Origin: Leptospiraceae bacterium | Lineage (GTDB): Bacteria > Spirochaetota > Leptospiria > Leptospirales > Leptospiraceae | NCBI GenBank assembly: GCA_017996175.1 | Contig: JAGOHK010000004.1 | Coordinates: 1-64,000 of the forward strand | Length of the DNA: 64,000 nucleotides | Direction: 5' to 3' | Shown: positions 1-64,000 of the stretch, piece by piece | Numbering within the stretch: the stretch's first letter is position 1 | Layout of the letters: every line of letters begins with the position of its first letter | Translations under genes and position numbers: made by a program | The notes under the pieces: generated by a model | The model's input: only the letters and a program-made list of their open reading frames with translations | What the model was told of the DNA's origin: nothing | Databases searched by the model: none

Positions 1-87
1 AGTCATCCAGTTGATCGCTAACACTCGTCATAAAATACCTTTTCGGATAATAATGTTTAAGAGTTTTTCTAAATTAGGAGAAAAAGA

Positions 88-1176
88 ATGTCATCATTAG
101 AAGTAAATAAAATTAAAATCGAGAACTTTACAAACTTTGATTCTCAATCCTTAGATTTTTCTTCTGGTATCAATGTGTTCATTGGCAAAAATGGAACTGG
201 GAAAACTCATATACTAAAATTAATATATGCCTCTTTACTTGCTCTAAAAGAAATCGAAGCGCAAAAGATTAAGTATCCAGAAGCAATGATTCAAGAAAAA
301 CTTGTAAATTGTTTTATGCCAGATGAACTTCAAAGACTTATAAGAAGAGGTGGTGATACAGGTGCTACAGGTAATAAAACTGCAAGTATAGAAATTGAAA
401 TTAGCAAGAAAAAACTAGCATATAGTTTTAATCGAAAAAATAATAAAATTGAAGAAATTAAAAAACCTAAATTTTCAGTTAAGAATATAATTTATTTGCC
501 ACCTATCGAAATGCTTTCAATTCAGAAAGGATTTGCCGCTGCCTGGAAAAATCGAGAAAATTCTTTTGATGAAACATACTATCAGTTAGCAAATTTACTA
601 GACTTGAATCCAGCAAGAGGACCTAAAGAAGAAGACGCAAAAAATCTTCTAGAAATGATTAAGGATAAATTAAAGGCATCAGTATCTAAAAAAGACAATG
701 GAAATTTTTATGTTAAAATTGGAGGTGCAGATTTAGAATCTGCCTTAGTGGGGCAAGGACTTAGAAAAATTGCATCCATTATTTATTTAATAAACAATGG
801 AACTATTACGAAAGATAGTATTCTTTTTTGGGATGAACCAGAAGCTCATCTAAATCCAGAACTATCAAAAAGTGTTGCAGATTTTATAATCGAATTATCC
901 AAGCAAGGTCTACAAATTTTTATAGCTTCTCATGATTATCTACTTACACAAATGCTTTCCTTAAAAGCTGAATTTCCAGAAAAGAAAACAAAAAAGAATG
1001 GAGAAAATTTTTCTATCAAATTCTTCTCTTTAACACAAGAAACGGAAACTTCTGCAACTCAGATTGAAGTAGGAGATACATTACTTGATATTACAAGTAA
1101 TCCAATTTTAGACGAATTTACTAAATACTATCATTACGAGCAAAATCTTATTCATAAAACAGGTAATAAGAAATGA
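88..1176 (+). CDS. AAA15/OLD-like ATPase, probable defence ATPase
   Basis: This is a 362-residue ABC-type ATPase of the AAA15/AAA21 kind. The P-loop GKNGTGKT lies at residues 33-40. A late Walker B, ILFWDEPEAHLNP, sits near residues 245-257, followed by a switch histidine in IASHD. That arrangement is typical of the OLD/SMC-like ATPases used in anti-phage systems. No Toprim nuclease domain follows the ATPase, so the nuclease function is probably supplied in trans. A good ribosome site (AGGAG) lies about 9 bases before the ATG. The next gene starts at 1173 with a 4-base overlap, so the two are translationally coupled. That neighbour carries a PD-(D/E)XK motif, which suggests an ATPase-nuclease pair. 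The role in defence is inferred from context; the ATPase call itself is secure. Confidence 0.85.
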   Translation: MSSLEVNKIKIENFTNFDSQSLDFSSGINVFIGKNGTGKTHILKLIYASLLALKEIEAQKIKYPEAMIQEKLVNCFMPDELQRLIRRGGDTGATGNKTASIEIEISKKKLAYSFNRKNNKIEEIKKPKFSVKNIIYLPPIEMLSIQKGFAAAWKNRENSFDETYYQLANLLDLNPARGPKEEDAKNLLEMIKDKLKASVSKKDNGNFYVKIGGADLESALVGQGLRKIASIIYLINNGTITKDSILFWDEPEAHLNPELSKSVADFIIELSKQGLQIFIASHDYLLTQMLSLKAEFPEKKTKKNGENFSIKFFSLTQETETSATQIEVGDTLLDITSNPILDEFTKYYHYEQNLIHKTGNKK

Positions 1177-1819
1177 TTAAGCCTATTGAGGAAGGATATC
1201 TAACATTTACCTTTGAAGAAAATACTTGGATGTTTGCAAAAAAATATGACGAACTCACTGAGTATGAAAATATGAATAAAGCACTTGATTTGGGATTAAC
1301 GGATAAAGAAGAAAAAGTGAAAAATTCTGGTATCGATATTTTAGCTTTAGATAAAAATAAAAAACTATACTTAATCGAAATAAAAGACCCACGATTAGAC
1401 GAGAGCGAGAATGCCGACCGAAAATGGGATGTTGAAGTTGCAAAAAAATTAAAGACACAGTAAGTGGTATCGTTGGATTTTCCAATACATCGGATAAATT
1501 AAAAAAAGAATTTAGAAATTCTCTTAGTTGTTTTCTTAGTAATAACTTTGCAGTTATTTTTTGGTTAGAATCAAGTAGAATATCCGAAAAGGAAAAGAGT
1601 TATGCAATAAGAAGAGATCGAAATTTTGTAGGTTTCAGTTCTTGGCAAAAAAACCTTCAAAAGAGATTAAAGTGGCTAACAACTAATATTTCACTTGCAA
1701 ACGCTGAAACTTATCACAACGATTTTATAGGCTTAAAAGTAGAAGATAAATGGAGAAAAGGTGTCAATAAACACGAGGTTCACAAACCGCGACCTAAAAA
1801 ACGTGACAAAAATAATTAA
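1173..1819 (+). pseudogene. PD-(D/E)XK nuclease-like partner of the ATPase, frameshifted
   Basis: The reading frame from the ATG at 1173 stops at 1463 after 96 residues. The next frame is open without interruption to a TAA at 1817-1819. One extra A in the run of seven A at 1442-1448 would join them into one protein of 215 residues, with the sequence crossing the junction as VAKKIKDTVSGIVGF. The intact N-terminal half carries GIDILALD (D55) followed by LYLIEIKD (E69, K71), which is the D...ExK pattern of PD-(D/E)XK nucleases. The C-terminal half is basic. It overlaps the upstream ATPase gene by 4 bases. The frameshift could be a real mutation, programmed slippage or a homopolymer sequencing error; the sequence alone cannot separate these. 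Confidence 0.7.
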
Positions 1820-1839
1820 GCAAAGCAACTAAGAAAGAA

Positions 1840-2283
1840 ATGCCAGAGAATAATAGTACTATCGATATTAATGAGGTAATGAAGCATTATCTCCTGTGTG
1901 CCATTTGGACGGAAGAAGAACAAATGTCTGAAATGGAAGAAAAAGAAATTGCGGATTTCTATGGTGAGTCAGAAGAAATTACAAAGTTAGTTCCAAGAAA
2001 TGAAATGAATATAGAAAATTTTTCTGATGATTCTAAGATTAAAGCATTCGAAGATATTAGAAAATTCTTATCAATTGATGGCGTGCAAGAAGCCATTGAA
2101 AAACAAAATATACCAAATGATATGCTTGGTCATGACTTATGGCTAACAAGAAATAGCCACGGAGCGGGGTTTTGGGATAGAGGTTATGATAAGAAAATTT
2201 CTAATTTATTAACCAATGCCGCTTTAAGTTTGGGTCGGTGTGAAGTGGAAGCGGGTGATGAGGGTTGGCTTCACTTGCGTTGA
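1840..2283 (+). CDS. Conserved phage/plasmid-type hypothetical protein
   Basis: This acidic protein of 147 residues has no enzymatic motif I can name. Its C-terminal half has the block HDLWLTRNSHGAGFWDRG, which I recognise from small uncharacterised proteins that are common on phages and plasmids; they typically end in a short glycine- and aspartate-containing tail as here. It lies 20 bases after the frameshifted nuclease-like gene and 60 bases before hsdM, so it may be carried with the restriction locus. It has no signal peptide or membrane segment. The function is unknown. Confidence 0.6.
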   Translation: MPENNSTIDINEVMKHYLLCAIWTEEEQMSEMEEKEIADFYGESEEITKLVPRNEMNIENFSDDSKIKAFEDIRKFLSIDGVQEAIEKQNIPNDMLGHDLWLTRNSHGAGFWDRGYDKKISNLLTNAALSLGRCEVEAGDEGWLHLR

Positions 2284-2343
2284 TGAGATATATATAATAC
2301 ACTTACAACGAATAAATTCCGATAAGATTATAAAGGATAAGTT

Positions 2344-3810
2344 ATGCTCACTGGTGAAATTAAATCACAGATTGATAAAGTTTGGGAAGCGTTTTGGACG
2401 GGCGGTTTGTCTAATCCTCTGACTGTGATTGAGCAGATGACTTATCTTTTGTTTTTGCGTAGGCTTGATGAATTACAAACTCTGAAAGAGAAAAAAGCGG
2501 CTACTCTTAAAAAGCCGATAGAAGAGCCGATTTACAAAACCTCCGAAACCAATTTGCGTTGGAGTCATTTTAAAAATACAGATCCCGAAGTCATGTTCGA
2601 GTTGTTTCGAAAGAAAGATGGAATTTTTGATTTTCTAAAAAATGTAGGGAGTAAAGATTCTACTTTTTCCAAGTTCATGAAAGGCGCTACGTTTATGATT
2701 CCGACTCCGAGGCTTCTTGCTCAAGTTGTAGAAATGCTTTCCAATCTAGACATGAGCGACAGGGACACAAAAGGGGATGTTTACGAGTATCTCCTTGGAA
2801 AAATTGCGTCAGCCGGAAGAAACGGTCAGTTTAGAACTCCACGGCATATCATTAGCCTGATGGTGGAATTAGTCAAACCTACAATCGAGGACATCATCTG
2901 TGATCCTGCTTCTGGAACGTCTGGCTTTCTAGTGGCTAGTAGTGAGTATGTGCGAAGGAATTTTGAAAACGATTTGTATGACAAAAAACACAAATTGCAT
3001 TTCCAAGAGAAGATGTTTATGGGTATGGAATTTGACCCTACGATGATTCGTATCGGTGCTATGAACCTAATCTTGCACGGTATCGAAAATCCTCATCTCA
3101 TCGACGTGGACGCACTCAGTGAGGCTAATGCCAATTTTACCGAAGACGCAACTCTCATTCTTGCAAATCCTCCTTTCAAAGGAAGTCTCGACCGTGGTGC
3201 TGTGGACAAAAAAGTTTTAAAGATTGTAGACAGCACTAAGACTGAGCTTTTATTCATTGCCCTAATTCTGCGTGGTTTGAAGTTAGGCGGTAGAGCCGCT
3301 GTGATTGTGCCCGATGGTGTATTGTTCGGTAGTAGCAACGCCCATTTACAAATCCGAAAAGAATTAATCGACAATCAAAAACTCCAAGCCGTAATCAGTA
3401 TGCCAAGCGGTGTATTCAAACCCTACGCCGGCGTGAGCACTGCCATTATCCTCTTCACCAAAACCAATAGCGGAGGAACCGACCACGTTTGGTTCTACGA
3501 TATGTAGTCTGACGGTTTCAGCCTAGACGACAAACGCCAACCTCTCGACACAAGCGACATCCCCGATATTCAAAAACGTTTCCAACATCTAAAAGCCGAA
3601 TCCAAACGGTCTAGGACAGACCAAAGTTTCCTTGTTCCAAAATCCGAAATTGTCTCAAACAAATACGACCTTAGCATCAACCGCTACAAAGAAATCGAAC
3701 ACGAGGAAAAATCTTATTCGTCGCCGTCCCACTTAATCGAACAAATCGAATCCATCGACAAAGAACGATTAGCCTTGCTGAAACAATTGAAAGGGTTGTT
3801 GAAGAAATGA
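2344..3810 (+). pseudogene. hsdM: Type I restriction-modification methyltransferase subunit, interrupted by an amber codon
   Basis: This would be the N6-adenine methyltransferase (M) subunit of a type I restriction-modification system. The N-terminal HsdM domain covers about residues 1-130. The AdoMet motif DPASGTSGF lies near residue 187 and the catalytic NPPF motif near residue 274. An AAGGA ribosome site precedes the ATG. An in-frame TAG at 3505-3507 sits inside the conserved VWFYDM-x-SDGFSLDD block. The frame then stays open for about 100 more codons to a TGA at 3808-3810, giving 488 residues in all, the normal length for HsdM. A single CAG or GAG to TAG change would explain it. Unless the stop is suppressed, the C-terminal region that contacts HsdS is lost and the system may be inactive. 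Confidence 0.9.
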
Positions 3811-3853
3811 AGATTTTACCACGGATGAACACAGATAGACACGGATGTTTTGG
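3811..3853 (+). repeat. Dispersed ACCACGGATG-word repeat
   Basis: Immediately after the hsdM stop there is a run of ACGGATG/ACACAGAT words (ttaccacggatgaacacaga and on). The same words recur near 4988, 6246, 7293 and 25310, and in reverse orientation in every copy of the hsdS-tail array. The repeat marks junctions where accessory genes join the restriction locus. No coding capacity is evident. Confidence 0.6.
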
Positions 3854-3883
3854 ATTCATGCTTATTAGCCAAACGATGGTTCT

Positions 3884-3944
3884 GTCATTCCCATGCGAAG
3901 GAGCTGGGCGCATAGCGCAGAGTGGAATTTTAATCGGGAATCTC
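3884..3944 (+). repeat. GTCATTCCC/GGGAATCTC dispersed palindromic repeat (short copy)
   Basis: The segment starts with GTCATTCCC and ends with CGGGAATCTC, around a GC-richer core that includes GGGCGCATAGCGCAG. The same boundary words mark the palindromic elements at 53908-53977 and 57300-57422, so this looks like a shorter member of that family. It lies in the gap between hsdM and the nucleotidyltransferase gene. Confidence 0.5.
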
Positions 3945-4005
3945 AAATACAAAGAAGTAAGAGTTTACCGCGAAGAAAACGATAATAGATAAAGGAGCCA
4001 TGGAA

Positions 4006-4329
4006 ATGTATAATCCAAAAGAAGATGATATTGTTATAAACTTTACAGAGGAATTGAAAAAACAAATTCCAAGTTATCTTAAAAATATTGCTCTCTACGG
4101 TTCACGAGCAAGAGGGGATAATAAGAAGTATTCGGATTATGACTTCATGGTTTTGTTAAATGAAAAGAATGAAGAAGTTTCGGAGATCATTTATGATGTT
4201 GGATATGGAATCTTAGACAAATACGAAAAATTAGCTTCTTGTCTGATTTGGAATGAAAAGGATTGGGAGTTTCACCAGAAATTTCCTATCGGTAAAAATA
4301 TTTTGAAAGAGGGAGTTTGGATGTTATGA
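4006..4329 (+). CDS. MNT-type nucleotidyltransferase-domain protein (MNT/HEPN antitoxin type)
   Basis: This small nucleotidyltransferase of the MNT family has the motif GSRARGDNKKYSDYD near residues 29-43; its GS and D-x-D are the nucleotide- and metal-binding signature. An AAGGAG lies 8 bases before the ATG at 4006, which favours this start over the ATG at 4000. MNT proteins usually pair with a HEPN ribonuclease toxin, which they modify and silence. Here a second reading frame starts at 4326 with the ATGA overlap expected for such a partner but stops after eight codons (4326-4352). The HEPN gene has therefore apparently been lost, leaving an orphan. The family call is firm; the toxin-antitoxin role is inferred. 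Confidence 0.8.
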   Translation: MYNPKEDDIVINFTEELKKQIPSYLKNIALYGSRARGDNKKYSDYDFMVLLNEKNEEVSEIIYDVGYGILDKYEKLASCLIWNEKDWEFHQKFPIGKNILKEGVWML

Positions 4330-4410
4330 GTGAATTATTCGATAATATATGAACAAGAATTTTATTTAACCATGATGCGTGCGAAGAACACGAAGGTTAG
4401 GAATTAAGCA

Positions 4411-4593
4411 ATGCAAATAGAAACAACATCATCAATTGATTTGATTATAGAAGAATACAAGAAACATGTAGATAGGACTCTTCTGGACGAAAATTTGAAA
4501 CTAACATATACAGAGCGAGTAGAAAAATTGCAAAGACTTCTAAGAACTTTTGAAGAATTAAAAAATGCTAAGAGGCACACATGCCAGAAATAA
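4411..4593 (+). CDS. Small TA-associated hypothetical protein
   Basis: This 60-residue soluble protein has a pattern (YKKHVDRTLLDENLKLTYTE, then RVEKL and EELKNA) seen in short open frames that commonly sit next to nucleotidyltransferase-like genes in bacterial accessory DNA. It has no catalytic motif. Its 3' end overlaps the start of the collapsed DUF4160 gene by 13 bases. It is probably a small partner protein of a TA-like unit. I do not recognise it with certainty. Confidence 0.45.
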   Translation: MQIETTSSIDLIIEEYKKHVDRTLLDENLKLTYTERVEKLQRLLRTFEELKNAKRHTCQK

Positions 4594-4708
4594 GTAGATT
4601 TATGGGCTTGTCATTGAGTGGAGTTCCCTTCATAGAGAAGAATTAGAACAAGACTGGGAACAAGCTAAACAATCAAAACCTTTATTCAAAATTCAACCGT
4701 TGGAGTAA
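4581..4708 (+). pseudogene. DUF4160 family protein, internally deleted
   Basis: The first codons read MPEISRF, the usual start of DUF4160 proteins. In a different frame, the sequence from about 4615 to 4708 reads LVIEWSSLHREELEQDW followed by KPLFKIQPLE and a stop, the usual C-terminus of the same family. The middle of the domain, with the conserved HFHV-type segment, is missing. An internal deletion has therefore joined the two ends out of frame. The gene stops four bases before the DUF2442 start, the common arrangement of the DUF4160-DUF2442 pair. Confidence 0.75.
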
Positions 4709-4711
4709 TCG

Positions 4712-4984
4712 ATGTTAGAATATTCTTATATTAAAAAAGCAAGATACTTAAAAAATTATAGAATATATTGTATATTCGAAGATTTAAGTTCTGGCGTTCT
4801 CGACCTGTCAAGTTATCTAAATCGTGGGGGGGTATTTTCCTATTTAGAAAATGAGAGCAATGCTAAACGTTTTAAAATTGTGGATGGTATCATCACATGG
4901 GATGAGGGGCAAATTGATATTGCACCTGAAACAGTTTATCATTTGGTAACAAAAAAATCTCTACCGGCATGGGTTGAAAAATAA
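4712..4984 (+). CDS. DUF2442 family protein
   Basis: This 90-residue protein is of the DUF2442 type. The segment ILDLSSYLNRGGVF-like (here VLDLSSYLNRGGVF), then ITWDEGQIDIAPETVYH, matches the family's typical core, in which a short beta-rich domain ends in WxxGxDIAPExLY. DUF2442 genes usually follow a DUF4160 gene in a putative toxin-antitoxin arrangement. Here the DUF4160 partner is deleted while this gene remains intact, so it may be an orphan. The biochemical function of the family is not established to my knowledge. Confidence 0.85.
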   Translation: MLEYSYIKKARYLKNYRIYCIFEDLSSGVLDLSSYLNRGGVFSYLENESNAKRFKIVDGIITWDEGQIDIAPETVYHLVTKKSLPAWVEK

Positions 4985-4987
4985 ATT

Positions 4988-5205
4988 GTTACCACCGATG
5001 CACACCGAGAACACCGATTGGCACCGATGTTTGGCGATCAAGATTTGCCACAGAGACACAGAGGCACGGAGAGTTGGAATTATAAATACTGTTATGGTGT
5101 GATTCGATACATTATGTTGCGACCTTAGGAAGCAACATTGAGTTCTCGCTCGGATGCTGCTGCTTGGTTGGTGAGCTTGCCGAATCCACACCACGGCGCA
5201 CAAAT
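4988..5205 (+). repeat. ~210-bp direct repeat, left copy (A)
   Basis: This segment begins taccaccgatgcacaccgag and ends around gaatccaca. It is closely similar along its length to 7293-7493. The shared blocks include the CACAGAG words, GGAATTATAAA, TTCGATACATTATGT and GCGACCTTAGGAAGCAACAT. The two copies face the same way and bracket the two DUF3800 genes and their RNA elements. No gene is supported inside it. Confidence 0.85.
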
Positions 5206-5260
5206 GCAAACGTATTAGGATTGGTGGTTAATGCTTCTTATGCTAAAGGAAGGATTTTTC

Positions 5261-6079
5261 TTGGATCAAAGTAAATTACATTCCGATCACCGCTTTTTAG
5301 ATGAAGCAGGAGATACTTCTTTTTTTGGAAAAGGAAAGATTCCTATTATTGGTAAAGAGGGAGTTTCTCTTTCTTTTATTTTAGGAATGGTTCGATTTAA
5401 CTCAGAATTGGAACCTATTCGCAAGCAAATTAATTTATTGCAAAAGACTATTGAAGAAGATTCTTATTTTCAAGTTTCTAGCATAAAAAAAAGAATCGCG
5501 AAAGGTGGGTTTTATTTTCATGCCACGGATGATATTCCGGAAGTGAGAAAAGTATTTTTTGATTTTATAAAATCTATAGATTGTAGTTTTGAAGCTATAG
5601 TAGCTCGAAAAGATTTATCTATTTTTGCGAGAAAGCACAATACGAAGGAAGAAGAATTTTATGCGGACTTATTATCTCATTTATTGAAAAATAAACTTGA
5701 GTTAAGTGGCAAATTGGTTTTAAACATTGCACAGAGAGGGAAGTCCACTAAGAACAATAATTTGGAGCTTGCTCTAAAAAAGGCGGAATCTCGATTTCTA
5801 AAGAATGCTGGTCATTCGGAAAAATTCGTTTCGACTAAGGTTGTATTTAATGTTCAGAACCAGATGAAAGAGCCGCTTTTGAATATAGCAGACTATTTTT
5901 GTTGGGCAGTGCAAAGAGTTTTCGAAAAGGGAGAGACTCGGTATTATGACTATTTGATTGATAAAATATCTCTTGTCATAGACCTATATGATTCAAAGAA
6001 ATATAAAGGAAATGGGAACTATTATACAAAGGAAAACCCATTGGGGGCTGATAATAAAATAAGCCCGCTTTTATACTAA
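5261..6079 (+). CDS. DUF3800 family protein, copy 1
   Basis: This is a DUF3800 protein, a family thought to have an RNase H-like fold. The conserved N-terminal acid motif reads FLDEAGD. Further shared blocks are FYFHATDD, FARKHNTKEEEFYADLLSHL, NIADYFCWAVQR and the C-terminal TRYYDY and LVIDLYD. A strong AAGGAAGG lies 7 bases before a TTG at 5261. That start gives 272 residues, exactly the length of the paralogue at 6285, so I prefer it over the ATG at 5231, which lies in the repeat junction. The last six codons overlap the 5' strand of a structured RNA element. The function of the family is unproven; nuclease activity is suggested by the acidic residues. Confidence 0.85.
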   Translation: MDQSKLHSDHRFLDEAGDTSFFGKGKIPIIGKEGVSLSFILGMVRFNSELEPIRKQINLLQKTIEEDSYFQVSSIKKRIAKGGFYFHATDDIPEVRKVFFDFIKSIDCSFEAIVARKDLSIFARKHNTKEEEFYADLLSHLLKNKLELSGKLVLNIAQRGKSTKNNNLELALKKAESRFLKNAGHSEKFVSTKVVFNVQNQMKEPLLNIADYFCWAVQRVFEKGETRYYDYLIDKISLVIDLYDSKKYKGNGNYYTKENPLGADNKISPLLY

Positions 6080-6129
6080 GAGGGATACCCCTCCACGACA
6101 TGGAGTCGGAGTTCATATAAAGCAGGCTT
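6061..6129 (+). ncRNA. DUF3800-associated structured RNA element, copy 1
   Basis: The strands AAGCCCGCTTTTATA (6061-6075) and TATAAAGCAGGCTT (6116-6129) pair to close a junction. Inside it, GAGGG-ATAC-CCCTC forms a 5-bp hairpin with an ATAC loop, and a second weaker hairpin is possible around CTCCACGACATGGAG. The copy after the second DUF3800 gene keeps the same shape and the same ATAC loop with different stem sequences, so the stems co-vary. Conserved RNAs named DUF3800 motifs are known next to DUF3800 genes; I infer membership but cannot assign the subtype. Confidence 0.7.
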
Positions 6130-6284
6130 GGTTACAATATCGAATGGATTAAAGGGAAAGTCAATAGAAAAATAGGTAAATAACTAGAGAGAAAATGAAA
6201 AACGAAACTAGCGTCAATAAAGCTTTACTTGATTCGAGATTTAAGATTTTACCACGGATGAACACGGATGTTTGGGATTAAACA

Positions 6285-7103
6285 ATGGAAATAGATAAAG
6301 CAAATCATCATAAACCCAAAAAATATCTATTTATTGATGAAAGTGGAGATGCTGCTTTCTATGTTAATAATAAAAAACTTTTGATTGGTCAAGAAGGGTT
6401 TAAGCCTGTTTTGCTCATGGGTATGATTGAAATAGAGAACAAAGAAGAAACTTACAATTTTATAAATGATTTTCAAAACAATATTAAATCCGATCCTTTA
6501 TATAATTCCTTAAAATGTGTTACAGACCCAAAGGGTTGGTATCTACATGCGAAGAACGATCAACTCGAAATTAGAACAAAATTTATTGAAGCATTAAGAA
6601 GACAGGAAGGAATTAAAACATATATTGTCATTGGAAGAAAGAGACTTCGCACATTTCAATCCAAGCATAATTCTAAAGAAAGTGAATTTTATTTTGATAT
6701 GATTTATCATCTGCTCAAGGATAGACTAAATGATGAAAATGTATTTTACCAGATTCTACTTGCGGGACGAAAGGGAAACGATGCGCTGAAATTAAAACGC
6801 TCTATCGAAAAGGCATTAGAAAGAGATAATTCAAAACGAAAAACTAAATTGGATATTAAATTTGATTGTAGAACTACTCCAAGTTCGACAACTCCAGAGC
6901 TTAGTATAATTGATTATATGCTTTGGTCACTGCAACGATATATTCTCAGTGAGGATAATCGATATTACTTTGCATTAAAAGAAAAATACAATTTGATTAT
7001 AGATTTATATGATTTTCCTAATTTTAAAAGCAATTATTATAACAAAAGTAACCGATTTGAAAAAGAAAAAGCAAGTGAGTTTAGAATAGATGGATATGTG
7101 TAG
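6285..7103 (+). CDS. DUF3800 family protein, copy 2
   Basis: This second DUF3800 protein of 272 residues is a diverged paralogue of the one at 5261. The same signature blocks appear in the same order: YLFIDESGDAAF, WYLHAKND, FQSKHNSKESEFYFDMIYHL, IIDYMLWSLQR, NRYYF and LIIDLYDF. The aspartates of DESGD and of IIDLYD are conserved between the two copies and are candidate metal ligands. The gene is preceded by a short ACCACGGATG-word repeat (6246-6274). It is followed within 10 bases by the second copy of the structured RNA. The two gene-RNA units are in tandem, as expected for a duplicated or serially acquired module. Confidence 0.88.
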   Translation: MEIDKANHHKPKKYLFIDESGDAAFYVNNKKLLIGQEGFKPVLLMGMIEIENKEETYNFINDFQNNIKSDPLYNSLKCVTDPKGWYLHAKNDQLEIRTKFIEALRRQEGIKTYIVIGRKRLRTFQSKHNSKESEFYFDMIYHLLKDRLNDENVFYQILLAGRKGNDALKLKRSIEKALERDNSKRKTKLDIKFDCRTTPSSTTPELSIIDYMLWSLQRYILSEDNRYYFALKEKYNLIIDLYDFPNFKSNYYNKSNRFEKEKASEFRIDGYV

Positions 7104-7112
7104 AAATAAAAA

Positions 7113-7185
7113 GAGCAATCTTTTGTATCCCGTGCCAATACTGGCAACCCCTACAGGTGCAGGTTATGGATTACAAAAATTGCTC
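7113..7185 (+). ncRNA. DUF3800-associated structured RNA element, copy 2
   Basis: GAGCAATCTTTTGTA (7113-7127) pairs with TACAAAAATTGCTC (7172-7185). The internal hairpin TGCCA-ATAC-TGGCA is perfect and has the same ATAC loop as copy 1, although all five base pairs differ in sequence. A second internal segment, AACCCC...AGGTT, can also pair. The element starts 9 bases after the DUF3800 stop codon. A 62-codon open frame across this region (7090-7278) follows the RNA stems and is not treated as a gene. Confidence 0.7.
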
Positions 7186-7292
7186 AATTGGAATCTATTC
7201 TTATTTTCGGAAAAAAGCAAGCTATTTTTGGGTAAAAAATGGAGAAATAGGAAATATTTTAATGGTGATACACTATGAAATGGGACTTTAAA

Positions 7293-7493
7293 AGATTACC
7301 ACCGATGCACACCGAGAACACCGATTGGCACCGATGTTTAGGGATTAAGATTTGCCACAGAGGCACAGAGACACGGAGTTTTGGAATTATAAACACTGTC
7401 ATGGTGTGGTTCGATACATTATGTAGCGACCTTAGGAAGCAACATTGAGTTCGGCTCGGAAGCGGCTACTCACCAACCAAGCTCTGTCGAATC
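7293..7493 (+). repeat. ~210-bp direct repeat, right copy (B), inserted at the hsdS leader
   Basis: This is the second copy of the repeat at 4988-5205. It is flanked by two copies of the hsdS leader and first codons: TTAATGGTGATACACTATGA at 7259-7278, and TTAATGGTGGTTATTCTATG at 7505-7524, both continuing as AAATGGGA. The hsdS start region thus appears to be duplicated, with the repeat between the two versions. This is a footprint of insertion or recombination. Confidence 0.8.
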
Positions 7494-7521
7494 CATGCTT
7501 GGGGTTAATGGTGGTTATTCT

Positions 7522-8700
7522 ATGAAATGGGAAATGGTGAAGTTGGGGGATTTATGCACGATAGTGAGAGGTAGCTCGCCACGACCTAAAGGTGATTCTC
7601 GATACTACGGCGGAAAAATTCCTCGGTTAATGATAGAAGATATAACAAGAGATGGAATGTATGTTACTCCGAGAGTAGACTCCTTAACTGAGGAGGGTGC
7701 AAAGCTAAGCCGCCCAATGAAAAAGGGTGATATGGTAATTACAGTTAGCGGCAGAACAGGAGTGCCCGCCATATTGAATGTTGATGCTTGTATTCATGAC
7801 GGTTTTGTTGGATTTAGAAATTTATCTAATACTATTGATAAAATTTTTCTTTATCATTATTTAGAGAGTTTAACAGAAATTACAAGCCAACAAGCAGTAG
7901 GCGCAATTTTTAAAAATCTAACAACAGAACAACTTAGCAATCTCCGAATCCCTCTTCCTCCTCTCTCTGTGCAGAAAGAGATTGCGGAGATACTGGATAC
8001 TGCCGATGCACTGCGCAAGAAAGACAACGAGCTTCTCAAAAAATACGACGAACTAGCCCAGTCCATCTTCATAGAAATGTTCGGCGACCCAGTGAGAAAT
8101 GAGAAAGGATGGGAAGTGAAGACTATTGAAAGTGTTATCAATAAAGAACGCCCAATCACATACGGAATACTGATGCCGGGTCCAAATATAAAACCAAATG
8201 GAGTTCCATATATTCGAGTAGTTGATATTAAAAATAATATGATTTTAGAGGATCAAGTTTATTATACGACAAAAGATATTGCTGCGGCTTACAAGCGTTC
8301 TACTCTCAAAGAAAATGATATTTTATATTCTATTCGAGGTCATGTAGGACGTTCATGCATTGTCAAGCCTTCGATGGCTGGTGCAAATATTACACAAGAT
8401 ACTGCACGCCTAGACTTCAATGATGAGATTATTAATGAGTATGCACTTGAGTATATGAAATCTGATTCATTTTCGAGAATAGTTAAACCATTAGTTCGAG
8501 GAGCAGCAGTAAAAGGTTTAAATTTAGGAGATTTAAAAAAGTTACCTATCCCAATTCCTGATTTGAAATTACAAAAAAAATTTAGAGATAAAATTGCTTT
8601 AGTTAATGAACAGAAATCAGCATTATCAATGTTAACCGGTTGCTCCAACAACCTATTCCACTCGCTACTACAAAAAGCATTCAAAGGTGAGTTGACGTAA
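7522..8700 (+). CDS. hsdS: Type I restriction-modification specificity subunit
   Basis: This is the DNA-recognition subunit of the type I system, about 392 residues. It has two target-recognition domains, each ending in a conserved helical spacer. The first spacer, PLPPLSVQKEIAEILDTADA, lies near residues 145-165. The second is the shorter PIPDLKLQKKFRDKIALVNE near the C-terminus. The protein ends HSLLQKAFKGELT, the usual HsdS tail. I start it at the ATG at 7522 (MKWEMVKLGDL); the in-frame ATG at 7495 lies in repeat DNA. Its last ~55 bases are reiterated downstream. It lies 3.7 kb from hsdM and 2.2 kb from hsdR, with accessory modules between them. Confidence 0.92.
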   Translation: MKWEMVKLGDLCTIVRGSSPRPKGDSRYYGGKIPRLMIEDITRDGMYVTPRVDSLTEEGAKLSRPMKKGDMVITVSGRTGVPAILNVDACIHDGFVGFRNLSNTIDKIFLYHYLESLTEITSQQAVGAIFKNLTTEQLSNLRIPLPPLSVQKEIAEILDTADALRKKDNELLKKYDELAQSIFIEMFGDPVRNEKGWEVKTIESVINKERPITYGILMPGPNIKPNGVPYIRVVDIKNNMILEDQVYYTTKDIAAAYKRSTLKENDILYSIRGHVGRSCIVKPSMAGANITQDTARLDFNDEIINEYALEYMKSDSFSRIVKPLVRGAAVKGLNLGDLKKLPIPIPDLKLQKKFRDKIALVNEQKSALSMLTGCSNNLFHSLLQKAFKGELT

Positions 8701-9094
8701 ATCCCTTCGATGCATTAACAATAAAAACATCGGTGTTCATCCGTGTCCACCGGTGGTAATCTTTTATTACCCACACCAACAACCTATTTCATTCACTCCT
8801 ACAAAAAGCATTCAAAGGTGAGCTGACATAAATCCCTTCGACGCATTAACAATAAAAACATCGGTGTTCATCCGTGTTCATCCGTGGTTAATCTTCCATT
8901 ACCCACACCAACAACCTATTCCACTCGCTACTACAAAAAGCATTCAAAGGTGAGTTGACGTAAATCCCTTCGATGCATTAACAATAAAAACATCGGTGTT
9001 CATCCGTGTGCATCGGTGGTAATCTTTTATTACCCACACCAACAACCTATTCCACTCACTACTACAAAAAGCATTCAAAGGTGAGCTGACGTAA
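8646..9094 (+). repeat. hsdS-tail repeat array, copies 1-4
   Basis: Starts of the unit CAACAACCTATTCCACTCGC lie at 8646, 8777, 8909 and 9040, a period of 131-132 bp. The first copy is the true end of hsdS. Each later copy still encodes NNLFHSLLQKAFKGEL followed by a stop. A linker ATCCCTTCGA.GCATTAACAA and a reversed ACGGATG/CCGTGG-word tail follow. Copy 4 is cut after its stop at 9094. Three more copies start at 9902, 10023 and 10803. Confidence 0.95.
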
Positions 9095-9102
9095 AAAAGG
9101 TC

Positions 9103-9204
9103 TCTCACAGAGGGCACAGAGCGGTGCATTGAGTTTATCGAAATGTTCACTGAGAGTATTTTAGTATAGAGGCTTTCTCTGTGATCTCCGTGGACTCTGT
9201 GAGA
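9103..9204 (+). repeat. CACAGAG-word inverted repeat
   Basis: TCTCACAGAG at 9103-9112 is matched by CTCTGTGAGA at 9195-9204, with further CACAGAG/CTCTGTG words between. The element sits directly after the truncated fourth hsdS-tail copy and before the TA-like gene at 9289. It belongs to the CACAGAG-word repeats also found in the 210-bp repeat and near 19976. Confidence 0.65.
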
Positions 9205-9288
9205 AAAAACATCTCTTTTCATCAGTGGTAATCTTTAAAATTTTTTTTAATTGACAATTATAAAAAACAGAAATTTACTAGAAATGCT

Positions 9289-9558
9289 ATGGTGCTTGTT
9301 GACAAACAAACTCTAATTCATTGGATGCTTCTTGATTCGCTTTCAAAAGAAAGTCATTATCGAGAGAAGATTTCCATATTTAAAAACAAATACAAAACTG
9401 ATTTTCTAACATTTCAAAGCCGGGTTGAAAATGCCGAAAAAGAGTCATTCGAAGAATGGGATGATTATATTGAATGGGATGCCTATGAAGGTTTTTTAAG
9501 TCGTATAAAGGAACGAGTAAGTGACATCCGAAACGGAAATATTCAATTGGTTGGATAA
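9289..9558 (+). CDS. TumE-partner-type small protein (putative antitoxin)
   Basis: This 89-residue acidic protein has the pattern LDSLSKESHYREKISIFKNK and then WDDYIEWDAYEG. I associate that pattern with small proteins encoded directly upstream of TumE/DUF6516-type toxins. A remnant of such a toxin begins in the next frame at 9551, overlapping the end of this gene. It is placed between truncated hsdS-tail copy 4 and copy 5. The antitoxin role is inferred from the neighbour. Confidence 0.55.
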   Translation: MVLVDKQTLIHWMLLDSLSKESHYREKISIFKNKYKTDFLTFQSRVENAEKESFEEWDDYIEWDAYEGFLSRIKERVSDIRNGNIQLVG

Positions 9559-9655
9559 TAGCCAAATTGTATCTCGCTATGAAGTTCTGGATTTTCAAGA
9601 GGATAATGAAAGTTATCTACTCACCATCGTCACGAACAAAACGAAGACAATGTAA
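9551..9655 (+). pseudogene. TumE/DUF6516-like toxin, N-terminal remnant
   Basis: An open frame from the TTG at 9551 reads SQIVSRYEVLDFQEDNESYL and ends after 34 residues. The YEVLDF/ESYLL pattern is the beginning of TumE/DUF6516 proteins, which are normally about 100 residues long. The rest of the domain is missing. A 22-codon frame (9655-9723) that follows has no recognisable content. This is probably a decayed toxin beside its surviving partner. Confidence 0.5.
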
Positions 9656-9750
9656 TGGAAAATAAAGAAGTCGCTTTAATAGACATTTTGAAATTTATTC
9701 TAAATAAGTTTTTTAAGGATTAAAGAAAGAAGGATATTGAGAGGTCAATT

Positions 9751-9885
9751 ATGGAACAGATGCCAATTTGGTTTATTGTATGCGGGGTTTTTGTTTTTGT
9801 TGGAGGACTTGCGCTTATGGCTAAAGGTCTTGTAGGAATGATTGGAAGAGAAGTAAAAAAACAATTAGATACTAAGTTCAAATAA
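9751..9885 (+). CDS. Small single-pass membrane protein
   Basis: This is a 44-residue open frame with a GAGAGG ribosome site 8 bases before its ATG. The sequence is one hydrophobic helix (WFIVCGVFVFVGGLALMA) followed by a basic tail (REVKKQLDTKFK). It lies just before hsdS-tail copy 5. Small hydrophobic proteins of this type occur as type I TA toxins and as membrane modulators, but nothing here identifies which. The gene call rests on the ribosome site and the coherent composition. Confidence 0.45.
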   Translation: MEQMPIWFIVCGVFVFVGGLALMAKGLVGMIGREVKKQLDTKFK

Positions 9886-9901
9886 CAACCATTACCCACA
9901 C

Positions 9902-10140
9902 CAACAACCTATTCCACTCGCTACTACAAAAAGCATTCAAAGGTGAACTGACGTAAATCTCTTCGATGCACAGACAATAAAAACATCGGTGTCCATCGGT
10001 GGTAATCTTTTATTATCCACACCAACAACCTATTCCACTCACTACTACAAAAAGCATTCAAAGGTGAGTTGACGTAAACCCCTTCAATGCACTGATAAGA
10101 AAAACATCCGTGTGCATCTGTGTTCATCCGTGGTTAAATT
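9902..10140 (+). repeat. hsdS-tail repeat array, copies 5 and 6
   Basis: Two consecutive units start at 9902 and 10023. The first is 121 bp long, about 10 bp shorter than the upstream units because part of its ACGGATG-word tail is missing. Both keep the hsdS-tail codons and stop. The DUF433/DUF5615 pair begins about 50 bases after copy 6. Confidence 0.92.
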
Positions 10141-10156
10141 TTTTCCAAAAAATGAC

Positions 10157-10184
10157 TTGCCAATTTATTTAAACTAGTTAGTAA
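10157..10184 (+). promoter_or_regulatory. Candidate promoter of the DUF433/DUF5615 pair
   Basis: TTGCCA (10157-10162) and TAGTAA (10179-10184) are separated by 16 bases and lie 9 bases before the DUF433 ATG. The match to a sigma-70-type promoter is moderate. It would give a very short leader. It is the only promoter-like pair seen between repeat copy 6 and the gene. Confidence 0.35.
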
Positions 10185-10192
10185 TAAAAAGT

Positions 10193-10417
10193 ATGGACTA
10201 TAAAACTAGAATTACATCTGATCCGGGAATTATGCTTGGAAAGCCAATCATCAAAGGCACTCGAATTACAATAGAACTAATCTTACGTAAACTATCAGAA
10301 AAGAATTCTATCGAAAAATTATTACAATCCTATCCTCATTTAGAAGCGGCTGATATATATGCCGCTTTAAGTTATGCGGCTGACATGCTTTCTAAGGAAG
10401 AGCTCATTGCAAGTTAG
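10193..10417 (+). CDS. DUF433 family antitoxin
   Basis: This 74-residue DUF433 protein has a small winged-helix-like fold and is the usual antitoxin of DUF5615 PIN-like toxins. The family signature is present: ITSDPGIMLGKPIIKGTRIT, then IEKLLQSYPHLEAADIYAAL. The toxin gene starts at a TTG inside its last codons, so the two are translationally coupled. Together they form a complete-looking TA unit lying between copies 6 and 7 of the hsdS-tail repeat. Confidence 0.92.
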   Translation: MDYKTRITSDPGIMLGKPIIKGTRITIELILRKLSEKNSIEKLLQSYPHLEAADIYAALSYAADMLSKEELIAS

Positions 10418-10778
10418 AATTATCGCAGACGAAAATATCGATGCCTATATTATTGAGTCATTGCGAAATGAGAATTATGAAGTATTATCCATTCGCGAAA
10501 GCTATCGTGGGATCAAAGATATTGAAATCATCGTGATGGCAAACGAAAGAGAATGTTTGATTCTAACGGAAGACAAAGATTTTGGAGAATGGATTTTTTC
10601 TCATAAATCAGAATCAGCAGGAGTTATTTTCCTTAGATACGAAGATAAAGACATGGAAGAAATAATTTTTGCCGTCAAAAAAATTCTTTCTGAATACGGA
10701 GAAAATCTTTACGGAAAATTTAGCGTCGTAACAAAACGCAAAATTCGAATCCGAGATATAATAGATAAGATATTTTAA
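10407..10778 (+). CDS. DUF5615 PIN-like toxin
   Basis: This is the PIN-like nuclease partner of the DUF433 protein, 123 residues from the TTG at 10407. The N-terminal RIIADENID carries the first acidic pair, and LILTEDKDFGEW carries the second, a typical arrangement for metal-binding DUF5615 domains. The 11-base overlap with the antitoxin gene supports the TTG over the upstream ATG at 10374. It is predicted to cut RNA when unopposed; the target is unknown. It ends 24 bases before hsdS-tail repeat copy 7. Confidence 0.9.
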   Translation: MQVRIIADENIDAYIIESLRNENYEVLSIRESYRGIKDIEIIVMANERECLILTEDKDFGEWIFSHKSESAGVIFLRYEDKDMEEIIFAVKKILSEYGENLYGKFSVVTKRKIRIRDIIDKIF

Positions 10779-10802
10779 TAAACTAACAACCATTACCCAC
10801 AC

Positions 10803-10918
10803 CAACAACCTATTCCACTCGCTCCTACAAAAAGCATTCAAAGGTGAACTGACATAAACCCCTTCGACGCACAGACAATAAAAACATCCGTGTCCATCTG
10901 TGTTCATCCGTGGTAAAC
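10803..10918 (+). repeat. hsdS-tail repeat array, copy 7
   Basis: This last copy of the hsdS-tail unit ends in reversed ACGGATG words (CATCCGTGTCCATCTGTGTT) and lies 35 bases before the hsdR start. It still carries the AAAAAGCATTCAAAGGTGAA codons and a stop. Confidence 0.92.
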
Positions 10919-10952
10919 TTCCGCTCTTTCCAATCAGATAAAGAGTAAAGAG

Positions 10953-13900
10953 ATGAGTAATTTTACTTTCCTAAAACCAAATTGGACAGCACTTTCAGAA
11001 GATCCTATTGAAGCAGAAAAAAATATTTTTCGTGCGCCGATGTATACGGCTATGCTTTGCAGGAAGAACCTAGAAGATTGGGTAAGATTTATTTTTGAGC
11101 ATGATGCTGATTTGGAACTTCCTTATGATGACTCTCTTAGTTCCCTATTACATGATGAAAAATTTAAAACGTTAGTCGGGAGAGATAGATTTACTCAATT
11201 AAATCTTATTCGCAAATTAGGAAACACCGCCGTTCATACGAAGGCAAAGATCCAGACAAATGAGGCACTGTATGTAGTAAAACTCCTACATGGATTTACT
11301 GCCTGGGTAGTTCGGGTCTATAGCCAAAAGAAGCCAGAAATTCCAGCGTTTGAAGAGTCGTTAATTCCAAGAGAAACAGGAAAGGATAAAACAAAAGAAG
11401 AACTAAAAAATCTTGAACTAAAATTTCACGAGCAACAGAGTGAATTAAAAAAAGTTAAGGAAGAATTAGAAAAATACAAAGCGGCTAAGGAAAGTTATCT
11501 ACCACTCTCCGAGCCAGTCGTAAAAGATATAACAGAAGCTGAAACTAGAAAGATTTACATTGATACACTTCTCCGAGAAGCAGGTTGGGAACCATACGAG
11601 AAAAATGTTCGAGAATATCCGATTAAAAATTGTATTCCGCAGGCAGACAAATCGCTTGGCGACGGTTTTGCTGACTACGTTCTCTGGGGGGATAATGGCA
11701 AACCGCTAGCTGTCGTGGAAGCCAAACGAACTAAAAAAGACAAAGACACAGGAAGAGAACAAGCTAGACTCTACGCAAATGGATTAGAAAGAGATTTTGG
11801 ACAACGCCCGATAGTATTTTATTCAAACGGCTATGAGACCGGTATATGGGATGACACGCATTATCCGCCACGTAATGTATTTGGATTTTACACGAAAGAT
11901 GAGCTAGAGTTACTCATCCAGAGAAGAACTTCTAAAAAGTCACTTGCTAGTGAAACAATCAACTTAGCAATCACCGAAAGACCATACCAACAAGAAGCAA
12001 TCCGTCGAGTATCCGAAGCATTAGAACGAAAACAAAGAGATGCACTCCTCATCATGGCAACTGGAACAGGCAAAACAAGAGTTGCCGCTTCTATCGTTGA
12101 TTTTTTGAGCAAAGCTAATTGGGCAAAAAGAGTTTTATTTCTTGCGGATAGAATTCCACTCGTCGAGCAAGCAAAGAAAAGTTTTAATGATTGTCTACCG
12201 AATTTGCCAGGAGTAAATTTGGTTGAAGAAAAAGAAGATGATAGTAGTCGAATTGTATTTTCCACCTATCAAACCTTAATCAATCTAATTGATGGTGAAA
12301 CCGATGGAGACAATCGTTTGTATGGTGTAGGTCATTTTGATGTAATTATATTCGATGAGATTCATCGCTCCGTTTACAATCGTTATAAAGCTATTTTTAA
12401 ATATTTTGATGGAATTAGAATTGGACTCACCGCAACCCCTAAAACGGAAACAAGTAAGGATACGTATGAACTGTTTGGAATGGAAGCGAATAATCCAACG
12501 TTTGCGTATGAATTAGACGAGGCGGTGCGAGATGGTTTCTTGGTTCCACCTGTTGCGATATCCGTGCCTACAAAGTTTCATCGAGAAGGAATTAAATACT
12601 CCGAGTTAAGCGAAGAGGAAAAAGCTGAATACGAAGAAAAATTTTCTGATCCAATCACAGAGGAATTGGTAAAACAAGAAATAGAATCAGATGCACTCAA
12701 TGATTGGTTGTTTAATGCAAATACAGTAGACCAAATTCTATCTCATATTATGCAAAATGGAATCAAAGTAGAAGGTGGAGATAAACTTGCAAAGACAATG
12801 ATATTTGCTCGTTCCCACAGTCATGCTAAGTTTATTGAAGATAGATTCAACAAGCAATTCAAACAATACAGAGGAGAATTCTTACGAGTAATCGACTACC
12901 AAGAAGAACAAAGAAAATCTTTACTAGAATCTTTTAAGGATAACGAACGTTTTCCGCAAATTGCAGTTTCGGTAGATATGCTAGATACCGGAATAGATGT
13001 CCCAGAAGTTTCTAACTTAGTTTTCTACAAACCAGTAAAGAGTCTTACAAAATTCTGGCAGATGGTCGGACGCGGGACGAGACTTTGTAAAAACCTACTT
13101 GGTATCGGGCAACACAAAAAAGAATTTCTCATCTTTGACTTTTGCGAGAACTTTGAGTTTTTTGCCGTTAACCCCAAAGGCATTAAGACCAATATGATAA
13201 AGTCATTAAGCCAACGACTTTTTGAATTAAGATTGAGGCTTGCCGTTATTCTCTCCAAAGAAGAAAGTCCTGAATTAAAAAAATATTCAGAACAAATCTT
13301 AACCCGACTTGTAGAACAAACACAATCACTCGATTTACAGAGTTTTATAGTTAGGCAAAATCTACAAGTTGTAGAAAAGTATAGAGATATACAAGCATGG
13401 AATGACTTGAGCGACTTAGACATAAAAGAAATCTTCGATAATATCGCGCCTATCGTTCCAGAAAAAGATACAGATGAAAAAACAAAACGATTTGATACGA
13501 TTCTATTTGATCTACAGATACGAACACAGATTGGTGGAAAATCCATTGATGACTTAGTAAAAAGAGTCAAGTCTGTAGCAGGTCAATTAAGCAAAAAAGG
13601 AAACCTCCCAAAAGTTGCCGAGAAAATGGATATTATCCGCGAAATCCAAGAAGATAGTTTTTGGAAAACTGCGGAAATTCCTTCTCTAGAAAAAATACGA
13701 ATTGAACTTAGGGATTTAGCCAAGTTCCTAGATACCGAGTCTACTCCTATCATTTATACTAATTTTGAAGATGAAATAGGATATGGGACGATAAATGATT
13801 TATCCTTTAATTTGAATGATCTAGATACCTACAAACGAAAAGTAGAAAGGTACCTCAAAGAAAATAATAATCATACAACTATTTATAAAATCAGAAATAA

Positions 13901-14291
13901 TCTACAAATTACACAAACAGATATTAAAGAATTAGAGCGTATGCTTTTTGATCAAGGGAGTCTAGGATCGAAGAAACAGTTTGTAGAGGCTTACGGCGAA
14001 CAACCGCTTGGTAAGTTTATCAGAAGTATAGTTGGGCTCGACGCAAAAGTTGCCAAAGAACTATTTGGAAAAATCCTTCTGAACCAAACTCTAAATGCAA
14101 GGCAGATTAAATTTATGGACACCATCATCAACTACTTGATTGTCAAAGGGATTATCGACCCAGCTATGTTATTTGAACCACCTTTTACTGATATCAGTTC
14201 GAACGGAATCAGTGATGTATTTGATGACACGACAGCTGATAAAATTATTTCATTGATTGAGGAAATAAACAAGAAAGCAGATGCGGCGTAG
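10953..14291 (+). CDS. hsdR: Type I restriction-modification restriction subunit (EcoEI-like)
   Basis: This is the DNA-translocating endonuclease subunit, 1,112 residues and apparently intact. A DUF4145-like N-terminal domain (residues 20-120) and a short charged coiled coil come first. The PD-(D/E)XK nuclease follows, with GDGFADYVLW and LAVVEAKR near residues 236-258. The helicase motor has Walker A ATGTGKT near 369, FDEIH near 467, the TATPK motif near 490 and QMVGRGTRL near 700. An EcoEI-type C-terminal domain finishes the protein. A ribosome site (AAAGAG) precedes the ATG. With hsdM interrupted, the modification status of the host must be checked, since an active HsdR without methylation would be toxic; HsdR does not cleave without HsdM. 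Confidence 0.95.
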   Translation: MSNFTFLKPNWTALSEDPIEAEKNIFRAPMYTAMLCRKNLEDWVRFIFEHDADLELPYDDSLSSLLHDEKFKTLVGRDRFTQLNLIRKLGNTAVHTKAKIQTNEALYVVKLLHGFTAWVVRVYSQKKPEIPAFEESLIPRETGKDKTKEELKNLELKFHEQQSELKKVKEELEKYKAAKESYLPLSEPVVKDITEAETRKIYIDTLLREAGWEPYEKNVREYPIKNCIPQADKSLGDGFADYVLWGDNGKPLAVVEAKRTKKDKDTGREQARLYANGLERDFGQRPIVFYSNGYETGIWDDTHYPPRNVFGFYTKDELELLIQRRTSKKSLASETINLAITERPYQQEAIRRVSEALERKQRDALLIMATGTGKTRVAASIVDFLSKANWAKRVLFLADRIPLVEQAKKSFNDCLPNLPGVNLVEEKEDDSSRIVFSTYQTLINLIDGETDGDNRLYGVGHFDVIIFDEIHRSVYNRYKAIFKYFDGIRIGLTATPKTETSKDTYELFGMEANNPTFAYELDEAVRDGFLVPPVAISVPTKFHREGIKYSELSEEEKAEYEEKFSDPITEELVKQEIESDALNDWLFNANTVDQILSHIMQNGIKVEGGDKLAKTMIFARSHSHAKFIEDRFNKQFKQYRGEFLRVIDYQEEQRKSLLESFKDNERFPQIAVSVDMLDTGIDVPEVSNLVFYKPVKSLTKFWQMVGRGTRLCKNLLGIGQHKKEFLIFDFCENFEFFAVNPKGIKTNMIKSLSQRLFELRLRLAVILSKEESPELKKYSEQILTRLVEQTQSLDLQSFIVRQNLQVVEKYRDIQAWNDLSDLDIKEIFDNIAPIVPEKDTDEKTKRFDTILFDLQIRTQIGGKSIDDLVKRVKSVAGQLSKKGNLPKVAEKMDIIREIQEDSFWKTAEIPSLEKIRIELRDLAKFLDTESTPIIYTNFEDEIGYGTINDLSFNLNDLDTYKRKVERYLKENNNHTTIYKIRNNLQITQTDIKELERMLFDQGSLGSKKQFVEAYGEQPLGKFIRSIVGLDAKVAKELFGKILLNQTLNARQIKFMDTIINYLIVKGIIDPAMLFEPPFTDISSNGISDVFDDTTADKIISLIEEINKKADAA

Positions 14292-14765
14292 TTAATAAAA
14301 CAAAAATTTTCCCTAGATTCGGAACACAGTGTTCCACATCTTGACCTAGGCTTTTCTGTCTACCAAACAGGGTTTGAAAATCTTAGCCAGTTTAAAGTAG
14401 GCTCGATTCTTAGTTCTAGTAAGAATGGTAAGTCTTATTCGTTTCAAATTACTTCTAACACAAAAGAGCTGTTTACCTACAAAGCGTTTTTGCTTAGAGT
14501 TATTGACGGCGATACTCTACAAGTTCGTATTGATTTGGGTTTTTCAATTGTTATCGAGCAACGGCTGCGGCTACGCGGATTAGACGCTCCTGAACTTGGG
14601 ACAGGTCAAGGTTTAGCGACGAAGAGGTTTGTTGAGTCGAGGTTAAAGGATTGTAAGTTTTTAATTATTAAAACGCATGGTTCGGATAAATATGATCGTT
14701 ATTTAGTGGGGGGTTCACGATGGGTGGATACGATTAGCGAAGCCCGTAGTAGCCCGGCGCATTAG
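14292..14765 (+). pseudogene. Staphylococcal-nuclease-like (TNase) protein, truncated at both ends
   Basis: The frame directly after the hsdR stop is open from 14292 with no plausible start. It reads into LLRVIDGDTLQVRIDLGF, LRLRGLDAPELGTGQG and KYDRYLV, the core of a thermonuclease domain with its conserved DGDT and the arginine of LRGLD. The usual C-terminal end is replaced after LVG by a GC-richer segment (SRWVDTISEARSSPAH). An N-terminal extension with FENLSQFKVG is also present without a start codon. It is probably a fragment of a larger gene left by recombination at the island edge. A second nuclease fragment lies at 31804. Confidence 0.75.
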
Positions 14766-14853
14766 CCGAGGAAGTAAAACAACATCAAAGTTAGGTTTTA
14801 CAAAACTAAAATAGCGCGCAACGCCCAAATAAATTGCAGTTAGCTTGGTTGTA

Positions 14854-15762
14854 TTAAAGGGAGGAAATTTTGTCGTCGATTACTTTTAGATAGGAGGATA
14901 ACTCGTCAGTTTCCCCTCGGTAGCGAGTTTCTGCGTTGTAGGTGTCTAGGATTTTTTCGCCGTCTACTATGTAGTTGTAAAGATACTCACCCGGACGAAG
15001 TTTTTTGCGGAGTTTAAAAATCCCATTACGATCTTTGTGGAGATAATCGTGTTCTGGATTCCATTGGTTAAAATCTCCTACGAGAGAAATCACTGATGCT
15101 TTGGGTTGGTAAATTTGAAATTCGACTGTTATGAAGTCTAAATCTTCTACCATTTCTTCAGAAATTACTCTTGCAGAAACTTGTTTTTCGAAATCAATAT
15201 GCTCAAGGGTATACTCGGAGTAATACGAACCCGCTCCATCGGAATGGCGATTCATATTTTCAATATCGTAATCAAATAAGTTATCAACTTTAAATTTGTA
15301 TTCGTAGGATAATACTGATTGGTCTTTTCTATCTTTAAAATCAGTTGGAACTAGAACATGAAAAATTCCATATTTATTCTTGGTCATGGGAGTACATCTC
15401 CAAGAAGAAAAATTTCCGCAAATAGAAACTTCTGAATTCTTTAACCCATTATATGTAAATAGAATTCCTGAATTGAGAAACTTCCCACGTTTGGTATACG
15501 CATCGATATCAATCATTTTGATATATCTTGGGGGAACGGCTCTTTTTAAACTTGCGATCTGCCAGTAGAAATAAATTTTACTATTCGTAACTTTTTCTTC
15601 CGAGCCTTCAAGTTCCTTGCTAGAATAAGATCCAATCCAATCAACAGTGTCTTGACCAATTACACTAAATCCGAATAGAGATAAGAATAGAAATAAAAAT
15701 AGATATTTTTTCCGAGATGTTTTTTTTCGGATGATTTTTACTTTCTTTTTGTTTTTGGACAT
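14854..15762 (-). CDS. Glycogen-binding-module (CBM48/AMPK-type) secreted protein
   Basis: This 302-residue protein begins with a basic N-terminus and a signal or anchor helix (YLFLFLFLSLFGFSVIG, residues 20-36). Two E-set modules of the AMPK/CBM48 type follow. The first contains VSICGNFSSWRCTPM, G-FH and YEYKFKVD near residues 110-165. The second contains ISLVGDFNQWNPE, FKLRKKLRPGEYLYNYIVDG near residues 225-270. These modules bind alpha-glucans or serve as interaction domains. No catalytic domain is present. It probably acts in the periplasm or on the outer membrane. Confidence 0.75.
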   Translation of the reverse strand: MSKNKKKVKIIRKKTSRKKYLFLFLFLSLFGFSVIGQDTVDWIGSYSSKELEGSEEKVTNSKIYFYWQIASLKRAVPPRYIKMIDIDAYTKRGKFLNSGILFTYNGLKNSEVSICGNFSSWRCTPMTKNKYGIFHVLVPTDFKDRKDQSVLSYEYKFKVDNLFDYDIENMNRHSDGAGSYYSEYTLEHIDFEKQVSARVISEEMVEDLDFITVEFQIYQPKASVISLVGDFNQWNPEHDYLHKDRNGIFKLRKKLRPGEYLYNYIVDGEKILDTYNAETRYRGETDELSSYLKVIDDKISSL

Positions 15763-15969
15763 GGTATATCTTTATTTATTATACCTGAGTTCTTTTGTTT
15801 CGAACATGAATATTCCTCACATTGGAACTTAGGCTAGTTATATTTATTTTCGAACTTATAGCTTTAAAAAACGTAATTTTTTTTTAACTTGGGAAGACTT
15901 CGAGAAATATTATAGCGAAATGTCTACCTTTTCCGATACTAATACTGACTCTCTTGAAATAGAAATAAT

Positions 15970-18900
15970 ATGGCAAAGTTAACCAAAGACGAAACCAGCA
16001 AAATCGCAGAGATTTTATCTCCTCTAGATAAAGATCCCATTAGAAATGAAACACTCAACCCTATGTCGCGAGTGCTTCGAAAGATTAAGGGACTTCCTGA
16101 ATTAATTCCTGATAAGGATGATTTTAGAGATGAAACTCCAATAGATTCTGGTCCCGTAGATGGTGGAATAGAAATTTCACCCGACTCCCTGCCTACCTCC
16201 GATATCACTCCTCCTCAAATGAAATACTTTGACGAGAATGATATTGATATTGATGAACTTTTAAACGATGCACCCGATCTAATTGCCGGACAAACTATTC
16301 CCTCTAGAAAGGAAACCTCCCAGGATATTTCGAAAAGTGACGCTCTAGATGAGGCTGATTCTTTTGGAACAGAAGATCCCTTTGGTTCAGACCAACCAGT
16401 CAATGAAGATCCATTTGGTTCTTCTACTAGCGAAGACTCAGACCCATTCGGTGATTCCATTAACACAGAGGATTCCTCCGTTAATGACCCATTCGGATTT
16501 GAGGCTGATGATTCCGTAGGAACTACTACAACGGAGGCTGAAACTGACCCGTTTTCAAATTTAGGAACCGAAGAAGATTCTCCATTCGAAAACGCATCTG
16601 AAACGCAAGATTCAGACCCATTTGATGGATTTGATGAAGATAGTTCTAGTGTAGGAACTACAACAGAGGAAAATGATCCTTTTGCCGATGCAGGCAATGC
16701 TTTCACAAAAAGTACTACTCCTAGTGCAATGGATACAGATCCATTTGCAGATATAGTTCCATCTAATCTTGCCTCAGATGAGGATCCATTTGCAGACATG
16801 GAATCTGGCTCTACAAAATCAGAAGACTCAACCGCTGGATTTGGCGAGGATGATCCATTTGGTGAATTAGGCGATGATTTAGGAACAGCGCAAACTTCTA
16901 ATTCTGATGATCCTTTCTCTGCTATTGGGGGCAAATCTGAGTTAGACGATAATGATCCTTTTTCAAGTTTGGGTGATACTTCCTCTTCTACTGAGGATGA
17001 TCCATTTGGTGGATTAGACGATGATTTAGGAACAACACAAACTTCTAGCTCTAATGATCCTTTTTCGTCGATGGGAACTGGTGATTCGGAATCTTTCGGA
17101 GATTCGGATGACATAGCCGGGTTTGATGATTCAGCTTCTACTGATTCATTTGATAACTTTGGAGATCAAAATACAGGTGATATTTCTTCATTCGACTCGT
17201 CTGGTGTGGATGATGACCCATTTGCCGACTTACAGCAATCTACCGCTCTAGGTCATGATTTTGATTCAGTCTCTGATGATTATGGTTCTTCTTTTGATGA
17301 TTTGGGATCTAACGGAGATACTAGTAGTTCCTTAGGAGCCATTGATGAAGTAGGTGGAGGGACAGAGTCTAGTTATGATAGTTTAGATGAAGACCTAGAT
17401 AGCCTTGCGCAGGAAGAAGAGGCAGCTGCTGAAGAAGATTTAAGTGATGAAGACCTTGCTGTTATCCAACAGGAAATTCTAAAGTATCCGCCAAAACTAA
17501 AACGCACAGTCATTGATGTTATTACAAATGACAAACTTCCAAAACACGAACAACGCGAATTAGTTGAACTTATTAAAGCTTCTCAAAAACCAGAAGATAT
17601 TGCTGCTTACTTAACAGAAAAACTTGGCTACGAAGTTGAGCTTTATGATAAATCCGGTGCGTATTCTGAGCGCGGTATACCAGTAATAGCCACAAAAGAA
17701 ATTTATACTAAAGAAGGTGAGTTAAGAAGAAGAGAGCTTATTAAGAGAACGGCTCTTGTTGCTGCGGCAGCTATTTTATTAGTTACAGGTCTAATTAGTA
17801 CTTACAAATATGTGATTCGTCCATTCCAAGCAGCAAGACATTATAAAGAAGGAATTGAATACATTAAAAAAGCTGGTAGCGTAAAGGAATCATCTGAAAA
17901 AACCAAAGCATTGCTCGACGCAAAAGCATCATTTGCCAAAGGGGAAAGCATTGAGCCAAATAGTTTAGAGTATTTAAATAAAACAGGCATCGCTTATGGA
18001 AAAATCGGTGAATACGAGCAAGCTTTCGAAAAACTTTTTGGAAGAGTAGAACCTGATTTTGGATTAGAGAATAATGGCAAAATGGAAAAATGGACAGAAA
18101 GAACTGAGGTTCCGTACATTGAATTATCCTCTAAGACACCTTGGAATAATGATCGTTTACCTCTCGGAGGTCGGGTAGTTCCTGAAAGCGAATATATGGT
18201 ATTGATTTCCGGCTCAGGGAAAAAGAAGGTAGAAAGAAAAATCAAAGTTGCTGGTGCGTATATTGTTGCAAGGTTAGAAAAAAATATTCATGACAACCCA
18301 ACCTATATTAATTTAGGAAAATTTCACTCGAATATCGCTAACTTATTCACAAAGGGAAGTCCGCCTAATCTGAACGTAGAGAATAAAAGCTCTAATGTGA
18401 ACCCTTTTGGAGAAAGAACCCTGGGAGTTACTAGCAAATATAAGAATGATAACCTTGCAGTTGCCTATTTTAAAGAAGTATTCACAGATGGAGAAGATGA
18501 AAACAATGTTGAGGCTACTGCTGGTTTAGCGAAGATTTATTATAACCAAAAGAATTTTGCTAAGTCTGTGTTTTACTATAATAAAATCGTAGAGAAATTT
18601 CCAAATAATCCAATTGGTCATGGCGGACTTTTGAGTAATTACATTGAAATGTGGAAAGGAGATCAGAATCCACAATTTGTTCTAAATCACCACAGACAGG
18701 TTCGAAATGCCATCGGTATAGAAGGGGATCTTTCTTTGTTTGTTTTAGCGAAATTAGCTTCTTTTTATATTGATTTAAATGCATCTGAAGTTCGTATCAA
18801 ATACAATATTAACCCTGAAGACCAAGTTACAAATATGGACTTGGAGGATAATGTACAACATCTTCTAGACAAAGCGTTTTTTAAGACAGAAAAAGGGGAA

Positions 18901-19926
18901 GATGGAGAAGATGTAAAAGGTGATGAATTTGCTGAAGGATATTATCAACGAGGAAGATTTTTAATTAACAAAGGTGAATCTATTCAAGCACTCAAACAAT
19001 TTGAATTTGCCGCAAGTTATGATCCCGCTCATTATTTAGCAGTGATGGAAATGGGTGAACATTATATGAGGGTTAATAATTATTCGGAAAGTATTGATTT
19101 ATTAGAAAATGCAAAAAAGCGTTATCTGGCATATAGAGATTACTACGGAAACCGAGAAGAGGATGAAACACTGTTAAACGGAGATCCGGGAAGAATTTTC
19201 TTTGATGAAGGAAAAATTGTGTTCATGGAATCTTCCCTAATTTCTAAAGACGGAAAAATTTCTGAATTCCCAGATAGAAAAGTTTATCCAGATAAGAGCT
19301 TATCACAATTATCCGAAGAAGAAAGTAATCGTCGTAAAAATTTAAACAACGCAATGCAGAAATTTGATCTTGCCCTTCGTTTAAATCTAAAAGATCCTAA
19401 ACTTAAAAGAGAACTTTACTATTATAAAGGTTGGATTGAATATATGCGCTCTGATTTTGAGGCTGCCTTAAATGAGTGGTCTAATCTTAGTGAAGACGAT
19501 ACATATCTTAACTCAAATGTTATGATAGGACGCGCAAATGCTTTTTACAACTTAGAGCAACTCAATGCTAGTCTTGGAAATTATATCAAAATCAAAGAGG
19601 ACTTCGAAGATAAAGAATCTGCGATTGCAAGACCTACTCCAGAGGAAAGTGCACACCAAGAGATATACAACGTGTTAATCGCTGTTTATAACAATATAGG
19701 TGCGGTGTATGAACGAAAAGGAAATTCTGCACAAGCTTTAAAGCATTATTGGAAAGCAATTGAAGTTGCTAGAAAAATTGGTCTCACTACAGAAATCGCC
19801 AATTACAATAAAGATATGGTATTTAAAGCCAAACCCGGTGGCGCATTACCACTATTAGACGATTGGCTTTCCCCTACTATTGATACCGTAAAAGAATTAC
19901 AAAATACGAAGAAAGGAAGACTGTAA
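15970..19926 (+). CDS. Large acidic DPF-repeat and TPR membrane protein
   Basis: This 1,318-residue protein has three zones. The N-terminal ~470 residues are disordered, rich in Asp, Ser and Glu, and contain many DPFG/DPFA/DPFS motifs spaced about 12-25 residues apart. After a short folded region (residues 490-580) comes one membrane helix (TALVAAAAILLVTGLISTYKY, residues ~593-613). A periplasmic part of about 700 residues contains TPR-like helical repeats such as AFYNLEQLNASLGNYIKI and GAVYERKGNSAQALKHYWKA. The orientation implies a cytoplasmic acidic tail and a periplasmic TPR scaffold. It is unknown to me by name; similar proteins occur in Leptospira. A perfect hairpin at its stop codon acts as a terminator. 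Confidence 0.8.
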   Translation: MAKLTKDETSKIAEILSPLDKDPIRNETLNPMSRVLRKIKGLPELIPDKDDFRDETPIDSGPVDGGIEISPDSLPTSDITPPQMKYFDENDIDIDELLNDAPDLIAGQTIPSRKETSQDISKSDALDEADSFGTEDPFGSDQPVNEDPFGSSTSEDSDPFGDSINTEDSSVNDPFGFEADDSVGTTTTEAETDPFSNLGTEEDSPFENASETQDSDPFDGFDEDSSSVGTTTEENDPFADAGNAFTKSTTPSAMDTDPFADIVPSNLASDEDPFADMESGSTKSEDSTAGFGEDDPFGELGDDLGTAQTSNSDDPFSAIGGKSELDDNDPFSSLGDTSSSTEDDPFGGLDDDLGTTQTSSSNDPFSSMGTGDSESFGDSDDIAGFDDSASTDSFDNFGDQNTGDISSFDSSGVDDDPFADLQQSTALGHDFDSVSDDYGSSFDDLGSNGDTSSSLGAIDEVGGGTESSYDSLDEDLDSLAQEEEAAAEEDLSDEDLAVIQQEILKYPPKLKRTVIDVITNDKLPKHEQRELVELIKASQKPEDIAAYLTEKLGYEVELYDKSGAYSERGIPVIATKEIYTKEGELRRRELIKRTALVAAAAILLVTGLISTYKYVIRPFQAARHYKEGIEYIKKAGSVKESSEKTKALLDAKASFAKGESIEPNSLEYLNKTGIAYGKIGEYEQAFEKLFGRVEPDFGLENNGKMEKWTERTEVPYIELSSKTPWNNDRLPLGGRVVPESEYMVLISGSGKKKVERKIKVAGAYIVARLEKNIHDNPTYINLGKFHSNIANLFTKGSPPNLNVENKSSNVNPFGERTLGVTSKYKNDNLAVAYFKEVFTDGEDENNVEATAGLAKIYYNQKNFAKSVFYYNKIVEKFPNNPIGHGGLLSNYIEMWKGDQNPQFVLNHHRQVRNAIGIEGDLSLFVLAKLASFYIDLNASEVRIKYNINPEDQVTNMDLEDNVQHLLDKAFFKTEKGEDGEDVKGDEFAEGYYQRGRFLINKGESIQALKQFEFAASYDPAHYLAVMEMGEHYMRVNNYSESIDLLENAKKRYLAYRDYYGNREEDETLLNGDPGRIFFDEGKIVFMESSLISKDGKISEFPDRKVYPDKSLSQLSEEESNRRKNLNNAMQKFDLALRLNLKDPKLKRELYYYKGWIEYMRSDFEAALNEWSNLSEDDTYLNSNVMIGRANAFYNLEQLNASLGNYIKIKEDFEDKESAIARPTPEESAHQEIYNVLIAVYNNIGAVYERKGNSAQALKHYWKAIEVARKIGLTTEIANYNKDMVFKAKPGGALPLLDDWLSPTIDTVKELQNTKKGRL

Positions 19927-19938
19927 AGTCTTCCTTTC
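19911..19938 (+). terminator. Hairpin terminator overlapping the TPR gene stop
   Basis: GAAAGGAAGAC and GTCTTCCTTTC form a perfect 11-bp stem with a 6-base loop that contains the stop codon TAA. Only a weak T tract (TTTC) follows, but the stem is strong for this AT-rich genome. Confidence 0.75.
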
Positions 19939-19955
19939 TAAATACCACTTTTAAT

Positions 19956-20046
19956 GGGACTGTGTAAAAGCATTAGCCACAGAGACTCAGAGAAGTGGCG
20001 TTTTGAAGCATTCTGGAAACCAAAATCTTTGCTTTTACACAGCCCC
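19956..20046 (+). repeat. 91-bp element with 17-bp terminal inverted repeats
   Basis: The left end GGGACTGTGTAAAAGCA (19956-19972) and the right end TGCTTTTACACAGCCCC (20030-20046) are inverted copies with one mismatch. The interior contains CACAGAGACTCAGAG words of the dispersed family. It has no coding capacity. The layout is like a miniature inverted-repeat element or a long hairpin between convergent genes. Confidence 0.65.
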
Positions 20047-20143
20047 GTTTGAATCTCATTTTTGGATAAAAGAAGGTTTTTATAGAGGATTCTCATGATT
20101 CACCGTAAGAACCTGCAAATCAATCTGTAGAGTAAAATTCCTA

Positions 20144-20989
20144 TTATCCACCGGCGGACTCATACGCATTCTGACCCTTTCCCCAAAACCACAAAGAAAA
20201 TAAAATCATTACAACTCCAATTGGTAAAGTGCCAAATACAAACATAGGATGAAATAGGTTTTCACCTGATTTGTTTAGAAAATAATGAGCAGGATAAAAA
20301 TTGATAAAAGCAAGTGGAACTATAAAGGTAAGTAAAAACTTGAGACCACCGCTATAAATATTGAGCGGATACAGTAAAAATTCGCGTGAGGAAAAAACAA
20401 ACAGATGCACTAGTGAATTTGTATTGACCGCATAAAATGCAATAGCCGCGATGATGATTCGAATAGAACCTAAAATCAATGCTCCACCAATTACTACTGC
20501 TACAAAAACAAGTGCGTTCGTAAAATTCCAATGAACTTCAATCAAGCTATTTGCCATGAAGAAGGTTAAAAATCCGAGGATAATATGAGCAAACCCCGTA
20601 ATCTCAAATCCCCCCATGATGACTTGCGAAAGAGGAGAAAGAGGTCGAACTAAAAACCGGTCAAAGGTTCCGTCCCTGACATAAGCGCTAAATTCTAAAA
20701 TGCCGGAGAAGATAAATGTGACTATCCCCTGTGATAAAATGAGGAGACTATATAAAAATGCCATCTCTCCCATTGACCAACCACCGATTGTTTTAAAACG
20801 AGTGATTACGATTCCAATCGTAGAAATCTGTGCGGCGTAAAAAGTTAAAAGCGTAAATAGAAAAATCAAAAAACTAGCGCGGTATTCCATTCTGGACTTG
20901 ATAGAGGCGGTCGCAATTCTAAGGTAGATGTAGAGAGTTTCGCCTAATGTATTTTCTTCTCGGATATTTTTAGTTTGCGCCATATTCAT
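20144..20989 (-). CDS. ABC-2 type transporter permease (second subunit)
   Basis: This is an integral membrane subunit of an ABC exporter, of the family usually paired with the permease and ATPase encoded just upstream. It has about six hydrophobic segments, starting with FLIFLFTLLTFYAAQISTIG and ending with GVVMILFSLWFWGKG. A perfect AGGAGG lies 5 bases before the ATG at 20989, so I choose that start over the ATG at 21004 that overlaps the ribosome site. It lies one base after the previous gene's stop. The exported substrate is unknown. Confidence 0.88.
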   Translation of the reverse strand: MNMAQTKNIREENTLGETLYIYLRIATASIKSRMEYRASFLIFLFTLLTFYAAQISTIGIVITRFKTIGGWSMGEMAFLYSLLILSQGIVTFIFSGILEFSAYVRDGTFDRFLVRPLSPLSQVIMGGFEITGFAHIILGFLTFFMANSLIEVHWNFTNALVFVAVVIGGALILGSIRIIIAAIAFYAVNTNSLVHLFVFSSREFLLYPLNIYSGGLKFLLTFIVPLAFINFYPAHYFLNKSGENLFHPMFVFGTLPIGVVMILFSLWFWGKGQNAYESAGG

Positions 20990-20990
20990 A

Positions 20991-21779
20991 TTAGCCTCCT
21001 GCAAATTCTAGTTTGCGTTTTCCGGAAAAGTAAATTGTAAACGTAATACTTCCTACAATCATTAGTTCGAACATATACCGAAGTAGTAATTCCTCATAAC
21101 TCATTTGAATGGGTGTTCCAATTAGTACTGTCGTCGGATAGTAATAGAGATAAGGAAAAGGACTCCAAGAAATGATTTTAATTAAATAATCTGGAAACAA
21201 ATTCACTGGAATTACAGAACCAGAAAGCAAAGTCACAAGGGCACTGTATAAAATCATAAAACTAAACACTTCCGTAAAGAAAAATGCAAGTGAAGAAATC
21301 ATAAATCCAAACAAAATAAATAGAATAAAAGACATGAAGTAAACTGGAATAAATTGCAATAGGCTAATAGTTGTTACACTCGGAATGATTCCAAAGAAAA
21401 CGAGAGAGAAAATCAAAAGTGGAATTGCTCTTGCGAAAAGCTGAAAAAGGCTTACTCCAAAACTATCAGCAAAGTACATCATCACAAAATTGTATGGTTT
21501 TAAAATGTCATAAACAATGTCGCCGGTTTTGATTTTGTTTGTCAAAAGAGATTCATTTCTTCCAAAAGAGACTTTGATTAATGTAGAAAGAATTGCGTAG
21601 CTAACGAGCGTTTCCCCACTCCATGTTCCAAGTGCCCCAGGGCTTTCTTTTGCAACTGTCTGCCAGACTGATGTAAAAATAAAGATGTATAAAAAAGCAT
21701 TCATGAGTCCAGTGTAATACTCCAATTTGTAGGCAATGGATCTTTGAAATGCTTTGGAGATGAATTTTAAATAAGTCAT
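20991..21779 (-). CDS. ABC-2 type transporter permease (first subunit)
   Basis: This 262-residue integral membrane protein has about six hydrophobic helices (for example LLIFSLVFFGIIPSVTTISL and FLFGFMISSLAFFF-type segments). It has the family's conserved cytoplasmic GDIVYDILKPYNF segment near residues 85-97, where the ATPase is thought to dock. Its start overlaps the ATPase gene stop by 4 bases. The set ATPase-permease-permease is the usual uncharacterised ABC-2 exporter triad. Confidence 0.88.
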   Translation of the reverse strand: MTYLKFISKAFQRSIAYKLEYYTGLMNAFLYIFIFTSVWQTVAKESPGALGTWSGETLVSYAILSTLIKVSFGRNESLLTNKIKTGDIVYDILKPYNFVMMYFADSFGVSLFQLFARAIPLLIFSLVFFGIIPSVTTISLLQFIPVYFMSFILFILFGFMISSLAFFFTEVFSFMILYSALVTLLSGSVIPVNLFPDYLIKIISWSPFPYLYYYPTTVLIGTPIQMSYEELLLRYMFELMIVGSITFTIYFSGKRKLEFAGG

Positions 21780-22762
21780 ACTTCCCCCGTTTTTGCATAC
21801 ATCTTCTTGACTGCAAAACCTAAGTCCGGTTTATGCCTGTTAATCTCTTGGATCTGCAAACCTTTTTTCTGTAATACTTCTAGTAGTCCAGATAATGGTT
21901 CATTGTCAGGAAGATTAAGGGAATACTGTTGGTCTGAAATTTTTTCTTTGATTGCAAACGGCTTTGGAAGTTCTAAATTTTTTACAGGATTTACGAAATG
22001 GATATTTACAATCGAATCATTTCCTAGAAGTCTATTAAAACTCGCAATATCTCCATCGTATTCTTTTTTTCCTTTTTCGATGATGATAATTCTCTGTGCA
22101 AGAAATTCTATATCTTGGATGTCATGAGTTGTGAGGATAATGGTGACTTTCTCCTCTGTGTTGATTTTTCGAATGAACTCACGCACTTTTTCTTTTACAA
22201 GTAAATCAAGTCCAATGGTAGGCTCATCTAAAAATAAAACAGATGGGGAGTGTAAAAGGCTTGCCGCTAAGTCTGCTTTCATTCTCTGTCCAAGCGAAAG
22301 TTTGCGCGCTTGTTGGTTAAAGAATTCATCTAAACCAAGTAGTTCAAAAAAGAAATCTAATTTTTGTTTGTAGACCTTTGCATCAATTTTATAAATTGAG
22401 CGGAGTAAATCAAATGATTCTTCTACAGGCAAATCCATCCAGAGTTGACTTCTCTGCCCGAACACAACACCGATTTGCCGCGCGTTAAACTTTCTATCAC
22501 GAGACGGATCTAATCCATTGACTTGAATTTTTCCTTCGGTCGGAGTTAGAATTCCGGTTAGCATTTTAATCGTCGTGGATTTTCCTGCTCCATTTTGTCC
22601 AATGTATCCAACAAGTTCTCCTGGTTTTATAGAGAATGATATATCATCTACAGCTTTTAGATATTCTACTTCGGAGTGAACTAGAGATACGATGGAGCCG
22701 AGAATACCTGGCTTTCTTTTTTTGATTTTGAAATGTTTACTTAAATGTTGAACTTCTATCAT
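21776..22762 (-). CDS. ABC transporter ATP-binding protein (ABC-2 exporter)
   Basis: This 328-residue ATPase energises the two permeases that follow it in the operon. Walker A reads GQNGAGKSTTIK near residue 55, the signature LSLGQRMKADLAASLL near 160, and Walker B VLFLDEPTIGLD near 180, then TTHDIQDIE with the switch histidine. The Q-loop region has IGVVFGQRSQLWMDLP, typical of this subfamily. A C-terminal accessory region of about 90 residues follows the ATPase fold. It is the first gene of a tightly overlapped three-gene operon. Confidence 0.93.
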   Translation of the reverse strand: MIEVQHLSKHFKIKKRKPGILGSIVSLVHSEVEYLKAVDDISFSIKPGELVGYIGQNGAGKSTTIKMLTGILTPTEGKIQVNGLDPSRDRKFNARQIGVVFGQRSQLWMDLPVEESFDLLRSIYKIDAKVYKQKLDFFFELLGLDEFFNQQARKLSLGQRMKADLAASLLHSPSVLFLDEPTIGLDLLVKEKVREFIRKINTEEKVTIILTTHDIQDIEFLAQRIIIIEKGKKEYDGDIASFNRLLGNDSIVNIHFVNPVKNLELPKPFAIKEKISDQQYSLNLPDNEPLSGLLEVLQKKGLQIQEINRHKPDLGFAVKKMYAKTGEV

Positions 22763-22952
22763 AGCGTAGTTCTAGGCTAGAAGGTAGCGGTATTTTTACA
22801 AATCTTTAAAAGGATTTTTTACTTTGCAGGCATGTTTGCTCCTTAATAACCAAAAATAAAGAAATTGAAAAGGATAGGTAACAATATGGACTTGAATTCT
22901 GGCTTGACTTTCTGGTGAAACGTTATCCATCTAAATCAAAGAGGAACGTAAA

Positions 22953-23345
22953 ATGAATATTTTTAGGATTGGGTTTTTATTAGCAGGAGTTGCAAACGTG
23001 GGAGGAATTCTTTTTTTCTCAAAATTTTTTACAAACACTGCAATGGCGGAAGCAAGCCCTGTTGTGATGTCAAACTTCGGGCAACTCATGATTATAGTTT
23101 GGGGATTTGCCTATATTTCTGTGATGAATAGTTACGAATCCGTTCCCTGGCTTTCCTTACTATTTACAGTAGAAAAATTAATTTATGTAATCACTTGGGT
23201 TATTTGGTTTCAGAATAACGACTTAACTCTACTTTACGCAAAAGACTTATTTGCCGGAATGTTTTATACCGTTTACGGGTTAAATGATTTTTTATCAATG
23301 TTATTTTTTAGTTGGATGTTCTGGTTAACTCGCAAGGGAAATTAA
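22953..23345 (+). CDS. Small four-helix membrane protein
   Basis: This 130-residue protein with a good ribosome site (GAGG) is almost entirely hydrophobic. It has four predicted helices, including IGFLLAGVANVGGILFFSKF, FGQLMIIVWGFAYISV, KLIYVITWVIWF and FLSMLFFSWMFWL. The conserved-looking polar residues are sparse. It stands alone between the exporter operon and the convergent MsbA-like gene. I do not recognise the family. Confidence 0.75.
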   Translation: MNIFRIGFLLAGVANVGGILFFSKFFTNTAMAEASPVVMSNFGQLMIIVWGFAYISVMNSYESVPWLSLLFTVEKLIYVITWVIWFQNNDLTLLYAKDLFAGMFYTVYGLNDFLSMLFFSWMFWLTRKGN

Positions 23346-23362
23346 AGATTAGCCGCTAAAAA

Positions 23363-25255
23363 TCAGACTTGAGTAGGTACGAATTGGCTTTCGTAAAGTT
23401 TTGCATAGAGTCCATTTTGAGCAATTAAGGATTCGTGATCACCGATTTCTGCTATTTGCCCGCTATCCATGACTACAATTTTCGGAATGCGGCGAATGGT
23501 AGATAGCCGGTGTGCGATGATAAAAGTAGTTCTGTTTTTGAAAAGCCTGTCGAGTGCGTCGCCAACTAGTTTTTCTGTTTGAGCGTCTAACGCACTAGTT
23601 GCTTCATCTAAAATTAAAATTTCCGGGTTACGGAGTAATGCCCTTGCAATTACAAGTCTCTGCCTTTGCCCACCGGAAAGATTGAGACCACGGACTCCAA
23701 GAATACTATTGTAACCGAATTCCATTTCCATTATAAATTCATGCGCATTCGCAAGTTTAGCCGCTTCAATGATTTCACTCAAGTTAGAATTCGGGCGACC
23801 ATAAGCTATATTTTCGGCTACAGTTCCGTGGAATAAAAATATATTCTGAGTGACAATTCCTATTTTTCTTCTTAGATCATGCAAATTATATTCTTTGATA
23901 TTGACACCATCTAATGTAATTTCCCCCACAGATAAATTATAGAACCTAGGAATTAAATCCATTAATGTAGATTTGCCGCTTCCACTGGAGCCAACAAAAG
24001 CAATTGTGTCACCAATTTTTACATCGAGGCTAATACCGTGTAATACGTCATTGTTTGTTTCCGGATATTGAAAATGAACATTTTTAAACTGTATAGAATC
24101 CTTTAAAGTTGTAACATGGATCTTAGATTCTTCTTCATGGGATTCTGCATTTTCTTTGTCAATGATTTCAAAAATTCTTTCCCCAGAAATATTCGCCTGT
24201 GTTATTTTACCAAACATTTGCGAAAGCTGAGTAAGAGGACGAAGTAAAAATAAAAGAGTAAGTAAAAATGCCATAAACTCACCCTGAGTAAAACTACCGT
24301 TAAATATTAATTTTGCGCCAATCGCAAAAAAACCCAAAACTACAAGAGAAGACGTTAGTTCCACTAGCCCAGGTGCAACCTGTAAATAAAATTGTCCTTT
24401 AAAATTTCTATGAGATAATTTAGTATTGATGTCATTGAATTTTTCCAATTCATAATTTTCCATTGAAAAACTGCGGATAACGCGGATACCTGAAATCATT
24501 TCTTGGACATTTGCATTTAGGTCAGCCATTCTTTCTTGAAACTTAGAAGTAGATTTAGAAATCTTTTTAGTAAACAAAGTTACTGGATAAATAATAATGG
24601 GAACGGTCACAGAAGCAATTAAAAGTAATTCTGTATTTAAATACAGGAGTACTACCAAGTGTGTGATTACGTAAAAGAAATTGATGATAGCATCTCGTAG
24701 GTTACTAGAAATAACCGCAGCAACAATTTCAGCATCATTGATAATACGACTCATCAAAAGACCGGTTTTTTCTTTGTAAAAATACGTTAGTGGAAGGGTC
24801 TGGACTTTGTCGAATAACTCCTGCCGGAGATCTCGTACCGCATTATACCCGCTTGTTGCAATACAATAAACAGAAAGCAAAAAGCAAATCATCTTTAGAA
24901 CATAAAGTGGAACAATCAGTTTACAAATCGTCCAGACTATTTCTGTCGAATCCATATTTCGGATTTTTTTGTTCACGCGAAATTTCAAAACGATGATGAG
25001 ACGTTTTATTTTTTCTAAACCATCTAGTGACTTTCGTCCGAACATTTTTTCTTTAATCAGAATATGGTATTCAGGAATAGTATAATCTAAATGGAAATCT
25101 GTTTTTTTCTCAGAGCCAAGTGCATCAAAAAGTGGAATTAAAATCGTGATGGAAGATGCATTGATAAGTGCCGTTAGTATAGCAAAAAGAATTCCTGCTA
25201 CAAAACGATATTTATATTTCAATGAATAGGATAAAAGCCGCCTGAATATTTTCAT
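23363..25255 (-). CDS. MsbA-like ABC exporter (fused permease and ATPase)
   Basis: This 630-residue half-transporter is of the lipid A flippase/multidrug type. The membrane domain spans roughly residues 15-345. The ATPase domain has Walker [13 protein letters not shown] near 405, the signature [16 protein letters not shown] near 512, Walker [13 protein letters not shown] near 532 and the switch [11 protein letters not shown] near 565. The length and family fit MsbA, but many paralogues exist in spirochaetes, so the substrate is uncertain. No obvious operon partner is present on its strand. Confidence 0.88.
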
Positions 25256-25340
25256 TGGAGTCTACATTCATTTATTGGTTGCAATTTTTACTGTCAAGGG
25301 AAATTTAAGGATTACCACCGATGAGCACCGAGAAAAGATT

Positions 25341-25805
25341 ATGGATTTAAAATCCTCTTTTTATACTTCAATAATGCTATATGCTTCGATTTTCCTCTTC
25401 CTCTCTCTATGGGGTGATGATAGCCAAGACGACATAAATAAGATTGAAATTCAAAAAGGGACAACTAGTTTTATTTCGTTTGTATTTGCAAATCGAGCGG
25501 AGGGAATGAATCAAAATCCACAGACAGAAAAAAATTCTAGTCTTGAAGGTACTGTATCAGAAGAAATAAGTAAAATCCGAAATAAAATTTCTTATCCGCC
25601 ACAAGCACTCGAAGATGGATTGGAATCAGAATGTGAATGGAGTATTGTAATCGACTCTCAAAAAAAAGCATCTCAAATCAAAATCATTCGTCCTTGTAGG
25701 TATAAAATTTTCGAAGAAGAATTTCGTCGTGTAATAACAGACTGGAATTTTACTCTCCCAGAAAATACAATTTTACAAATTCCGGTCAGCTTTAAAATCC
25801 AATAA
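25341..25805 (+). CDS. TonB C-terminal-like domain protein
   Basis: This secreted protein of about 154 residues starts with a signal-like segment (SSFYTSIMLYASIFLFLSL). Its C-terminal half reads ISYPPQALEDGLESECEWSI, VIDSQKKASQIKI and FEEEFRRVITDWNF, the pattern of a TonB C-terminal domain. I start at the ATG at 25341. The upstream ATG at 25275 would make the protein run through an ACCACCGATG-word repeat, which is not expected to be translated. There is no N-terminal proline-rich linker as in TonB itself, so it is a TonB-like periplasmic protein. Confidence 0.65.
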   Translation: MDLKSSFYTSIMLYASIFLFLSLWGDDSQDDINKIEIQKGTTSFISFVFANRAEGMNQNPQTEKNSSLEGTVSEEISKIRNKISYPPQALEDGLESECEWSIVIDSQKKASQIKIIRPCRYKIFEEEFRRVITDWNFTLPENTILQIPVSFKIQ

Positions 25806-25850
25806 CCAATTCTTACTCGACTTCTTTGCCTAGTATAAAAGTATTTCCCT

Positions 25851-26405
25851 ATGAATAAAAAAGATGAATTGCATAAATTAATCAAAACCTACGTTTATCG
25901 CTACTCGGACCAAGAATTTACTCTTGCATCCGGCAAAAAATCGCATCATTATTTTAATTGTAAAGAAATTATCCTCGTTCCGGACAGACTTTCTCTTTTC
26001 GCAGACTATGTGGTTAATGAGCATATACCGAAAGTTTTAGGAATACAACCAGAATCAATCGGAGGGTTAACACTGGGTGCAGATCCGATTAGTTATTCTT
26101 TGAGCTTAGAATATTTTAAGCAAGGTAAGATTGTTTATCCGCTAATCGTTCGCAAGGAAACAAAAGACCATGGAACAAAAAAGGAAATCGAAGGACAAGT
26201 TGATAAAGTAAAATCCTGCCTTGTAGTTGATGACGTAATTACAACAGGTGGTTCCACTCTAAAAGCAGTCGAAGCACTTAGACGAGCGGGAATAAAAGTA
26301 GAATCTGGAATTTGTATACTGGATAGGGAAGAAGGGGGATACGAGTCATTACTCGCTTCTGGAGTTCAGATGTATCCCGTTTTTAAAAAAGCAGACTTTA
26401 TTTAG
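25851..26405 (+). CDS. pyrE: Orotate phosphoribosyltransferase
   Basis: This enzyme joins orotate to PRPP to form orotidine 5'-phosphate in pyrimidine synthesis. The PRPP-binding motif CLVVDDVITTGGST lies near residues 124-137. The N-terminal FTLASGKKSHHYFNCK carries the substrate-binding lysine-serine segment, and the flexible-loop segment RKETKDHGTKK is present. The length of 184 residues is normal for the shorter PyrE type. The gene ends with an 8-base convergent overlap with the gene on the other strand. Confidence 0.95.
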   Translation: MNKKDELHKLIKTYVYRYSDQEFTLASGKKSHHYFNCKEIILVPDRLSLFADYVVNEHIPKVLGIQPESIGGLTLGADPISYSLSLEYFKQGKIVYPLIVRKETKDHGTKKEIEGQVDKVKSCLVVDDVITTGGSTLKAVEALRRAGIKVESGICILDREEGGYESLLASGVQMYPVFKKADFI

Positions 26406-26691
26406 TTGCCCACCGCTTTACATTTTGACCACCATGAATATAAGAACCGTTATGTTTTATATGGTGGTTTTTTGTTTTGCTATAGATAAATTTTTCTGAA
26501 TAATTTTTGAATTCCTTGAACTGGGAAATATTAAAAATCATTCCAGTAGAAAAATCCTGCACTTGGTCTGAATTGAGTCCAGGTATTTCAAATGCTACAA
26601 CGACTTCTTCGCCGTTTTTTAGAACTCCAATTACTTTGTTGTTCCCGTTAAAGTTAGAAATTTTAGTTTCGAAATAATCTCTTATATCCAT
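26398..26691 (-). CDS. Hypothetical protein of 97 residues
   Basis: This small soluble protein has a beta-rich pattern (KVIGVLKNGEEVVVAFEIPG) and a histidine-rich C-terminus (KNHHIKHNGSYIHGG). I do not recognise it. It stands alone, convergent with pyrE and downstream of the histidine kinase gene on the same strand with a 50-base gap. The coding call rests on composition and length. Confidence 0.55.
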   Translation of the reverse strand: MDIRDYFETKISNFNGNNKVIGVLKNGEEVVVAFEIPGLNSDQVQDFSTGMIFNISQFKEFKNYSEKFIYSKTKNHHIKHNGSYIHGGQNVKRWATK

Positions 26692-26740
26692 AACTATACC
26701 CTAGAGTTCACGCTAAGACTGTCAATCAATTTGTTAGATT

Positions 26741-28624
26741 TTATTTTACAGGAAATTCCAGAGTAAACTTAGTCCCGTTTTCCATTTCCGTTTTAATTTT
26801 TCCACGAATTTGTTTTGCTAAAAGTTTTACCAATTGTAAACCAAATCCACTGTATGACTCCATTTGTTTGGAATCAGAAAATCCAACTCCATCATCATGG
26901 ATGCAAAATAAAATACTATCCGTAACTTTTTGAATATGAATAGTTAACGTTCCTTGGTCTCTTCCGACAAAAGCGTATTTCATTGCATTCGTGAGAATTT
27001 CATTGATCATAATTCCAATTGGAAATAAAGTAGAAGTGGGCAAAATAAAATCATCAATAGATTTCTTAATTGTGACAATTTTATGGTTCGGAAAATTATT
27101 AATAATTTCTTCTATCAAAGGGGAAATATATTCGCGAACAGAAAGTTCTTTAAAGTCGGTGGAACGATAAAGTTTATCATAGAGCACTACCATACTTTGA
27201 ATTCGACTACTAGCATCGTTTAAGGCGGCTATCGCAGCAGGGTCAGTAAGAGTTTCTGATTGTAGAAAAAGCAAACTTGTAATAGTAAGCATATTATTTT
27301 TGATTCGATGATGAACTTCTTTTAGTAAAAGTTCTTTTTCTTGCAGCAAGGATTTTATTTTTTCTTTGGCTAATATACGATTAGTCACATCAATTATAAA
27401 TCCACTCCAAATTGCTGGCTCTGATGGGTTTGCTACTGGATTTGGTCTAGAATTAATTTGAATCCATTTTTCTTTTCCTGAAGGTGTAATAATTCGAACC
27501 TCAGAGCTAAAATTCGTTGCGGATTGATTGGCAGTTAGATTCTCATTCTGTAATCTCTCCAAATCATCGGGGTGTATCATACCCCAAATCAAACTCATAT
27601 CTTTCATGAGTAGTTCTGGCTCTGTCTCAAAAATTTCTAAACTTTTTGAACTCATAAAAAGCATTTCACTTCGACCATCTTTATGTAAAACATAATCGTA
27701 TAAAACTCCAGGTACAGTTTGAGTTAAACGATCATAACGTGCTATGCTCTCTTTTATCTTTTTTTCTGACTCGATTCGTTCTGTAATATCTTCTGAAATT
27801 CCTAATAGGTATTCAGGTTCTCCATTTTTTCCGAGTATGGGAATCTTCTTAGTATGTAATACGCGTAAACCGCTAGGAGTTGAAATTTCCTCTTCTTTAA
27901 CATCGATTTGTTCTTTGCGAGATAAAACATCTCTATCTTTTTCTGTAAAAAAATCAGCTTGCTCTTTTGGGAAAAAATCATAATCATTTTTTCCAAGTAA
28001 GTCTTTTCGATCATAACCTAGTAAATGCTCGCCGGCTCGATTAAAAAGCACGAAACGTAAGTCTTTTACTTGTTTAATAAAAATCATATTAGGGATATTT
28101 TCAACGATCGAGGAAAGAAAATTTCTAGACTCAATAATCTGAAGTTCATGAGAACCCAATTCTTCACCTTGGCTTTTTGTTTGAATGAGATTCGAATCAT
28201 TGGATAATTGCTCTTTACCTTCAAATCTTTGGTTAACTTCAAATAAATTTAAAGCCATTTCAAGAGAAGACTGTAAAACAAAATCACCTGTATTTTTGAT
28301 GATGTATCCATAACGCTTAATATTATTTACCCGCTCAACCATTTCTTGTTCGAAATGAGAAGTGTGAAACAGAATAGGTAGGTTTTGTAACTTTAAAATT
28401 TCTCGAGCGGTTTCGGCTCCGTCAATCCCAGTTCCTAAATCTAAGTCTAATAAAACTAGATTTACTTTTACTTTTTTTTTAATTAAGTCTACAGCCTCTT
28501 CGCCAGAAAAACGAAGAATTACATCGTAACCCATTGCCTGAATTTTTTTGGAAAGTGCATTTGCAAAAATAACTTCGTCATCGACAAGTAAGATATACTT
28601 TTTGTCTTTATTAGTGTTATTCAT
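26741..28624 (-). CDS. Receiver-PAS-PAS hybrid sensor histidine kinase (HisKA_2 type)
   Basis: This 627-residue cytoplasmic signalling protein starts with a response-regulator receiver domain (residues 10-130). Its phosphorylatable aspartate is in LVLLDLDLG, and the receiver lysine region is in YGYIIKN. Two PAS domains with PAC-type ends follow (about 165-290 and 295-420), marked by LGISEDITERIESEKK and WSGFIIDVTNRILAKEK. The kinase has LLKEVHHRIKNNMLTITSLL, the HisKA_2 phospho-acceptor, near residue 433. The ATPase has NEILTNAMKYAF and DDGVGF, G-GLQLV. It has no membrane helix, so it senses a cytoplasmic cue or is switched by another kinase. Confidence 0.93.
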   Translation of the reverse strand: MNNTNKDKKYILLVDDEVIFANALSKKIQAMGYDVILRFSGEEAVDLIKKKVKVNLVLLDLDLGTGIDGAETAREILKLQNLPILFHTSHFEQEMVERVNNIKRYGYIIKNTGDFVLQSSLEMALNLFEVNQRFEGKEQLSNDSNLIQTKSQGEELGSHELQIIESRNFLSSIVENIPNMIFIKQVKDLRFVLFNRAGEHLLGYDRKDLLGKNDYDFFPKEQADFFTEKDRDVLSRKEQIDVKEEEISTPSGLRVLHTKKIPILGKNGEPEYLLGISEDITERIESEKKIKESIARYDRLTQTVPGVLYDYVLHKDGRSEMLFMSSKSLEIFETEPELLMKDMSLIWGMIHPDDLERLQNENLTANQSATNFSSEVRIITPSGKEKWIQINSRPNPVANPSEPAIWSGFIIDVTNRILAKEKIKSLLQEKELLLKEVHHRIKNNMLTITSLLFLQSETLTDPAAIAALNDASSRIQSMVVLYDKLYRSTDFKELSVREYISPLIEEIINNFPNHKIVTIKKSIDDFILPTSTLFPIGIMINEILTNAMKYAFVGRDQGTLTIHIQKVTDSILFCIHDDGVGFSDSKQMESYSGFGLQLVKLLAKQIRGKIKTEMENGTKFTLEFPVK

Positions 28625-28731
28625 ACAATTTTAAACTCAGCTTAAAAAAACTAATCGTAGTATGAATTCTTTAAAATCTTTGTCAATTCAAATGTATTAC
28701 GTTAGGAGAAATTTAAAATTAATTTTGAAAT

Positions 28732-30063
28732 CTAAGGTTGAAAATCAGCACTTAGCATTGTCCAGTCATCACTGCTACGTTCGAACCATTCTGGCTCTGG
28801 ATAGTATTTCCCGCCAATGGATTCGATGATTTTTTTCATGTAAGGCTCACCCGGATCAAAGTCTTTTCCGTAAAGAGCAACCGAGCCACCGTATTTTTTT
28901 TTTGCTTGTGTATGAGAATAGATTCCTTTTAAGTCTTGAATTTTATGGTTAGTCAAAGGGACTTTATAAAATTCAGCTAACTCTTTCACAAGCCGTGATA
29001 CTTTTTCAGTTTGCTTTTGATTGGCGAGTAACTCGTCCATATTCTTTCCAACGATTTCAATTTGAATACAATTCTGATTGGTTCCTGTAGCAGCCTGCGC
29101 CATATCGTCTAGTTCGTCTAACAACTGGTATGCTTTCGCATCTTTATCCACCATGATGCTCGCGGCTAACTTCCTTTTTTCTAAGGTTTCCTGAGATATA
29201 ACGAAGCTAGCGATTGCAGTAAAATGTAGAACTATACATTCCGGTTTAATCTTTTGTTTAAAAACATACTTCAATCTAAATTTCTCTGGGGTAAATCCTT
29301 GTTGATCGGTCTCTAACTCTTTTAATTCTATTTTTTTCTGAGTAGTGATTCCCCGTCCCCGATCAAAATCTGGTTCTGGCTTTAGCTTATTATCATTTCG
29401 CTCTCGTCTAGAAACCCAATCTTTCTCATATCGACCAACCCAATTTTCTTCAGAAAAATATTGTCCACCGAAGGCTAAAAGTATTTGCCTCAGGATTTTT
29501 TCCGATCCACATTCTTTTAAATCCACAAAATTTCCGTATTTTTTCTTAGCTTGTGTATGTGTAAATACTCCCGACTTAGAATTTATATTTTCATTGTGAA
29601 ATGGAATTTCTAAATCAGTGGAAAGTTTTTTTAGAAGTTTGCCTGTAGCCTCAAGTTGTTTCGGATTGCGTAAAATTTCTTCCTCTGTACCTTCCACTGA
29701 AACATGTAAAGTTACTTCATCCATCTTAGGGACTGCCTTTAGGGTCAAATACGGATTAGCCGACCAGCCATAATACTTTGTATCCTTACCAACAATAAAA
29801 TGAACTAGAAAACCAGAAGTTATCGAATCACGAATATATTCTTCTTTGGACTTAGTATCTGTGTGATGAAGAATGAGAGAATTAATGGAATTAACCCTTG
29901 GAATGCCAATCAGTTTATTACTAATTCCTTCTTCTTTTATAAATTCAGTAAAAGGAATTACGGGTAAATCTAACTGATATGTGTTTGAACGAGCTAATCT
30001 TGTATCACATAAACAAGAAACACATAATACAAGTAAAAAGTAAAAGTTTAATTTAGGAATCAG
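28732..30063 (-). CDS. Tandem N-acetylmuramoyl-L-alanine amidase-like lipoprotein
   Basis: The sequence from 30063 down to 28732 is one open frame of 443 codons. It starts at CTG (30063) or another non-ATG codon just after the upstream gene's stop. The N-terminus LNFYFLLVLCVSCLCDT is a lipoprotein-type signal with cysteines at about positions 17-19. Two amidase_2/PGRP-like domains follow. The first has NSLILHHTDT and GVFTHTQAKKKYG; the second has CIVLHFTAIASF, CIQIEIVG and GIYSHTQAKKKYGG. The second domain has lost the HHT of the first. A start at the TTG at 29748 would cut off the first zinc histidines, so it is unlikely. It is predicted to bind or cut peptidoglycan in the periplasm. Confidence 0.75.
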   Translation of the reverse strand: MIPKLNFYFLLVLCVSCLCDTRLARSNTYQLDLPVIPFTEFIKEEGISNKLIGIPRVNSINSLILHHTDTKSKEEYIRDSITSGFLVHFIVGKDTKYYGWSANPYLTLKAVPKMDEVTLHVSVEGTEEEILRNPKQLEATGKLLKKLSTDLEIPFHNENINSKSGVFTHTQAKKKYGNFVDLKECGSEKILRQILLAFGGQYFSEENWVGRYEKDWVSRRERNDNKLKPEPDFDRGRGITTQKKIELKELETDQQGFTPEKFRLKYVFKQKIKPECIVLHFTAIASFVISQETLEKRKLAASIMVDKDAKAYQLLDELDDMAQAATGTNQNCIQIEIVGKNMDELLANQKQTEKVSRLVKELAEFYKVPLTNHKIQDLKGIYSHTQAKKKYGGSVALYGKDFDPGEPYMKKIIESIGGKYYPEPEWFERSSDDWTMLSADFQP

Positions 30064-30066
30064 TTT

Positions 30067-30747
30067 TCAAAATCCCCTAATCTCTGTGAGTTTTAAAATA
30101 GCTTGCACTATTTCATCTTCACTTAAATATTCACAATTAAAACTGACATCAAATATATTTGAATTCAAATTCTCGCCAGCAAAATAATTTCGGAGAAATA
30201 TACGCTCATTATCCACTACATTTATTCTACCGATAGCCTCTGCATCAGAAGATAAATTTTCTAAAACTTTGACTCTCGGAATTCTCCAAGATGTTGAAGC
30301 ATGAAGATGGATATGAATAGATTTTTTTATATCACGCGCAAGAACAACACCTCCACGTCCTAAAATTACTACATTTCCATGTAAGGCGACTGTTCGAAGA
30401 ATGCGAGCAATTGTTTTTTTGATCTTAACATCACTTGGTAAATGAATATCGGAAAAGGCAAGAAAGAGTTCTTCGAAAACACCTTTCGGTTTAGATTTTG
30501 CAATTTCATCCAGAAGTTTAGGGGGAATATCAAATTCTTCCGCTGCCTGTCGAATAATTTGTTTATCAACAACCGCCCATTCTGTTTTTCCTGAGAGAGC
30601 TTTCGCTACTTTATTTGCCACTGGAATGCCGGGGCATCCGTACTCGCGCGAAATCGTAACGATTTTACATTCTGAAGTTAGATCAGGCGAATTATGATTT
30701 ATTTTTTCTCTTATATAATCTAGAATTGGACTTTTTGCCATATACAC
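30067..30747 (-). CDS. Cytidylate-kinase-like family protein
   Basis: This 226-residue protein is of the cytidylate-kinase-like (Cytidylate_kin2) family. It has VTISREYGCPGIPVANKVAK near residues 27-46, where the P-loop is replaced by EYGCPG-x-PVA, and VVDKQIIRQAAEEF and VVILGRGGVVLARD later. The family phosphorylates unknown small molecules. The gene ends 3 bases before the amidase reading frame begins, so the two are likely co-transcribed. Confidence 0.8.
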   Translation of the reverse strand: MYMAKSPILDYIREKINHNSPDLTSECKIVTISREYGCPGIPVANKVAKALSGKTEWAVVDKQIIRQAAEEFDIPPKLLDEIAKSKPKGVFEELFLAFSDIHLPSDVKIKKTIARILRTVALHGNVVILGRGGVVLARDIKKSIHIHLHASTSWRIPRVKVLENLSSDAEAIGRINVVDNERIFLRNYFAGENLNSNIFDVSFNCEYLSEDEIVQAILKLTEIRGF

Positions 30748-30898
30748 CTTCTTTTTTTTACTGTTCTAAAAATAACGTTACGATCATAGAATGAAAATCT
30801 AAGTTTAATTGCAATATTTTTTAATGATAAAAGTTATGACTTTTCTCACTCTCTATTTTCAGGTAAATTAATCCGCTCCCAAACCAAAAAAACTGAGA

Positions 30899-31699
30899 TT
30901 ATCTAAAAATATTTTCCTCACTAGGAAAACTTCCGTTTTTTACTTCCTTGTCATAATTGCCTAACGCTTGTTTTACTACTGAATTTAAATCCGCAAACCT
31001 TTTTAAAAACTTGGGTTTAAAATCAGCGTTTACTCCGAGTAAGTCGTTAATCACCAAAACTTGCCCACTCGTATATCGTCCCGCGCCAATTCCAATCGTA
31101 GGAATAGTAAGCGCATTCGTAATTTTTTCCCCAAGTGATTCAGGAAGCATTTCCAGAACTATCGAAAAAACTCCCGCTTTCTCCAAAGCAATTGCATCCT
31201 TCAAAATTTTTTCCGCAGTCTTTTCATCTTTTCCTTGCACCTTGTAACCTCCCAGCACTTGATAAGACTGGGGGGTAAGACCGAGATGCCCCATGACTGG
31301 AACTCCCATCTCTGTCAATTGCCGAATCGTCTGCAAAGCTATTTCACTTGCCCCTTCTAATTTTACTGCATCACAACTAGTTTCCTTAATTGCAATTCCT
31401 CCTGCGGATACTCCCTGTTCGACCGAAACCTGATAACTCAAAAACGGTAAATCACATATAATAAATTTATTTGGTGCTCCCCTCTTAACCGCTTTCGTAT
31501 GATAAATCATTTCCTCAAGCGTGACCGGCAAAGTGCTATTATGCCCTTGGATAACCATTCCTAAAGAATCTCCAACTAAAATGGAATCCATCTCGGTTTC
31601 AGAAATTATCTTTGCAAAAGAGGCATCGTAACATGTTACAACTGAAATTTTTTCCTTCTTGCTAAACTTCTCTCTATATAAATTAATTATTGTCTGCAT
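30899..31699 (-). CDS. panB: 3-methyl-2-oxobutanoate hydroxymethyltransferase
   Basis: This enzyme makes ketopantoate, the first committed step to pantothenate and coenzyme A. It has VTCYDASFAKIISE, the metal-binding VGDSLGMVIQGH, DLPFLSYQ, VKLEGASE, GHLGLTPQS and the catalytic-loop IGIGAG near residue 200. A clear GAGGA lies 6-10 bases before the ATG at 31699, which gives 266 residues, the normal size. The ATG at 31738 would run through this ribosome site and is rejected. No panC is next to it. Confidence 0.96.
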   Translation of the reverse strand: MQTIINLYREKFSKKEKISVVTCYDASFAKIISETEMDSILVGDSLGMVIQGHNSTLPVTLEEMIYHTKAVKRGAPNKFIICDLPFLSYQVSVEQGVSAGGIAIKETSCDAVKLEGASEIALQTIRQLTEMGVPVMGHLGLTPQSYQVLGGYKVQGKDEKTAEKILKDAIALEKAGVFSIVLEMLPESLGEKITNALTIPTIGIGAGRYTSGQVLVINDLLGVNADFKPKFLKRFADLNSVVKQALGNYDKEVKNGSFPSEENIFR

Positions 31700-31803
31700 A
31701 AATTTTTCCTCATTAATCTTTATTTTACCAAACACCAAAAGAAAAGCTTTATTTCAAAATTCGAAAGGTGTTTTAGTATAGTGCCTTTTTTGATGGATAT
31801 ATG

Positions 31804-32007
31804 TCAAATTAAAGAGAGATTAGAACTCCGATTAGTTTTACACCCGAGACCAGACTTAGGACGAAAAATCTCCGGTGTATCAATTCCATAAACGCGAAAA
31901 CTGCGTGTTATGCGAACTTCAAAACCAAGATTGACTTCTCCTCGAAATATATCGCCATCAATTGCTTCGATGACTTTTGCTTTAAAGATTGAATGATTTG
32001 TTCGCAA
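31804..32007 (-). pseudogene. Staphylococcal-nuclease-like protein, N-terminal fragment
   Basis: The 67-codon frame reads FKAKVIEAIDGDIFRGEVNL, then FRVYGIDTPEIFRP, the first half of a thermonuclease domain (DGD and the arginine-containing FRVYGIDTPE). The DGDT of active members is DGDI here. After PKSGLG the sequence departs from the family and stops, so the catalytic second half is missing. It sits beside the long palindrome at 32021. It is a relic, not an active nuclease, and is distinct in sequence from the fragment at 14292. Confidence 0.65.
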
Positions 32008-32020
32008 TTTGTATATATTA

Positions 32021-32143
32021 CGGATACACTAAATAGTAGATCAAACTGTGGGGTAAAGATTCCTGTAAACCGCCTAGAATTTTTTTTTGAGGCGGTTTAC
32101 AGGATAGTTTAGAGGACAGTTTACCCCAATACTAAGTGTATCG
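32021..32143 (+). repeat. ~120-bp long nested palindrome
   Basis: The centre is a perfect 14-bp stem, CCTGTAAACCGCCT (32062-32075) with AGGCGGTTTACAGG (32090-32103), around a T-rich loop. Outside it TGGGGTAAA (32049-32057) pairs with TTTACCCCA (32120-32128). Further out GGATACACTAA pairs with TAAGTGTATC. Three nested arms make this an element-sized palindrome rather than a simple terminator. It is probably a miniature transposable element or recombination-mediated duplication. Confidence 0.75.
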
Positions 32144-32617
32144 CAAACACGAAGAATATCACTTTCAGATGACGGTATATAGCGATGATTCGCTACTTGT
32201 AAAACTTTTGTAAGTTCAAGTAGCTCAATGAAACAAGTATTGGACGTTGTATCATTTGGTAACTATCAGATAGAGAACAAGGCTAAGAAAGAAAATCGGT
32301 CTATTGCTAATTGTATGTGGACTTTGATTGAAAGGCTTTCAGGTTAGAAGTAGATTATTCTTAAAGATGACAAATCAAACCACTTGTGATTTTTGTTATA
32401 TTTTATCTCTAAATTTATTTTTCTTGTCTTATTTCTTTGTATATGAATAGTCTATCCCAACCTCTGGTTTACTGTTAATGTCCTATCTGCCATCGATAAA
32501 ATCGAATCGAAAAATTTTGATATGAAACATATTTTAAAATCAGAAAAACAATGCGGAGATTTTGATATGCGGTATCACTGTAATCCAAGGCAGTATAGTA
32601 AATAAAAGGAGAGTCTA
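32144..32617 (+). other. Accessory gap without an intact gene
   Basis: Between the palindrome and the PIN gene there is AT-rich DNA with one recognisable relic. The 39-codon frame 32228-32347 contains KKENRSIANCMWTLIERL, the pattern of ribbon-helix-helix antitoxin C-termini, with no N-terminal beta strand and no toxin after it. A 27-codon frame near 32523 has no recognisable content. The GGAG at 32609 serves the PIN gene. Confidence 0.5.
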
Positions 32618-33058
32618 ATGCGTGTTTACCTAGATAATTGTTGTTTTAATAGACCGTTTGATGATAAAAGTCAAATTCGTGTAAAGCTAGAAGCAGAGGC
32701 GAAACTATATATTCAAGAAGAAATTAGACTTGGCAGGATAGAATTAATCTGGTCATATATACTCGAATACGAAAACTCGGTGAATCCATTTGAAGAAAAG
32801 GTAAAGCAAATTTTAGAATGGAAAATTATTGCACTAGAGACGATCGTTGAAAATAGAAAAGTAAAAGAAAATTCTAGTTTGTTCCTGAAATTAGGAATCA
32901 AGAGAAAAGACTCCCTTCATATTGCGTGTGCTATTGAAGGAAATTGTGAATATTTTATTACGACCGATGATAAAGTATTGCAAAAAGGTAAGAATATTAA
33001 GAAAATAACAATTGTTGATCCAATTCAATTTATTAAGATAATAGGAGAAAACCAATGA
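32618..33058 (+). CDS. PIN-domain protein, putative VapC-like toxin
   Basis: This 146-residue PIN-domain ribonuclease is predicted. The N-terminal MRVYLDNCCFNRPFDD carries the first acidic residue in the LDNCCFNRPFDD form seen in one PIN subfamily. RKDSLHIACAIEGNCEYFIT carries the further acidic residues and TTDDKVL the last. A strong AAGGAG lies 8 bases before the ATG. Its stop overlaps the next gene's ATG (ATGA), so a small partner is co-translated. The unusual order is toxin first, partner second. Confidence 0.85.
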   Translation: MRVYLDNCCFNRPFDDKSQIRVKLEAEAKLYIQEEIRLGRIELIWSYILEYENSVNPFEEKVKQILEWKIIALETIVENRKVKENSSLFLKLGIKRKDSLHIACAIEGNCEYFITTDDKVLQKGKNIKKITIVDPIQFIKIIGENQ

Positions 33059-33303
33059 TTACAGATACAGAATTAAAATTAAAAGCATACGATGTCTTGC
33101 GAAAAAAATTAAATCTTGTAGATGTAGAAAGATTTATTTCCATTATTCAGAGAGAAAAATTTGATTATACAAAATGGAGAGAAAACCTTTTTGAAGATAT
33201 GAGCTTGGATGAACTTAGTGACAAGGCAATGAAATATTATAATGAACAAAATCCTCCTTCTAAAAAAAAGACTACTGTTAAGAAAATCAAAAAAACCAAA
33301 TGA
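33055..33303 (+). CDS. Small partner of the PIN protein, paralogue 1
   Basis: This 82-residue protein has the core SIIQREKFDYTKWRENLFED with a leading TDTELKLKAYDVL and a lysine-rich tail (PSKKKTTVKKIKKTK). It is homologous to the next gene. It is translated from the ATGA overlap with the PIN gene and itself overlaps the next gene the same way. It is a candidate antitoxin; the basic tail may bind RNA or DNA. The family name is unknown to me. Confidence 0.7.
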   Translation: MITDTELKLKAYDVLRKKLNLVDVERFISIIQREKFDYTKWRENLFEDMSLDELSDKAMKYYNEQNPPSKKKTTVKKIKKTK

Positions 33304-33518
33304 GAACAGATACAGAAATTCGGTCTTTAGGATTTCAGGTTTTATTCAAATACATGGATATTATAGAAGCTGAAAAATTCATATCCATTATCAATCGAGA
33401 AAAATTTGATTATACTGAATGGAGACAAACTCTTTTTGAAGATATGACGATTGAAGATATTATCAAAGACGCGAAAAAGTTTGCGATTGATTTTAGAAGG
33501 ATTAAGAGAAACATTTAA
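33300..33518 (+). CDS. Small partner of the PIN protein, paralogue 2
   Basis: This 72-residue protein is clearly related to the one before it: TDTEIRSLGFQVLFKYMDII, then SIINREKFDYTEWRQTLFED. It lacks the lysine tail of its neighbour. The start overlaps the previous stop (ATGA). Two tandem antitoxin-like genes behind one PIN gene suggest duplication and possible specialisation. No further gene follows before ispF on the other strand. Confidence 0.7.
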   Translation: MRTDTEIRSLGFQVLFKYMDIIEAEKFISIINREKFDYTEWRQTLFEDMTIEDIIKDAKKFAIDFRRIKRNI

Positions 33519-33656
33519 AGATACTGAGGCTTAAAAAATGACAAGAGGGAAACCTTGACGCCCTAGTCGGAAGAGGTAAGGGAATCATTCGAAGTATGCG
33601 CCAAATACAAAATAACCGCGTAACGCCAAGTTATTAAGTCCAAGCCTAGTTTAAAA

Positions 33657-34137
33657 CTAAAAACCCAAGAATTCCAACATCACAGAGCTAAAAACAGCAA
33701 GACCTTCGGAGCGACCAAGGGCACCCATTTTTTCGGTAGTTGTAGCTTTTACGGAGACTTGGTCTTCGGGGATACTAAGGAGTTTGCTCAAAGAAGAAAT
33801 AATTTGTAAACGATGAGGGGCAATCTTAGGTTTCTCTCCAACAATGGTATTATCAACGTTTAATAAGGCGTAACCTCTTTCCTTCATTAACGCAAGGCAT
33901 TTATTCAAAATAATAGCGGAGTCCATATTCTTTAAAGACTTATCAGTGTCAGGAAAGTATTGTCCGATATCACCAAGCCCGAGTGCGCCAAGGATAGCAT
34001 CGGATAACGCGTGTAATACGATGTCGGCGTCTGAATGACCAACGAGCGACCATTCGCTTTCGATAGTGTATCCACCTAGAATAAGCGGGCGAGTGGCGTC
34101 TAACGCAAGTTTATGAAAATCAATTCCATTTCCTACT

Positions 34138-34154
<17 letters not shown>
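33657..34154 (-). CDS. ispF: 2-C-methyl-D-erythritol 2,4-cyclodiphosphate synthase
   Basis: This enzyme cyclises CDP-ME 2-phosphate in the non-mevalonate isoprenoid pathway. [11 protein letters not shown] carries the zinc-binding Asp and His; [20 protein letters not shown] and [11 protein letters not shown] are the other family blocks, and [15 protein letters not shown] ends the protein. The length of 165 residues is normal. The start overlaps the 3' end of prfC by 17 bases, so the two genes form one transcript on the minus strand. IspD is not in the window. Confidence 0.96.
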
Positions 34155-35718
<1,564 letters not shown>

Positions 35719-35843
35719 ACTGCCATATTTACAGAAAGGCTGATTTTTCCAATTCTTTAGATTCGCCAAAGTCTCGCTTTAATATATTTATTTTTCTTGA
35801 GTTAGAGCGTCTTTTTTCATCTTTGGAATTTACTGAGGTTAAA

Positions 35844-36305
35844 ATGACAAAAGCAATTTTCAAAACCAATCAAGGAAGTTTTACTCTTGAGCTTGCAGTA
35901 GACAAAGCTCCTATTACAGCAGGCAATTTTATCAAACTTGCGAAAGATGGGTTTTACAATGGATTAGTTTTTCATCGTATCATTAAAAATTTTATGATTC
36001 AAGGTGGATGTCCAAAAGGAAATGGAACCGGTGGTCCTGGTTATAAAATTAAAGATGAGTTTCATCCTGATTTAAAAAATGAAAAGCTTACCATTTCTAT
36101 GGCAAACGCTGGACCGAATACTGGTGGCTCTCAATTTTTTATCAATGTACGCGATAATGGATACTTAGACAATAAACATGCTGTATTTGGTCATGTTATA
36201 GAAGGTGCAGATTTAGTATTAAAAATTTCCGAAGTAAAAACAGGATTTCAAGATGTTCCTGTTGAAAAAGTAATTATGGAAACAGTTACGATTATAGAAG
36301 AGTAA
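35844..36305 (+). CDS. Cyclophilin-type peptidyl-prolyl cis-trans isomerase
   Basis: This cytoplasmic cyclophilin of 153 residues catalyses proline isomerisation during folding. The family core is intact: [19 protein letters not shown] with the catalytic arginine, [13 protein letters not shown], and [18 protein letters not shown]. It lacks a signal peptide. A TGAGG ribosome site precedes the ATG at 35844; the ATG at 35712 would add a sequence antisense to prfC and is rejected. A hairpin terminator follows at 36313. Confidence 0.95.
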
Positions 36306-36312
36306 CAACGAT

Positions 36313-36367
36313 TAGCCCCATTTAAAACCTAGGAGTAAATTGCCTAGATTATTTTTTAATGGGGCTA
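36313..36367. terminator. Hairpin between convergent genes
   Basis: TAGCCCCATT (36313-36322) and AATGGGGCTA (36358-36367) form a perfect 10-bp stem closing a 35-base loop that has a small internal CCTAG-type pairing and a T6 run before the right arm. It lies between the cyclophilin gene and the convergent lipoprotein gene and could end transcription from both sides. Confidence 0.65.
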
Positions 36368-36398
36368 TTTAGATTTAGCCTCACAACAACGAAAGTTT

Positions 36399-36698
36399 TC
36401 ACTTTTTAATTGGATGGCTTGCTAAATATAAAAGTATAGTGCTACTTAAATTGCAATCAGAAGCACAGGAAGACTGGCAACTATTTAAACAAGAGAGTTT
36501 ATCGGTAGTAACCGCAGCTCCTTCTGCAACACCACATTGTGGATTACATGCAGAATAACAGGCTGTAGTAGAACCGCCCTTGCAATTTAAAGAGAACAGC
36601 ACAAGTGCGTTTTTAAGAGTATTGTCTTCATACTTTGGGCAGTTTATAAGCAAAAAAGGTATAAATAAAATAAATAAAAATTTGACGAATCGATTCAT
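36399..36698 (-). CDS. Small cysteine-rich lipoprotein
   Basis: This 99-residue protein has a lipoprotein signal (FVKFLFILFIPFLLINC) with lipidation predicted at Cys20. The mature part contains at least nine cysteines in paired patterns such as CYSACNPQC and CLNSCQSSCASDC, suggesting a disulfide-bonded periplasmic or surface domain. Small cysteine-rich lipoproteins are common in Leptospira. The function is unknown. Confidence 0.75.
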   Translation of the reverse strand: MNRFVKFLFILFIPFLLINCPKYEDNTLKNALVLFSLNCKGGSTTACYSACNPQCGVAEGAAVTTDKLSCLNSCQSSCASDCNLSSTILLYLASHPIKK

Positions 36699-36752
36699 AG
36701 TTTCATATTTTAATTATTCTAAAAGATGTCAATTATCAAAAATAGGAAGTTT

Positions 36753-36953
36753 ATGAAAGTCAATGGAAAGAACATAGAGCTAACTTCTGTCAGCGCAAAA
36801 ACGGTTACGGATTATTTAAAAATTCTGCGGATCAACCCGGGAACGGTAGCGATCGAAAGAAATGGTGAAATTCTAGAACGAGAAAAATGGGACAAAACTC
36901 ATTTAGCAGAAGAGGATAAAATCGAAATCATCAAATTCGTAGGTGGCGGCTAA
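36753..36953 (+). CDS. thiS: Sulfur carrier protein ThiS
   Basis: This 66-residue ubiquitin-like sulfur carrier takes part in thiamine thiazole synthesis. It has MKVNGKNIELTSVSAKTVTD, then VAIERNGEIL and the C-terminal KIEIIKFVGGG, whose final Gly-Gly is adenylated and thiocarboxylated. An AGGA lies 6 bases before the ATG at 36753, so the start at 36726 is rejected. The thiE gene follows almost directly. No thiG or thiF is in the window. Confidence 0.93.
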   Translation: MKVNGKNIELTSVSAKTVTDYLKILRINPGTVAIERNGEILEREKWDKTHLAEEDKIEIIKFVGGG

Positions 36954-37006
36954 TACTGAACGCCAAAATTTTTTTCAACAATGCCAAACTGTATCCGATC
37001 TTAGAT

Positions 37007-37615
37007 TTGGATTTTTGTAATACTCAAAATATTTTACTCGAAGATTTGATTCGACTTTGGGAAAATTTTCCTGATTGTATTTCTTTCTTTCAACTTCGAG
37101 CGAAATCCATTTCTCTGTCTGAATACAAAGCTCTTTACAATCACCTAAGGACGATTTTCCCAAACTCGAAAATCATTATAAACGATTTCTGGGAGTTTGC
37201 TCTAGAGATAAACGCTTTTGGAATTCATATAGGCAAAGAAGATTTTGCCTCACTATCAACTTCACAGAAAGCTCTATTGAAAAATGCGAAAACTATTTTA
37301 AAAGGAACTTCTTCTCATAGTTTAGAAGATTTACGAAATTTAGATCAAACCCTTTGGGATTATTCTGGTTTTGGTCCAATTTTTCCTACGAATACAAAAA
37401 AAACAAACACTCCGCCACTAGGTGTTCGCAATTTAGAGTTAGCATTAAATCAAACCAGTATTCCCTTAGTTCCAATTGGTGGGATTAATTCTGAAAACTT
37501 TTTCACACTTGGAAATTTTTTTAAAATAACCCCAGCTTCTATAAGTATGATGGCAAATGAAAAAAGTCTGATAAAGATTGTTGACTTTATACGCAAGTCT
37601 CTTCATCCTGTTTGA
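37007..37615 (+). CDS. thiE: Thiamine-phosphate synthase-like protein
   Basis: This enzyme couples the thiazole and pyrimidine halves of thiamine. The family blocks are FFQLRAKSISLSEY, the diphosphate-binding NDFWEFALEINAFGIHIGKE, KGTSSHSLEDL, and YSGFGPIFPTNTKKTNTPPL then VPIGGINSENF. The TTG at 37007 is the first usual start codon, but homology (KLYPILDLDF) extends upstream to about 36956, where the frame offers only CTG or ATT after the thiS stop. The true start may therefore be a rare codon translated by coupling. Some catalytic positions are diverged, so activity should be verified. Confidence 0.8.
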   Translation: MDFCNTQNILLEDLIRLWENFPDCISFFQLRAKSISLSEYKALYNHLRTIFPNSKIIINDFWEFALEINAFGIHIGKEDFASLSTSQKALLKNAKTILKGTSSHSLEDLRNLDQTLWDYSGFGPIFPTNTKKTNTPPLGVRNLELALNQTSIPLVPIGGINSENFFTLGNFFKITPASISMMANEKSLIKIVDFIRKSLHPV

Positions 37616-37628
37616 GAATCTTAATAGT

Positions 37629-38504
37629 ATGAAAGATCCGAAAGAAATTACACATAATTCCTCTAAAGAAGAACGAGATTATGTCCTTGAATACCAAAAT
37701 ATAGATATTTCGCACCGCGATAAACTATCAGTCCTAGGCGTGGAAATTGATAATATCAGTAGGGACGAGGCAATCGCTCATATTTTAGATTTTCACAAGA
37801 AAAAAGAAACATTTCATCATATTTTATTTCTAGATCCTATTCGTCTCATGTCCATGAGACCCAATAAAAAGCTAAACCGCATTGCGAAAAAAGCTAGTTT
37901 AGTTTTAGCGGAAGGTGGTGGGCTTAGCTGGGCTTCCAGTCAACTTGGATTTGAACTCAAAGAGAGAATATCCGTTATTAGCCTCATGATGGATTTAATT
38001 CGTTATTCTGAAAAAAAAGAACTTACTCTTTTCTTTTTGGGAAGCAAAGAAGATATTATCGAAAAACTTTTTTTTAACCTTATTCGCCACTTTCCAGAAA
38101 TTCGAATCGTAGGAAGGCATTCAGGACATTTGAATGATGCACGTGAATTAATGGTAAAAGAAGCAATTCGCAAAACCAACCCGGATATTATTTTTATCGG
38201 AATGGATTTTCCTAGACAAGAAATTTGGATTGAAAATAACACTGGTTACTTCGGCAAATCAATCGTAATCGGTGCATGGGGAAATTTCGATACTCTCTCC
38301 GGAAAAATCAAAAAAGCCCCTGACTACTTTCAGCTCCGTGGGCTAACATGGCTTTGGCGGATTTTTACTCATCCATACAGACTTGATAAAGTATACAATA
38401 TGTTTCAATTCTTTATTTCTGTAAAACTAGAAAGTTGGAAAATGAAACGCGATGCAAAACTAAAAGCAAAAGAAAATTCACCTCCTCCCGAAGAACTTTC
38501 TTAA
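37629..38504 (+). CDS. WecG/TagA/CpsF family glycosyltransferase
   Basis: This 291-residue GT26-type glycosyltransferase transfers a sugar to a lipid-linked acceptor in surface polysaccharide synthesis. It has LGVEIDNISRDEAIAHI, ILFLDPIRLM, LAEGGGLSWAS, LFFLGSKEDI, GRHSGHLN, PDIIFIGMDFPRQEIWI and IGAWGNFDTLSGKIKKAPDY, in the family's order. The family's normal Asn-Ala start of the active site reads LDP here. I start at the ATG at 37629. It follows thiE by 13 bases and may be co-transcribed with it. It is peripheral to the membrane. Confidence 0.9.
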   Translation: MKDPKEITHNSSKEERDYVLEYQNIDISHRDKLSVLGVEIDNISRDEAIAHILDFHKKKETFHHILFLDPIRLMSMRPNKKLNRIAKKASLVLAEGGGLSWASSQLGFELKERISVISLMMDLIRYSEKKELTLFFLGSKEDIIEKLFFNLIRHFPEIRIVGRHSGHLNDARELMVKEAIRKTNPDIIFIGMDFPRQEIWIENNTGYFGKSIVIGAWGNFDTLSGKIKKAPDYFQLRGLTWLWRIFTHPYRLDKVYNMFQFFISVKLESWKMKRDAKLKAKENSPPPEELS

Positions 38505-38590
38505 AATAAGCTGATGAATATCAGGTTGAATTAAAACTTCTCGTATTATTTTATACTACTTCCTTACAAAAACTTAATACGGAAAATGTT

Positions 38591-40576
38591 ATGTATTACA
38601 AAATTGAGAAAGTTTTATGCCTAATTCTATTCATCGCAATATTTCCATTAACCGCTAAATCCTTAGACTGGAAAAAAATTGAGGTAAATGCGCATATTAC
38701 AAGAGAAGGATTTCTCGATGTAGAGGAAATCCAAAGTATCCGCTTTGATGGGGATTGGAATGGTGGGTATAGAGACTTTCGAATTTCTTATGGACAAAAC
38801 CTAATTTTCCAAGGAATAGAGCGAAAATCGGAATCGGGCGAATGGGTTTCCTTAAAAGAAGGTGATATTGATTTAATTGATCATTATGCCTATTACAAAG
38901 CTGATAAACATCTCAGGTGGAGATCAAGGCATATTACTGATCCACCCTTCGAAAATAAAATCATACAATACCGCATTCGATTTAGATACGAAGGAATTCT
39001 TAGTCGAAACTGGAATGGAGAGTTTGGGTTAAACCATGATTTTGCGTTCTCCGACAGGGATGGTATTATTCAAAAATTCCACCTAGATTTAACCTGGGAT
39101 CCTGTTTGGATAAATACATCTTCCGACATACCAAAATTAGCCTTCGACACGGAAAATATTTTACCCGGAAATGGATTTGTCCAAGAAGTTAAGTTTAAAT
39201 TCAATGGAGAGGATACTTCTGAATTACCCGAATCTATTTTTAAAAGATTGAGTTATCGGGTCTTGGTTTTATTTTTAATTCCCATTTCACTTGCGATTTT
39301 CCAATTTCTATTTTATCTTTTTTGTAATCAAAAGGGAGTTTTTGTTAGTCCCCAGGAAATACAAAACTGGGAAGAATTTAAAACAATTTTAGGAGATTTT
39401 ACTCCCGAACAAATTGCAATTCTTTCCGAAAGTGGGCTTGTACAAGCCTGGATGACACGACTTGTAACTGAAAATAAAATCCGTCTAACTAAAAAGGAAA
39501 ACGTAACTATAGAGAGACTTGTTCCATTTTCTGAATTTCAACAAAGAGATCAAAATATTCTAAGAGAATTATTATTAGAAGGCAAATCAAGTGTTACCTC
39601 GGAAGAAATAAAAGAGCATTATAAAAAAGAAGGTACATCCTTCTCTCTTTTCGATTCGATTCAATTTAGAGTAGAGAAAGAATTAGAGCAAAAAGGAATT
39701 CTAATTCCAGAAAAAGAAAGTCGTGTATTTGATTTCCTATCCTGGATCATGGAAAGAACGTTTTTGTTAATTGTATTCTTCTTTGGTTCCTGTATAACCG
39801 TTATAATTTTATACTTGAATTTTTTAGATCCAATTTTTTCCGAGAATGGGATCGCTGGAGGAGTGGTAACATTTTCAGTATTTGTGAGTTTTTTGTTTTC
39901 TCTATTCGTGAGCTTTTTGGAAGATACATATTATGGATTCTTTGATTTAGATCATAATAGAAAAAAATATTTTTACACTCGTTACTATCGTTCGTTGATT
40001 CCTGCTATTGTGTTTGCTATTTGTTATCTCTGGATACTCGAATTAAGTCTTTTATTCCAATGCGGGATTGTGATTATTTCTATCATCCTAGGGTTACGGC
40101 ATCTTTACCGCTACTCACCGCATCATTCTTTAAGGCAAATAAATATTAGCCTACAAGCATTATCACTCAAAAACTTTTTTCATAGTAAATTACTGTCCGA
40201 TAATAAGTGTGATATTGTTTTAGAATGGGCACCTTATATTCCTGCCTTGGACCTCGCGTTCAGTGTGAAATACCGAAACGACAAAAAAGGAGACTGTGCT
40301 TATTTACTGCCAGAATCTTTCCAAAATATATCCCAAAGTATAAATGAGGCTAATTCTGATTTTACTACAAATGAAAATTCTTCATCCTCATCGGATGTTT
40401 CTTCTGAATCTATTGGCTCTATTGTGGGTGGTGTATTCGGTGGTGCGGGATATTCTGCATCTTGGGATGATATGAGTAATTTTTCTAGTGAGTCTAGTTA
40501 TTCGCCGCCATCTAGTAGTTCTTCGTCCTCTTCAAGTTCTAGTAGTTCAGGTGGAGGCGGAGGGGGTGGGTGGTAG
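38591..40576 (+). CDS. DUF2207 membrane protein
   Basis: This 661-residue protein has a signal peptide (LCLILFIAIFPLTAKS), then the DUF2207 extracytoplasmic domain with WNGGYRDFRISYGQ near residue 55. A membrane helix lies near 225-245. A winged-helix-like cytoplasmic part contains ILRELLLEGKSSVTSEEIK. Three more helices are present (about 390-480). The C-terminus is a long run of serines followed by glycines and a final Trp, a usual but poorly understood ending of this family. The function is unknown; its gene stands alone. Confidence 0.9.
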   Translation: MYYKIEKVLCLILFIAIFPLTAKSLDWKKIEVNAHITREGFLDVEEIQSIRFDGDWNGGYRDFRISYGQNLIFQGIERKSESGEWVSLKEGDIDLIDHYAYYKADKHLRWRSRHITDPPFENKIIQYRIRFRYEGILSRNWNGEFGLNHDFAFSDRDGIIQKFHLDLTWDPVWINTSSDIPKLAFDTENILPGNGFVQEVKFKFNGEDTSELPESIFKRLSYRVLVLFLIPISLAIFQFLFYLFCNQKGVFVSPQEIQNWEEFKTILGDFTPEQIAILSESGLVQAWMTRLVTENKIRLTKKENVTIERLVPFSEFQQRDQNILRELLLEGKSSVTSEEIKEHYKKEGTSFSLFDSIQFRVEKELEQKGILIPEKESRVFDFLSWIMERTFLLIVFFFGSCITVIILYLNFLDPIFSENGIAGGVVTFSVFVSFLFSLFVSFLEDTYYGFFDLDHNRKKYFYTRYYRSLIPAIVFAICYLWILELSLLFQCGIVIISIILGLRHLYRYSPHHSLRQINISLQALSLKNFFHSKLLSDNKCDIVLEWAPYIPALDLAFSVKYRNDKKGDCAYLLPESFQNISQSINEANSDFTTNENSSSSSDVSSESIGSIVGGVFGGAGYSASWDDMSNFSSESSYSPPSSSSSSSSSSSSSGGGGGGGW

Positions 40577-40945
40577 GATTTTGCTCTATACAAAGATGGA
40601 TCGAGTCAATGAATGCGATTGGAATCATTTCTTAATCAGGAAGATACTGTTGCATATTTGCGCATAAAGACGTCGACATTGGCAGAGTTTAGAAAGTGGG
40701 GATAATCGTAATTTGGCACATTCGATACGATTGCTAAGAAGCAATCATTTCCACCCTTTCGCTTGACGCTCACCAACCGCCAAGCGATGACCGGTCTTTG
40801 TATAAGTATAGAGTTCGGTCATAGCTTGGCTGAAGGGCGATAGCGGGTGGAAGTAGCGTGTGAATGAAAAAGATTTTGTAACCTAAAAAGTCGCGTATCG
40901 AAGTGCCGATTGAGAAAGAACATTAATCGAAAATGGGACACGAGT
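40577..40945 (+). other. Non-coding gap with dispersed-repeat pieces
   Basis: No open frame of credible composition spans this gap. The segment CCACCCTTTCGCTTGACGCT (40751 onward, then CACCAACCGCCAAGCGAT) recurs in reverse orientation at 57371-57407 inside a palindromic repeat. A related GATAGCGGGTGGAAGTAGCG follows. The gap ends at the 3' end of the membrane protein gene on the other strand. Confidence 0.6.
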
Positions 40946-41722
40946 TCATTGATTAATCACACGAATAATATCTCCAATAGAATTAGCCTTTGGTTCGAAT
41001 GCCTGTAGCGCATATCCAGCAGTAACCGATACGATAGTAGTGATTACGAAAGGTAGTATGGTATGTTTGATTGCGGTGGTCATCCAGTGTTGTGTGTCTA
41101 CAGTTTTCATTTTTTTGTAGAGACCTGCTGCAAGTAGAGAGTCAACCAATAACTCGGCAAATAGAATCGGTGCAGAATAAACCACAAAAGCAGCCGATAA
41201 AACTACCGTCACAATTAATATTAGAACAATGAGCGGCAAAGCAAACTCTTCCGCTTCTCCAGCAGTTCCAAGTGCTTCCACAACTGGATTTTCTCCTTTA
41301 CTAATCAAACCTAAACCGGCTGGAACCGGAGGAGCTTCATCGAAAGAGCCACTTGCCCCGCCTCCTCCGAAATTTCCACCACTGCCCAAAATCTCTGAAG
41401 TGGAATTACCAAGACTTAAGCCAGGCAAATCAGAAATTTCCCCTATATCTGAAAAATCTTCCAATCTAGTTCTAAGCCAAAGCCATAGAAGCAGCAGAAA
41501 AACACCGTAAGCCGCTACGCAAACTAAAAAATATCTCATCCATAAAGAGGTAAGTCCAAGTATATGAAGTAGAGTATACGAAGTTAAAAATGCAGCACCA
41601 CTTGTAATAGATACAAGTAAAAACATTTGTATCCTAGGAAAACTTTCTTGTTCTAATTTTCCGCGTAGACGATGTACTTCTTTTTTGCGAGAGAAGGGGA
41701 GTTGGATTTTGATTTTTTTCAT
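40946..41722 (-). CDS. Multi-pass membrane protein of unknown function
   Basis: This 258-residue protein has a basic N-terminal stretch and four or five hydrophobic segments (for example MFLLVSITSGAAFLTSYTLL, FLVCVAAYGVFLLLLWLWL, LPLIVLILIVTVVLSAAFVV, and IKHTILPFVITTIVSVTAGY). A glycine-rich linker, GSGGNFGGGGASGSFDE, lies between the second and third helices. I recognise no family. The gene is convergent with DUF2207 across the repeat-containing gap. Confidence 0.7.
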   Translation of the reverse strand: MKKIKIQLPFSRKKEVHRLRGKLEQESFPRIQMFLLVSITSGAAFLTSYTLLHILGLTSLWMRYFLVCVAAYGVFLLLLWLWLRTRLEDFSDIGEISDLPGLSLGNSTSEILGSGGNFGGGGASGSFDEAPPVPAGLGLISKGENPVVEALGTAGEAEEFALPLIVLILIVTVVLSAAFVVYSAPILFAELLVDSLLAAGLYKKMKTVDTQHWMTTAIKHTILPFVITTIVSVTAGYALQAFEPKANSIGDIIRVINQ

Positions 41723-41868
41723 TGGTTTTTAAAGTTAGCGAATAAAGAAGAGTAAACGCCGAAACGCATAGATAAATTAAGGCGACTATTTTCAAGGTTT
41801 ATCCTCCTTAGAGTTTTACATACTCAAATAAATAATATTTAGCTTAAAATTTAGTCAACCAAAAAGTC

Positions 41869-41899
41869 TTGACAAATATGACTACAATGGTCATATATT
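41869..41899 (+). promoter_or_regulatory. Promoter with overlapping palindromic operator for the Phd/PIN pair
   Basis: TTGACA at 41869-41874 is followed by TATATT at 41894-41899, a 19-base spacing. Between them ATATGAC (41876-41882) and GTCATAT (41890-41896) are perfect inverted repeats, a likely operator for autoregulation by the Phd-type antitoxin. The antitoxin ATG at 41904 lies only 5 bases beyond the -10 box, so the mRNA may be leaderless. Confidence 0.5.
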
Positions 41900-41903
41900 A
41901 TAT

Positions 41904-42206
41904 ATGTTATCCGTCGGTATTCGTGAATTAAAAACGCATTTAAGCCAATATATAGATTTAGTAAAAAAAGGAGAAAATATCCTTATTACTGAACATAATA
42001 AAGTCGTAGCAGAATTAAAATTCCTAGAACCTAATAATCCTGATGATAGTAATGTTAAGAGGGTTTTTGCAAAACTTATCTCAGAGAAAAAAATGATCCC
42101 AGCTAAAAGAAAGTCTATGGGTATAGGTAAAAAATCAGCCGGCGGAAAAAAAGTAAAACAAAAAGACTGGTGGTCGATCTACCAAAAAGCTAAGGAAGAT
42201 AAGTAG
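41904..42206 (+). CDS. Phd/YefM-type antitoxin
   Basis: This 100-residue antitoxin has SVGIRELKTHLSQYIDLVKK and GENILITEHNKVVAELKF, the Phd N-terminal DNA-binding and dimer fold. A lysine-rich C-terminal tail (AGGKKVKQKDWWSIYQKAKE) would wrap the toxin. The palindrome over its promoter fits autoregulation. The PIN gene that normally follows with an overlap lies 152 bases downstream, behind a GC-richer insert. Confidence 0.9.
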   Translation: MLSVGIRELKTHLSQYIDLVKKGENILITEHNKVVAELKFLEPNNPDDSNVKRVFAKLISEKKMIPAKRKSMGIGKKSAGGKKVKQKDWWSIYQKAKEDK

Positions 42207-42270
42207 TCGGGTTACAAAAATTTGATATTAAGGAAAAATGAAAATAATTTCTAATGAATTAACAAAACTA

Positions 42271-42356
42271 ACAGCCTGCGGCGGCAAACTCACCGTTAGG
42301 TGTCAGCATCCCCAGTCCAGCATGGGAAGTGCTGGCGCATCTGCGTAAGTGAGCTA
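42271..42356 (+). other. GC-richer hairpin-bearing insert between antitoxin and toxin
   Basis: The base composition differs from the flanks (GCCTGCGGCGGCAAACTCAC and on). CCAGCA (42317-42322) and TGCTGG (42330-42335) form a perfect hairpin with a 7-base loop, and CAGCATCCCC precedes it. The insert separates two genes that are normally 0-10 bases apart and ends at the PIN gene start. A GTTAGGT word resembles an integron core site, but the rest does not fit one. Confidence 0.45.
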
Positions 42357-42358
42357 CT

Positions 42359-42802
42359 ATGGTTTATTATATAGAGACTAGTATAATTCTATCGCTCCTT
42401 TTAGAAGATGAATTGTACGATAGGGCAATGGAAATTTGGAATACAACGGGAGAGAAAGTTACATCTATCTTAACTGGGATTGAGAGTTTAATAGTAGTTA
42501 GGCGTTATAATAAGGCAAATCAAAAAAAGTTTGGCTCTAAGTGGCTCTCTATTAAAGAAAAAAAGATTAAAGAATTTCTTCTTGAATGTAACCTGTTGAA
42601 TATTGACGATGACATTCATAAAATAATCGAATTAAAAAAAGAAATTGCAGATTGCCGATCCTTGGATGCAATTCATGTGGCTACGGCAATTTATTTCAAA
42701 GATCGGATAGGGGCATCTAAAATATCCTTTTATAGTTTTGATAAAAGAGTCATTGAAGTCGCTGAAAAGTTAGGTCTTCGAAAGTTTGTCGAACAAATTT
42801 GA
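42359..42802 (+). CDS. PIN-domain toxin (VapC-like)
   Basis: This 147-residue PIN ribonuclease has the first acid in VYYIETSIILSLLLEDE, with Glu in place of the usual Asp of MxxxDTS. TSILTGIESL has the Glu of the second site, and CRSLDAIHVATAIYF carries the third and fourth acids. The replacement of the first aspartate by glutamate is unusual and could affect activity. No ribosome site is visible in front because the insert ends at the start codon. It is presumed to pair with the Phd-type antitoxin. Confidence 0.85.
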   Translation: MVYYIETSIILSLLLEDELYDRAMEIWNTTGEKVTSILTGIESLIVVRRYNKANQKKFGSKWLSIKEKKIKEFLLECNLLNIDDDIHKIIELKKEIADCRSLDAIHVATAIYFKDRIGASKISFYSFDKRVIEVAEKLGLRKFVEQI

Positions 42803-42874
42803 TATTATATTTTAAATAAGCTTTAGTCATCGTAAGCCTATGAGATAAACTGCCATTGAAGGTGAGGAAATACA

Positions 42875-44212
42875 ATGCTAACAAACCTTTGGCAAACAAT
42901 AAGTAATCTAGGGATTAAAGAATCGAAAGATGATTTAATTAAATTCAAAAGAAGAATTTTATTTAATAGAATTATTTTTGTTCTTTTTAGTTTAAATTGC
43001 ATTTTTCTAATTTTCCAAATTGGTGTAGTAAGCTTTATTTTTTTATCATTAGAAAAATCTAGGATAGATGAAATAAAGCCAATAGCTTTAACACAATTAG
43101 TCTACCAAGTTCTTGCTACTTCATTTTTTGTTTGGATGATTTATATGGTATCGAAAGGATACTATGAATTATCCTTAAAAATTTACCTTTTGATCTCTCC
43201 TCTTTTTACTACCCTGTTCGCCTTAAGTTTTGGTCCGAAGATAGATTCTCATTTTATTTTTCTGGCATGTTATTTACAAGTGCTAATGTTTTGTGATGAG
43301 TCGCAGGGTAAATTAAAAATTTTATCTATGTTGAATATTACCTTGTTCTTAGTGATTACGATAGTGAGCTACCATGTTATTGATTTTTCTCGTCTTAGTT
43401 TTCTACCAGAGAGAAATTACTTGAATGTATTTATGATTATTTTTGTAACCGTTATCCTCATTAACGAAATGCATAAGATTACCGCGGCGACGGAGAGTGC
43501 TTTGCATTCGGAACGAAAAAAAGCAGATGACTTACTCGGAAATATTTTACCAGAAAAAGCAATTCAAGAATTAAAAGAAAAAGGTGTGGTTACACCGGTT
43601 TATTTTTCTTCTGCGAGTATACTTTTTACTGACTTTAAAGGATTTACGAGTATAGCCGAAAAAATGAGCCCGACAGAACTCATTCGAGAACTAGATATTT
43701 GTTTTAGTCAATTTGATTCTATTATAAGAAGAAACAATTTAGAAAAATTAAAAACGATAGGCGATAGTTATATGTGTGCGGGTGGGATTCCTACTGAAAA
43801 TAAATCTCATGCAGTAGATTGTGTATTAGCCGCACTAGAGATTCAGCGGCTAATGAAAGAAATCAAACTACTCAAGTCAGAATTGGGAATTGATTACTGG
43901 GAACTTAGACTAGGAATTCACTCAGGTCCTGTGATTGCTGGAGTTATTGGCGAAAATAAATTTGCTTATGACATCTGGGGTGATACTGTAAACACGGCAA
44001 GTAGGATGGAAAGTTCTGGAAATACTGGGGAAGTAAATATTTCCGAAAGTACTTTTGAGTTAATAAAAGATTTCTTTGATTGCGAATTTAGAGGAGAAGT
44101 AAATGCAAAGAACAAAGGAAATATTCGAATGTACTTCGTAAAAAAAATCAAACCAGAATTTTCCGTAAACCAACAAGGGATAGTTCCGAATAAAACTCTC
44201 TTGTCAAAATAA
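42875..44212 (+). CDS. Membrane class III adenylate/guanylate cyclase
   Basis: This 445-residue protein has about six membrane helices in its first 200 residues (for example IFVLFSLNCIFLIFQIGVVS and IFVTVILINEMHK). A cytoplasmic class III cyclase domain follows. Metal-binding residues lie in ILFTDFKGFTSIAEKM near 250 and KTIGDSYMCAGG near 295, and the transition-state region in IWGDTVNTASRME near 370. A GAGG ribosome site precedes the ATG. Proteins of this type are abundant in Leptospira. The signal sensed by the membrane domain is unknown. Confidence 0.93.
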   Translation: MLTNLWQTISNLGIKESKDDLIKFKRRILFNRIIFVLFSLNCIFLIFQIGVVSFIFLSLEKSRIDEIKPIALTQLVYQVLATSFFVWMIYMVSKGYYELSLKIYLLISPLFTTLFALSFGPKIDSHFIFLACYLQVLMFCDESQGKLKILSMLNITLFLVITIVSYHVIDFSRLSFLPERNYLNVFMIIFVTVILINEMHKITAATESALHSERKKADDLLGNILPEKAIQELKEKGVVTPVYFSSASILFTDFKGFTSIAEKMSPTELIRELDICFSQFDSIIRRNNLEKLKTIGDSYMCAGGIPTENKSHAVDCVLAALEIQRLMKEIKLLKSELGIDYWELRLGIHSGPVIAGVIGENKFAYDIWGDTVNTASRMESSGNTGEVNISESTFELIKDFFDCEFRGEVNAKNKGNIRMYFVKKIKPEFSVNQQGIVPNKTLLSK

Positions 44213-44272
44213 ATTACATTAGAATTTTTATATACAAGAAATGACTAGTTTGCAAGAAATAATAACTACACA

Positions 44273-45544
44273 ATGGAAATACTTGTAATTTTAATTCTAA
44301 TCTTGCTCAATGGAATATTTTCGATGTCGGAAATTTCTCTTGTGTCAGCAAAGAAAAATCGTTTAGAGTCTGCTTCTAAAAAAGGAAATAAGGGGGCGAA
44401 AGTCGCACTTGAACTTTCTAGTTCTCCGAACCGATTTCTATCTACAGTGCAAATTGGAATTACTCTGATAGGAATTTTGACTGGGATGTTCAGCGGGGAA
44501 AATATAACCAAAGACTTAGAAGTAAAAATTTTAGAAATTTCATTTTTGCAAGATTATGCTCACACAATTGCGGTTAGCATCATATTAGTCTCAATCACTT
44601 TTTTTTCTCTGGTTCTAGGAGAGTTGGTTCCTAAAAGAATCGGATTAACTTATCCGGAAAGCATTGCCAAACTCATGTCACAACCAATGAAGCTGATTTC
44701 GATTGTCACTGCTCCCTTTATTTGGTTACTTACCGTAACAACTGAGATGATTTTAAAAGTTCTTAAAATTACTCCTTCTTCTGATAATAAAGTCACAGAA
44801 GAGGAGATAAGAGCTATTATCCGAGAAGGAACTAAGGATGGTGAAATTCAAAAGATTGAGCAGGATATTCTAGAAAGAGTATTTTACATCGGAGATAGAA
44901 AAGTAAGCTCTCTTATGACACACCGAAGTTCAATGACATTTTTAGAATTAGGTTTTTCAAAATCAGAAATAAAAAAAACTATCTCGGAGGATATGCATTC
45001 TATTTATCCAGTTTATGAAAAAAATCCAGATGATATTGTGGGTGTCGTTCGATTAATTCATTTATTTATAGATATAGATAAAGATGATTTTCAATTGAAA
45101 CGTCTCTTACAAGAGCCAATTTATATCACAGAAAATACTTCCGCTTATAAGGCACTTGAAAAATTCAAAAAGACAAATGTGCATTATGCGCTGGTGACCG
45201 ATGAATATGGAATGCTTCAAGGAATTGTTACCCTCGACAATATACTAAAAGCTCTAGTTGGAAATGTGTCGGAATTTAACCAGTATGAATTAAAACTGGA
45301 AAAACGAGAAGACGGGACTTGGTTGGTGGATGGTCATTATCCGCTTCATGACTTTTTGATTTATTTTGGTTTAGATGAACTAGTTCATAGTTATGAAATA
45401 AATACCATTAGCGGACTGATTTTAAATGAACTCATGCATATCCCGAAAGAAGGCGAGAAATTCAAATGGAAAAACTTCGAACTAGAAATCCTCGATATGG
45501 ACGGGGTAAAAATCGACAAAGTACTTATAAGAACAAATATTTAA
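44273..45544 (+). CDS. CNNM/CorC-type (HlyC-family) membrane protein
   Basis: This 423-residue protein has the DUF21 (CNNM) membrane domain at residues 1-180, with ILILLNGIFSMSEISLVSAK and LGELVPKRIGLTYPE. A CBS-pair domain near 200-325 contains RVFYIGDRKVSSLMTHRS, and a CorC/HlyC domain closes the protein. The family is implicated in magnesium and cobalt efflux, with the historic name hemolysin. It lies directly after the cyclase gene and before the kinase giant. Confidence 0.93.
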   Translation: MEILVILILILLNGIFSMSEISLVSAKKNRLESASKKGNKGAKVALELSSSPNRFLSTVQIGITLIGILTGMFSGENITKDLEVKILEISFLQDYAHTIAVSIILVSITFFSLVLGELVPKRIGLTYPESIAKLMSQPMKLISIVTAPFIWLLTVTTEMILKVLKITPSSDNKVTEEEIRAIIREGTKDGEIQKIEQDILERVFYIGDRKVSSLMTHRSSMTFLELGFSKSEIKKTISEDMHSIYPVYEKNPDDIVGVVRLIHLFIDIDKDDFQLKRLLQEPIYITENTSAYKALEKFKKTNVHYALVTDEYGMLQGIVTLDNILKALVGNVSEFNQYELKLEKREDGTWLVDGHYPLHDFLIYFGLDELVHSYEINTISGLILNELMHIPKEGEKFKWKNFELEILDMDGVKIDKVLIRTNI

Positions 45545-45610
45545 ATTTTTTTTAGTTTACATTTAATTCTTACTATCATTCAATCTTAAAACTGGTTTTT
45601 AGGATTTTAT

Positions 45611-48600
45611 ATGGGGTCAATCTCTGGTTATCAGATATTAGAGCAGTTAAATGAGAACTCTAATTATATTTTATGGAAAGGATTAGATTCTCATAATAGA
45701 CCTATTATTTGTAAAGTTCTAAAGTGGGATAGTGTAAATCCTAGAGAAAAGGCACTACTTCGCAATGAATACGAAATTTTAAAATCCTTCGAGGGTAAAC
45801 CTTATATTATTCAAGTCTACGAACTTATAGAAAAAGAGGATACCTTTGCTCTTGTTCAGGAAGATTTTGGAGGTAAGTCGATTCGTTCTTTGTTAAACGA
45901 AAGAAAATTCACTCTACCAGAAATATTAAAGATAGGAATTTCTGCCGCATCAGCACTCTCTCAGATTCATTCAAGCGGAGTGATTCATAAAGATATTAAT
46001 CCGGCTAATCTAGTGTTAAACCCTGAAACGGGGGAAATGAAAATTATAGATTTTGGAATCTCTGAGCGTATTTCTCTAAAGTCATTTTCCTTAGATAATC
46101 CAGATAAATTAGAGGGTACTTTAGCCTATATTTCTCCTGAGCAAACAGGTCGAATGAATCGTCATATAGATCATAGATCTGATTTGTATTCACTTGGAAT
46201 CACATTGTATGAACTTTTCTGCGGTACTATTCCATTTACTTCAAGTGATCCTCTCGAAATTGTTCATGCGCATATTGCTACTTATCCACTGGATCCGAGC
46301 ACGGTTAATCCTAATTTGCCGGAGGTAATCTCTGAAATAATAAATAAGTTGTTAGAAAAAATTGGAGAAGCAAGATACCAGTCAGCTCTTGGACTAAAAT
46401 ACGATTTAGAAAAATGTTTAAATTCATTATTAACAAGTGGTACAGTCGAAAAATTTGAAATTGCGAAAAATGATTTTTCTTCAAGCTTTCAAATTCCTCA
46501 AAAATTATTTGGTCGGCAAGAGGATATTATTCAACTGTTTGATGCCTATACAAATGCATTCGAAGGAAATAAAACCAGTGTATTAATCGAAGGACTTTCG
46601 GGAGCAGGCAAATCTGCGTTAGTCCACGAACTATTTAAAATCCTAAAAAATTTTCCGGGTGTAAAAACGTATTATATATCAGGTAAATTTGATCAATTCC
46701 AAAAGAGTATTCCGTATTATGCGTTTAATAAAGCATTTAATTCGTATATTTCTTTTTTACTTTCTGAAAATAAAGATTTTATTTCTTCTAAAAAAGTAGA
46801 AATTCTAGAAGCGCTTGGCGGAATGGGTAGAGTATTACTCGAAATTATCCCCGATTTAGAACTTATCACAGGAAAATTAGAAAACATAGATGAATTAGAT
46901 GCATCACAGGCGCAAAATAGATTATTTTATGTGTTTAAAAAATTTATTTTAGCTATTTGTAATAATACAAATCCAGTTGTACTATTCATTGACGATTTAC
47001 AATGGGTTGACTCTGGATCACTCGGGCTTATTAAAATTCTATTCAACGATAGTGATATAAAACATTTACTTTTTATCGGTGCTTACAGGAATAATGAAAT
47101 TACCCCCGGACATCCTTTTTCTATTTTACTTTCAGAGTCAAAAGAGAAAGGGGCAAATATTGAAACCATATTGGTAGATAACTTAAAAATTGGGGATATT
47201 AAGTTGCTGGTTTCTGAAACATTGTATAAGTCAGAAGCGGATATTACTGAATTAGCCGAATTAATTTTTTCCAAAACATCTGGAAATCCTTTTTTTGTGA
47301 ATCAATTTTTGAAATCTCTCTATGAGAAAAATTTAATTTATTTCGATTACAGTAATTCTAATCATCCTGAATGGAAGTGGGACTTTGATAAAATTCTGTA
47401 TGAAAAAATTACAGATAATGTCGTTATTCTCATGACCGAAAAAATACGAGAGCTTTCGACTGAAGCTGTTTTCTCTTTGCAAATTGCATCTTGTTTAGGA
47501 AATCGTTTTTCTTTGCGAATGCTTGCATTAATTTTAGAGAAAGATTTAAAAGAGTCTTTTAGTATACTCTGGCAAGCAATCCAGAAAAATCTTCTCATCC
47601 CGATTGGCGAATACAAAATTATTTTAATGTCCAAGGGTAATGATGATTTTCCGAACGAATTTGATTTAGAAATTAATTTTATTCATGATAGGGTTCAGCA
47701 GTCTGCTTACAGCCTGATAAAAGAAGTTACTAAAAAAAATCTTCATCATAAAATTGGAAAGATGTACTTCGCGAAAATGACAAAGGAAGAAAGGCTCGAG
47801 AGGATATTCGAGATTATTCACCATTTGAATTACGGCTCTGAATTATTTGAAACGGAATTAGAGAAACTCGAACTGGCAAAGTTAAATTTAGAGACCGGCA
47901 GGCGAGCAAAACTTTCTGGAGCTTACGAAGCGGCTTTAGTTTATTTTGAGAAAGGAATTGATTTACTAAAACAAGTAACAGGTTCGGAAGAAATATTGTT
48001 ATTAAATCTAGCTTTTAATACAGAGGCATCTGAGAGTTCATGGTTACTCGGGCAAATGGATAAAATGCATTCCTACGCAAAATTATCATTATCTCTAGCA
48101 AGATACCCTTTAGAAAAAGTAAAAACATACAAAGTGTTAATTACTTTTTATGTATCGTCGGGACTAGGTATTGAAGCAATTCATCGCGCTGTGGAAATTT
48201 TGAAAGAGTTAGGTGTGAATACATCTCCGTTTCCGTCACAGTTATCTGTTATATCTGAATTAATTAAAACCAAACTGACACTCGCTGGTAAAAAAATGGA
48301 AGACCTCGGAAATCTTCCTAAGTTAGAAAATCCAACATCCCTTGCAATTATGGAGATACTCTCTGTTGCCTCCTCGCCGGCTTACAGTAATTCGCCCAAT
48401 CTTTTACCAATTTTAGTATTTAAGCAGGTCTCTATTACCGCCAAACAAGGATTTACCTTAGCGTCTTCCTTTGCTTACACAACTCTGGCGCTAATTTATT
48501 GTGGTGTCTTAAATGATATTACTTCGGGTTATGAGTTTGGAAAGCTGGGTATGAGTTTACTCGGGAAAGTGCCATCAGCAGAATTTAAAGGCAAAACAAT

Positions 48601-51388
48601 TACGGTCTATAATGGCTTTGTTCATTTCTGGAAAGAGTCTTTGCGAAGTACGTTAGATTCACTGCTCGAAGGATATAAAATTAGTCTAGAAACGGGTGAT
48701 TTAGAATATGCGGGTATTGGCTGTTATCTCTACTGTTTACATTCTATGCTTGTAGGGAAAGAGTTAAGAAATTTAGAAATAGAAATGGAAATTTATGATA
48801 AGGTACTTGATAATTTGAATCAATCAAATCGATTGCCTTATTTCAAAATGTTTTATCAGTACATCTATAATTTTACAGGCAAACAAGAATTTCCCGCAAG
48901 TCTGAATGGAAAAATTTTTAGTCCAGAAAAAAGTCTTCCTATTCTTAAAGAGAGAAAGGATAGAAATGGATTTTTTACTATAAATTTTTTACAGGGAATA
49001 TTAGAATATCATTTTGGAAGTATTGACTCTGCTATTGAATATCTAGATGAGTCGGAAAAAGATGCTGAGACAGTAATTGCTTCACCTAACTTGCCGCTTT
49101 CTATTTTCTATCAATCCCTTGTTCATATACGTTATGCGAAAGATAAAGGAAGTAAAATCAAACGTGCTAGTTTAAAAATTATAAAGAGAAATCAAAAAAG
49201 AATACTTTTCTGGAGTAAACATTCTCCAACAAATTTCTTGCACAAATACTATCTAGTTGAAGCTGAGTTAGCTGGACTTTTACAAAAAGAAAACAAAGCA
49301 AAAGAATACTATGACTTAGCCATTTTATATGCAAGGCAGAATGAATATATACAGGAAGAGGCTCTTTCGTGGGAGTTAGGTGGAAAATTCTTTGCAGGCA
49401 GAAATGAAATTTTAGCAGAGATGTACATGCAGAAGGCTTACACGTGTTATCTGAAGTGGGGAAGTTTCGCAAAGACAAAAAGTTTAGAGAGTCTGTATCC
49501 AGTGTATATCCGAAATCTAAAAGCATTACAGCTTCATAAAGATGCGGCTAATAGAACGAAAACAAATATTTTAAATCTAACTGATAGAGCAAATTCTTCT
49601 ACAACTTCTAGAATGGATAATTTAGATCTGAATTCTATTTTGAAAGCATCACAGGCTCTTTCGAGTGAAATTGATTTAGCTATTTTAATTTCCAGTTTAA
49701 TGAAAGTAATGGCGGAGAATGCAGGTGCCGAAAAAGGATATTTAATCATTGAAGAAGACGGAGTTTTTTGGATTGAAGCAAAGTATGGAGCGGATAAGGA
49801 AGAGTTTGTCCGAACCCCACTTTCCGAATTCGAAAACATGGCTATTTCTATTGTAAATTATGTTATCAATTCTAAAACTTCTATAGTATTAGATAATGCT
49901 TTTGAACAATCAAATCATACAGATACTTATATTAAATCGAGCAAACCAAAGTCTATTCTTTGTATGCCGCTTCTCAATCGTGGAGAAATGTCTGGAATTT
50001 TATACCTCGAAAATAATTTAATTTCAGGAGCATTTACACCGCAAAGTCTAAATTTATTGAACCTACTCTCTTCACAAGCAGCGATTTCCATTCAGAATGC
50101 AAGGTTTTACAAACATCTAAAACAAGTCAATCAGGCTTATGAAAGGTTTGTGCCTAGAGAATTTTTACAACTACTTGAAAAGAAAAGTATCCTAGATGTA
50201 GAACTAGGACAATTTACGCAGCGGCAAATGACTGTTCTCTTTTGTGATATTAGAGACTTTACTACCCTTTCGGAAGAGATGAACCCGGAAGAGAATTTTA
50301 AATTCATTAATTCTTTTTTACGTCGGATGGAGCCTGCTATCTCTAAAAATAAGGGTTTTATTGATAAATATATCGGGGATGCAATTATGGCGTTATTTAG
50401 CCTGAGAGCGGATGATGCATTGTTAGCCGCATTAGAAATGAGGGTAAACCTTGCTGGATACAATTTGCATCGTGAAAAAAGTAATTATTATCCAATCCGC
50501 ATTGGGATTGGAATCAATACAGGAGATTTGATGCTTGGAACGATAGGCGGAAAGTCTAGAATGGATGGTACGGTTATTTCTGACTCTGTAAATCTCGCTG
50601 CAAGAATTGAATCTTTAACAAAAACATTTCACACACCGATTCTTGTTTCTGAATACCTAGTAGAAAAATTACAAAATAAGAATCAATTTTATTTGCGAGA
50701 AGTTGACCGAGTAAAAGTAAAAGGAAAAGAAAAACCAGTTACTATTTTTGAATGTTTTAACTGCGACAAACAAGATGTAATCGACAGAAAGTTGGAAACA
50801 CTAGACAAATACAACTCAGGACTGAAAGCATTTAGAGAAGGAAATTTAAAGGAAGCGAAAATTTATTTCATGGACTGCCAGAGAATTTGTCCTGAAGATC
50901 CAATTCCTGTAATCTATATCAATCGCTGTAATAATCTACTATCTGAGAATACGGATAATACAATTAATTCTAGTTTTTTAGGTGCAGAGCCAGCAGGTTC
51001 TAAAAAGATACTTCTCATAGATGATAACTATGCGATGTTGGAATATATGGCTCATATTTTTTCTAAAAATCGTTATGAAGTTATTTTAGCCGAGAGTGAA
51101 AAAGATGCCTTAGTTAAATACGAAAGTTTTCGTCCCGATTTTGTCCTGACCGATTTGAATTTGGAACATGGGGGTAATGGGTATTCACTTATTCAGTCAA
51201 TCAAGCGAATAGGTGTGAGATACAATATAAACCCAATTTTAATTTTGATCACAGCCGATATATCGCAAGATGCAGAAAGCAAAGCAAAACAAATGGGAGC
51301 AGATTTGTTCTTTAAGAAACCAATTCATTTTGATAGTCTTTTTGAAAAATTAAATGTCGCAATGGCAAATAAAGGGCTGTCTAATTGA
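45611..51388 (+). CDS. Kinase-AAA-GAF-cyclase-receiver multidomain signalling protein
   Basis: This 1,925-residue cytoplasmic protein combines five modules. A Ser/Thr kinase-like domain (1-275) has HKDINPANLVL and IIDFGISE in place of DFG, where the RD-Asp and DFG-Asp are retained. An AAA/STAND ATPase (300-600) has GLSGAGKSALVHE and VLFIDDLQWVDS. A TPR-like helical region runs to about 1300. GAF near 1345-1500 has GAEKGYLIIEED. A class III cyclase (1535-1720) has VLFCDIRDFTTLSEE and DKYIGDAIMALF. A receiver domain (1795-1920) has LLIDDN, FVLTDLN and LITAD. It probably integrates phosphotransfer, ligand sensing and cyclic nucleotide output. The PP2C gene follows 4 bases after the stop. Confidence 0.92.
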   Translation: MGSISGYQILEQLNENSNYILWKGLDSHNRPIICKVLKWDSVNPREKALLRNEYEILKSFEGKPYIIQVYELIEKEDTFALVQEDFGGKSIRSLLNERKFTLPEILKIGISAASALSQIHSSGVIHKDINPANLVLNPETGEMKIIDFGISERISLKSFSLDNPDKLEGTLAYISPEQTGRMNRHIDHRSDLYSLGITLYELFCGTIPFTSSDPLEIVHAHIATYPLDPSTVNPNLPEVISEIINKLLEKIGEARYQSALGLKYDLEKCLNSLLTSGTVEKFEIAKNDFSSSFQIPQKLFGRQEDIIQLFDAYTNAFEGNKTSVLIEGLSGAGKSALVHELFKILKNFPGVKTYYISGKFDQFQKSIPYYAFNKAFNSYISFLLSENKDFISSKKVEILEALGGMGRVLLEIIPDLELITGKLENIDELDASQAQNRLFYVFKKFILAICNNTNPVVLFIDDLQWVDSGSLGLIKILFNDSDIKHLLFIGAYRNNEITPGHPFSILLSESKEKGANIETILVDNLKIGDIKLLVSETLYKSEADITELAELIFSKTSGNPFFVNQFLKSLYEKNLIYFDYSNSNHPEWKWDFDKILYEKITDNVVILMTEKIRELSTEAVFSLQIASCLGNRFSLRMLALILEKDLKESFSILWQAIQKNLLIPIGEYKIILMSKGNDDFPNEFDLEINFIHDRVQQSAYSLIKEVTKKNLHHKIGKMYFAKMTKEERLERIFEIIHHLNYGSELFETELEKLELAKLNLETGRRAKLSGAYEAALVYFEKGIDLLKQVTGSEEILLLNLAFNTEASESSWLLGQMDKMHSYAKLSLSLARYPLEKVKTYKVLITFYVSSGLGIEAIHRAVEILKELGVNTSPFPSQLSVISELIKTKLTLAGKKMEDLGNLPKLENPTSLAIMEILSVASSPAYSNSPNLLPILVFKQVSITAKQGFTLASSFAYTTLALIYCGVLNDITSGYEFGKLGMSLLGKVPSAEFKGKTITVYNGFVHFWKESLRSTLDSLLEGYKISLETGDLEYAGIGCYLYCLHSMLVGKELRNLEIEMEIYDKVLDNLNQSNRLPYFKMFYQYIYNFTGKQEFPASLNGKIFSPEKSLPILKERKDRNGFFTINFLQGILEYHFGSIDSAIEYLDESEKDAETVIASPNLPLSIFYQSLVHIRYAKDKGSKIKRASLKIIKRNQKRILFWSKHSPTNFLHKYYLVEAELAGLLQKENKAKEYYDLAILYARQNEYIQEEALSWELGGKFFAGRNEILAEMYMQKAYTCYLKWGSFAKTKSLESLYPVYIRNLKALQLHKDAANRTKTNILNLTDRANSSTTSRMDNLDLNSILKASQALSSEIDLAILISSLMKVMAENAGAEKGYLIIEEDGVFWIEAKYGADKEEFVRTPLSEFENMAISIVNYVINSKTSIVLDNAFEQSNHTDTYIKSSKPKSILCMPLLNRGEMSGILYLENNLISGAFTPQSLNLLNLLSSQAAISIQNARFYKHLKQVNQAYERFVPREFLQLLEKKSILDVELGQFTQRQMTVLFCDIRDFTTLSEEMNPEENFKFINSFLRRMEPAISKNKGFIDKYIGDAIMALFSLRADDALLAALEMRVNLAGYNLHREKSNYYPIRIGIGINTGDLMLGTIGGKSRMDGTVISDSVNLAARIESLTKTFHTPILVSEYLVEKLQNKNQFYLREVDRVKVKGKEKPVTIFECFNCDKQDVIDRKLETLDKYNSGLKAFREGNLKEAKIYFMDCQRICPEDPIPVIYINRCNNLLSENTDNTINSSFLGAEPAGSKKILLIDDNYAMLEYMAHIFSKNRYEVILAESEKDALVKYESFRPDFVLTDLNLEHGGNGYSLIQSIKRIGVRYNINPILILITADISQDAESKAKQMGADLFFKKPIHFDSLFEKLNVAMANKGLSN

Positions 51389-51392
51389 ATAC

Positions 51393-52832
51393 ATGAACAA
51401 ATTAGCATATATAGATAATCTCAGTGAAGATCTAAACGATCGCCTTCTCAGAGAAATGGTTTTTAAACGACTCATGAAAGAATATGGAAGAGTCATTGAA
51501 AGAGAACTGAGGAAAAACCCGATTACCCTCGCACGTAAGATGGCAGCGGGTAATACCTACAAAGATTTTTTGCTAGACCAATTAGAGGAAGTGCATAGAG
51601 AAATTGGAGAGTTCACACCTGGTCCCTCTTTTTTTGAGAAATTGTATCTAGAGCATTTGGATGATGGAGAATTTGAGAATACAACAGCTAAGAACCTAAT
51701 ACTGACTTACCGTTATCGAATAGAAAGTTTTTTACACTCAGAGAATTTTGCGATGGATATTAAATTACGTGCGACGATTGAAAAAGTAGTTTCACGGCTA
51801 ATAGAGATTCCAGACTACATTGGAAATTTTAACTTACAAGAACAACATATTCGGGCTGAAATGATTGGTGCAGTTTTAAAAGATGGAGATGATGAGTTCA
51901 AACGAAAAGCAACTGCCCTAATTGAAAAACAATCTCTGATCGTGATGAATACGATGAATGAAATATTTGTCAAGCGGCTAACGGATACTTTGATTGAAGA
52001 AAATCTTCTTAAAAAAGAATTACTCTCCAGACAAAAAGCGATGCAAGAAGAACTTGTGCGCGCGAAAAAAATTCAAGAAAATCTTCTTCCGAAAAGTTTT
52101 CCATCGAATATGGGATTAAAATTTTACGCTAGTTATATCCCGATGGAAACAGTCGGGGGAGATTTTTACGATGTGCAGATATTTCCCAATCCAGAGGAGG
52201 CTCCACTGGATAAAGTCGGGATATTAATTGCTGATGTTTCGGGACACGGTGTTCCAGCGGCATTTATCGCTTCCATGGCGAAAATTAGTTGGCAAAATAA
52301 TTTTGAGCAATACAAAACTCCGTCTGCCATTTTGCAGAGACTCAATTTACAAATGTTAGAAAATACGGCAGGGCATTTTTTAACTGCGTTTTTAGGTGTA
52401 TTCGAAACACGGGTGAGGCACAATCCAACTATGGATTTGAATTTGGGCAATGAAGATTCAAGCTGGCGCGGAATTTTTCGTTATGCCTCGGCAGGACATT
52501 TTTCGCCTTATATCATTCGCAAAAATATGGACTCGATTACTTTAAAAGTAAAAGGTTCGATGATTGGAGTTTTTCAAAATATTCGAATTGATGAATATGC
52601 AGTGGATTATTATAAAGGAGATAGATTCATATTTTTTACGGATGGGCTTTTAGAGGCAAAGAATCAGACAGGAGAAATTCTCGGAGAAGAGAGACTTTAC
52701 CAAATTTTTGAGGCATCTAGAAACTTAGAAGGCAAAAGAGCCTGTGAATTTATATTAGAAAAATTATGGGATTTTGCAGATGGCAAGACCATAGAAGATG
52801 ATATTACACTTTTAATTATTGATGTAGACTAA
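51393..52832 (+). CDS. SpoIIE/PP2C-type protein phosphatase
   Basis: This 479-residue protein has an all-helical N-terminal region (residues 1-225) ending in a coiled coil ([16 protein letters not shown]). The SpoIIE phosphatase domain has [10 protein letters not shown], the metal-binding [20 protein letters not shown] and [10 protein letters not shown] start at the ATG 4 bases after the kinase-cyclase stop; the ATG at 51354 overlaps the upstream gene's end. The N-terminal part could receive a signal from the kinase giant. It probably dephosphorylates an anti-sigma-type or kinase partner. Confidence 0.92.
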
Positions 52833-52842
52833 AGGAATTTTT

Positions 52843-53859
52843 ATGAAAAAAAGACGGCTTGGAAAATCGGCGATGGTGGTTTCGGAAATCGGAATGGGGA
52901 CAATGACGTTCGGCTCCACCTGTGATGAACCGACTAGTTTTAAAATTTTGGATAAAGCATTCGACGCAGGAATTGATTTTTATGACACAGCAGAAATTTA
53001 CCCTGTTCCACCTGAAGAAAAATACGTTCACCGCACAGAAGAAATTGTAGGTAAATGGCTAAAGACTAAACCTAGAGACTCTGTTCTTATAGCAACGAAA
53101 GTTTGTGGACCCGGACATGGTTGGTTTGTCCCACCAGTTCGCAACGGCAAAACAGCATTAGACCGTCATCATATTGTGCGCGCAATCGAAGGGAGTTTAC
53201 GCCGATTAGGCACGGATTATGTAGACTTATACCAATCCCACTGGCCTGATCCTGACATGATGTACGAAGAAACCATGTACGCGCTTTCTGAATTAGTTAG
53301 TAGCGGCAAAGTGCGATATGTCGGTTGTAGCAACGAAACTCCCTGGGGACTTATGAAAAGCCTATGGGCATCGGAAAAAAACCGCCTTGTTCGTTATGAA
53401 AGTATACAAAATAATTTCAGTATGTTAAACCGTCGTTTTGAAGATGCGCTCTCAGAGGTTTGTAAAAAGGAAAGTATTAGTCTTCTTCCATATTCTCCGA
53501 TTGCGGGAGGAGTTCTTTCTGGAAAATACAATGGCGGCAAAGTTCCCGAAAACGCTCGTTTTAGCAGATACGCTAAGTTAGGCGACAGACAAAAAAGAAT
53601 GTCTAACCGTTTTTTAAATGATCTTACTTTAAAAGCTACTGATGAGTTTTTAAAAATTGCAAAAGAGGCTAATATGAGTTTGGTTACGATGGCTGTGGCT
53701 TGGAGCAAACAACATGATTTCGTAGCTTCAACGTTGATTGGAGCAAATACAGTAGAGCAATTAGCTGATTCTCTAAAAGCAACGGATGTAGTTTTATCAC
53801 AAGATGTATTAAACAAGATCAATGAAGTTTCGAAGAGTGTTCCTTACCCGATGGGGTAA
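52843..53859 (+). CDS. Aldo/keto reductase family protein
   Basis: This 338-residue NADPH-dependent oxidoreductase has the TIM-barrel aldo/keto reductase fold. [12 protein letters not shown] carries the catalytic Asp and Tyr, IATKVCGPG the catalytic Lys, and [12 protein letters not shown] the catalytic His. [13 protein letters not shown] and [12 protein letters not shown] complete the cofactor site. An AAAGGA ribosome site precedes the ATG. It resembles the Tas branch of the family. The substrate is unknown. Confidence 0.95.
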
Positions 53860-53907
53860 AAAAGCATTCGCCATGCTTCGATTGTAGCCACTGAGGGGAC
53901 TGATTCT

Positions 53908-53977
53908 GTCACCCCCGAAATTTTCTGTCGGGGGTCTCAATAACTACAGATTCCCAACAGAAAATTTTGGGAATGAC
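53908..53977 (+). repeat. GTCATTCCC/GGGAATGAC palindromic repeat
   Basis: The left arm GTCACCCCCGAAATTTTCTG (53908-53927) is inversely repeated by CAGAAAATTTTGGGAATGAC (53958-53977). The centre has CGGGGGTCTC and GATTCCC. Related elements lie at 57300-57422 and, shorter, at 3884-3944. It could form a long hairpin downstream of the aldo/keto reductase gene. Confidence 0.75.
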
Positions 53978-53986
53978 AAATACAAA

Positions 53987-55339
53987 ATGAAACCGTACAC
54001 AGAAAATCCAATTTTATTAACTACTAAGATTGTTACTCTCAACTCATCTTTACAGGGCGTTAGTCCCGATACAAACCTAACTTTTCGTTATACTGATATT
54101 GGAGACGAGGTAACTTACGAACAAAGAGGGCGTGGTAAAAATAAATTTGCAAAGGTAGAATCTATTTTACGGGCAAATGAGTATAATCCTCGTTGTCGTC
54201 ATTTTGCAGACTGTGGAGGATGCAGTGGTCAGCATATTGCTTACGAACGACAATTCCAAGTTAAAACAAAAGAAATTTTAGAGAAGTTTAAAGCCAATCA
54301 TAACTTCCAGCCTGACTTGGCTCCTGCAACTAAACTATACAATTATCGCAATCGAATGGACTTTGCTGTGTTTCCTGGGTTTATCGGACTCAGGCAGGCG
54401 GAAAATTTTCGTAGGATTATAAATGTTAGTAAATGCGAATTGCAATCTGATTGGGCTAATCAAGAGTTAACGCAATTACGAAATTTAATCCAAAAAGAAT
54501 TTTCTAATCTACCATTAGATAGAAGAACAGGAGAAGGGTATTTAAAGTATATAACCCTTAGAACAAATCAGACTTCCTCTGATACGATAACGATTTTTAC
54601 ATTCATCGAGGAGTTTCAGGATACAGAGTTAGAGGAAAAATTCATTTCCGAAGTATTGAAATTTTCTAGGTCAAATAATATTGTTTTTTGTTATAACCGC
54701 AAACAGTCAGAAGTTTCGGCGGATGGAAAACTAAAAATAGTTAGAGGCAAATCTTACTTTACCGAAGAAATCCATGGAAAACAAATTCAAGTTCCGTTTA
54801 ATTCTTTTTTTCAGCCTAATCCGGACGGGTTTATACCTATTATCCGGTTCATAGAAGAAATTTTACAAAATACTGAATCCTCTACTTTGATAGATTTGTT
54901 TTGCGGGAATGGATTTTTTAGTATTTTATTTGGAGATAGATTCCAACATCTAATTGGATATGATTGGGTGGAAAGTTCTATTCAAACAGCGACAGAGAAT
55001 CTAACGCGGATTTACCCCGATAAAAAAATTAAATTCGAAAAAAAAGATCTTTTACAATTCAAAGATGTATTTACAAGTTCTAACTCGATTCCGAAAGATT
55101 CGATTTTAATTTTAGATCCGCCTCGAAATGGAATCGGAACGAAATTAACTGAATATATTTTAGAATCAGAGATCGAAAATATTCTTTACGTTTCTTGTAA
55201 TCCAAATTCGCAATTGGAAGATTTAAAAATTCTCTCTCAAAAATACCAAATTTTGTCCGGTTTGATTACAGATCCTTACCCTCATACACCGCATCTAGAA
55301 TCTGTTTTATTTTTAAAACGGGAACCTGCTTGGGTCTAA
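53987..55339 (+). CDS. TrmA/RumA-family RNA uracil-C5 methyltransferase
   Basis: This 450-residue SAM-dependent methyltransferase modifies uridine in 23S rRNA (RlmD/RlmC type) or tRNA. An N-terminal TRAM-like region precedes the iron-sulfur motif CRHFADCGGCSGQH (Cys70, 76, 79). FNSFFQPNPDG, the SAM-binding LIDLFCGNGFFSI, DPPRNGIG and the catalytic cysteine motif LYVSCNPNSQLEDL follow in order. The gene is intact. The exact uridine target cannot be read from sequence alone. Confidence 0.93.
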   Translation: MKPYTENPILLTTKIVTLNSSLQGVSPDTNLTFRYTDIGDEVTYEQRGRGKNKFAKVESILRANEYNPRCRHFADCGGCSGQHIAYERQFQVKTKEILEKFKANHNFQPDLAPATKLYNYRNRMDFAVFPGFIGLRQAENFRRIINVSKCELQSDWANQELTQLRNLIQKEFSNLPLDRRTGEGYLKYITLRTNQTSSDTITIFTFIEEFQDTELEEKFISEVLKFSRSNNIVFCYNRKQSEVSADGKLKIVRGKSYFTEEIHGKQIQVPFNSFFQPNPDGFIPIIRFIEEILQNTESSTLIDLFCGNGFFSILFGDRFQHLIGYDWVESSIQTATENLTRIYPDKKIKFEKKDLLQFKDVFTSSNSIPKDSILILDPPRNGIGTKLTEYILESEIENILYVSCNPNSQLEDLKILSQKYQILSGLITDPYPHTPHLESVLFLKREPAWV

Positions 55340-55374
55340 TGAAATATGCTGTGTTAAGTTAAGGAAACTTTGGC

Positions 55375-55430
55375 GGTCACTGAGCGAAGCTTGGACTGAG
55401 CCTGTCGAATGTGTCGAAGTGACGACTATA
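55375..55430 (+). repeat. Short dispersed repeat with AGTGAC ends
   Basis: GGTCACTGAGCGAAGCTTGG and GAGCCTGTCGAATGTGTCGA followed by AGTGACGAC resemble the common dispersed repeats bounded by GTCACT/AGTGAC. It lies downstream of the methyltransferase gene. No coding content. Confidence 0.45.
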
Positions 55431-55498
55431 ATTAAAAGTCCTTGCATCGAACTTACATTGTAATAAATATAATACACCAAGACTATGGACACCGATAA

Positions 55499-56725
55499 AT
55501 GATAAATATGAATTTTAAAAAAGAAAATCAAAGAAAATTGAACCCATTTCATTTCGTTCTAGTTGTAATCATTTTTTTATTGGAGGCTTGTTTTGTGAAA
55601 AATGTGACTCATAGTAATTTTTGGGAAAGTTTTTTTTCGAACCAGCAGCTTCTGATAAACAAGTATGAGGATACTAATCTTTATCCGATTCTTTTTGGTT
55701 CACTAAAACCGGAAGAAGAAAAATTGATTTTTAAAAAGAACGAAGATTTTTACTTAACCGGCTCAGTAGTTAGAGAAAATGGCACACTGATTCCAAAGAT
55801 TGACAATAAAGAAGAAATGGGGGATAATGATGAGTATTTCACAAAAGTAGAATACCAAAAGTCTTCCTTTAAAGATAGACCGACTTATAAAATAAAACGT
55901 AAAACTACTTTTAAATATCCGCAGTATACAATGAAAGATTTTTTCCATTGGTTAGAAGTGTTTTCTAGCTCGGTGAATAATGAAGAACAGTTAGCTATAT
56001 TGGATCGTTCCATTGTTTACCAGTTCTTATGCGCTGAATTCAAATGTAAAAGCGAATTGGAGACAGATTCCGCAACTCTATCCTTCGCCTTAGACGCAAG
56101 GATGAAGAAACAATACAAAACATTTTACACAAAGCTAAATGATACACTCGGAAAAGTAAAATTCAAAGTAAAACTCTTTTCTAAATCTAAGAAAATCGGA
56201 GAAATCTATTCTGAGGGTAAGACTATTTATGCGAAGATTCTACATTTCCAAAAAGGAGAATTGCAAAACTTACAAAGTCTAACGTTATTCTTTGAAGTAG
56301 ATTTGAATTTTTATGGTTTAAAAATTCATGTACAAAATCTAGAATACCATTTGAATATAAAACATTCAGAAACTTTAGAAACTATGACGGGGAAATTTCC
56401 GATTTACCCCAAGTATACAGTTAGCGGAAACCTGTTTTATGTTATCCCACCCGGGCTGATTAATATATTCATCCCACAGGACATTGACTCTTACATGGCG
56501 GATTATTTTGATTTACTCACACGCACAGGGGATTCCGAAGGAGCAAATTTTACAACTAAGATTAAAAAGTTAGAGGATAACCAAGTGTTAGTGCAGTTTG
56601 AATCCTACTCGGAAATCTTCCAAAAACCGTTTCGCCCTCTTGCCTCTAACAAAAAAGAAAAACGAGAAGGTAGAGATTTTTATTTGGATTTACGAAATAA
56701 GATTGTGGAAGATTTGAAACCGTAG
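55499..56725 (+). CDS. Hypothetical lipoprotein of 408 residues
   Basis: A basic N-terminus and a lipobox-like segment (FHFVLVVIIFLLEAC, cysteine near residue 32) suggest export as a lipoprotein. The mature protein is rich in Lys and Phe and beta-prone, with no motif I recognise. The second in-frame ATG at 55508 is an equally possible start. It lies between a repeat and a convergent gene. Unknown function. Confidence 0.65.
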   Translation: MINMNFKKENQRKLNPFHFVLVVIIFLLEACFVKNVTHSNFWESFFSNQQLLINKYEDTNLYPILFGSLKPEEEKLIFKKNEDFYLTGSVVRENGTLIPKIDNKEEMGDNDEYFTKVEYQKSSFKDRPTYKIKRKTTFKYPQYTMKDFFHWLEVFSSSVNNEEQLAILDRSIVYQFLCAEFKCKSELETDSATLSFALDARMKKQYKTFYTKLNDTLGKVKFKVKLFSKSKKIGEIYSEGKTIYAKILHFQKGELQNLQSLTLFFEVDLNFYGLKIHVQNLEYHLNIKHSETLETMTGKFPIYPKYTVSGNLFYVIPPGLINIFIPQDIDSYMADYFDLLTRTGDSEGANFTTKIKKLEDNQVLVQFESYSEIFQKPFRPLASNKKEKREGRDFYLDLRNKIVEDLKP

Positions 56726-56728
56726 GAA

Positions 56729-57181
56729 TTATTTTTTCTTTGTCATCAAAGAGAATAATCGTTCTATCACTCTATTTCTTAAAAGTATAAATTCCACTTC
56801 GGAGATTTCTAGTTTTCTACAAATCCAAAAGCGGGATTCATTTTCTAGAAACAGACTTTGAAAGAGAAGTTTCTCGTCCTCTTTCCATTTATGAAAAGTA
56901 ATTGGATTATTAGATACAGAATATTCCATACTTTCTAAATTTTGAATTACCCAAAGGATTAATTTTAGAAATTCAGATTTTGAAATTCCATATTCGATGA
57001 GAACTTCTTTTTCTGACATTGAATTATCAATCTTATCCGCTAAGTATTTTAGGTTATCAATGTTTTTTTGTGAGCTCATCCTCTGGGTTGAGATCCTCTT
57101 TTTTTTTGGTTTCGATTTGAATAATGAAAGAATTATTTCATAAAGAATATTATCCCAGTAATGATTGAATTGTTCGTCCAT
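56729..57181 (-). CDS. Hypothetical protein of 150 residues with HTH-like segments
   Basis: This basic, helical protein contains KEVLIEYGISKSEFLKLILW and FWICRKLEISEVEFILLRNR, both of which look like helix-turn-helix cores. It is probably DNA-binding. I do not recognise the family. It lies 3 bases from the end of the lipoprotein gene on the opposite strand. Confidence 0.55.
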   Translation of the reverse strand: MDEQFNHYWDNILYEIILSLFKSKPKKKRISTQRMSSQKNIDNLKYLADKIDNSMSEKEVLIEYGISKSEFLKLILWVIQNLESMEYSVSNNPITFHKWKEDEKLLFQSLFLENESRFWICRKLEISEVEFILLRNRVIERLFSLMTKKK

Positions 57182-57299
57182 AATTGGAATTATAACAAAA
57201 AATTTATTTTTGAAGAGGAAACAGATTTTCCTTTTAAAAATAAATTAGAAGTAATTAACGTTAACTCGATGTAAGAAAGTTATCCTTCATAGCTTAAGC

Positions 57300-57422
57300 G
57301 TCATCCCCGAAATCCCTTATCGGGGATCTCAAGCAATATAAAATCCTGCTTAGGACTAGAGATTCCCGATATCGCTTGGCGGTTGTGTGAGCGAAGCGAA
57401 AGGGTGGAATTTCGGGAATGAC
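57300..57422 (+). repeat. Palindromic repeat, long copy with inner segment
   Basis: GTCATCCCCGAAATCC at the left end pairs with GGAATTTCGGGAATGAC at the right. Inside lies TCGCTTGGCGGTTGTGTGAG, followed by CGAAGCGAAAGGGTGG, the reverse complement of the segment at 40751. It is a composite of the GTCATTCCC family and the CCACCCTTTCGCTT family. It fills the gap between two minus-strand genes. Confidence 0.75.
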
Positions 57423-57455
57423 AAATTCGAAATCCTTATATCGAATTCACGTTAA

Positions 57456-58418
57456 TTAATATTGTTTCAATATTTCCTTCAAAATATTCTTGTATTGCTT
57501 TACTTTGTGAGAAGGGGATAATAATATACAATCCTCTCGATAATTAAAAAGAGCCTGAAAAAGAGAACGATAGTCCCATGTGGATACTTCTAGAATAATA
57601 AATTCATTAGCCTCACTGATTTTTTTAAATTCAGGAAAGTAGACATGACGGAAATGTTTTAGATACTTTTTGTTTAATTGAATTGTATAAGTTTCAACTT
57701 TTCGATTAAATCGGTATTCTTTTGTTTCTTTAAATTCCTTGAGATTTACTTCGAGTTTTTCATTGTCTTGGTATTTATAAACTTCTAAAATATCGGTATG
57801 AATTTCCTCAATGCAACTTAAAATAAAGTGTTTGTATTGGTTGTCTTTTAAGTCTTTAGCGACTAAATTGATATAAGGATGACGACAGGTGAGTGCAATA
57901 GGAATTACCCGTCGTTTGCTTTTTTTACTCCCATCTAGGATATTATCATAAGTAAACTCAACCTTAATCCCAAGCCTTGCGGCGAGATTGAAGAATACAA
58001 AATAATACAAAGCATTTTCTAATTTACCATCCGATTTTACTATCTTTAAGAATTTATCTAGAAGTAGATAGCTATAATCCTCTGCATATTTTTCCAAATA
58101 AACTGCACATAAGTCTTCAATAACTTTTTCTTTTCCTTTATAATTTTGGATAATTTTCTTTTGAAAATCCATTTTAATTTTAAAAGGAGGCTCTTCTAGT
58201 TTCTCTCGATAATTTCTAAAACTCCGAATTGCTTTTTCTTGTGACTTTTTATCTTCCGAATAATAACTATAAGCCCTGATGATAAGATCCATAATAGAAT
58301 CAATCGGAACTTTCTTCTTTGCATTCTGTGGGTTATTGATAAAATTCCAACCAAGTGCGAGTTGTTCGATTCCTCTTGTTATTTGTTCGTCGGCTGAAAG
58401 ATGGACTTTAGTAGGCAT
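57456..58418 (-). CDS. WYL-like domain regulator
   Basis: This 320-residue protein has a helical N-terminal half. Its C-terminal half fits a diverged WYL domain: VEFTYDNILDGSKKSKRRVI, PIALTCRHPYINLVAKDLKD and CIEEIHT. The canonical WYL tripeptide reads INL here, so a ligand-binding role is uncertain. A WYL fold binds nucleic acids or nucleotides and often regulates defence or DNA-damage operons. Its stop and the next gene's start are adjacent, with the 2H phosphoesterase gene upstream by one base. A classic HTH is not obvious. Confidence 0.5.
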   Translation of the reverse strand: MPTKVHLSADEQITRGIEQLALGWNFINNPQNAKKKVPIDSIMDLIIRAYSYYSEDKKSQEKAIRSFRNYREKLEEPPFKIKMDFQKKIIQNYKGKEKVIEDLCAVYLEKYAEDYSYLLLDKFLKIVKSDGKLENALYYFVFFNLAARLGIKVEFTYDNILDGSKKSKRRVIPIALTCRHPYINLVAKDLKDNQYKHFILSCIEEIHTDILEVYKYQDNEKLEVNLKEFKETKEYRFNRKVETYTIQLNKKYLKHFRHVYFPEFKKISEANEFIILEVSTWDYRSLFQALFNYREDCILLSPSHKVKQYKNILKEILKQY

Positions 58419-58967
58419 TTACTTACTCGAAAATGATTCTATAATCCGGTAGCGGTTTCTTTTGTTATTCTCAAAATCTTTTTCTCCTATGTAGAGATGG
58501 ATTTGATTTACTAGGAACGGTTCAGTAGAAAAGTCAGAGAATTTATTTTTTAATTCCTCTACTTTAGCTTGTGAAATTTCAGAAGACCGAATGAGGGATA
58601 TATGGGGTGTAAACGCATGAATAGACTTTCTGACTTCTGGAAATAGTGAAACGATTTCAGATTGGAATTTTTTTAATTCCTGTGAGAGTATAATTTCCAA
58701 ATGTAGAATTTGGTAGTTTTCTTTTCTAGTCCAATAACTCATTGCCTTAGTTTGAATCATAAATGGAGAGAAGGAAAATGTTTTTAACTTTTTTTTTATT
58801 GATTCTAATTTATCCTCACTCGGAATTTTATTTTGGAAGTAAAGCAGTGTTATGTGCAAGTCATCTTTTCTTTCCCATAGCTCTTTCGGTATATCCTTGT
58901 CTTGGAATGTTGTAATGATTTGTTCTCGAATAGTTTCTGGCGGGCGGATTGCAAGGAAGAGGCTCAT
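58419..58967 (-). CDS. 2H phosphoesterase / RNA 2',3'-cyclic phosphodiesterase family (ThpR-like)
   Basis: This 182-residue protein is of the LigT/2H superfamily. The two catalytic HxT/S-x-h motifs are DDLHITLLYF near residue 37 and HAFTPHISLIR near 127. SLFLAIRPPETI is the typical start. Members open 2',3'-cyclic phosphates of RNA ends. It is followed directly by the WYL-like gene and preceded by a nucleotidyltransferase gene, a grouping suggestive of RNA-end metabolism. The substrate is unknown. Confidence 0.88.
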   Translation of the reverse strand: MSLFLAIRPPETIREQIITTFQDKDIPKELWERKDDLHITLLYFQNKIPSEDKLESIKKKLKTFSFSPFMIQTKAMSYWTRKENYQILHLEIILSQELKKFQSEIVSLFPEVRKSIHAFTPHISLIRSSEISQAKVEELKNKFSDFSTEPFLVNQIHLYIGEKDFENNKRNRYRIIESFSSK

Positions 58968-58987
58968 GGGGATTATCCTCTTACTCC

Positions 58988-59341
58988 TTAAGGATTTCGT
59001 TCATACAAAATTTTGCCCTTATTCAAAGCTTCTCTGATGAGAGGATCACCAAGTCGAAATCTTTTTTCGGTATCGTCTGGAGTTCGTGCAAGTATATCAA
59101 TTGGAAAAGTGACATTCAAACTTTGGTAAATTTCAAGGGATTTGTAAAAATTCTTACCAGTAAAAGGTAAAATTACTAAAAGATCTAAATCTGAATTTGA
59201 AGAAGGATTCCCATAAGCATAAGAACCAAAGAGTACAATTTTATCAGGGAAAAATTTCTCTGTAATTTCTTGGCTTACTCGACTAATCTCTTCGTTTGTA
59301 ATCATACTAGTCAATCGTGGTTTGGTTTTAGTAAATGTCAA
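58988..59341 (-). CDS. Nucleotidyltransferase-domain protein
   Basis: This small nucleotidyltransferase of the MNT/Pol-beta type has KIVLFGSYAYGNPSSNSDLD near residues 34-53, with the GS motif and D-x-D. DILARTPDDTEKRF follows. The usual HEPN partner is not next to it. The ATG at 59305 (MITNEEIS) is an alternative start. It lies 20 bases upstream of the 2H phosphoesterase gene on the same strand and may be in its operon. Confidence 0.85.
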   Translation of the reverse strand: MTFTKTKPRLTSMITNEEISRVSQEITEKFFPDKIVLFGSYAYGNPSSNSDLDLLVILPFTGKNFYKSLEIYQSLNVTFPIDILARTPDDTEKRFRLGDPLIREALNKGKILYERNP

Positions 59342-59348
59342 GAGGGTT

Positions 59349-59579
59349 TTAGAATCCGTTAGAACGTAAAATATTAAAATTATTTAAATTAAATCCACCT
59401 GGATTACAGTCATCCTTTGGATAATTTAAAACACCCCAGCAGGCTTCACAATTTTTTTTACAATTTTGTGATTCATTTGAATTCAGATTCGGATAAAAAG
59501 TCTGACAAGCTCTTCGGCAAGAATAACCACAAGGTAGATTGTCCGCACTAAGAGTAAAATTATAGGATAATTCAGCCAT
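59349..59579 (-). pseudogene. Cysteine-rich C-terminal part of the frameshifted lipoprotein
   Basis: The 76-residue frame from 59579 is rich in cysteine pairs (CGYSCRRACQTFYP, CKKNCEACWG). The same frame stays open upstream of its first ATG to about 59690, and there it is the charged sequence EEKESQARAKRKKQKDDAEK. That sequence continues directly from the end of the lipoprotein gene (ANERERKREK) if one base is added near 59661. The two are probably one gene of about 343 residues split by a frameshift. This part alone has no start or signal peptide. Confidence 0.55.
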
Positions 59580-59656
59580 GATATTAGTGCATACTTTTTT
59601 TTCTGCGTCATCTTTTTGTTTTTTTCTTTTGGCTCGTGCTTGAGATTCCTTTTCCT

Positions 59657-60379
59657 CTACAATTTCTCTCTTTTTCGCTCTCGTTCGTTTGCGGCTAATA
59701 GTTGTTTAAATTTAGGACTCATTCCAGTAATGGTTTGATTTGTAAACAGGAGTGTATCTGACTTTATTTCTTTACTTTTGTAACTGAGATTATATCTGAT
59801 TTCTTCCTCGTTATTTTTAATAAAATAATCTAGAGGGACTTTGAAACTAGAATCTACAATTAGAGGTTTATTATCATTTAACGTTATAGAATAAAATTCG
59901 TTATTGAATAAATTAGGCTTAAATTCACCAAACTCGGCTTTAGTAATTTCTGTTTCAGTAAATTTTCTCTTTTCACCGAGAGAAGATTTTTCTGAGTAAT
60001 AATAATATATGGTAAATGGAATATTTATGCAAAGAGTATAAAAACAACCGAATGAAAGGAAAAATATATTTGGCATACTCCAATAATTAGAACCACCTTT
60101 CGCTTCCAAGTTTCCATCTTTATCATAAACAAAACTCTTTACTTCTTTCTTTGCAACTTGAAATTTTGTTTGTTCTTTTTTGTATAACTTTCCAACCAAA
60201 TCGTTTTCAGAAACTTCAAATCGAACATCTATATCTGAGGCTTCCGGCGCATAATCAAAAGTTTTCTCTGTTAGCTTTCTATTTATTTCGATAGTCTCCA
60301 ATTTTGTAGCGGGAGAGAGACAATTTAGAAAAAGAGAAATTAGAAATAACGAAATGAGTTTAATAGTAGATAGCCGCAT
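59657..60379 (-). CDS. Hypothetical lipoprotein, probably frameshifted at its C-terminus
   Basis: The N-terminus LISLFLISLFLNC is a lipoprotein signal. The mature part has a hydrophobic stretch (FFLSFGCFYTLCINIPFTIY, near residues 106-125) and a charged C-terminus. The frame stops in TTGTAG, in the middle of a highly charged helix-like run (NERERKREKL). Inserting one base would continue the run into the cysteine-rich fragment at 59349-59579. An equivalent domain layout is common among spirochaete lipoproteins. Function unknown. Confidence 0.65.
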   Translation of the reverse strand: MRLSTIKLISLFLISLFLNCLSPATKLETIEINRKLTEKTFDYAPEASDIDVRFEVSENDLVGKLYKKEQTKFQVAKKEVKSFVYDKDGNLEAKGGSNYWSMPNIFFLSFGCFYTLCINIPFTIYYYYSEKSSLGEKRKFTETEITKAEFGEFKPNLFNNEFYSITLNDNKPLIVDSSFKVPLDYFIKNNEEEIRYNLSYKSKEIKSDTLLFTNQTITGMSPKFKQLLAANERERKREKL

Positions 60380-60557
60380 GATAGTTCCTGATAAATAATT
60401 TCTACCAGTTTACCACAATATGCCCCTTCATAGAGGCAAAAGATTTTCCTCTTGGGATGTTTTTTCAATAAATAAAAAATATCAATCTGTACTTTTTCAT
60501 CTAGACAATACCAGTAAAGTAAGGAAATTAGTGCTAAGGAGTGATTTCAGATTAATC

Positions 60558-61433
60558 ATGAATAAATTAGAATATATCAGTAAACAGTTTCAAAAAGCCG
60601 AAACCAAAAAATACGAACACTATGTTATTACTAGAATATGGCATTTATTAAATGATTCTGATATCAAGATAGTCGCCCAGCAGTATGTTTCAAGACCCAA
60701 TGGAAAAGCTCTAACAGATCTTTATTTTCCACAACTTAAAATTCATATTGAAATAGATGAACCGTTCCACAAAAAACAAAAAACTGAAGATAAAATTAGA
60801 GAAATGGATATAGTAAACGCAACTGGGCATGAAGTAATTAGAATTAATGTGACTGAAAAAAGTCTTGAAAACATAAATCTGGAAATAGATAACATTGTTG
60901 AACAATTAAATAAAAAAAAATCCATTATCACTTTTCAAGCATGGAATATCGAACGGGAGCAAGAACCATTAACCTATGTCAAAAAAGGATTTATTGATTT
61001 AACAGATGACTGCGCTTTTAAGACAATGGTTGATGCAGCTAATTGTTTCGGACATAAATATAAGCCAAAGGGAATATGGACAAGTTTAGCGAATCATCCG
61101 GTTGAAAAAAATAATATGATTTGGTTTCCTAAACTTTATAAAAATGAAAAATGGAATAATGCTATCTCTGATGATGAAAAAGTTATTACGGAGAATTCTA
61201 CTATTAAAGCAAAAGGAAAAGATTATATAAGCAAATATTTAAAAGATGAGCGAAATTTAAGGATTGTTTTCGCCAGAGTAAAAAGCCCATTAGGTGATAT
61301 TATGTATAGATTTAAGGGTCAATATTTGAGAGATGATAAATTAAGTAATGAAGCTAAAGGTTTAATTTGGAAAAGAATAAGCGATAGAGTACAAACTTAC
61401 CCTAATAGCGTAGAGTCAAAAGGCAAAATATAA
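60558..61433 (+). CDS. PvuRts1I/AbaSI-like modification-dependent endonuclease (type IV)
   Basis: Starting at the ATG at 60558, this 291-residue protein matches the PvuRts1I/AbaSI family. That family cuts DNA bearing 5-hydroxymethylcytosine (and its glucosylated form) on phage genomes. The N-terminal Vsr-like nuclease domain reads KKYEHYVITRIWHLL, TDLYFPQLKIHIEIDEPFHK (D54, E65, D67, E68, H71) and KIREMDIVNATG. The C-terminal part with FKTMVDAANCFGHKYK and MIWFPKLYKNEKW corresponds to the SRA-like base-flipping domain. An AAGGAG lies 17 bases before the ATG. The upstream ATG at 60420 lacks homology. It stands alone; there is no methylase beside it, as expected for a type IV enzyme. Confidence 0.8.
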   Translation: MNKLEYISKQFQKAETKKYEHYVITRIWHLLNDSDIKIVAQQYVSRPNGKALTDLYFPQLKIHIEIDEPFHKKQKTEDKIREMDIVNATGHEVIRINVTEKSLENINLEIDNIVEQLNKKKSIITFQAWNIEREQEPLTYVKKGFIDLTDDCAFKTMVDAANCFGHKYKPKGIWTSLANHPVEKNNMIWFPKLYKNEKWNNAISDDEKVITENSTIKAKGKDYISKYLKDERNLRIVFARVKSPLGDIMYRFKGQYLRDDKLSNEAKGLIWKRISDRVQTYPNSVESKGKI

Positions 61434-61862
61434 AAAGTGAGAAGGATTAGAAAATAATTTTTTATCACTTCTCAAAATTAATTTTATTGATTCTCACTGA
61501 AATTTATTTAAATATCCTAAGAGAAAATAGTTCATTAATTGCATTCAATTAAAAGTCTAAAAAACAAAATATAATTTTTCTTGGTTTACTCTCCCCAAAA
61601 AAAACCAACAGGAAAATCTCCTGTCGCTATGGTATAGCTATGATACAATTTAAAAAATTGGTATAGAGGTAAATTACGCTTTTCCTTCTAGATCCGAAGC
61701 GGCTAATTTGCATCTCACTTATCTACCTTCCTGTCCCAAAATTTTACTTAAAGTATTCCTTCTTGCGGCTATTTGGCTGTATATCTCTAAAGCCTACTCG
61801 ATCACGAGTAAAATTTTCTTTTTCTATTTTTTCTAAATAGAAAATAAAATAACATTTTTTCA
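61434..61862 (+). other. Non-coding gap containing repeat copy a
   Basis: No credible gene is seen in these ~430 bases. The segment 61590-61652 (CTCTCCCCAAAA...CCAACAGGAAAATCTCCTGT CGCTAT) has a hairpin CAGGA-AAATC-TCCTG and a diverged copy at 62234-62302. The rest is AT-rich. A reverse-strand stretch near 61700-61800 reads EIYSQIAARRNTLSKILGQE with stops, a possible coding relic. Confidence 0.5.
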
Positions 61863-62060
61863 TTAGAAATTTTTTAATGCAAATTCAAGAAATGTTTTAT
61901 ATTTTTGATGATTGTAAAATTTATGTAAGTCTTTTATATTTTTAAAAGCCTCATCTATTGCTTCATCAATGGAAATTTCATCATTCATAAATTGCACTGC
62001 CGTTATTTCACTTCCTAAATTAGATATTAAAAACCCGGTATGTCTTGCGTCTATTGTCAT
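61863..62060 (-). CDS. Hypothetical protein of 65 residues
   Basis: This small acidic protein has FLISNLGSEITAVQFMNDEI and DEAFKNIKDLHKFYNHQKYK. No family is recognised and no convincing ribosome site is present. It lies between the two diverged hairpin repeats. It may be a partial or decayed gene. Confidence 0.35.
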   Translation of the reverse strand: MTIDARHTGFLISNLGSEITAVQFMNDEISIDEAIDEAFKNIKDLHKFYNHQKYKTFLEFALKNF

Positions 62061-62233
62061 TTTTAAACCTCTATCGTTAATTGATTTTTTAAATATTTTG
62101 AAAACATTAATATAATTACTTCCTATTGGTCCCGGTAAGGGAGTTCCTATTTGAGTGTCTCTTGCAAATTAATTCAACCACCTTTGATTATTTATTTTTA
62201 ATTGTCTAGATTTAATTACATTAATTTTCATCC

Positions 62234-62302
62234 CTCTCCTCAAAAATTCCCAAGAGGAAAAACTTCTGCCGCTATAAGAGAGGAATAATGATATAATTTT
62301 CC
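62234..62302 (+). repeat. Diverged hairpin repeat, copy b
   Basis: CTCTCCTCAAAAATTCCCAA then GAGGAAAAACTTCTGCCGCTAT parallels the sequence at 61590-61652. The hairpin AGAGG-AAAAA-CTTCT keeps its pairing while its bases differ from the CAGGA/TCCTG hairpin of copy a. It lies 20 bases before the lipoprotein gene and could act on its mRNA. Confidence 0.45.
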
Positions 62303-62323
62303 AAATAAGAATAAGGAGAATTT

Positions 62324-62923
62324 ATGATTCGGAATCAATTTAAGAAATTACTATTTATTGGAATAGTTTGGATAATAGCGATAAACTGCAAAGGTGGAAA
62401 TAATAAAAATTCATGTAGAGAATTTCATGATGAAGTAATGAAGCTCTACAATGAAAATAAAATTAAAGAGAAGATTACGAAAGATACTCTTCAAACTGTA
62501 ACTAAAGACCAACCATTCTATTCTGTATTTGCAAATGACGATCCAGGAATATTATGTTATGTAGAAATTAAAGCAGATCATATTGGAGAAGGTTTTTCAA
62601 AAGCAAATTTAGAGTATAATAATAAAATGGAAGAGCCAGCGATAAAGGCAGTAAATGAGAAATATGGGATTACTATTGTTCCTTTAACAACAATTCTTAA
62701 TGCTGATTATTATTTTAAGGTTTATGAAAGTGAAAAATTTGCACGAGACGCGTTTGAAAGATTGAACAATAGAACTAGGAGAGAAACAAAACTTCCTTCC
62801 TATAAAGTTTTTCATAATAAAAATACAATTTTCTATTACGATGATGTTTACGAAGAATTACCTATTCCTCAAATAAAGGAAGTTGTTGATCTAGGAAAGA
62901 AGTATACAGGAGTGAAAGACTAG
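62324..62923 (+). CDS. Hypothetical lipoprotein of 199 residues
   Basis: A strong AAGGAG ribosome site precedes the ATG. The N-terminal FKKLLFIGIVWIIAINCKGG is a lipoprotein signal with the cysteine at residue 22. The mature part is soluble with no motif I recognise. A hairpin with a 9-bp stem follows at 62936. Small lipoproteins of this layout are common in Leptospira. Function unknown. Confidence 0.65.
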   Translation: MIRNQFKKLLFIGIVWIIAINCKGGNNKNSCREFHDEVMKLYNENKIKEKITKDTLQTVTKDQPFYSVFANDDPGILCYVEIKADHIGEGFSKANLEYNNKMEEPAIKAVNEKYGITIVPLTTILNADYYFKVYESEKFARDAFERLNNRTRRETKLPSYKVFHNKNTIFYYDDVYEELPIPQIKEVVDLGKKYTGVKD

Positions 62924-62935
62924 TTTAGCACTAGT

Positions 62936-62966
62936 TGCGTTTAATTCGTATTATTCATTAAACGCA
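62936..62966 (+). terminator. Hairpin terminator after the lipoprotein gene
   Basis: TGCGTTTAA (62936-62944) and TTAAACGCA (62958-62966) form a perfect 9-bp stem with a 13-base loop, 13 bases after the stop codon. Confidence 0.6.
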
Positions 62967-62994
62967 CAGCTTTACCCAGTATTCAAAAAAATAA

Positions 62995-63210
62995 ATGCCT
63001 AGAAATTTATCGGAAGCATTGAATGAAAAAGGAAATTGCCCCAAGTGTTCTAAAGAATTTTTAGTAAATGGGAGGTACATCATATGTAATCTACTTAATC
63101 CAGAAGATGAAATAAGAGTTTGCACAATCTGCTATTCCATATTAGAATATGATTCGCCTTGTTTAGATATGTATTTAAAAAAAGAAATAATAGGAAAATT
63201 AAGAAATTGA
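62995..63210 (+). CDS. Small zinc-finger-like protein
   Basis: This 71-residue protein has two Cys-x2-Cys knuckles, NCPKCSKEF and RVCTICYSIL, which could bind one zinc ion, plus two more cysteines. No ribosome site is obvious. It follows the hairpin terminator. Such zinc-ribbon-like proteins occur as regulators and in mobile DNA; no function is assigned. Confidence 0.5.
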   Translation: MPRNLSEALNEKGNCPKCSKEFLVNGRYIICNLLNPEDEIRVCTICYSILEYDSPCLDMYLKKEIIGKLRN

Positions 63211-63379
63211 GTTTCTGAGTTGTAATTTGCAGATTTAATGTTTTAAAATTTTATTAACCAAAATCATAGCAATCACAACCCCGAAGGAATCGGCAAATCA
63301 TTTTCCAGAAACCAAAGCCGCTCAGAACTAAAGTCCCTATCTTTATATTCAATTGCTTTAGCGGATAATGAGCGTTATA

Positions 63380-63589
63380 TTACACCACCGATGCAATTTC
63401 AAACTGCAAAGACTTAAAGTTTATCAACTTCGATCTATTTGATAAACCTAATAACTCAATGCCGACGATTTGACCTTCTTTGTTAAAATCTAAAACAACG
63501 CCAGAAGTTATTTCTTCAGACTCAACAATTTCTGAATCATCTAAGCGTAGATACAATGCGCCTGCTTTTTCATCTATTTTAAGTTTCAT
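63380..63589 (-). CDS. DUF2283 family protein
   Basis: This 69-residue protein of the DUF2283 family starts MKLKIDEKAGALYLRLDDSE, followed by VVLDFNKEGQIVGIELLG. DUF2283 proteins are short beta-rich proteins that often pair with small TA-like genes. It overlaps the 3' end of the HEPN gene by 4 bases, so the two are co-translated. They could form a TA-like unit. The biochemistry of the family is not known. Confidence 0.88.
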   Translation of the reverse strand: MKLKIDEKAGALYLRLDDSEIVESEEITSGVVLDFNKEGQIVGIELLGLSNRSKLINFKSLQFEIASVV

Positions 63590-63984
63590 AAATTTCCTTC
63601 TTCTAAAAGAAGTTTAATAGAATAAATATTTCTTCTTGCAACACTGATAGAAAAATTAGCATCATTCTCTGTTGGCGGCATAGTATCTCCAGGGTATCTA
63701 GCTTCAACAGCCCACTCAGAAAGTTCAGAAAGTCCTTCTAAATTTAATTTATCTTTTATATCGCTAGGAAGCTTGGCGTATAACGCTTCTAAATCATGAA
63801 TTTTCGCAAAAGACATATTCAGAAATACGAATATTGCTTTTAAAGCTTTTTCAACTGATTGTTGACTCAAATAGCATACATTTCTAGGAAATGTATTTTC
63901 ACTGGATAACAAGGTTTCTGCGCTTTGTAAATCTTCTTCTGAATACAAAATCCACTGCTTCCACTCACTTGATTTTTCTATCAT
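63586..63984 (-). CDS. HEPN-domain protein
   Basis: This 132-residue HEPN protein has SEEDLQSAETLLSS, FPRNVCYLSQQSVEKALKAI and KIHDLEALYAKL, the helical core of HEPN toxins that pair with MNT nucleotidyltransferases. The RNase motif of active HEPN toxins (R-x4-6-H) is not clearly present. The DUF2283 gene overlaps its 3' end. Its upstream region is cut by the window edge, so an MNT partner may lie outside the window. Confidence 0.85.
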   Translation of the reverse strand: MIEKSSEWKQWILYSEEDLQSAETLLSSENTFPRNVCYLSQQSVEKALKAIFVFLNMSFAKIHDLEALYAKLPSDIKDKLNLEGLSELSEWAVEARYPGDTMPPTENDANFSISVARRNIYSIKLLLEEGNL

Positions 63985-64000
63985 AGATAACCTTTCCTTC

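Follow-up and report, generated by a model that had tools for sequence, protein, structure and literature searches.

A class of DUF3800-linked RNAs was reportedly defined in a 2017 paper. The Rfam families DUF3800-I (RF02969), DUF3800-VIII (RF03075) and DUF3800-IX (RF02968) are structured RNAs tied to DUF3800 genes. Other systems to which the locus described here can be compared include TnpB, an RNase H-like nuclease whose gene overlaps at its 3' end with the omega-RNA; PDC-M04A, a DUF3800 defense candidate in PADLOC that represents a related DUF3800 family; and the type III toxin-antitoxin (TA) systems (ToxIN, CptIN and TenpIN), which combine a nuclease protein and a small RNA in one locus. 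The type III antitoxin RNA usually lies upstream of the toxin gene as tandem repeats (PMC5086642), and a phage-borne RNA mimic is known (PMC3475682).

The window analyzed here (64,000 nucleotides of contig JAGOHK010000004.1 from a Leptospiraceae bacterium, assembly GCA_017996175.1) contains one type A unit and one type B unit in tandem, each consisting of a DUF3800 gene and an RNA element behind it (Table 1). The two proteins share 32% identity, and both ORFs exceed Pfam's curated cut-off for DUF3800 (PF12686). A preliminary description of this DNA had placed both genes, and it had the closing stems, the P2 hairpins and the coordinates of both RNAs exactly right; the second hairpin of each element (P3) was absent from it. 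The 5' strand of the type A RNA, the only type A copy found in the genome, encodes the C-terminal residues of gene 1 (NKISPLLY).

Table 1. Features of the DUF3800 locus (positions are those of the window)
Feature	Position	Strand	Remarks
hsdM, type I restriction-modification locus	2344..3507	+	ORF and translation; in-frame TAG at 3505-3507
164-nt direct repeat around the DUF3800 pair	4982..5145	+	second copy at 7289-7452, 91%
DUF3800 gene 1	5231..6079	+	282 aa; Pfam PF12686 22.8 bits (cut-off 21); PADLOC DUF3800_VII 7.8e-16
Type A three-way-junction RNA of gene 1	6061..6129	+	spans gene 1 stop codon; covariance model R1 76.1 bits, E 4.1e-17 (not independent, as the sequence is in the R1 seed)
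Type A closing stem P1/P1b, 5' strand	6061..6076	+	pairs with 6115-6129; double changes in 12 to 13 of 15 pairs
Type A hairpin P2, GAGGG-AUAC-CCCUC	6080..6093	+	5/5 pairs covary; 95.6% of cells paired
Type A hairpin P3, CGAC-AUGGA-GUCG	6096..6108	+	4/4 pairs covary; loop consensus AUGRA
Type A closing stem, 3' strand	6115..6129	+	covariation
DUF3800 gene 2	6285..7103	+	272 aa; Pfam PF12686 22.1 bits (cut-off 21); PADLOC DUF3800_VII 4.4e-16
Type B three-way-junction RNA of gene 2	7113..7185	+	architecture common to L064, L067-L069, L077, L087 and phage contig L118
Type B closing stem P1	7113-7119 / 7179-7185	+	stem pairing
Type B hairpin P2, UGCCA-AUAC-UGGCA	7133-7146	+	stem pairing
Type B hairpin P3, CCUAC-AGGU-GCAGG	7150-7163	+	stem pairing, one A-C mismatch
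hsdS, type I restriction-modification locus of hsdM	7495..8700	+	ORF translation

The DUF3800 pair sits between hsdM and hsdS of a type I restriction-modification (RM) locus. The direct repeat around the pair, together with more intergenic repeat families at 8645-10990, suggests a cassette-like or repeat-rich island. The in-frame TAG of hsdM comes after FYDM and is followed by about 100 further hsdM-like residues in frame (window 2344-3900), so hsdM may carry a nonsense mutation, or the TAG may stem from an error in sequencing. An AAA ATPase gene (88-1176), situated upstream of this RM locus, matches PADLOC HEC-02A (a defense candidate) with 5.7e-87. At other loci, 7 of 87 neighboring proteins are HsdS (a count made without a control set), and the genomic context (type I RM, HsdS neighbors) is only loosely compatible with defense. 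Promoter and terminator scans gave nothing beyond shuffles.

Single-sequence folding of the window copies was just moderately above shuffles (z-scores of -2.89 for type A and -2.92 for type B), and a comparison with relatives was therefore needed. Scanning GTDB species genomes with a protein profile yielded 69 related loci, which cover Spirochaetota, Bacteroidota, Fibrobacterota, Bacillota, Omnitrophota, Cyanobacteriota, Chloroflexota, Acidobacteriota and others, and the carriers include the culturable strains Dyadobacter crusticola DSM 16708 and Runella defluvii DSM 17976; an RNA right after the DUF3800 gene is of type A at 62 of these loci and of type B at five. Our covariance model of type A (R1, built on 13 sequences) matches 62 of the 69 loci and the window, always on the coding strand and behind the gene, and has no further convincing match across 683 kb. 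One locus (L019) has two type A RNAs, its gene-RNA unit being duplicated. The consensus reads AAGYCC..(P1)..CUARG-P2-NCA-CGGC(AUGRA)GCCG-ACUUUCR-..GGACUU. Co-variation was tested on homologues, as had been proposed for this locus: among 63 distinct type A rows, 82.5% of cells pair (57.7% when shuffled), 22 of 24 pairs have double changes and 376 cells are double-changed (113 when shuffled), in an alignment that was fitted to R1, a bias in its favor, and with which the seed by itself agrees. Pairing falls to 31–38% when the structure is slid by 1–3 columns. This covariation in about 60 homologues argues overwhelmingly for an RNA structure of type A, and it supports a three-way junction. The preliminary description had taken co-variation between the two window copies as strong evidence; the structure itself holds, by virtue of the homologues, and the comparison of the two copies is weak evidence because they belong to different RNA types.

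Proteins whose stop codon lies inside the RNA usually have an NKISPL-like tail, and those whose stop comes before the RNA have none; the tail therefore appears to be derived from the RNA. At three loci (L021, L022 and L023) the first motif of the DUF3800_VII protein is DESGS instead of DESGD, and the RNA is still intact.

Type B is represented by just 6–7 distinct sequences, and in six divergent members the stem sequences diverge while their pairing is kept. Its conserved segments are CCCGUG before P2-P3 and then GUUAUGR or a close variant. A tree of 63 proteins groups the carriers of type B (gene 2 included) in one clade with support of 100/100, and RNA type therefore tracks protein clade; the sister of this clade is a mostly Bacteroidota type A group that contains gene 1. 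The suggestion that the RNA is the partner of the protein is thus well supported at the sequence level, by the type-clade match and by the same place of the RNA in nearly all relatives.

An Rfam scan with the DUF3800 motifs included gave no match at the elements in the window or in relatives. The RNAs are therefore not the catalogued DUF3800 motifs, and types A and B would be new families within the wider group of RNAs linked to DUF3800. Possibly they are a published but uncatalogued version, and the PADLOC label DUF3800_VII may reflect a published numbering. The link to DUF3800 RNA motifs drawn earlier is fully borne out in that a conserved structured RNA is present beside the DUF3800 gene, as in the Rfam families; it does not extend to membership of a known family. 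By eye, DUF3800-VIII shares with types A and B a closing stem with AAGCCC and a 3' junction that resembles UUAUGU, but its consensus has one internal hairpin whereas types A and B have two, and no covariance-model match was found between them. Hammerhead, twister and similar ribozymes were considered and are without Rfam support. Locus L223, whose DUF3800 gene is from another subfamily, has an inverted-repeat RNA of a different kind after the gene (hairpin UGACG-CCUGA-CGUCA), which is possibly a further RNA type.

The AlphaFold model of gene 1 (63-row alignment; mean pLDDT 89.8, pTM 0.89) resembles RNase HII/HIII, in line with the RNase-H-like protein of the preliminary description. Foldseek against the PDB placed RNase HII first (1eke, E 2.1e-5), followed by RNase HIII (4py5, with RNA/DNA; E 5.3e-4), and such matches, with TM of 0.36–0.48, were the sole significant fold matches in the PDB; a profile search against PDB sequences found nothing. 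Gene 1 is predicted to encode a metal-dependent RNase H-like nuclease, with which the invariant residues (D24, E25, G27, H97, D101 and D221) fit and for which we infer activity. An RNase H fold is also described for CRISPR-associated DUF3800 members (PMC10910872, PMC12669027).

As compared to type III TA systems, the RNA here is downstream, in a single copy per gene and with a three-way junction, and the protein, a DUF3800 whose predicted fold is RNase HII-like, is not a ToxN/CptN/TenpN endoribonuclease; membership was rejected on gene order, repeats and protein family. What stands of the earlier type III TA-like proposal is a plausible way of working, in view of the orphan and phage copies described below; the type III features of gene order, repeats and protein family are not found here. 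Membership in PDC-M04 was also rejected (gene 1 has no match and gene 2 just 7e-4, and an RNA stands in place of the partner ORF). At all 15 PDC-M04A loci that we read, no type A RNA is behind the gene, and a second coding frame (by reading) comes directly after 14 of them. Nor is type A tied to all DUF3800s, since PDC-M04A loci lack the RNA except at L222 (a DUF3800_VII remnant) or in phage contig L123.

Our main reading, to which we give a probability of roughly one half (0.48), is a two-part module of a DUF3800 nuclease and its cognate RNA, the latter most likely inhibitory, with further copies serving as antidotes or phage decoys. We infer that the RNA would be transcribed as the 3' end of the DUF3800 message, fold into the three-way junction, be released and bind the cognate protein, where it would act as antitoxin or inhibitor and most likely keep the nuclease inactive. 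Phage infection might upset the RNA-protein balance, and the module would then work as defense or addiction. Once the protein gene is lost, the RNA may persist as antidote, and phages would carry RNA copies as decoys. If the RNA is inhibitory, it may therefore outlive the protein and phages would be expected to carry it, as in the published parallel of the phage pseudo-ToxI RNA that neutralizes ToxIN (PMC3475682). Against an inhibitor is the order of toxin and then RNA, which reverses the usual TA gene order.

RNAs without the protein are common. When 396 Bacteroidota and 393 Spirochaetota genomes were scanned with R1, about half of the elements had no adjoining intact DUF3800_VII gene, and 16 orphan-carrying genomes have an intact type A RNA with no DUF3800_VII anywhere (according to a profile of the 63 proteins). 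Several orphans keep a piece of the DUF3800 C-terminus, including four loci with a truncated gene (last ~50 residues) before the RNA (L157, L159, L161 and L177); some others are isolated, intergenic or behind another gene. For 26 orphans, bacterial and viral, 80.9% of cells are paired and 159 are double-changed (49 when shuffled), figures that are biased because R1 detection favors intact elements; the orphans could be remnants that were found because R1 requires the fold.

Some orphan loci have features of their own. In L177, L159 and L161, a frameshifted PDC-M04A DUF3800 is followed by the last ~50 DUF3800_VII codons and an intact type A RNA, apparently through recombination or decay. Five related Bacteroidota orphans (L156, L162, L166, L169 and L173) have a changed P3 loop in common (CAGAG for AUGRA), a point against the main reading; the first three of them lie ~180 nt behind a MazF/PemK-like toxin gene (by reading). 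In L185, the type A RNA (1501-1576) comes directly after what reads as the C-terminal end of an hsdS; the final residues of this frame are similar to the DUF3800 tail, as after an in-frame DUF3800 deletion.

The orphans bear on a cis-acting 3' UTR element, by which the nuclease would bind or cut its own message to limit expression, or the fold would protect the message. We regard this as quite improbable: the RNA is within or adjoins the 3' terminus of the message and the final codons are often part of the RNA's 5' strand, as such a role would have it, but intact orphans are found behind other genes (L185), between genes and in phage contigs, and a purely cis role does not account for them.

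We scanned IMG/VR with exact patterns (P3-core or P2-core) and scored the matches with R1. Orphan type A RNAs were found in L126 (61 bits), L143 (57), L149 (49), L125 and L147 (35 each) and L130 (34), and with lower scores in L135/L150 (30) and in L124 (22 bits, accepted solely on partial fit); viral contig L118 has an orphan type B, by sequence and stems. Pattern-only matches of 12–17 bits were taken as chance, L128 (30 bits, without P2) was likewise set aside, and 11 viral matches with CCCGTGCCARTACTGGCA were mostly chance or coding, the one genuine type B being L118. Terminase, portal or head genes are present in L118, L124 and L126, and tRNA genes abut the RNA in L126, lie beside or near it in L143, L149 and L118, and occur at other positions within the examined part of other contigs. 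L143 has a DUF3800-VIII RNA above the cut-off ~500 nt from its type A, and in L125 a sub-threshold DUF3800-VIII RNA abuts the type A. Within the contig parts examined, the orphan-RNA viral contigs (which may be fragments) contain no DUF3800 gene; L123 has one directly 5' of its RNA. BLASTN of the elements against phage and plasmid records gave chance-level matches only, and tblastn of gene 2 against such records gave none. In L130, an int-alpA RNA (RF02996, above cut-off) at 1499-1564 is near the orphan type A element. By its replicase match, L147 is read as an ssRNA phage, and its type A-like element (1610-1681) is between the first two genes on the minus strand, opposite the genes.

These contigs could also be read as evidence for a small RNA or ribozyme that belongs to phages and mobile islands in its own right; DUF3800 would use it as substrate or cargo, and the protein would be secondary. 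Orphans about as frequent as paired copies in the Spirochaetota sample, phage orphans near tRNAs and another catalogued RNA, and the minus-strand element of the ssRNA phage contig are on its side, but nearly every gene at the protein-search loci has exactly one RNA just behind it, RNA type tracks protein clade, and the catalogued ribozyme families in Rfam gave no match, which makes this reading very improbable.

A positive role of the RNA is unlikely in our judgment, as cofactor or scaffold for target recognition or cleavage and perhaps in a guide-like RNP, with phage copies competing for the protein in the way that RNA anti-CRISPRs compete for Cas proteins. It would agree with the overlap of RNA and gene 3' end, as for TnpB, with the cognate co-evolution of RNA type and protein clade, with the viral orphans, and with the DUF3800 accessory nucleases in some CRISPR loci (PMC10910872, PMC12669027). 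However, a cofactor would serve no purpose in the bacteria whose orphan RNA has no protein, and the element has no variable unpaired segment; it differs from omega-RNA in lacking a guide-like variable part, and the best fold match of the protein is RNase HII/HIII, not RuvC. Across 15 close pairs, identity is 76–100% for the element segments and 73–96% for the coding end, the element being mostly better conserved than the coding sequence, while the 3' flank drifts. The guide role suggested in the preliminary description is thereby rejected for the element itself; a guide may lie within the drifting 3' flank.

Returning to the inhibitory module, it is possible, if doubtful, that the locus belongs to an undescribed RNA-antidote immune module, in which an RNase HII-like DUF3800 is held by its RNA, phage small-RNA islands (often near tRNAs) carry decoys, sometimes for more than one DUF3800 system, and bacteria keep the RNA alone as antidote. 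The agreement between RNA type and protein clade, the orphans without protein and the phage copies point to a trans-acting RNA, and phages may have evolved mimics of a DUF3800-linked RNA. In laboratory strains, the question comes down to a single protein, its RNA and an RNA taken from a phage.

Follow-up and report, generated by a model that had tools for sequence, protein, structure and literature searches.

The window, meaning the whole 64,000-nucleotide stretch of DNA that was analysed, contains a gene for a modification-dependent endonuclease of the PvuRts1I/AbaSI family. The gene and its parts are the following:

60536..60541, plus strand: possible ribosome-binding site AAGGAG, proposed from the sequence
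60558..61433, plus strand: PvuRts1I/AbaSI-family modification-dependent endonuclease, 291 aa (PF21598 and PF18491, PADLOC mREase_II, PDB matches to AbaSI and PvuRts1I)
60567..60905, plus strand: N-terminal PD-(D/E)XK (Vsr-like) nuclease domain, PF21598 (Pfam, alignment)
60972..61397, plus strand: C-terminal SRA-like domain, PF18491 (Pfam, alignment)

The frame is full-length and free of stops. An in-frame ATG upstream, at 60420, would give an alternative reading of 337 aa. The similarity to PvuRts1I and AbaSI starts at the 60558 ATG, which is aligned with M1 of PvuRts1I in the PDB search and the alignment, and 60558 is therefore the better start. The AAGGAG lies 16 nt upstream of this ATG, a slightly long spacing. 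Coordinates 60558-61433, proposed earlier from the letters of the DNA, thus hold, the open frame being intact and the homology beginning at the same ATG. The host had been taken for an apparent spirochaete. This is supported by FlaA, the periplasmic flagellar sheath protein (PF04620), which gave four matches over the cut-off in the genome and none in the 14 control genomes.

Both domains of the family were recognised far over the Pfam cut-offs. PF21598, the PvuRts1I-like N-terminal nuclease, scored 125.1 bits (2.6e-36; cut-off 27 bits), and the SRA domain PF18491, located C-terminal to it, scored 137.6 bits (3.9e-40; cut-off 30.2 bits). The PADLOC model mREase_II spanned nearly the whole protein with 345.8 bits (4.6e-104). 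NCBIfam models gave no meaningful match to the endonuclease. When all PDB chains were searched by sequence, only AbaSI (1.8e-62) and two PvuRts1I entries (3.9e-38 and 1e-37) were found. The family call of the sequence-only reading is confirmed by these matches. The sequence blocks that it had quoted are likewise present in the alignment as YEHYVITRIWHLL, DLYFPQLKIHIEIDE and WFPKLY.

The structure prediction proposed at the same time was made with ColabFold from seven sequences and reached middling confidence (mean pLDDT 70.9, pTM 0.59). Foldseek found five significant matches to this model in the PDB, all of them chains of AbaSI (best, E 3.4e-28, TM 0.68) or PvuRts1I (E 5.7e-23, TM 0.55). Below significance were the SRA-like recognition domain of LpnPI (E 0.018) and the Vsr-like catalytic domain of the homing endonuclease I-Bth0305I (E 0.17). 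The matches of the model agree with a two-domain reading, nuclease plus SRA; since its pLDDT is 70.9, the fold match is supportive and not independent proof. The anticipated architecture, a variant PD-(D/E)XK or Vsr-like nuclease followed by an SRA domain, is borne out by Pfam order, alignment and model together.

In PvuRts1I, mutants or proposals from structure point to K17, E20, D57, L58, P61, E68, D70, E71 and H74 as nuclease residues and to W205, P207, Y210, W215, N217, E228 and R244 as the base pocket (PMC4157451, PMC4027163). An alignment of 15 relatives revealed that all of these are kept in the spirochaete protein, whose (D/E)XK motif is the 'EID' variant, as in PvuRts1I. In its own numbering the residues are:

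PF21598 domain, nuclease residues (alignment): K17, E20, D54, P58, E65, D67, E68, H71
PF18491 domain, pocket residues (alignment): W189, P191, Y194, N196, W199, N201, E212, R235

The gene is sporadic and stands alone, which could suggest an inactive remnant or a role other than restriction. This is very improbable for a full-length frame without stops that retains all the catalytic and main pocket residues.

The listed positions that differ from PvuRts1I are R208 (lysine), A212 (asparagine) and Y237 (lysine), and these differences are conservative or AbaSI-like. The side chain of R208 is directed away in PvuRts1I, and the R208A mutant is only mildly affected (PMC4027163). Changing A212 to asparagine lowered the 5hmC selectivity of PvuRts1I (PMC4157451). 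The AbaSI-like protein, the Priestia protein and those of Bacteroidota have asparagine here as well, and the Y237 position varies across the family. The base pocket of the endonuclease holds nothing unusual for PvuRts1I/AbaSI enzymes.

The closest relative found was an 'AbaSI family restriction endonuclease' from a Priestia megaterium plasmid (WP_252285607.1), with 48% identity over 97% of the length. This Bacillota plasmid protein has F at the Y210 position and is likewise without a partner gene. Identity was about 44% to the AbaSI-like Acinetobacter protein (L017), 40-42% to proteins of Bacteroidota MAGs and 32% to PvuRts1I in the alignment. AbaSI of Acinetobacter baumannii (PDB 4PAR, 4PBA, 4PBB) shares with the spirochaete enzyme the domain order, the catalytic and main pocket residues and the asparagine at the A212 position, whereas the spirochaete enzyme lacks some 17 residues that are inserted after DEGHH in AbaSI. 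PvuRts1I of the Proteus plasmid Rts1 (PDB 4OQ2, 4OKY) also shares the two domains and the catalytic and main pocket residues; apart from the asparagine for A212 and the lysine for R208, the spirochaete enzyme differs from it in a shorter loop ahead of the WFP block. Family members also occur in Paenibacillus, in Thioclava and in one Streptococcus phage record, and an IMG/VR search gave no close relative of the endonuclease. The earlier statement that known members come mainly from proteobacteria was too narrow, as Bacteroidota, plasmids of Bacillota and phage records also hold relatives, the Priestia plasmid protein being the closest.

Two other spirochaete proteins clustered in the tree with a Paenibacillus plasmid protein, away from the endonuclease, AbaSI and PvuRts1I (support 100/99, long branches). 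This second PvuRts1I-like clade comprises L002 (1036-1977), L003 (about 1504-2415, minus strand) and L020 (3001-3885). According to the alignment, its SRA pocket is altered, with Y210 replaced by alanine and a longer loop ahead of W215; in L002, W205 is additionally replaced by histidine and E228 by glutamine. The base preference of this clade may differ from that of the rest of the family.

A different target could also be imagined for the enzyme studied here. It would keep the fold and the family and would be adapted to some other modified base of spirochaete phages or plasmids, either 5mC or a cytosine that is decorated in another way. Identities of only 32-48% to relatives of known or annotated function would permit this, and asparagine at the A212 position is the very change that relaxed the selectivity of PvuRts1I (PMC4157451). 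However, the pocket is that of the AbaSI-like Acinetobacter protein except for lysine in place of R208, where replacement by alanine has only a mild effect in PvuRts1I (PMC4027163), and lysine in place of leucine at the poorly conserved Y237 position. Moreover, the clearly altered pockets sit in the separate clade and not in this endonuclease. A shifted base specificity is therefore improbable. As judged from its sequence, the endonuclease is an ordinary, apparently intact member of the PvuRts1I/AbaSI family of anti-phage enzymes, which cleave DNA with hydroxymethylated cytosine; the host is slightly unusual and the enzyme is not.

PF18491 was found in 3 of the 393 genomes of the phylum sample, and the endonuclease gene was absent from all three other genomes of the genus. 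Two neighbouring genes, at 59657-60379 and 62324-62923, were likewise absent from the seven other genomes of the family. The GC content at 60-62 kb is 29.0%, the lowest in the window. The sporadic gene, the separate clades, the neighbours absent from the family and the low GC fit an independent arrival of the gene, by horizontal transfer, in a variable region. PvuRts1I/AbaSI-type enzymes hereby gain a spirochaete host, and the family is scattered over at least four phyla, apparently via horizontal transfer.

The immediate neighbours are uncharacterised frames, a nucleotidyltransferase, a LigT-like protein, a WYL-like protein and a HEPN pair. No cognate methylase lies beside the endonuclease, and the restriction genes closest to it in the window, which are of type I, were seen about 46 kb away. 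The gene is thus a lone type IV gene, as had been expected. An HsdM (N6_Mtase) frame at 2344-3507 (plus strand) ends after 387 aa with an incomplete methylase domain and may be truncated or frameshifted; HsdR at 10953-14291 (plus strand) matches PADLOC REase_I with 632 bits. Closer to the endonuclease, an MNT-type nucleotidyltransferase adjoins a LigT-like phosphoesterase at 58988-59341 (minus strand), and a HEPN and DUF2283 pair is located at 63380-63984 (minus strand). Both are probably of the toxin-antitoxin type.

The best explanation, to which a probability of about 0.93 is given, is that the gene, gained horizontally, encodes a PvuRts1I/AbaSI-family restriction endonuclease of type IV (modification-dependent) that stands alone. 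The enzyme is most likely directed against phage DNA carrying 5hmC or glucosyl-5hmC. In the PvuRts1I/AbaSI relatives, the SRA domain binds the modified base and a dimeric nuclease cuts 11-13 nt away (PMC4157451, PMC4027163). By analogy with the characterised relatives, which suggest its substrate, cleavage geometry and anti-phage role, the SRA domain of the spirochaete enzyme would take up a flipped-out 5hmC or glucosyl-5hmC in its W/W/P pocket. The Mg-dependent dimer of N-terminal PD-(D/E)XK nucleases would span two modified cytosines, one on each strand and about 22 nt from each other, and would then cut at a distance of roughly 11-13 nt from the modified base. The host DNA, presumably without 5hmC, would be spared, and a companion methylase would for this reason be unneeded.

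The presence of the gene had been taken to suggest phages with modified cytosine in this lineage. It is at most a lead that such phages meet this lineage. PF00303 (thymidylate synthase/dCMP hydroxymethylase), sought as the mark of an hmC-making provirus, was not found in the eight genomes of the family (the own genome and seven others), and a literature search gave no paper tying the PvuRts1I/AbaSI enzymes to Leptospira. It is doubtful that the endonuclease guards against an undescribed group of spirochaete phages whose cytosine is hydroxymethylated or decorated in some other way, and that its pocket has a shifted preference. The enzyme is also a further candidate for 5hmC mapping.

A degenerate 34-nt repeat (approximately ATAGMGRCARRAGWTTTTCCTSTTGGG) occurs between the genes around the endonuclease, at 60430-60463 (plus strand), 61597-61631 (minus strand) and 62242-62275 (minus strand). 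These repeats led to an integron cassette setting being considered. It was dropped because only one further copy of the repeat was found in the genome (C61:8659), no gene of the genome reached the cut-off of the integron integrase model, and the surroundings of the best integrase-like gene showed no attC-like array. A tyrosine recombinase (L043, 542-1639, contig 166) matches the integron-integrase model below the cut-off. An attC-like palindrome (TAACGTTGAGTTTGCGAA..TTCGCAAACCCAAC) follows a methylase-like gene in L033 (about 2790-2860; G000, contig 61).
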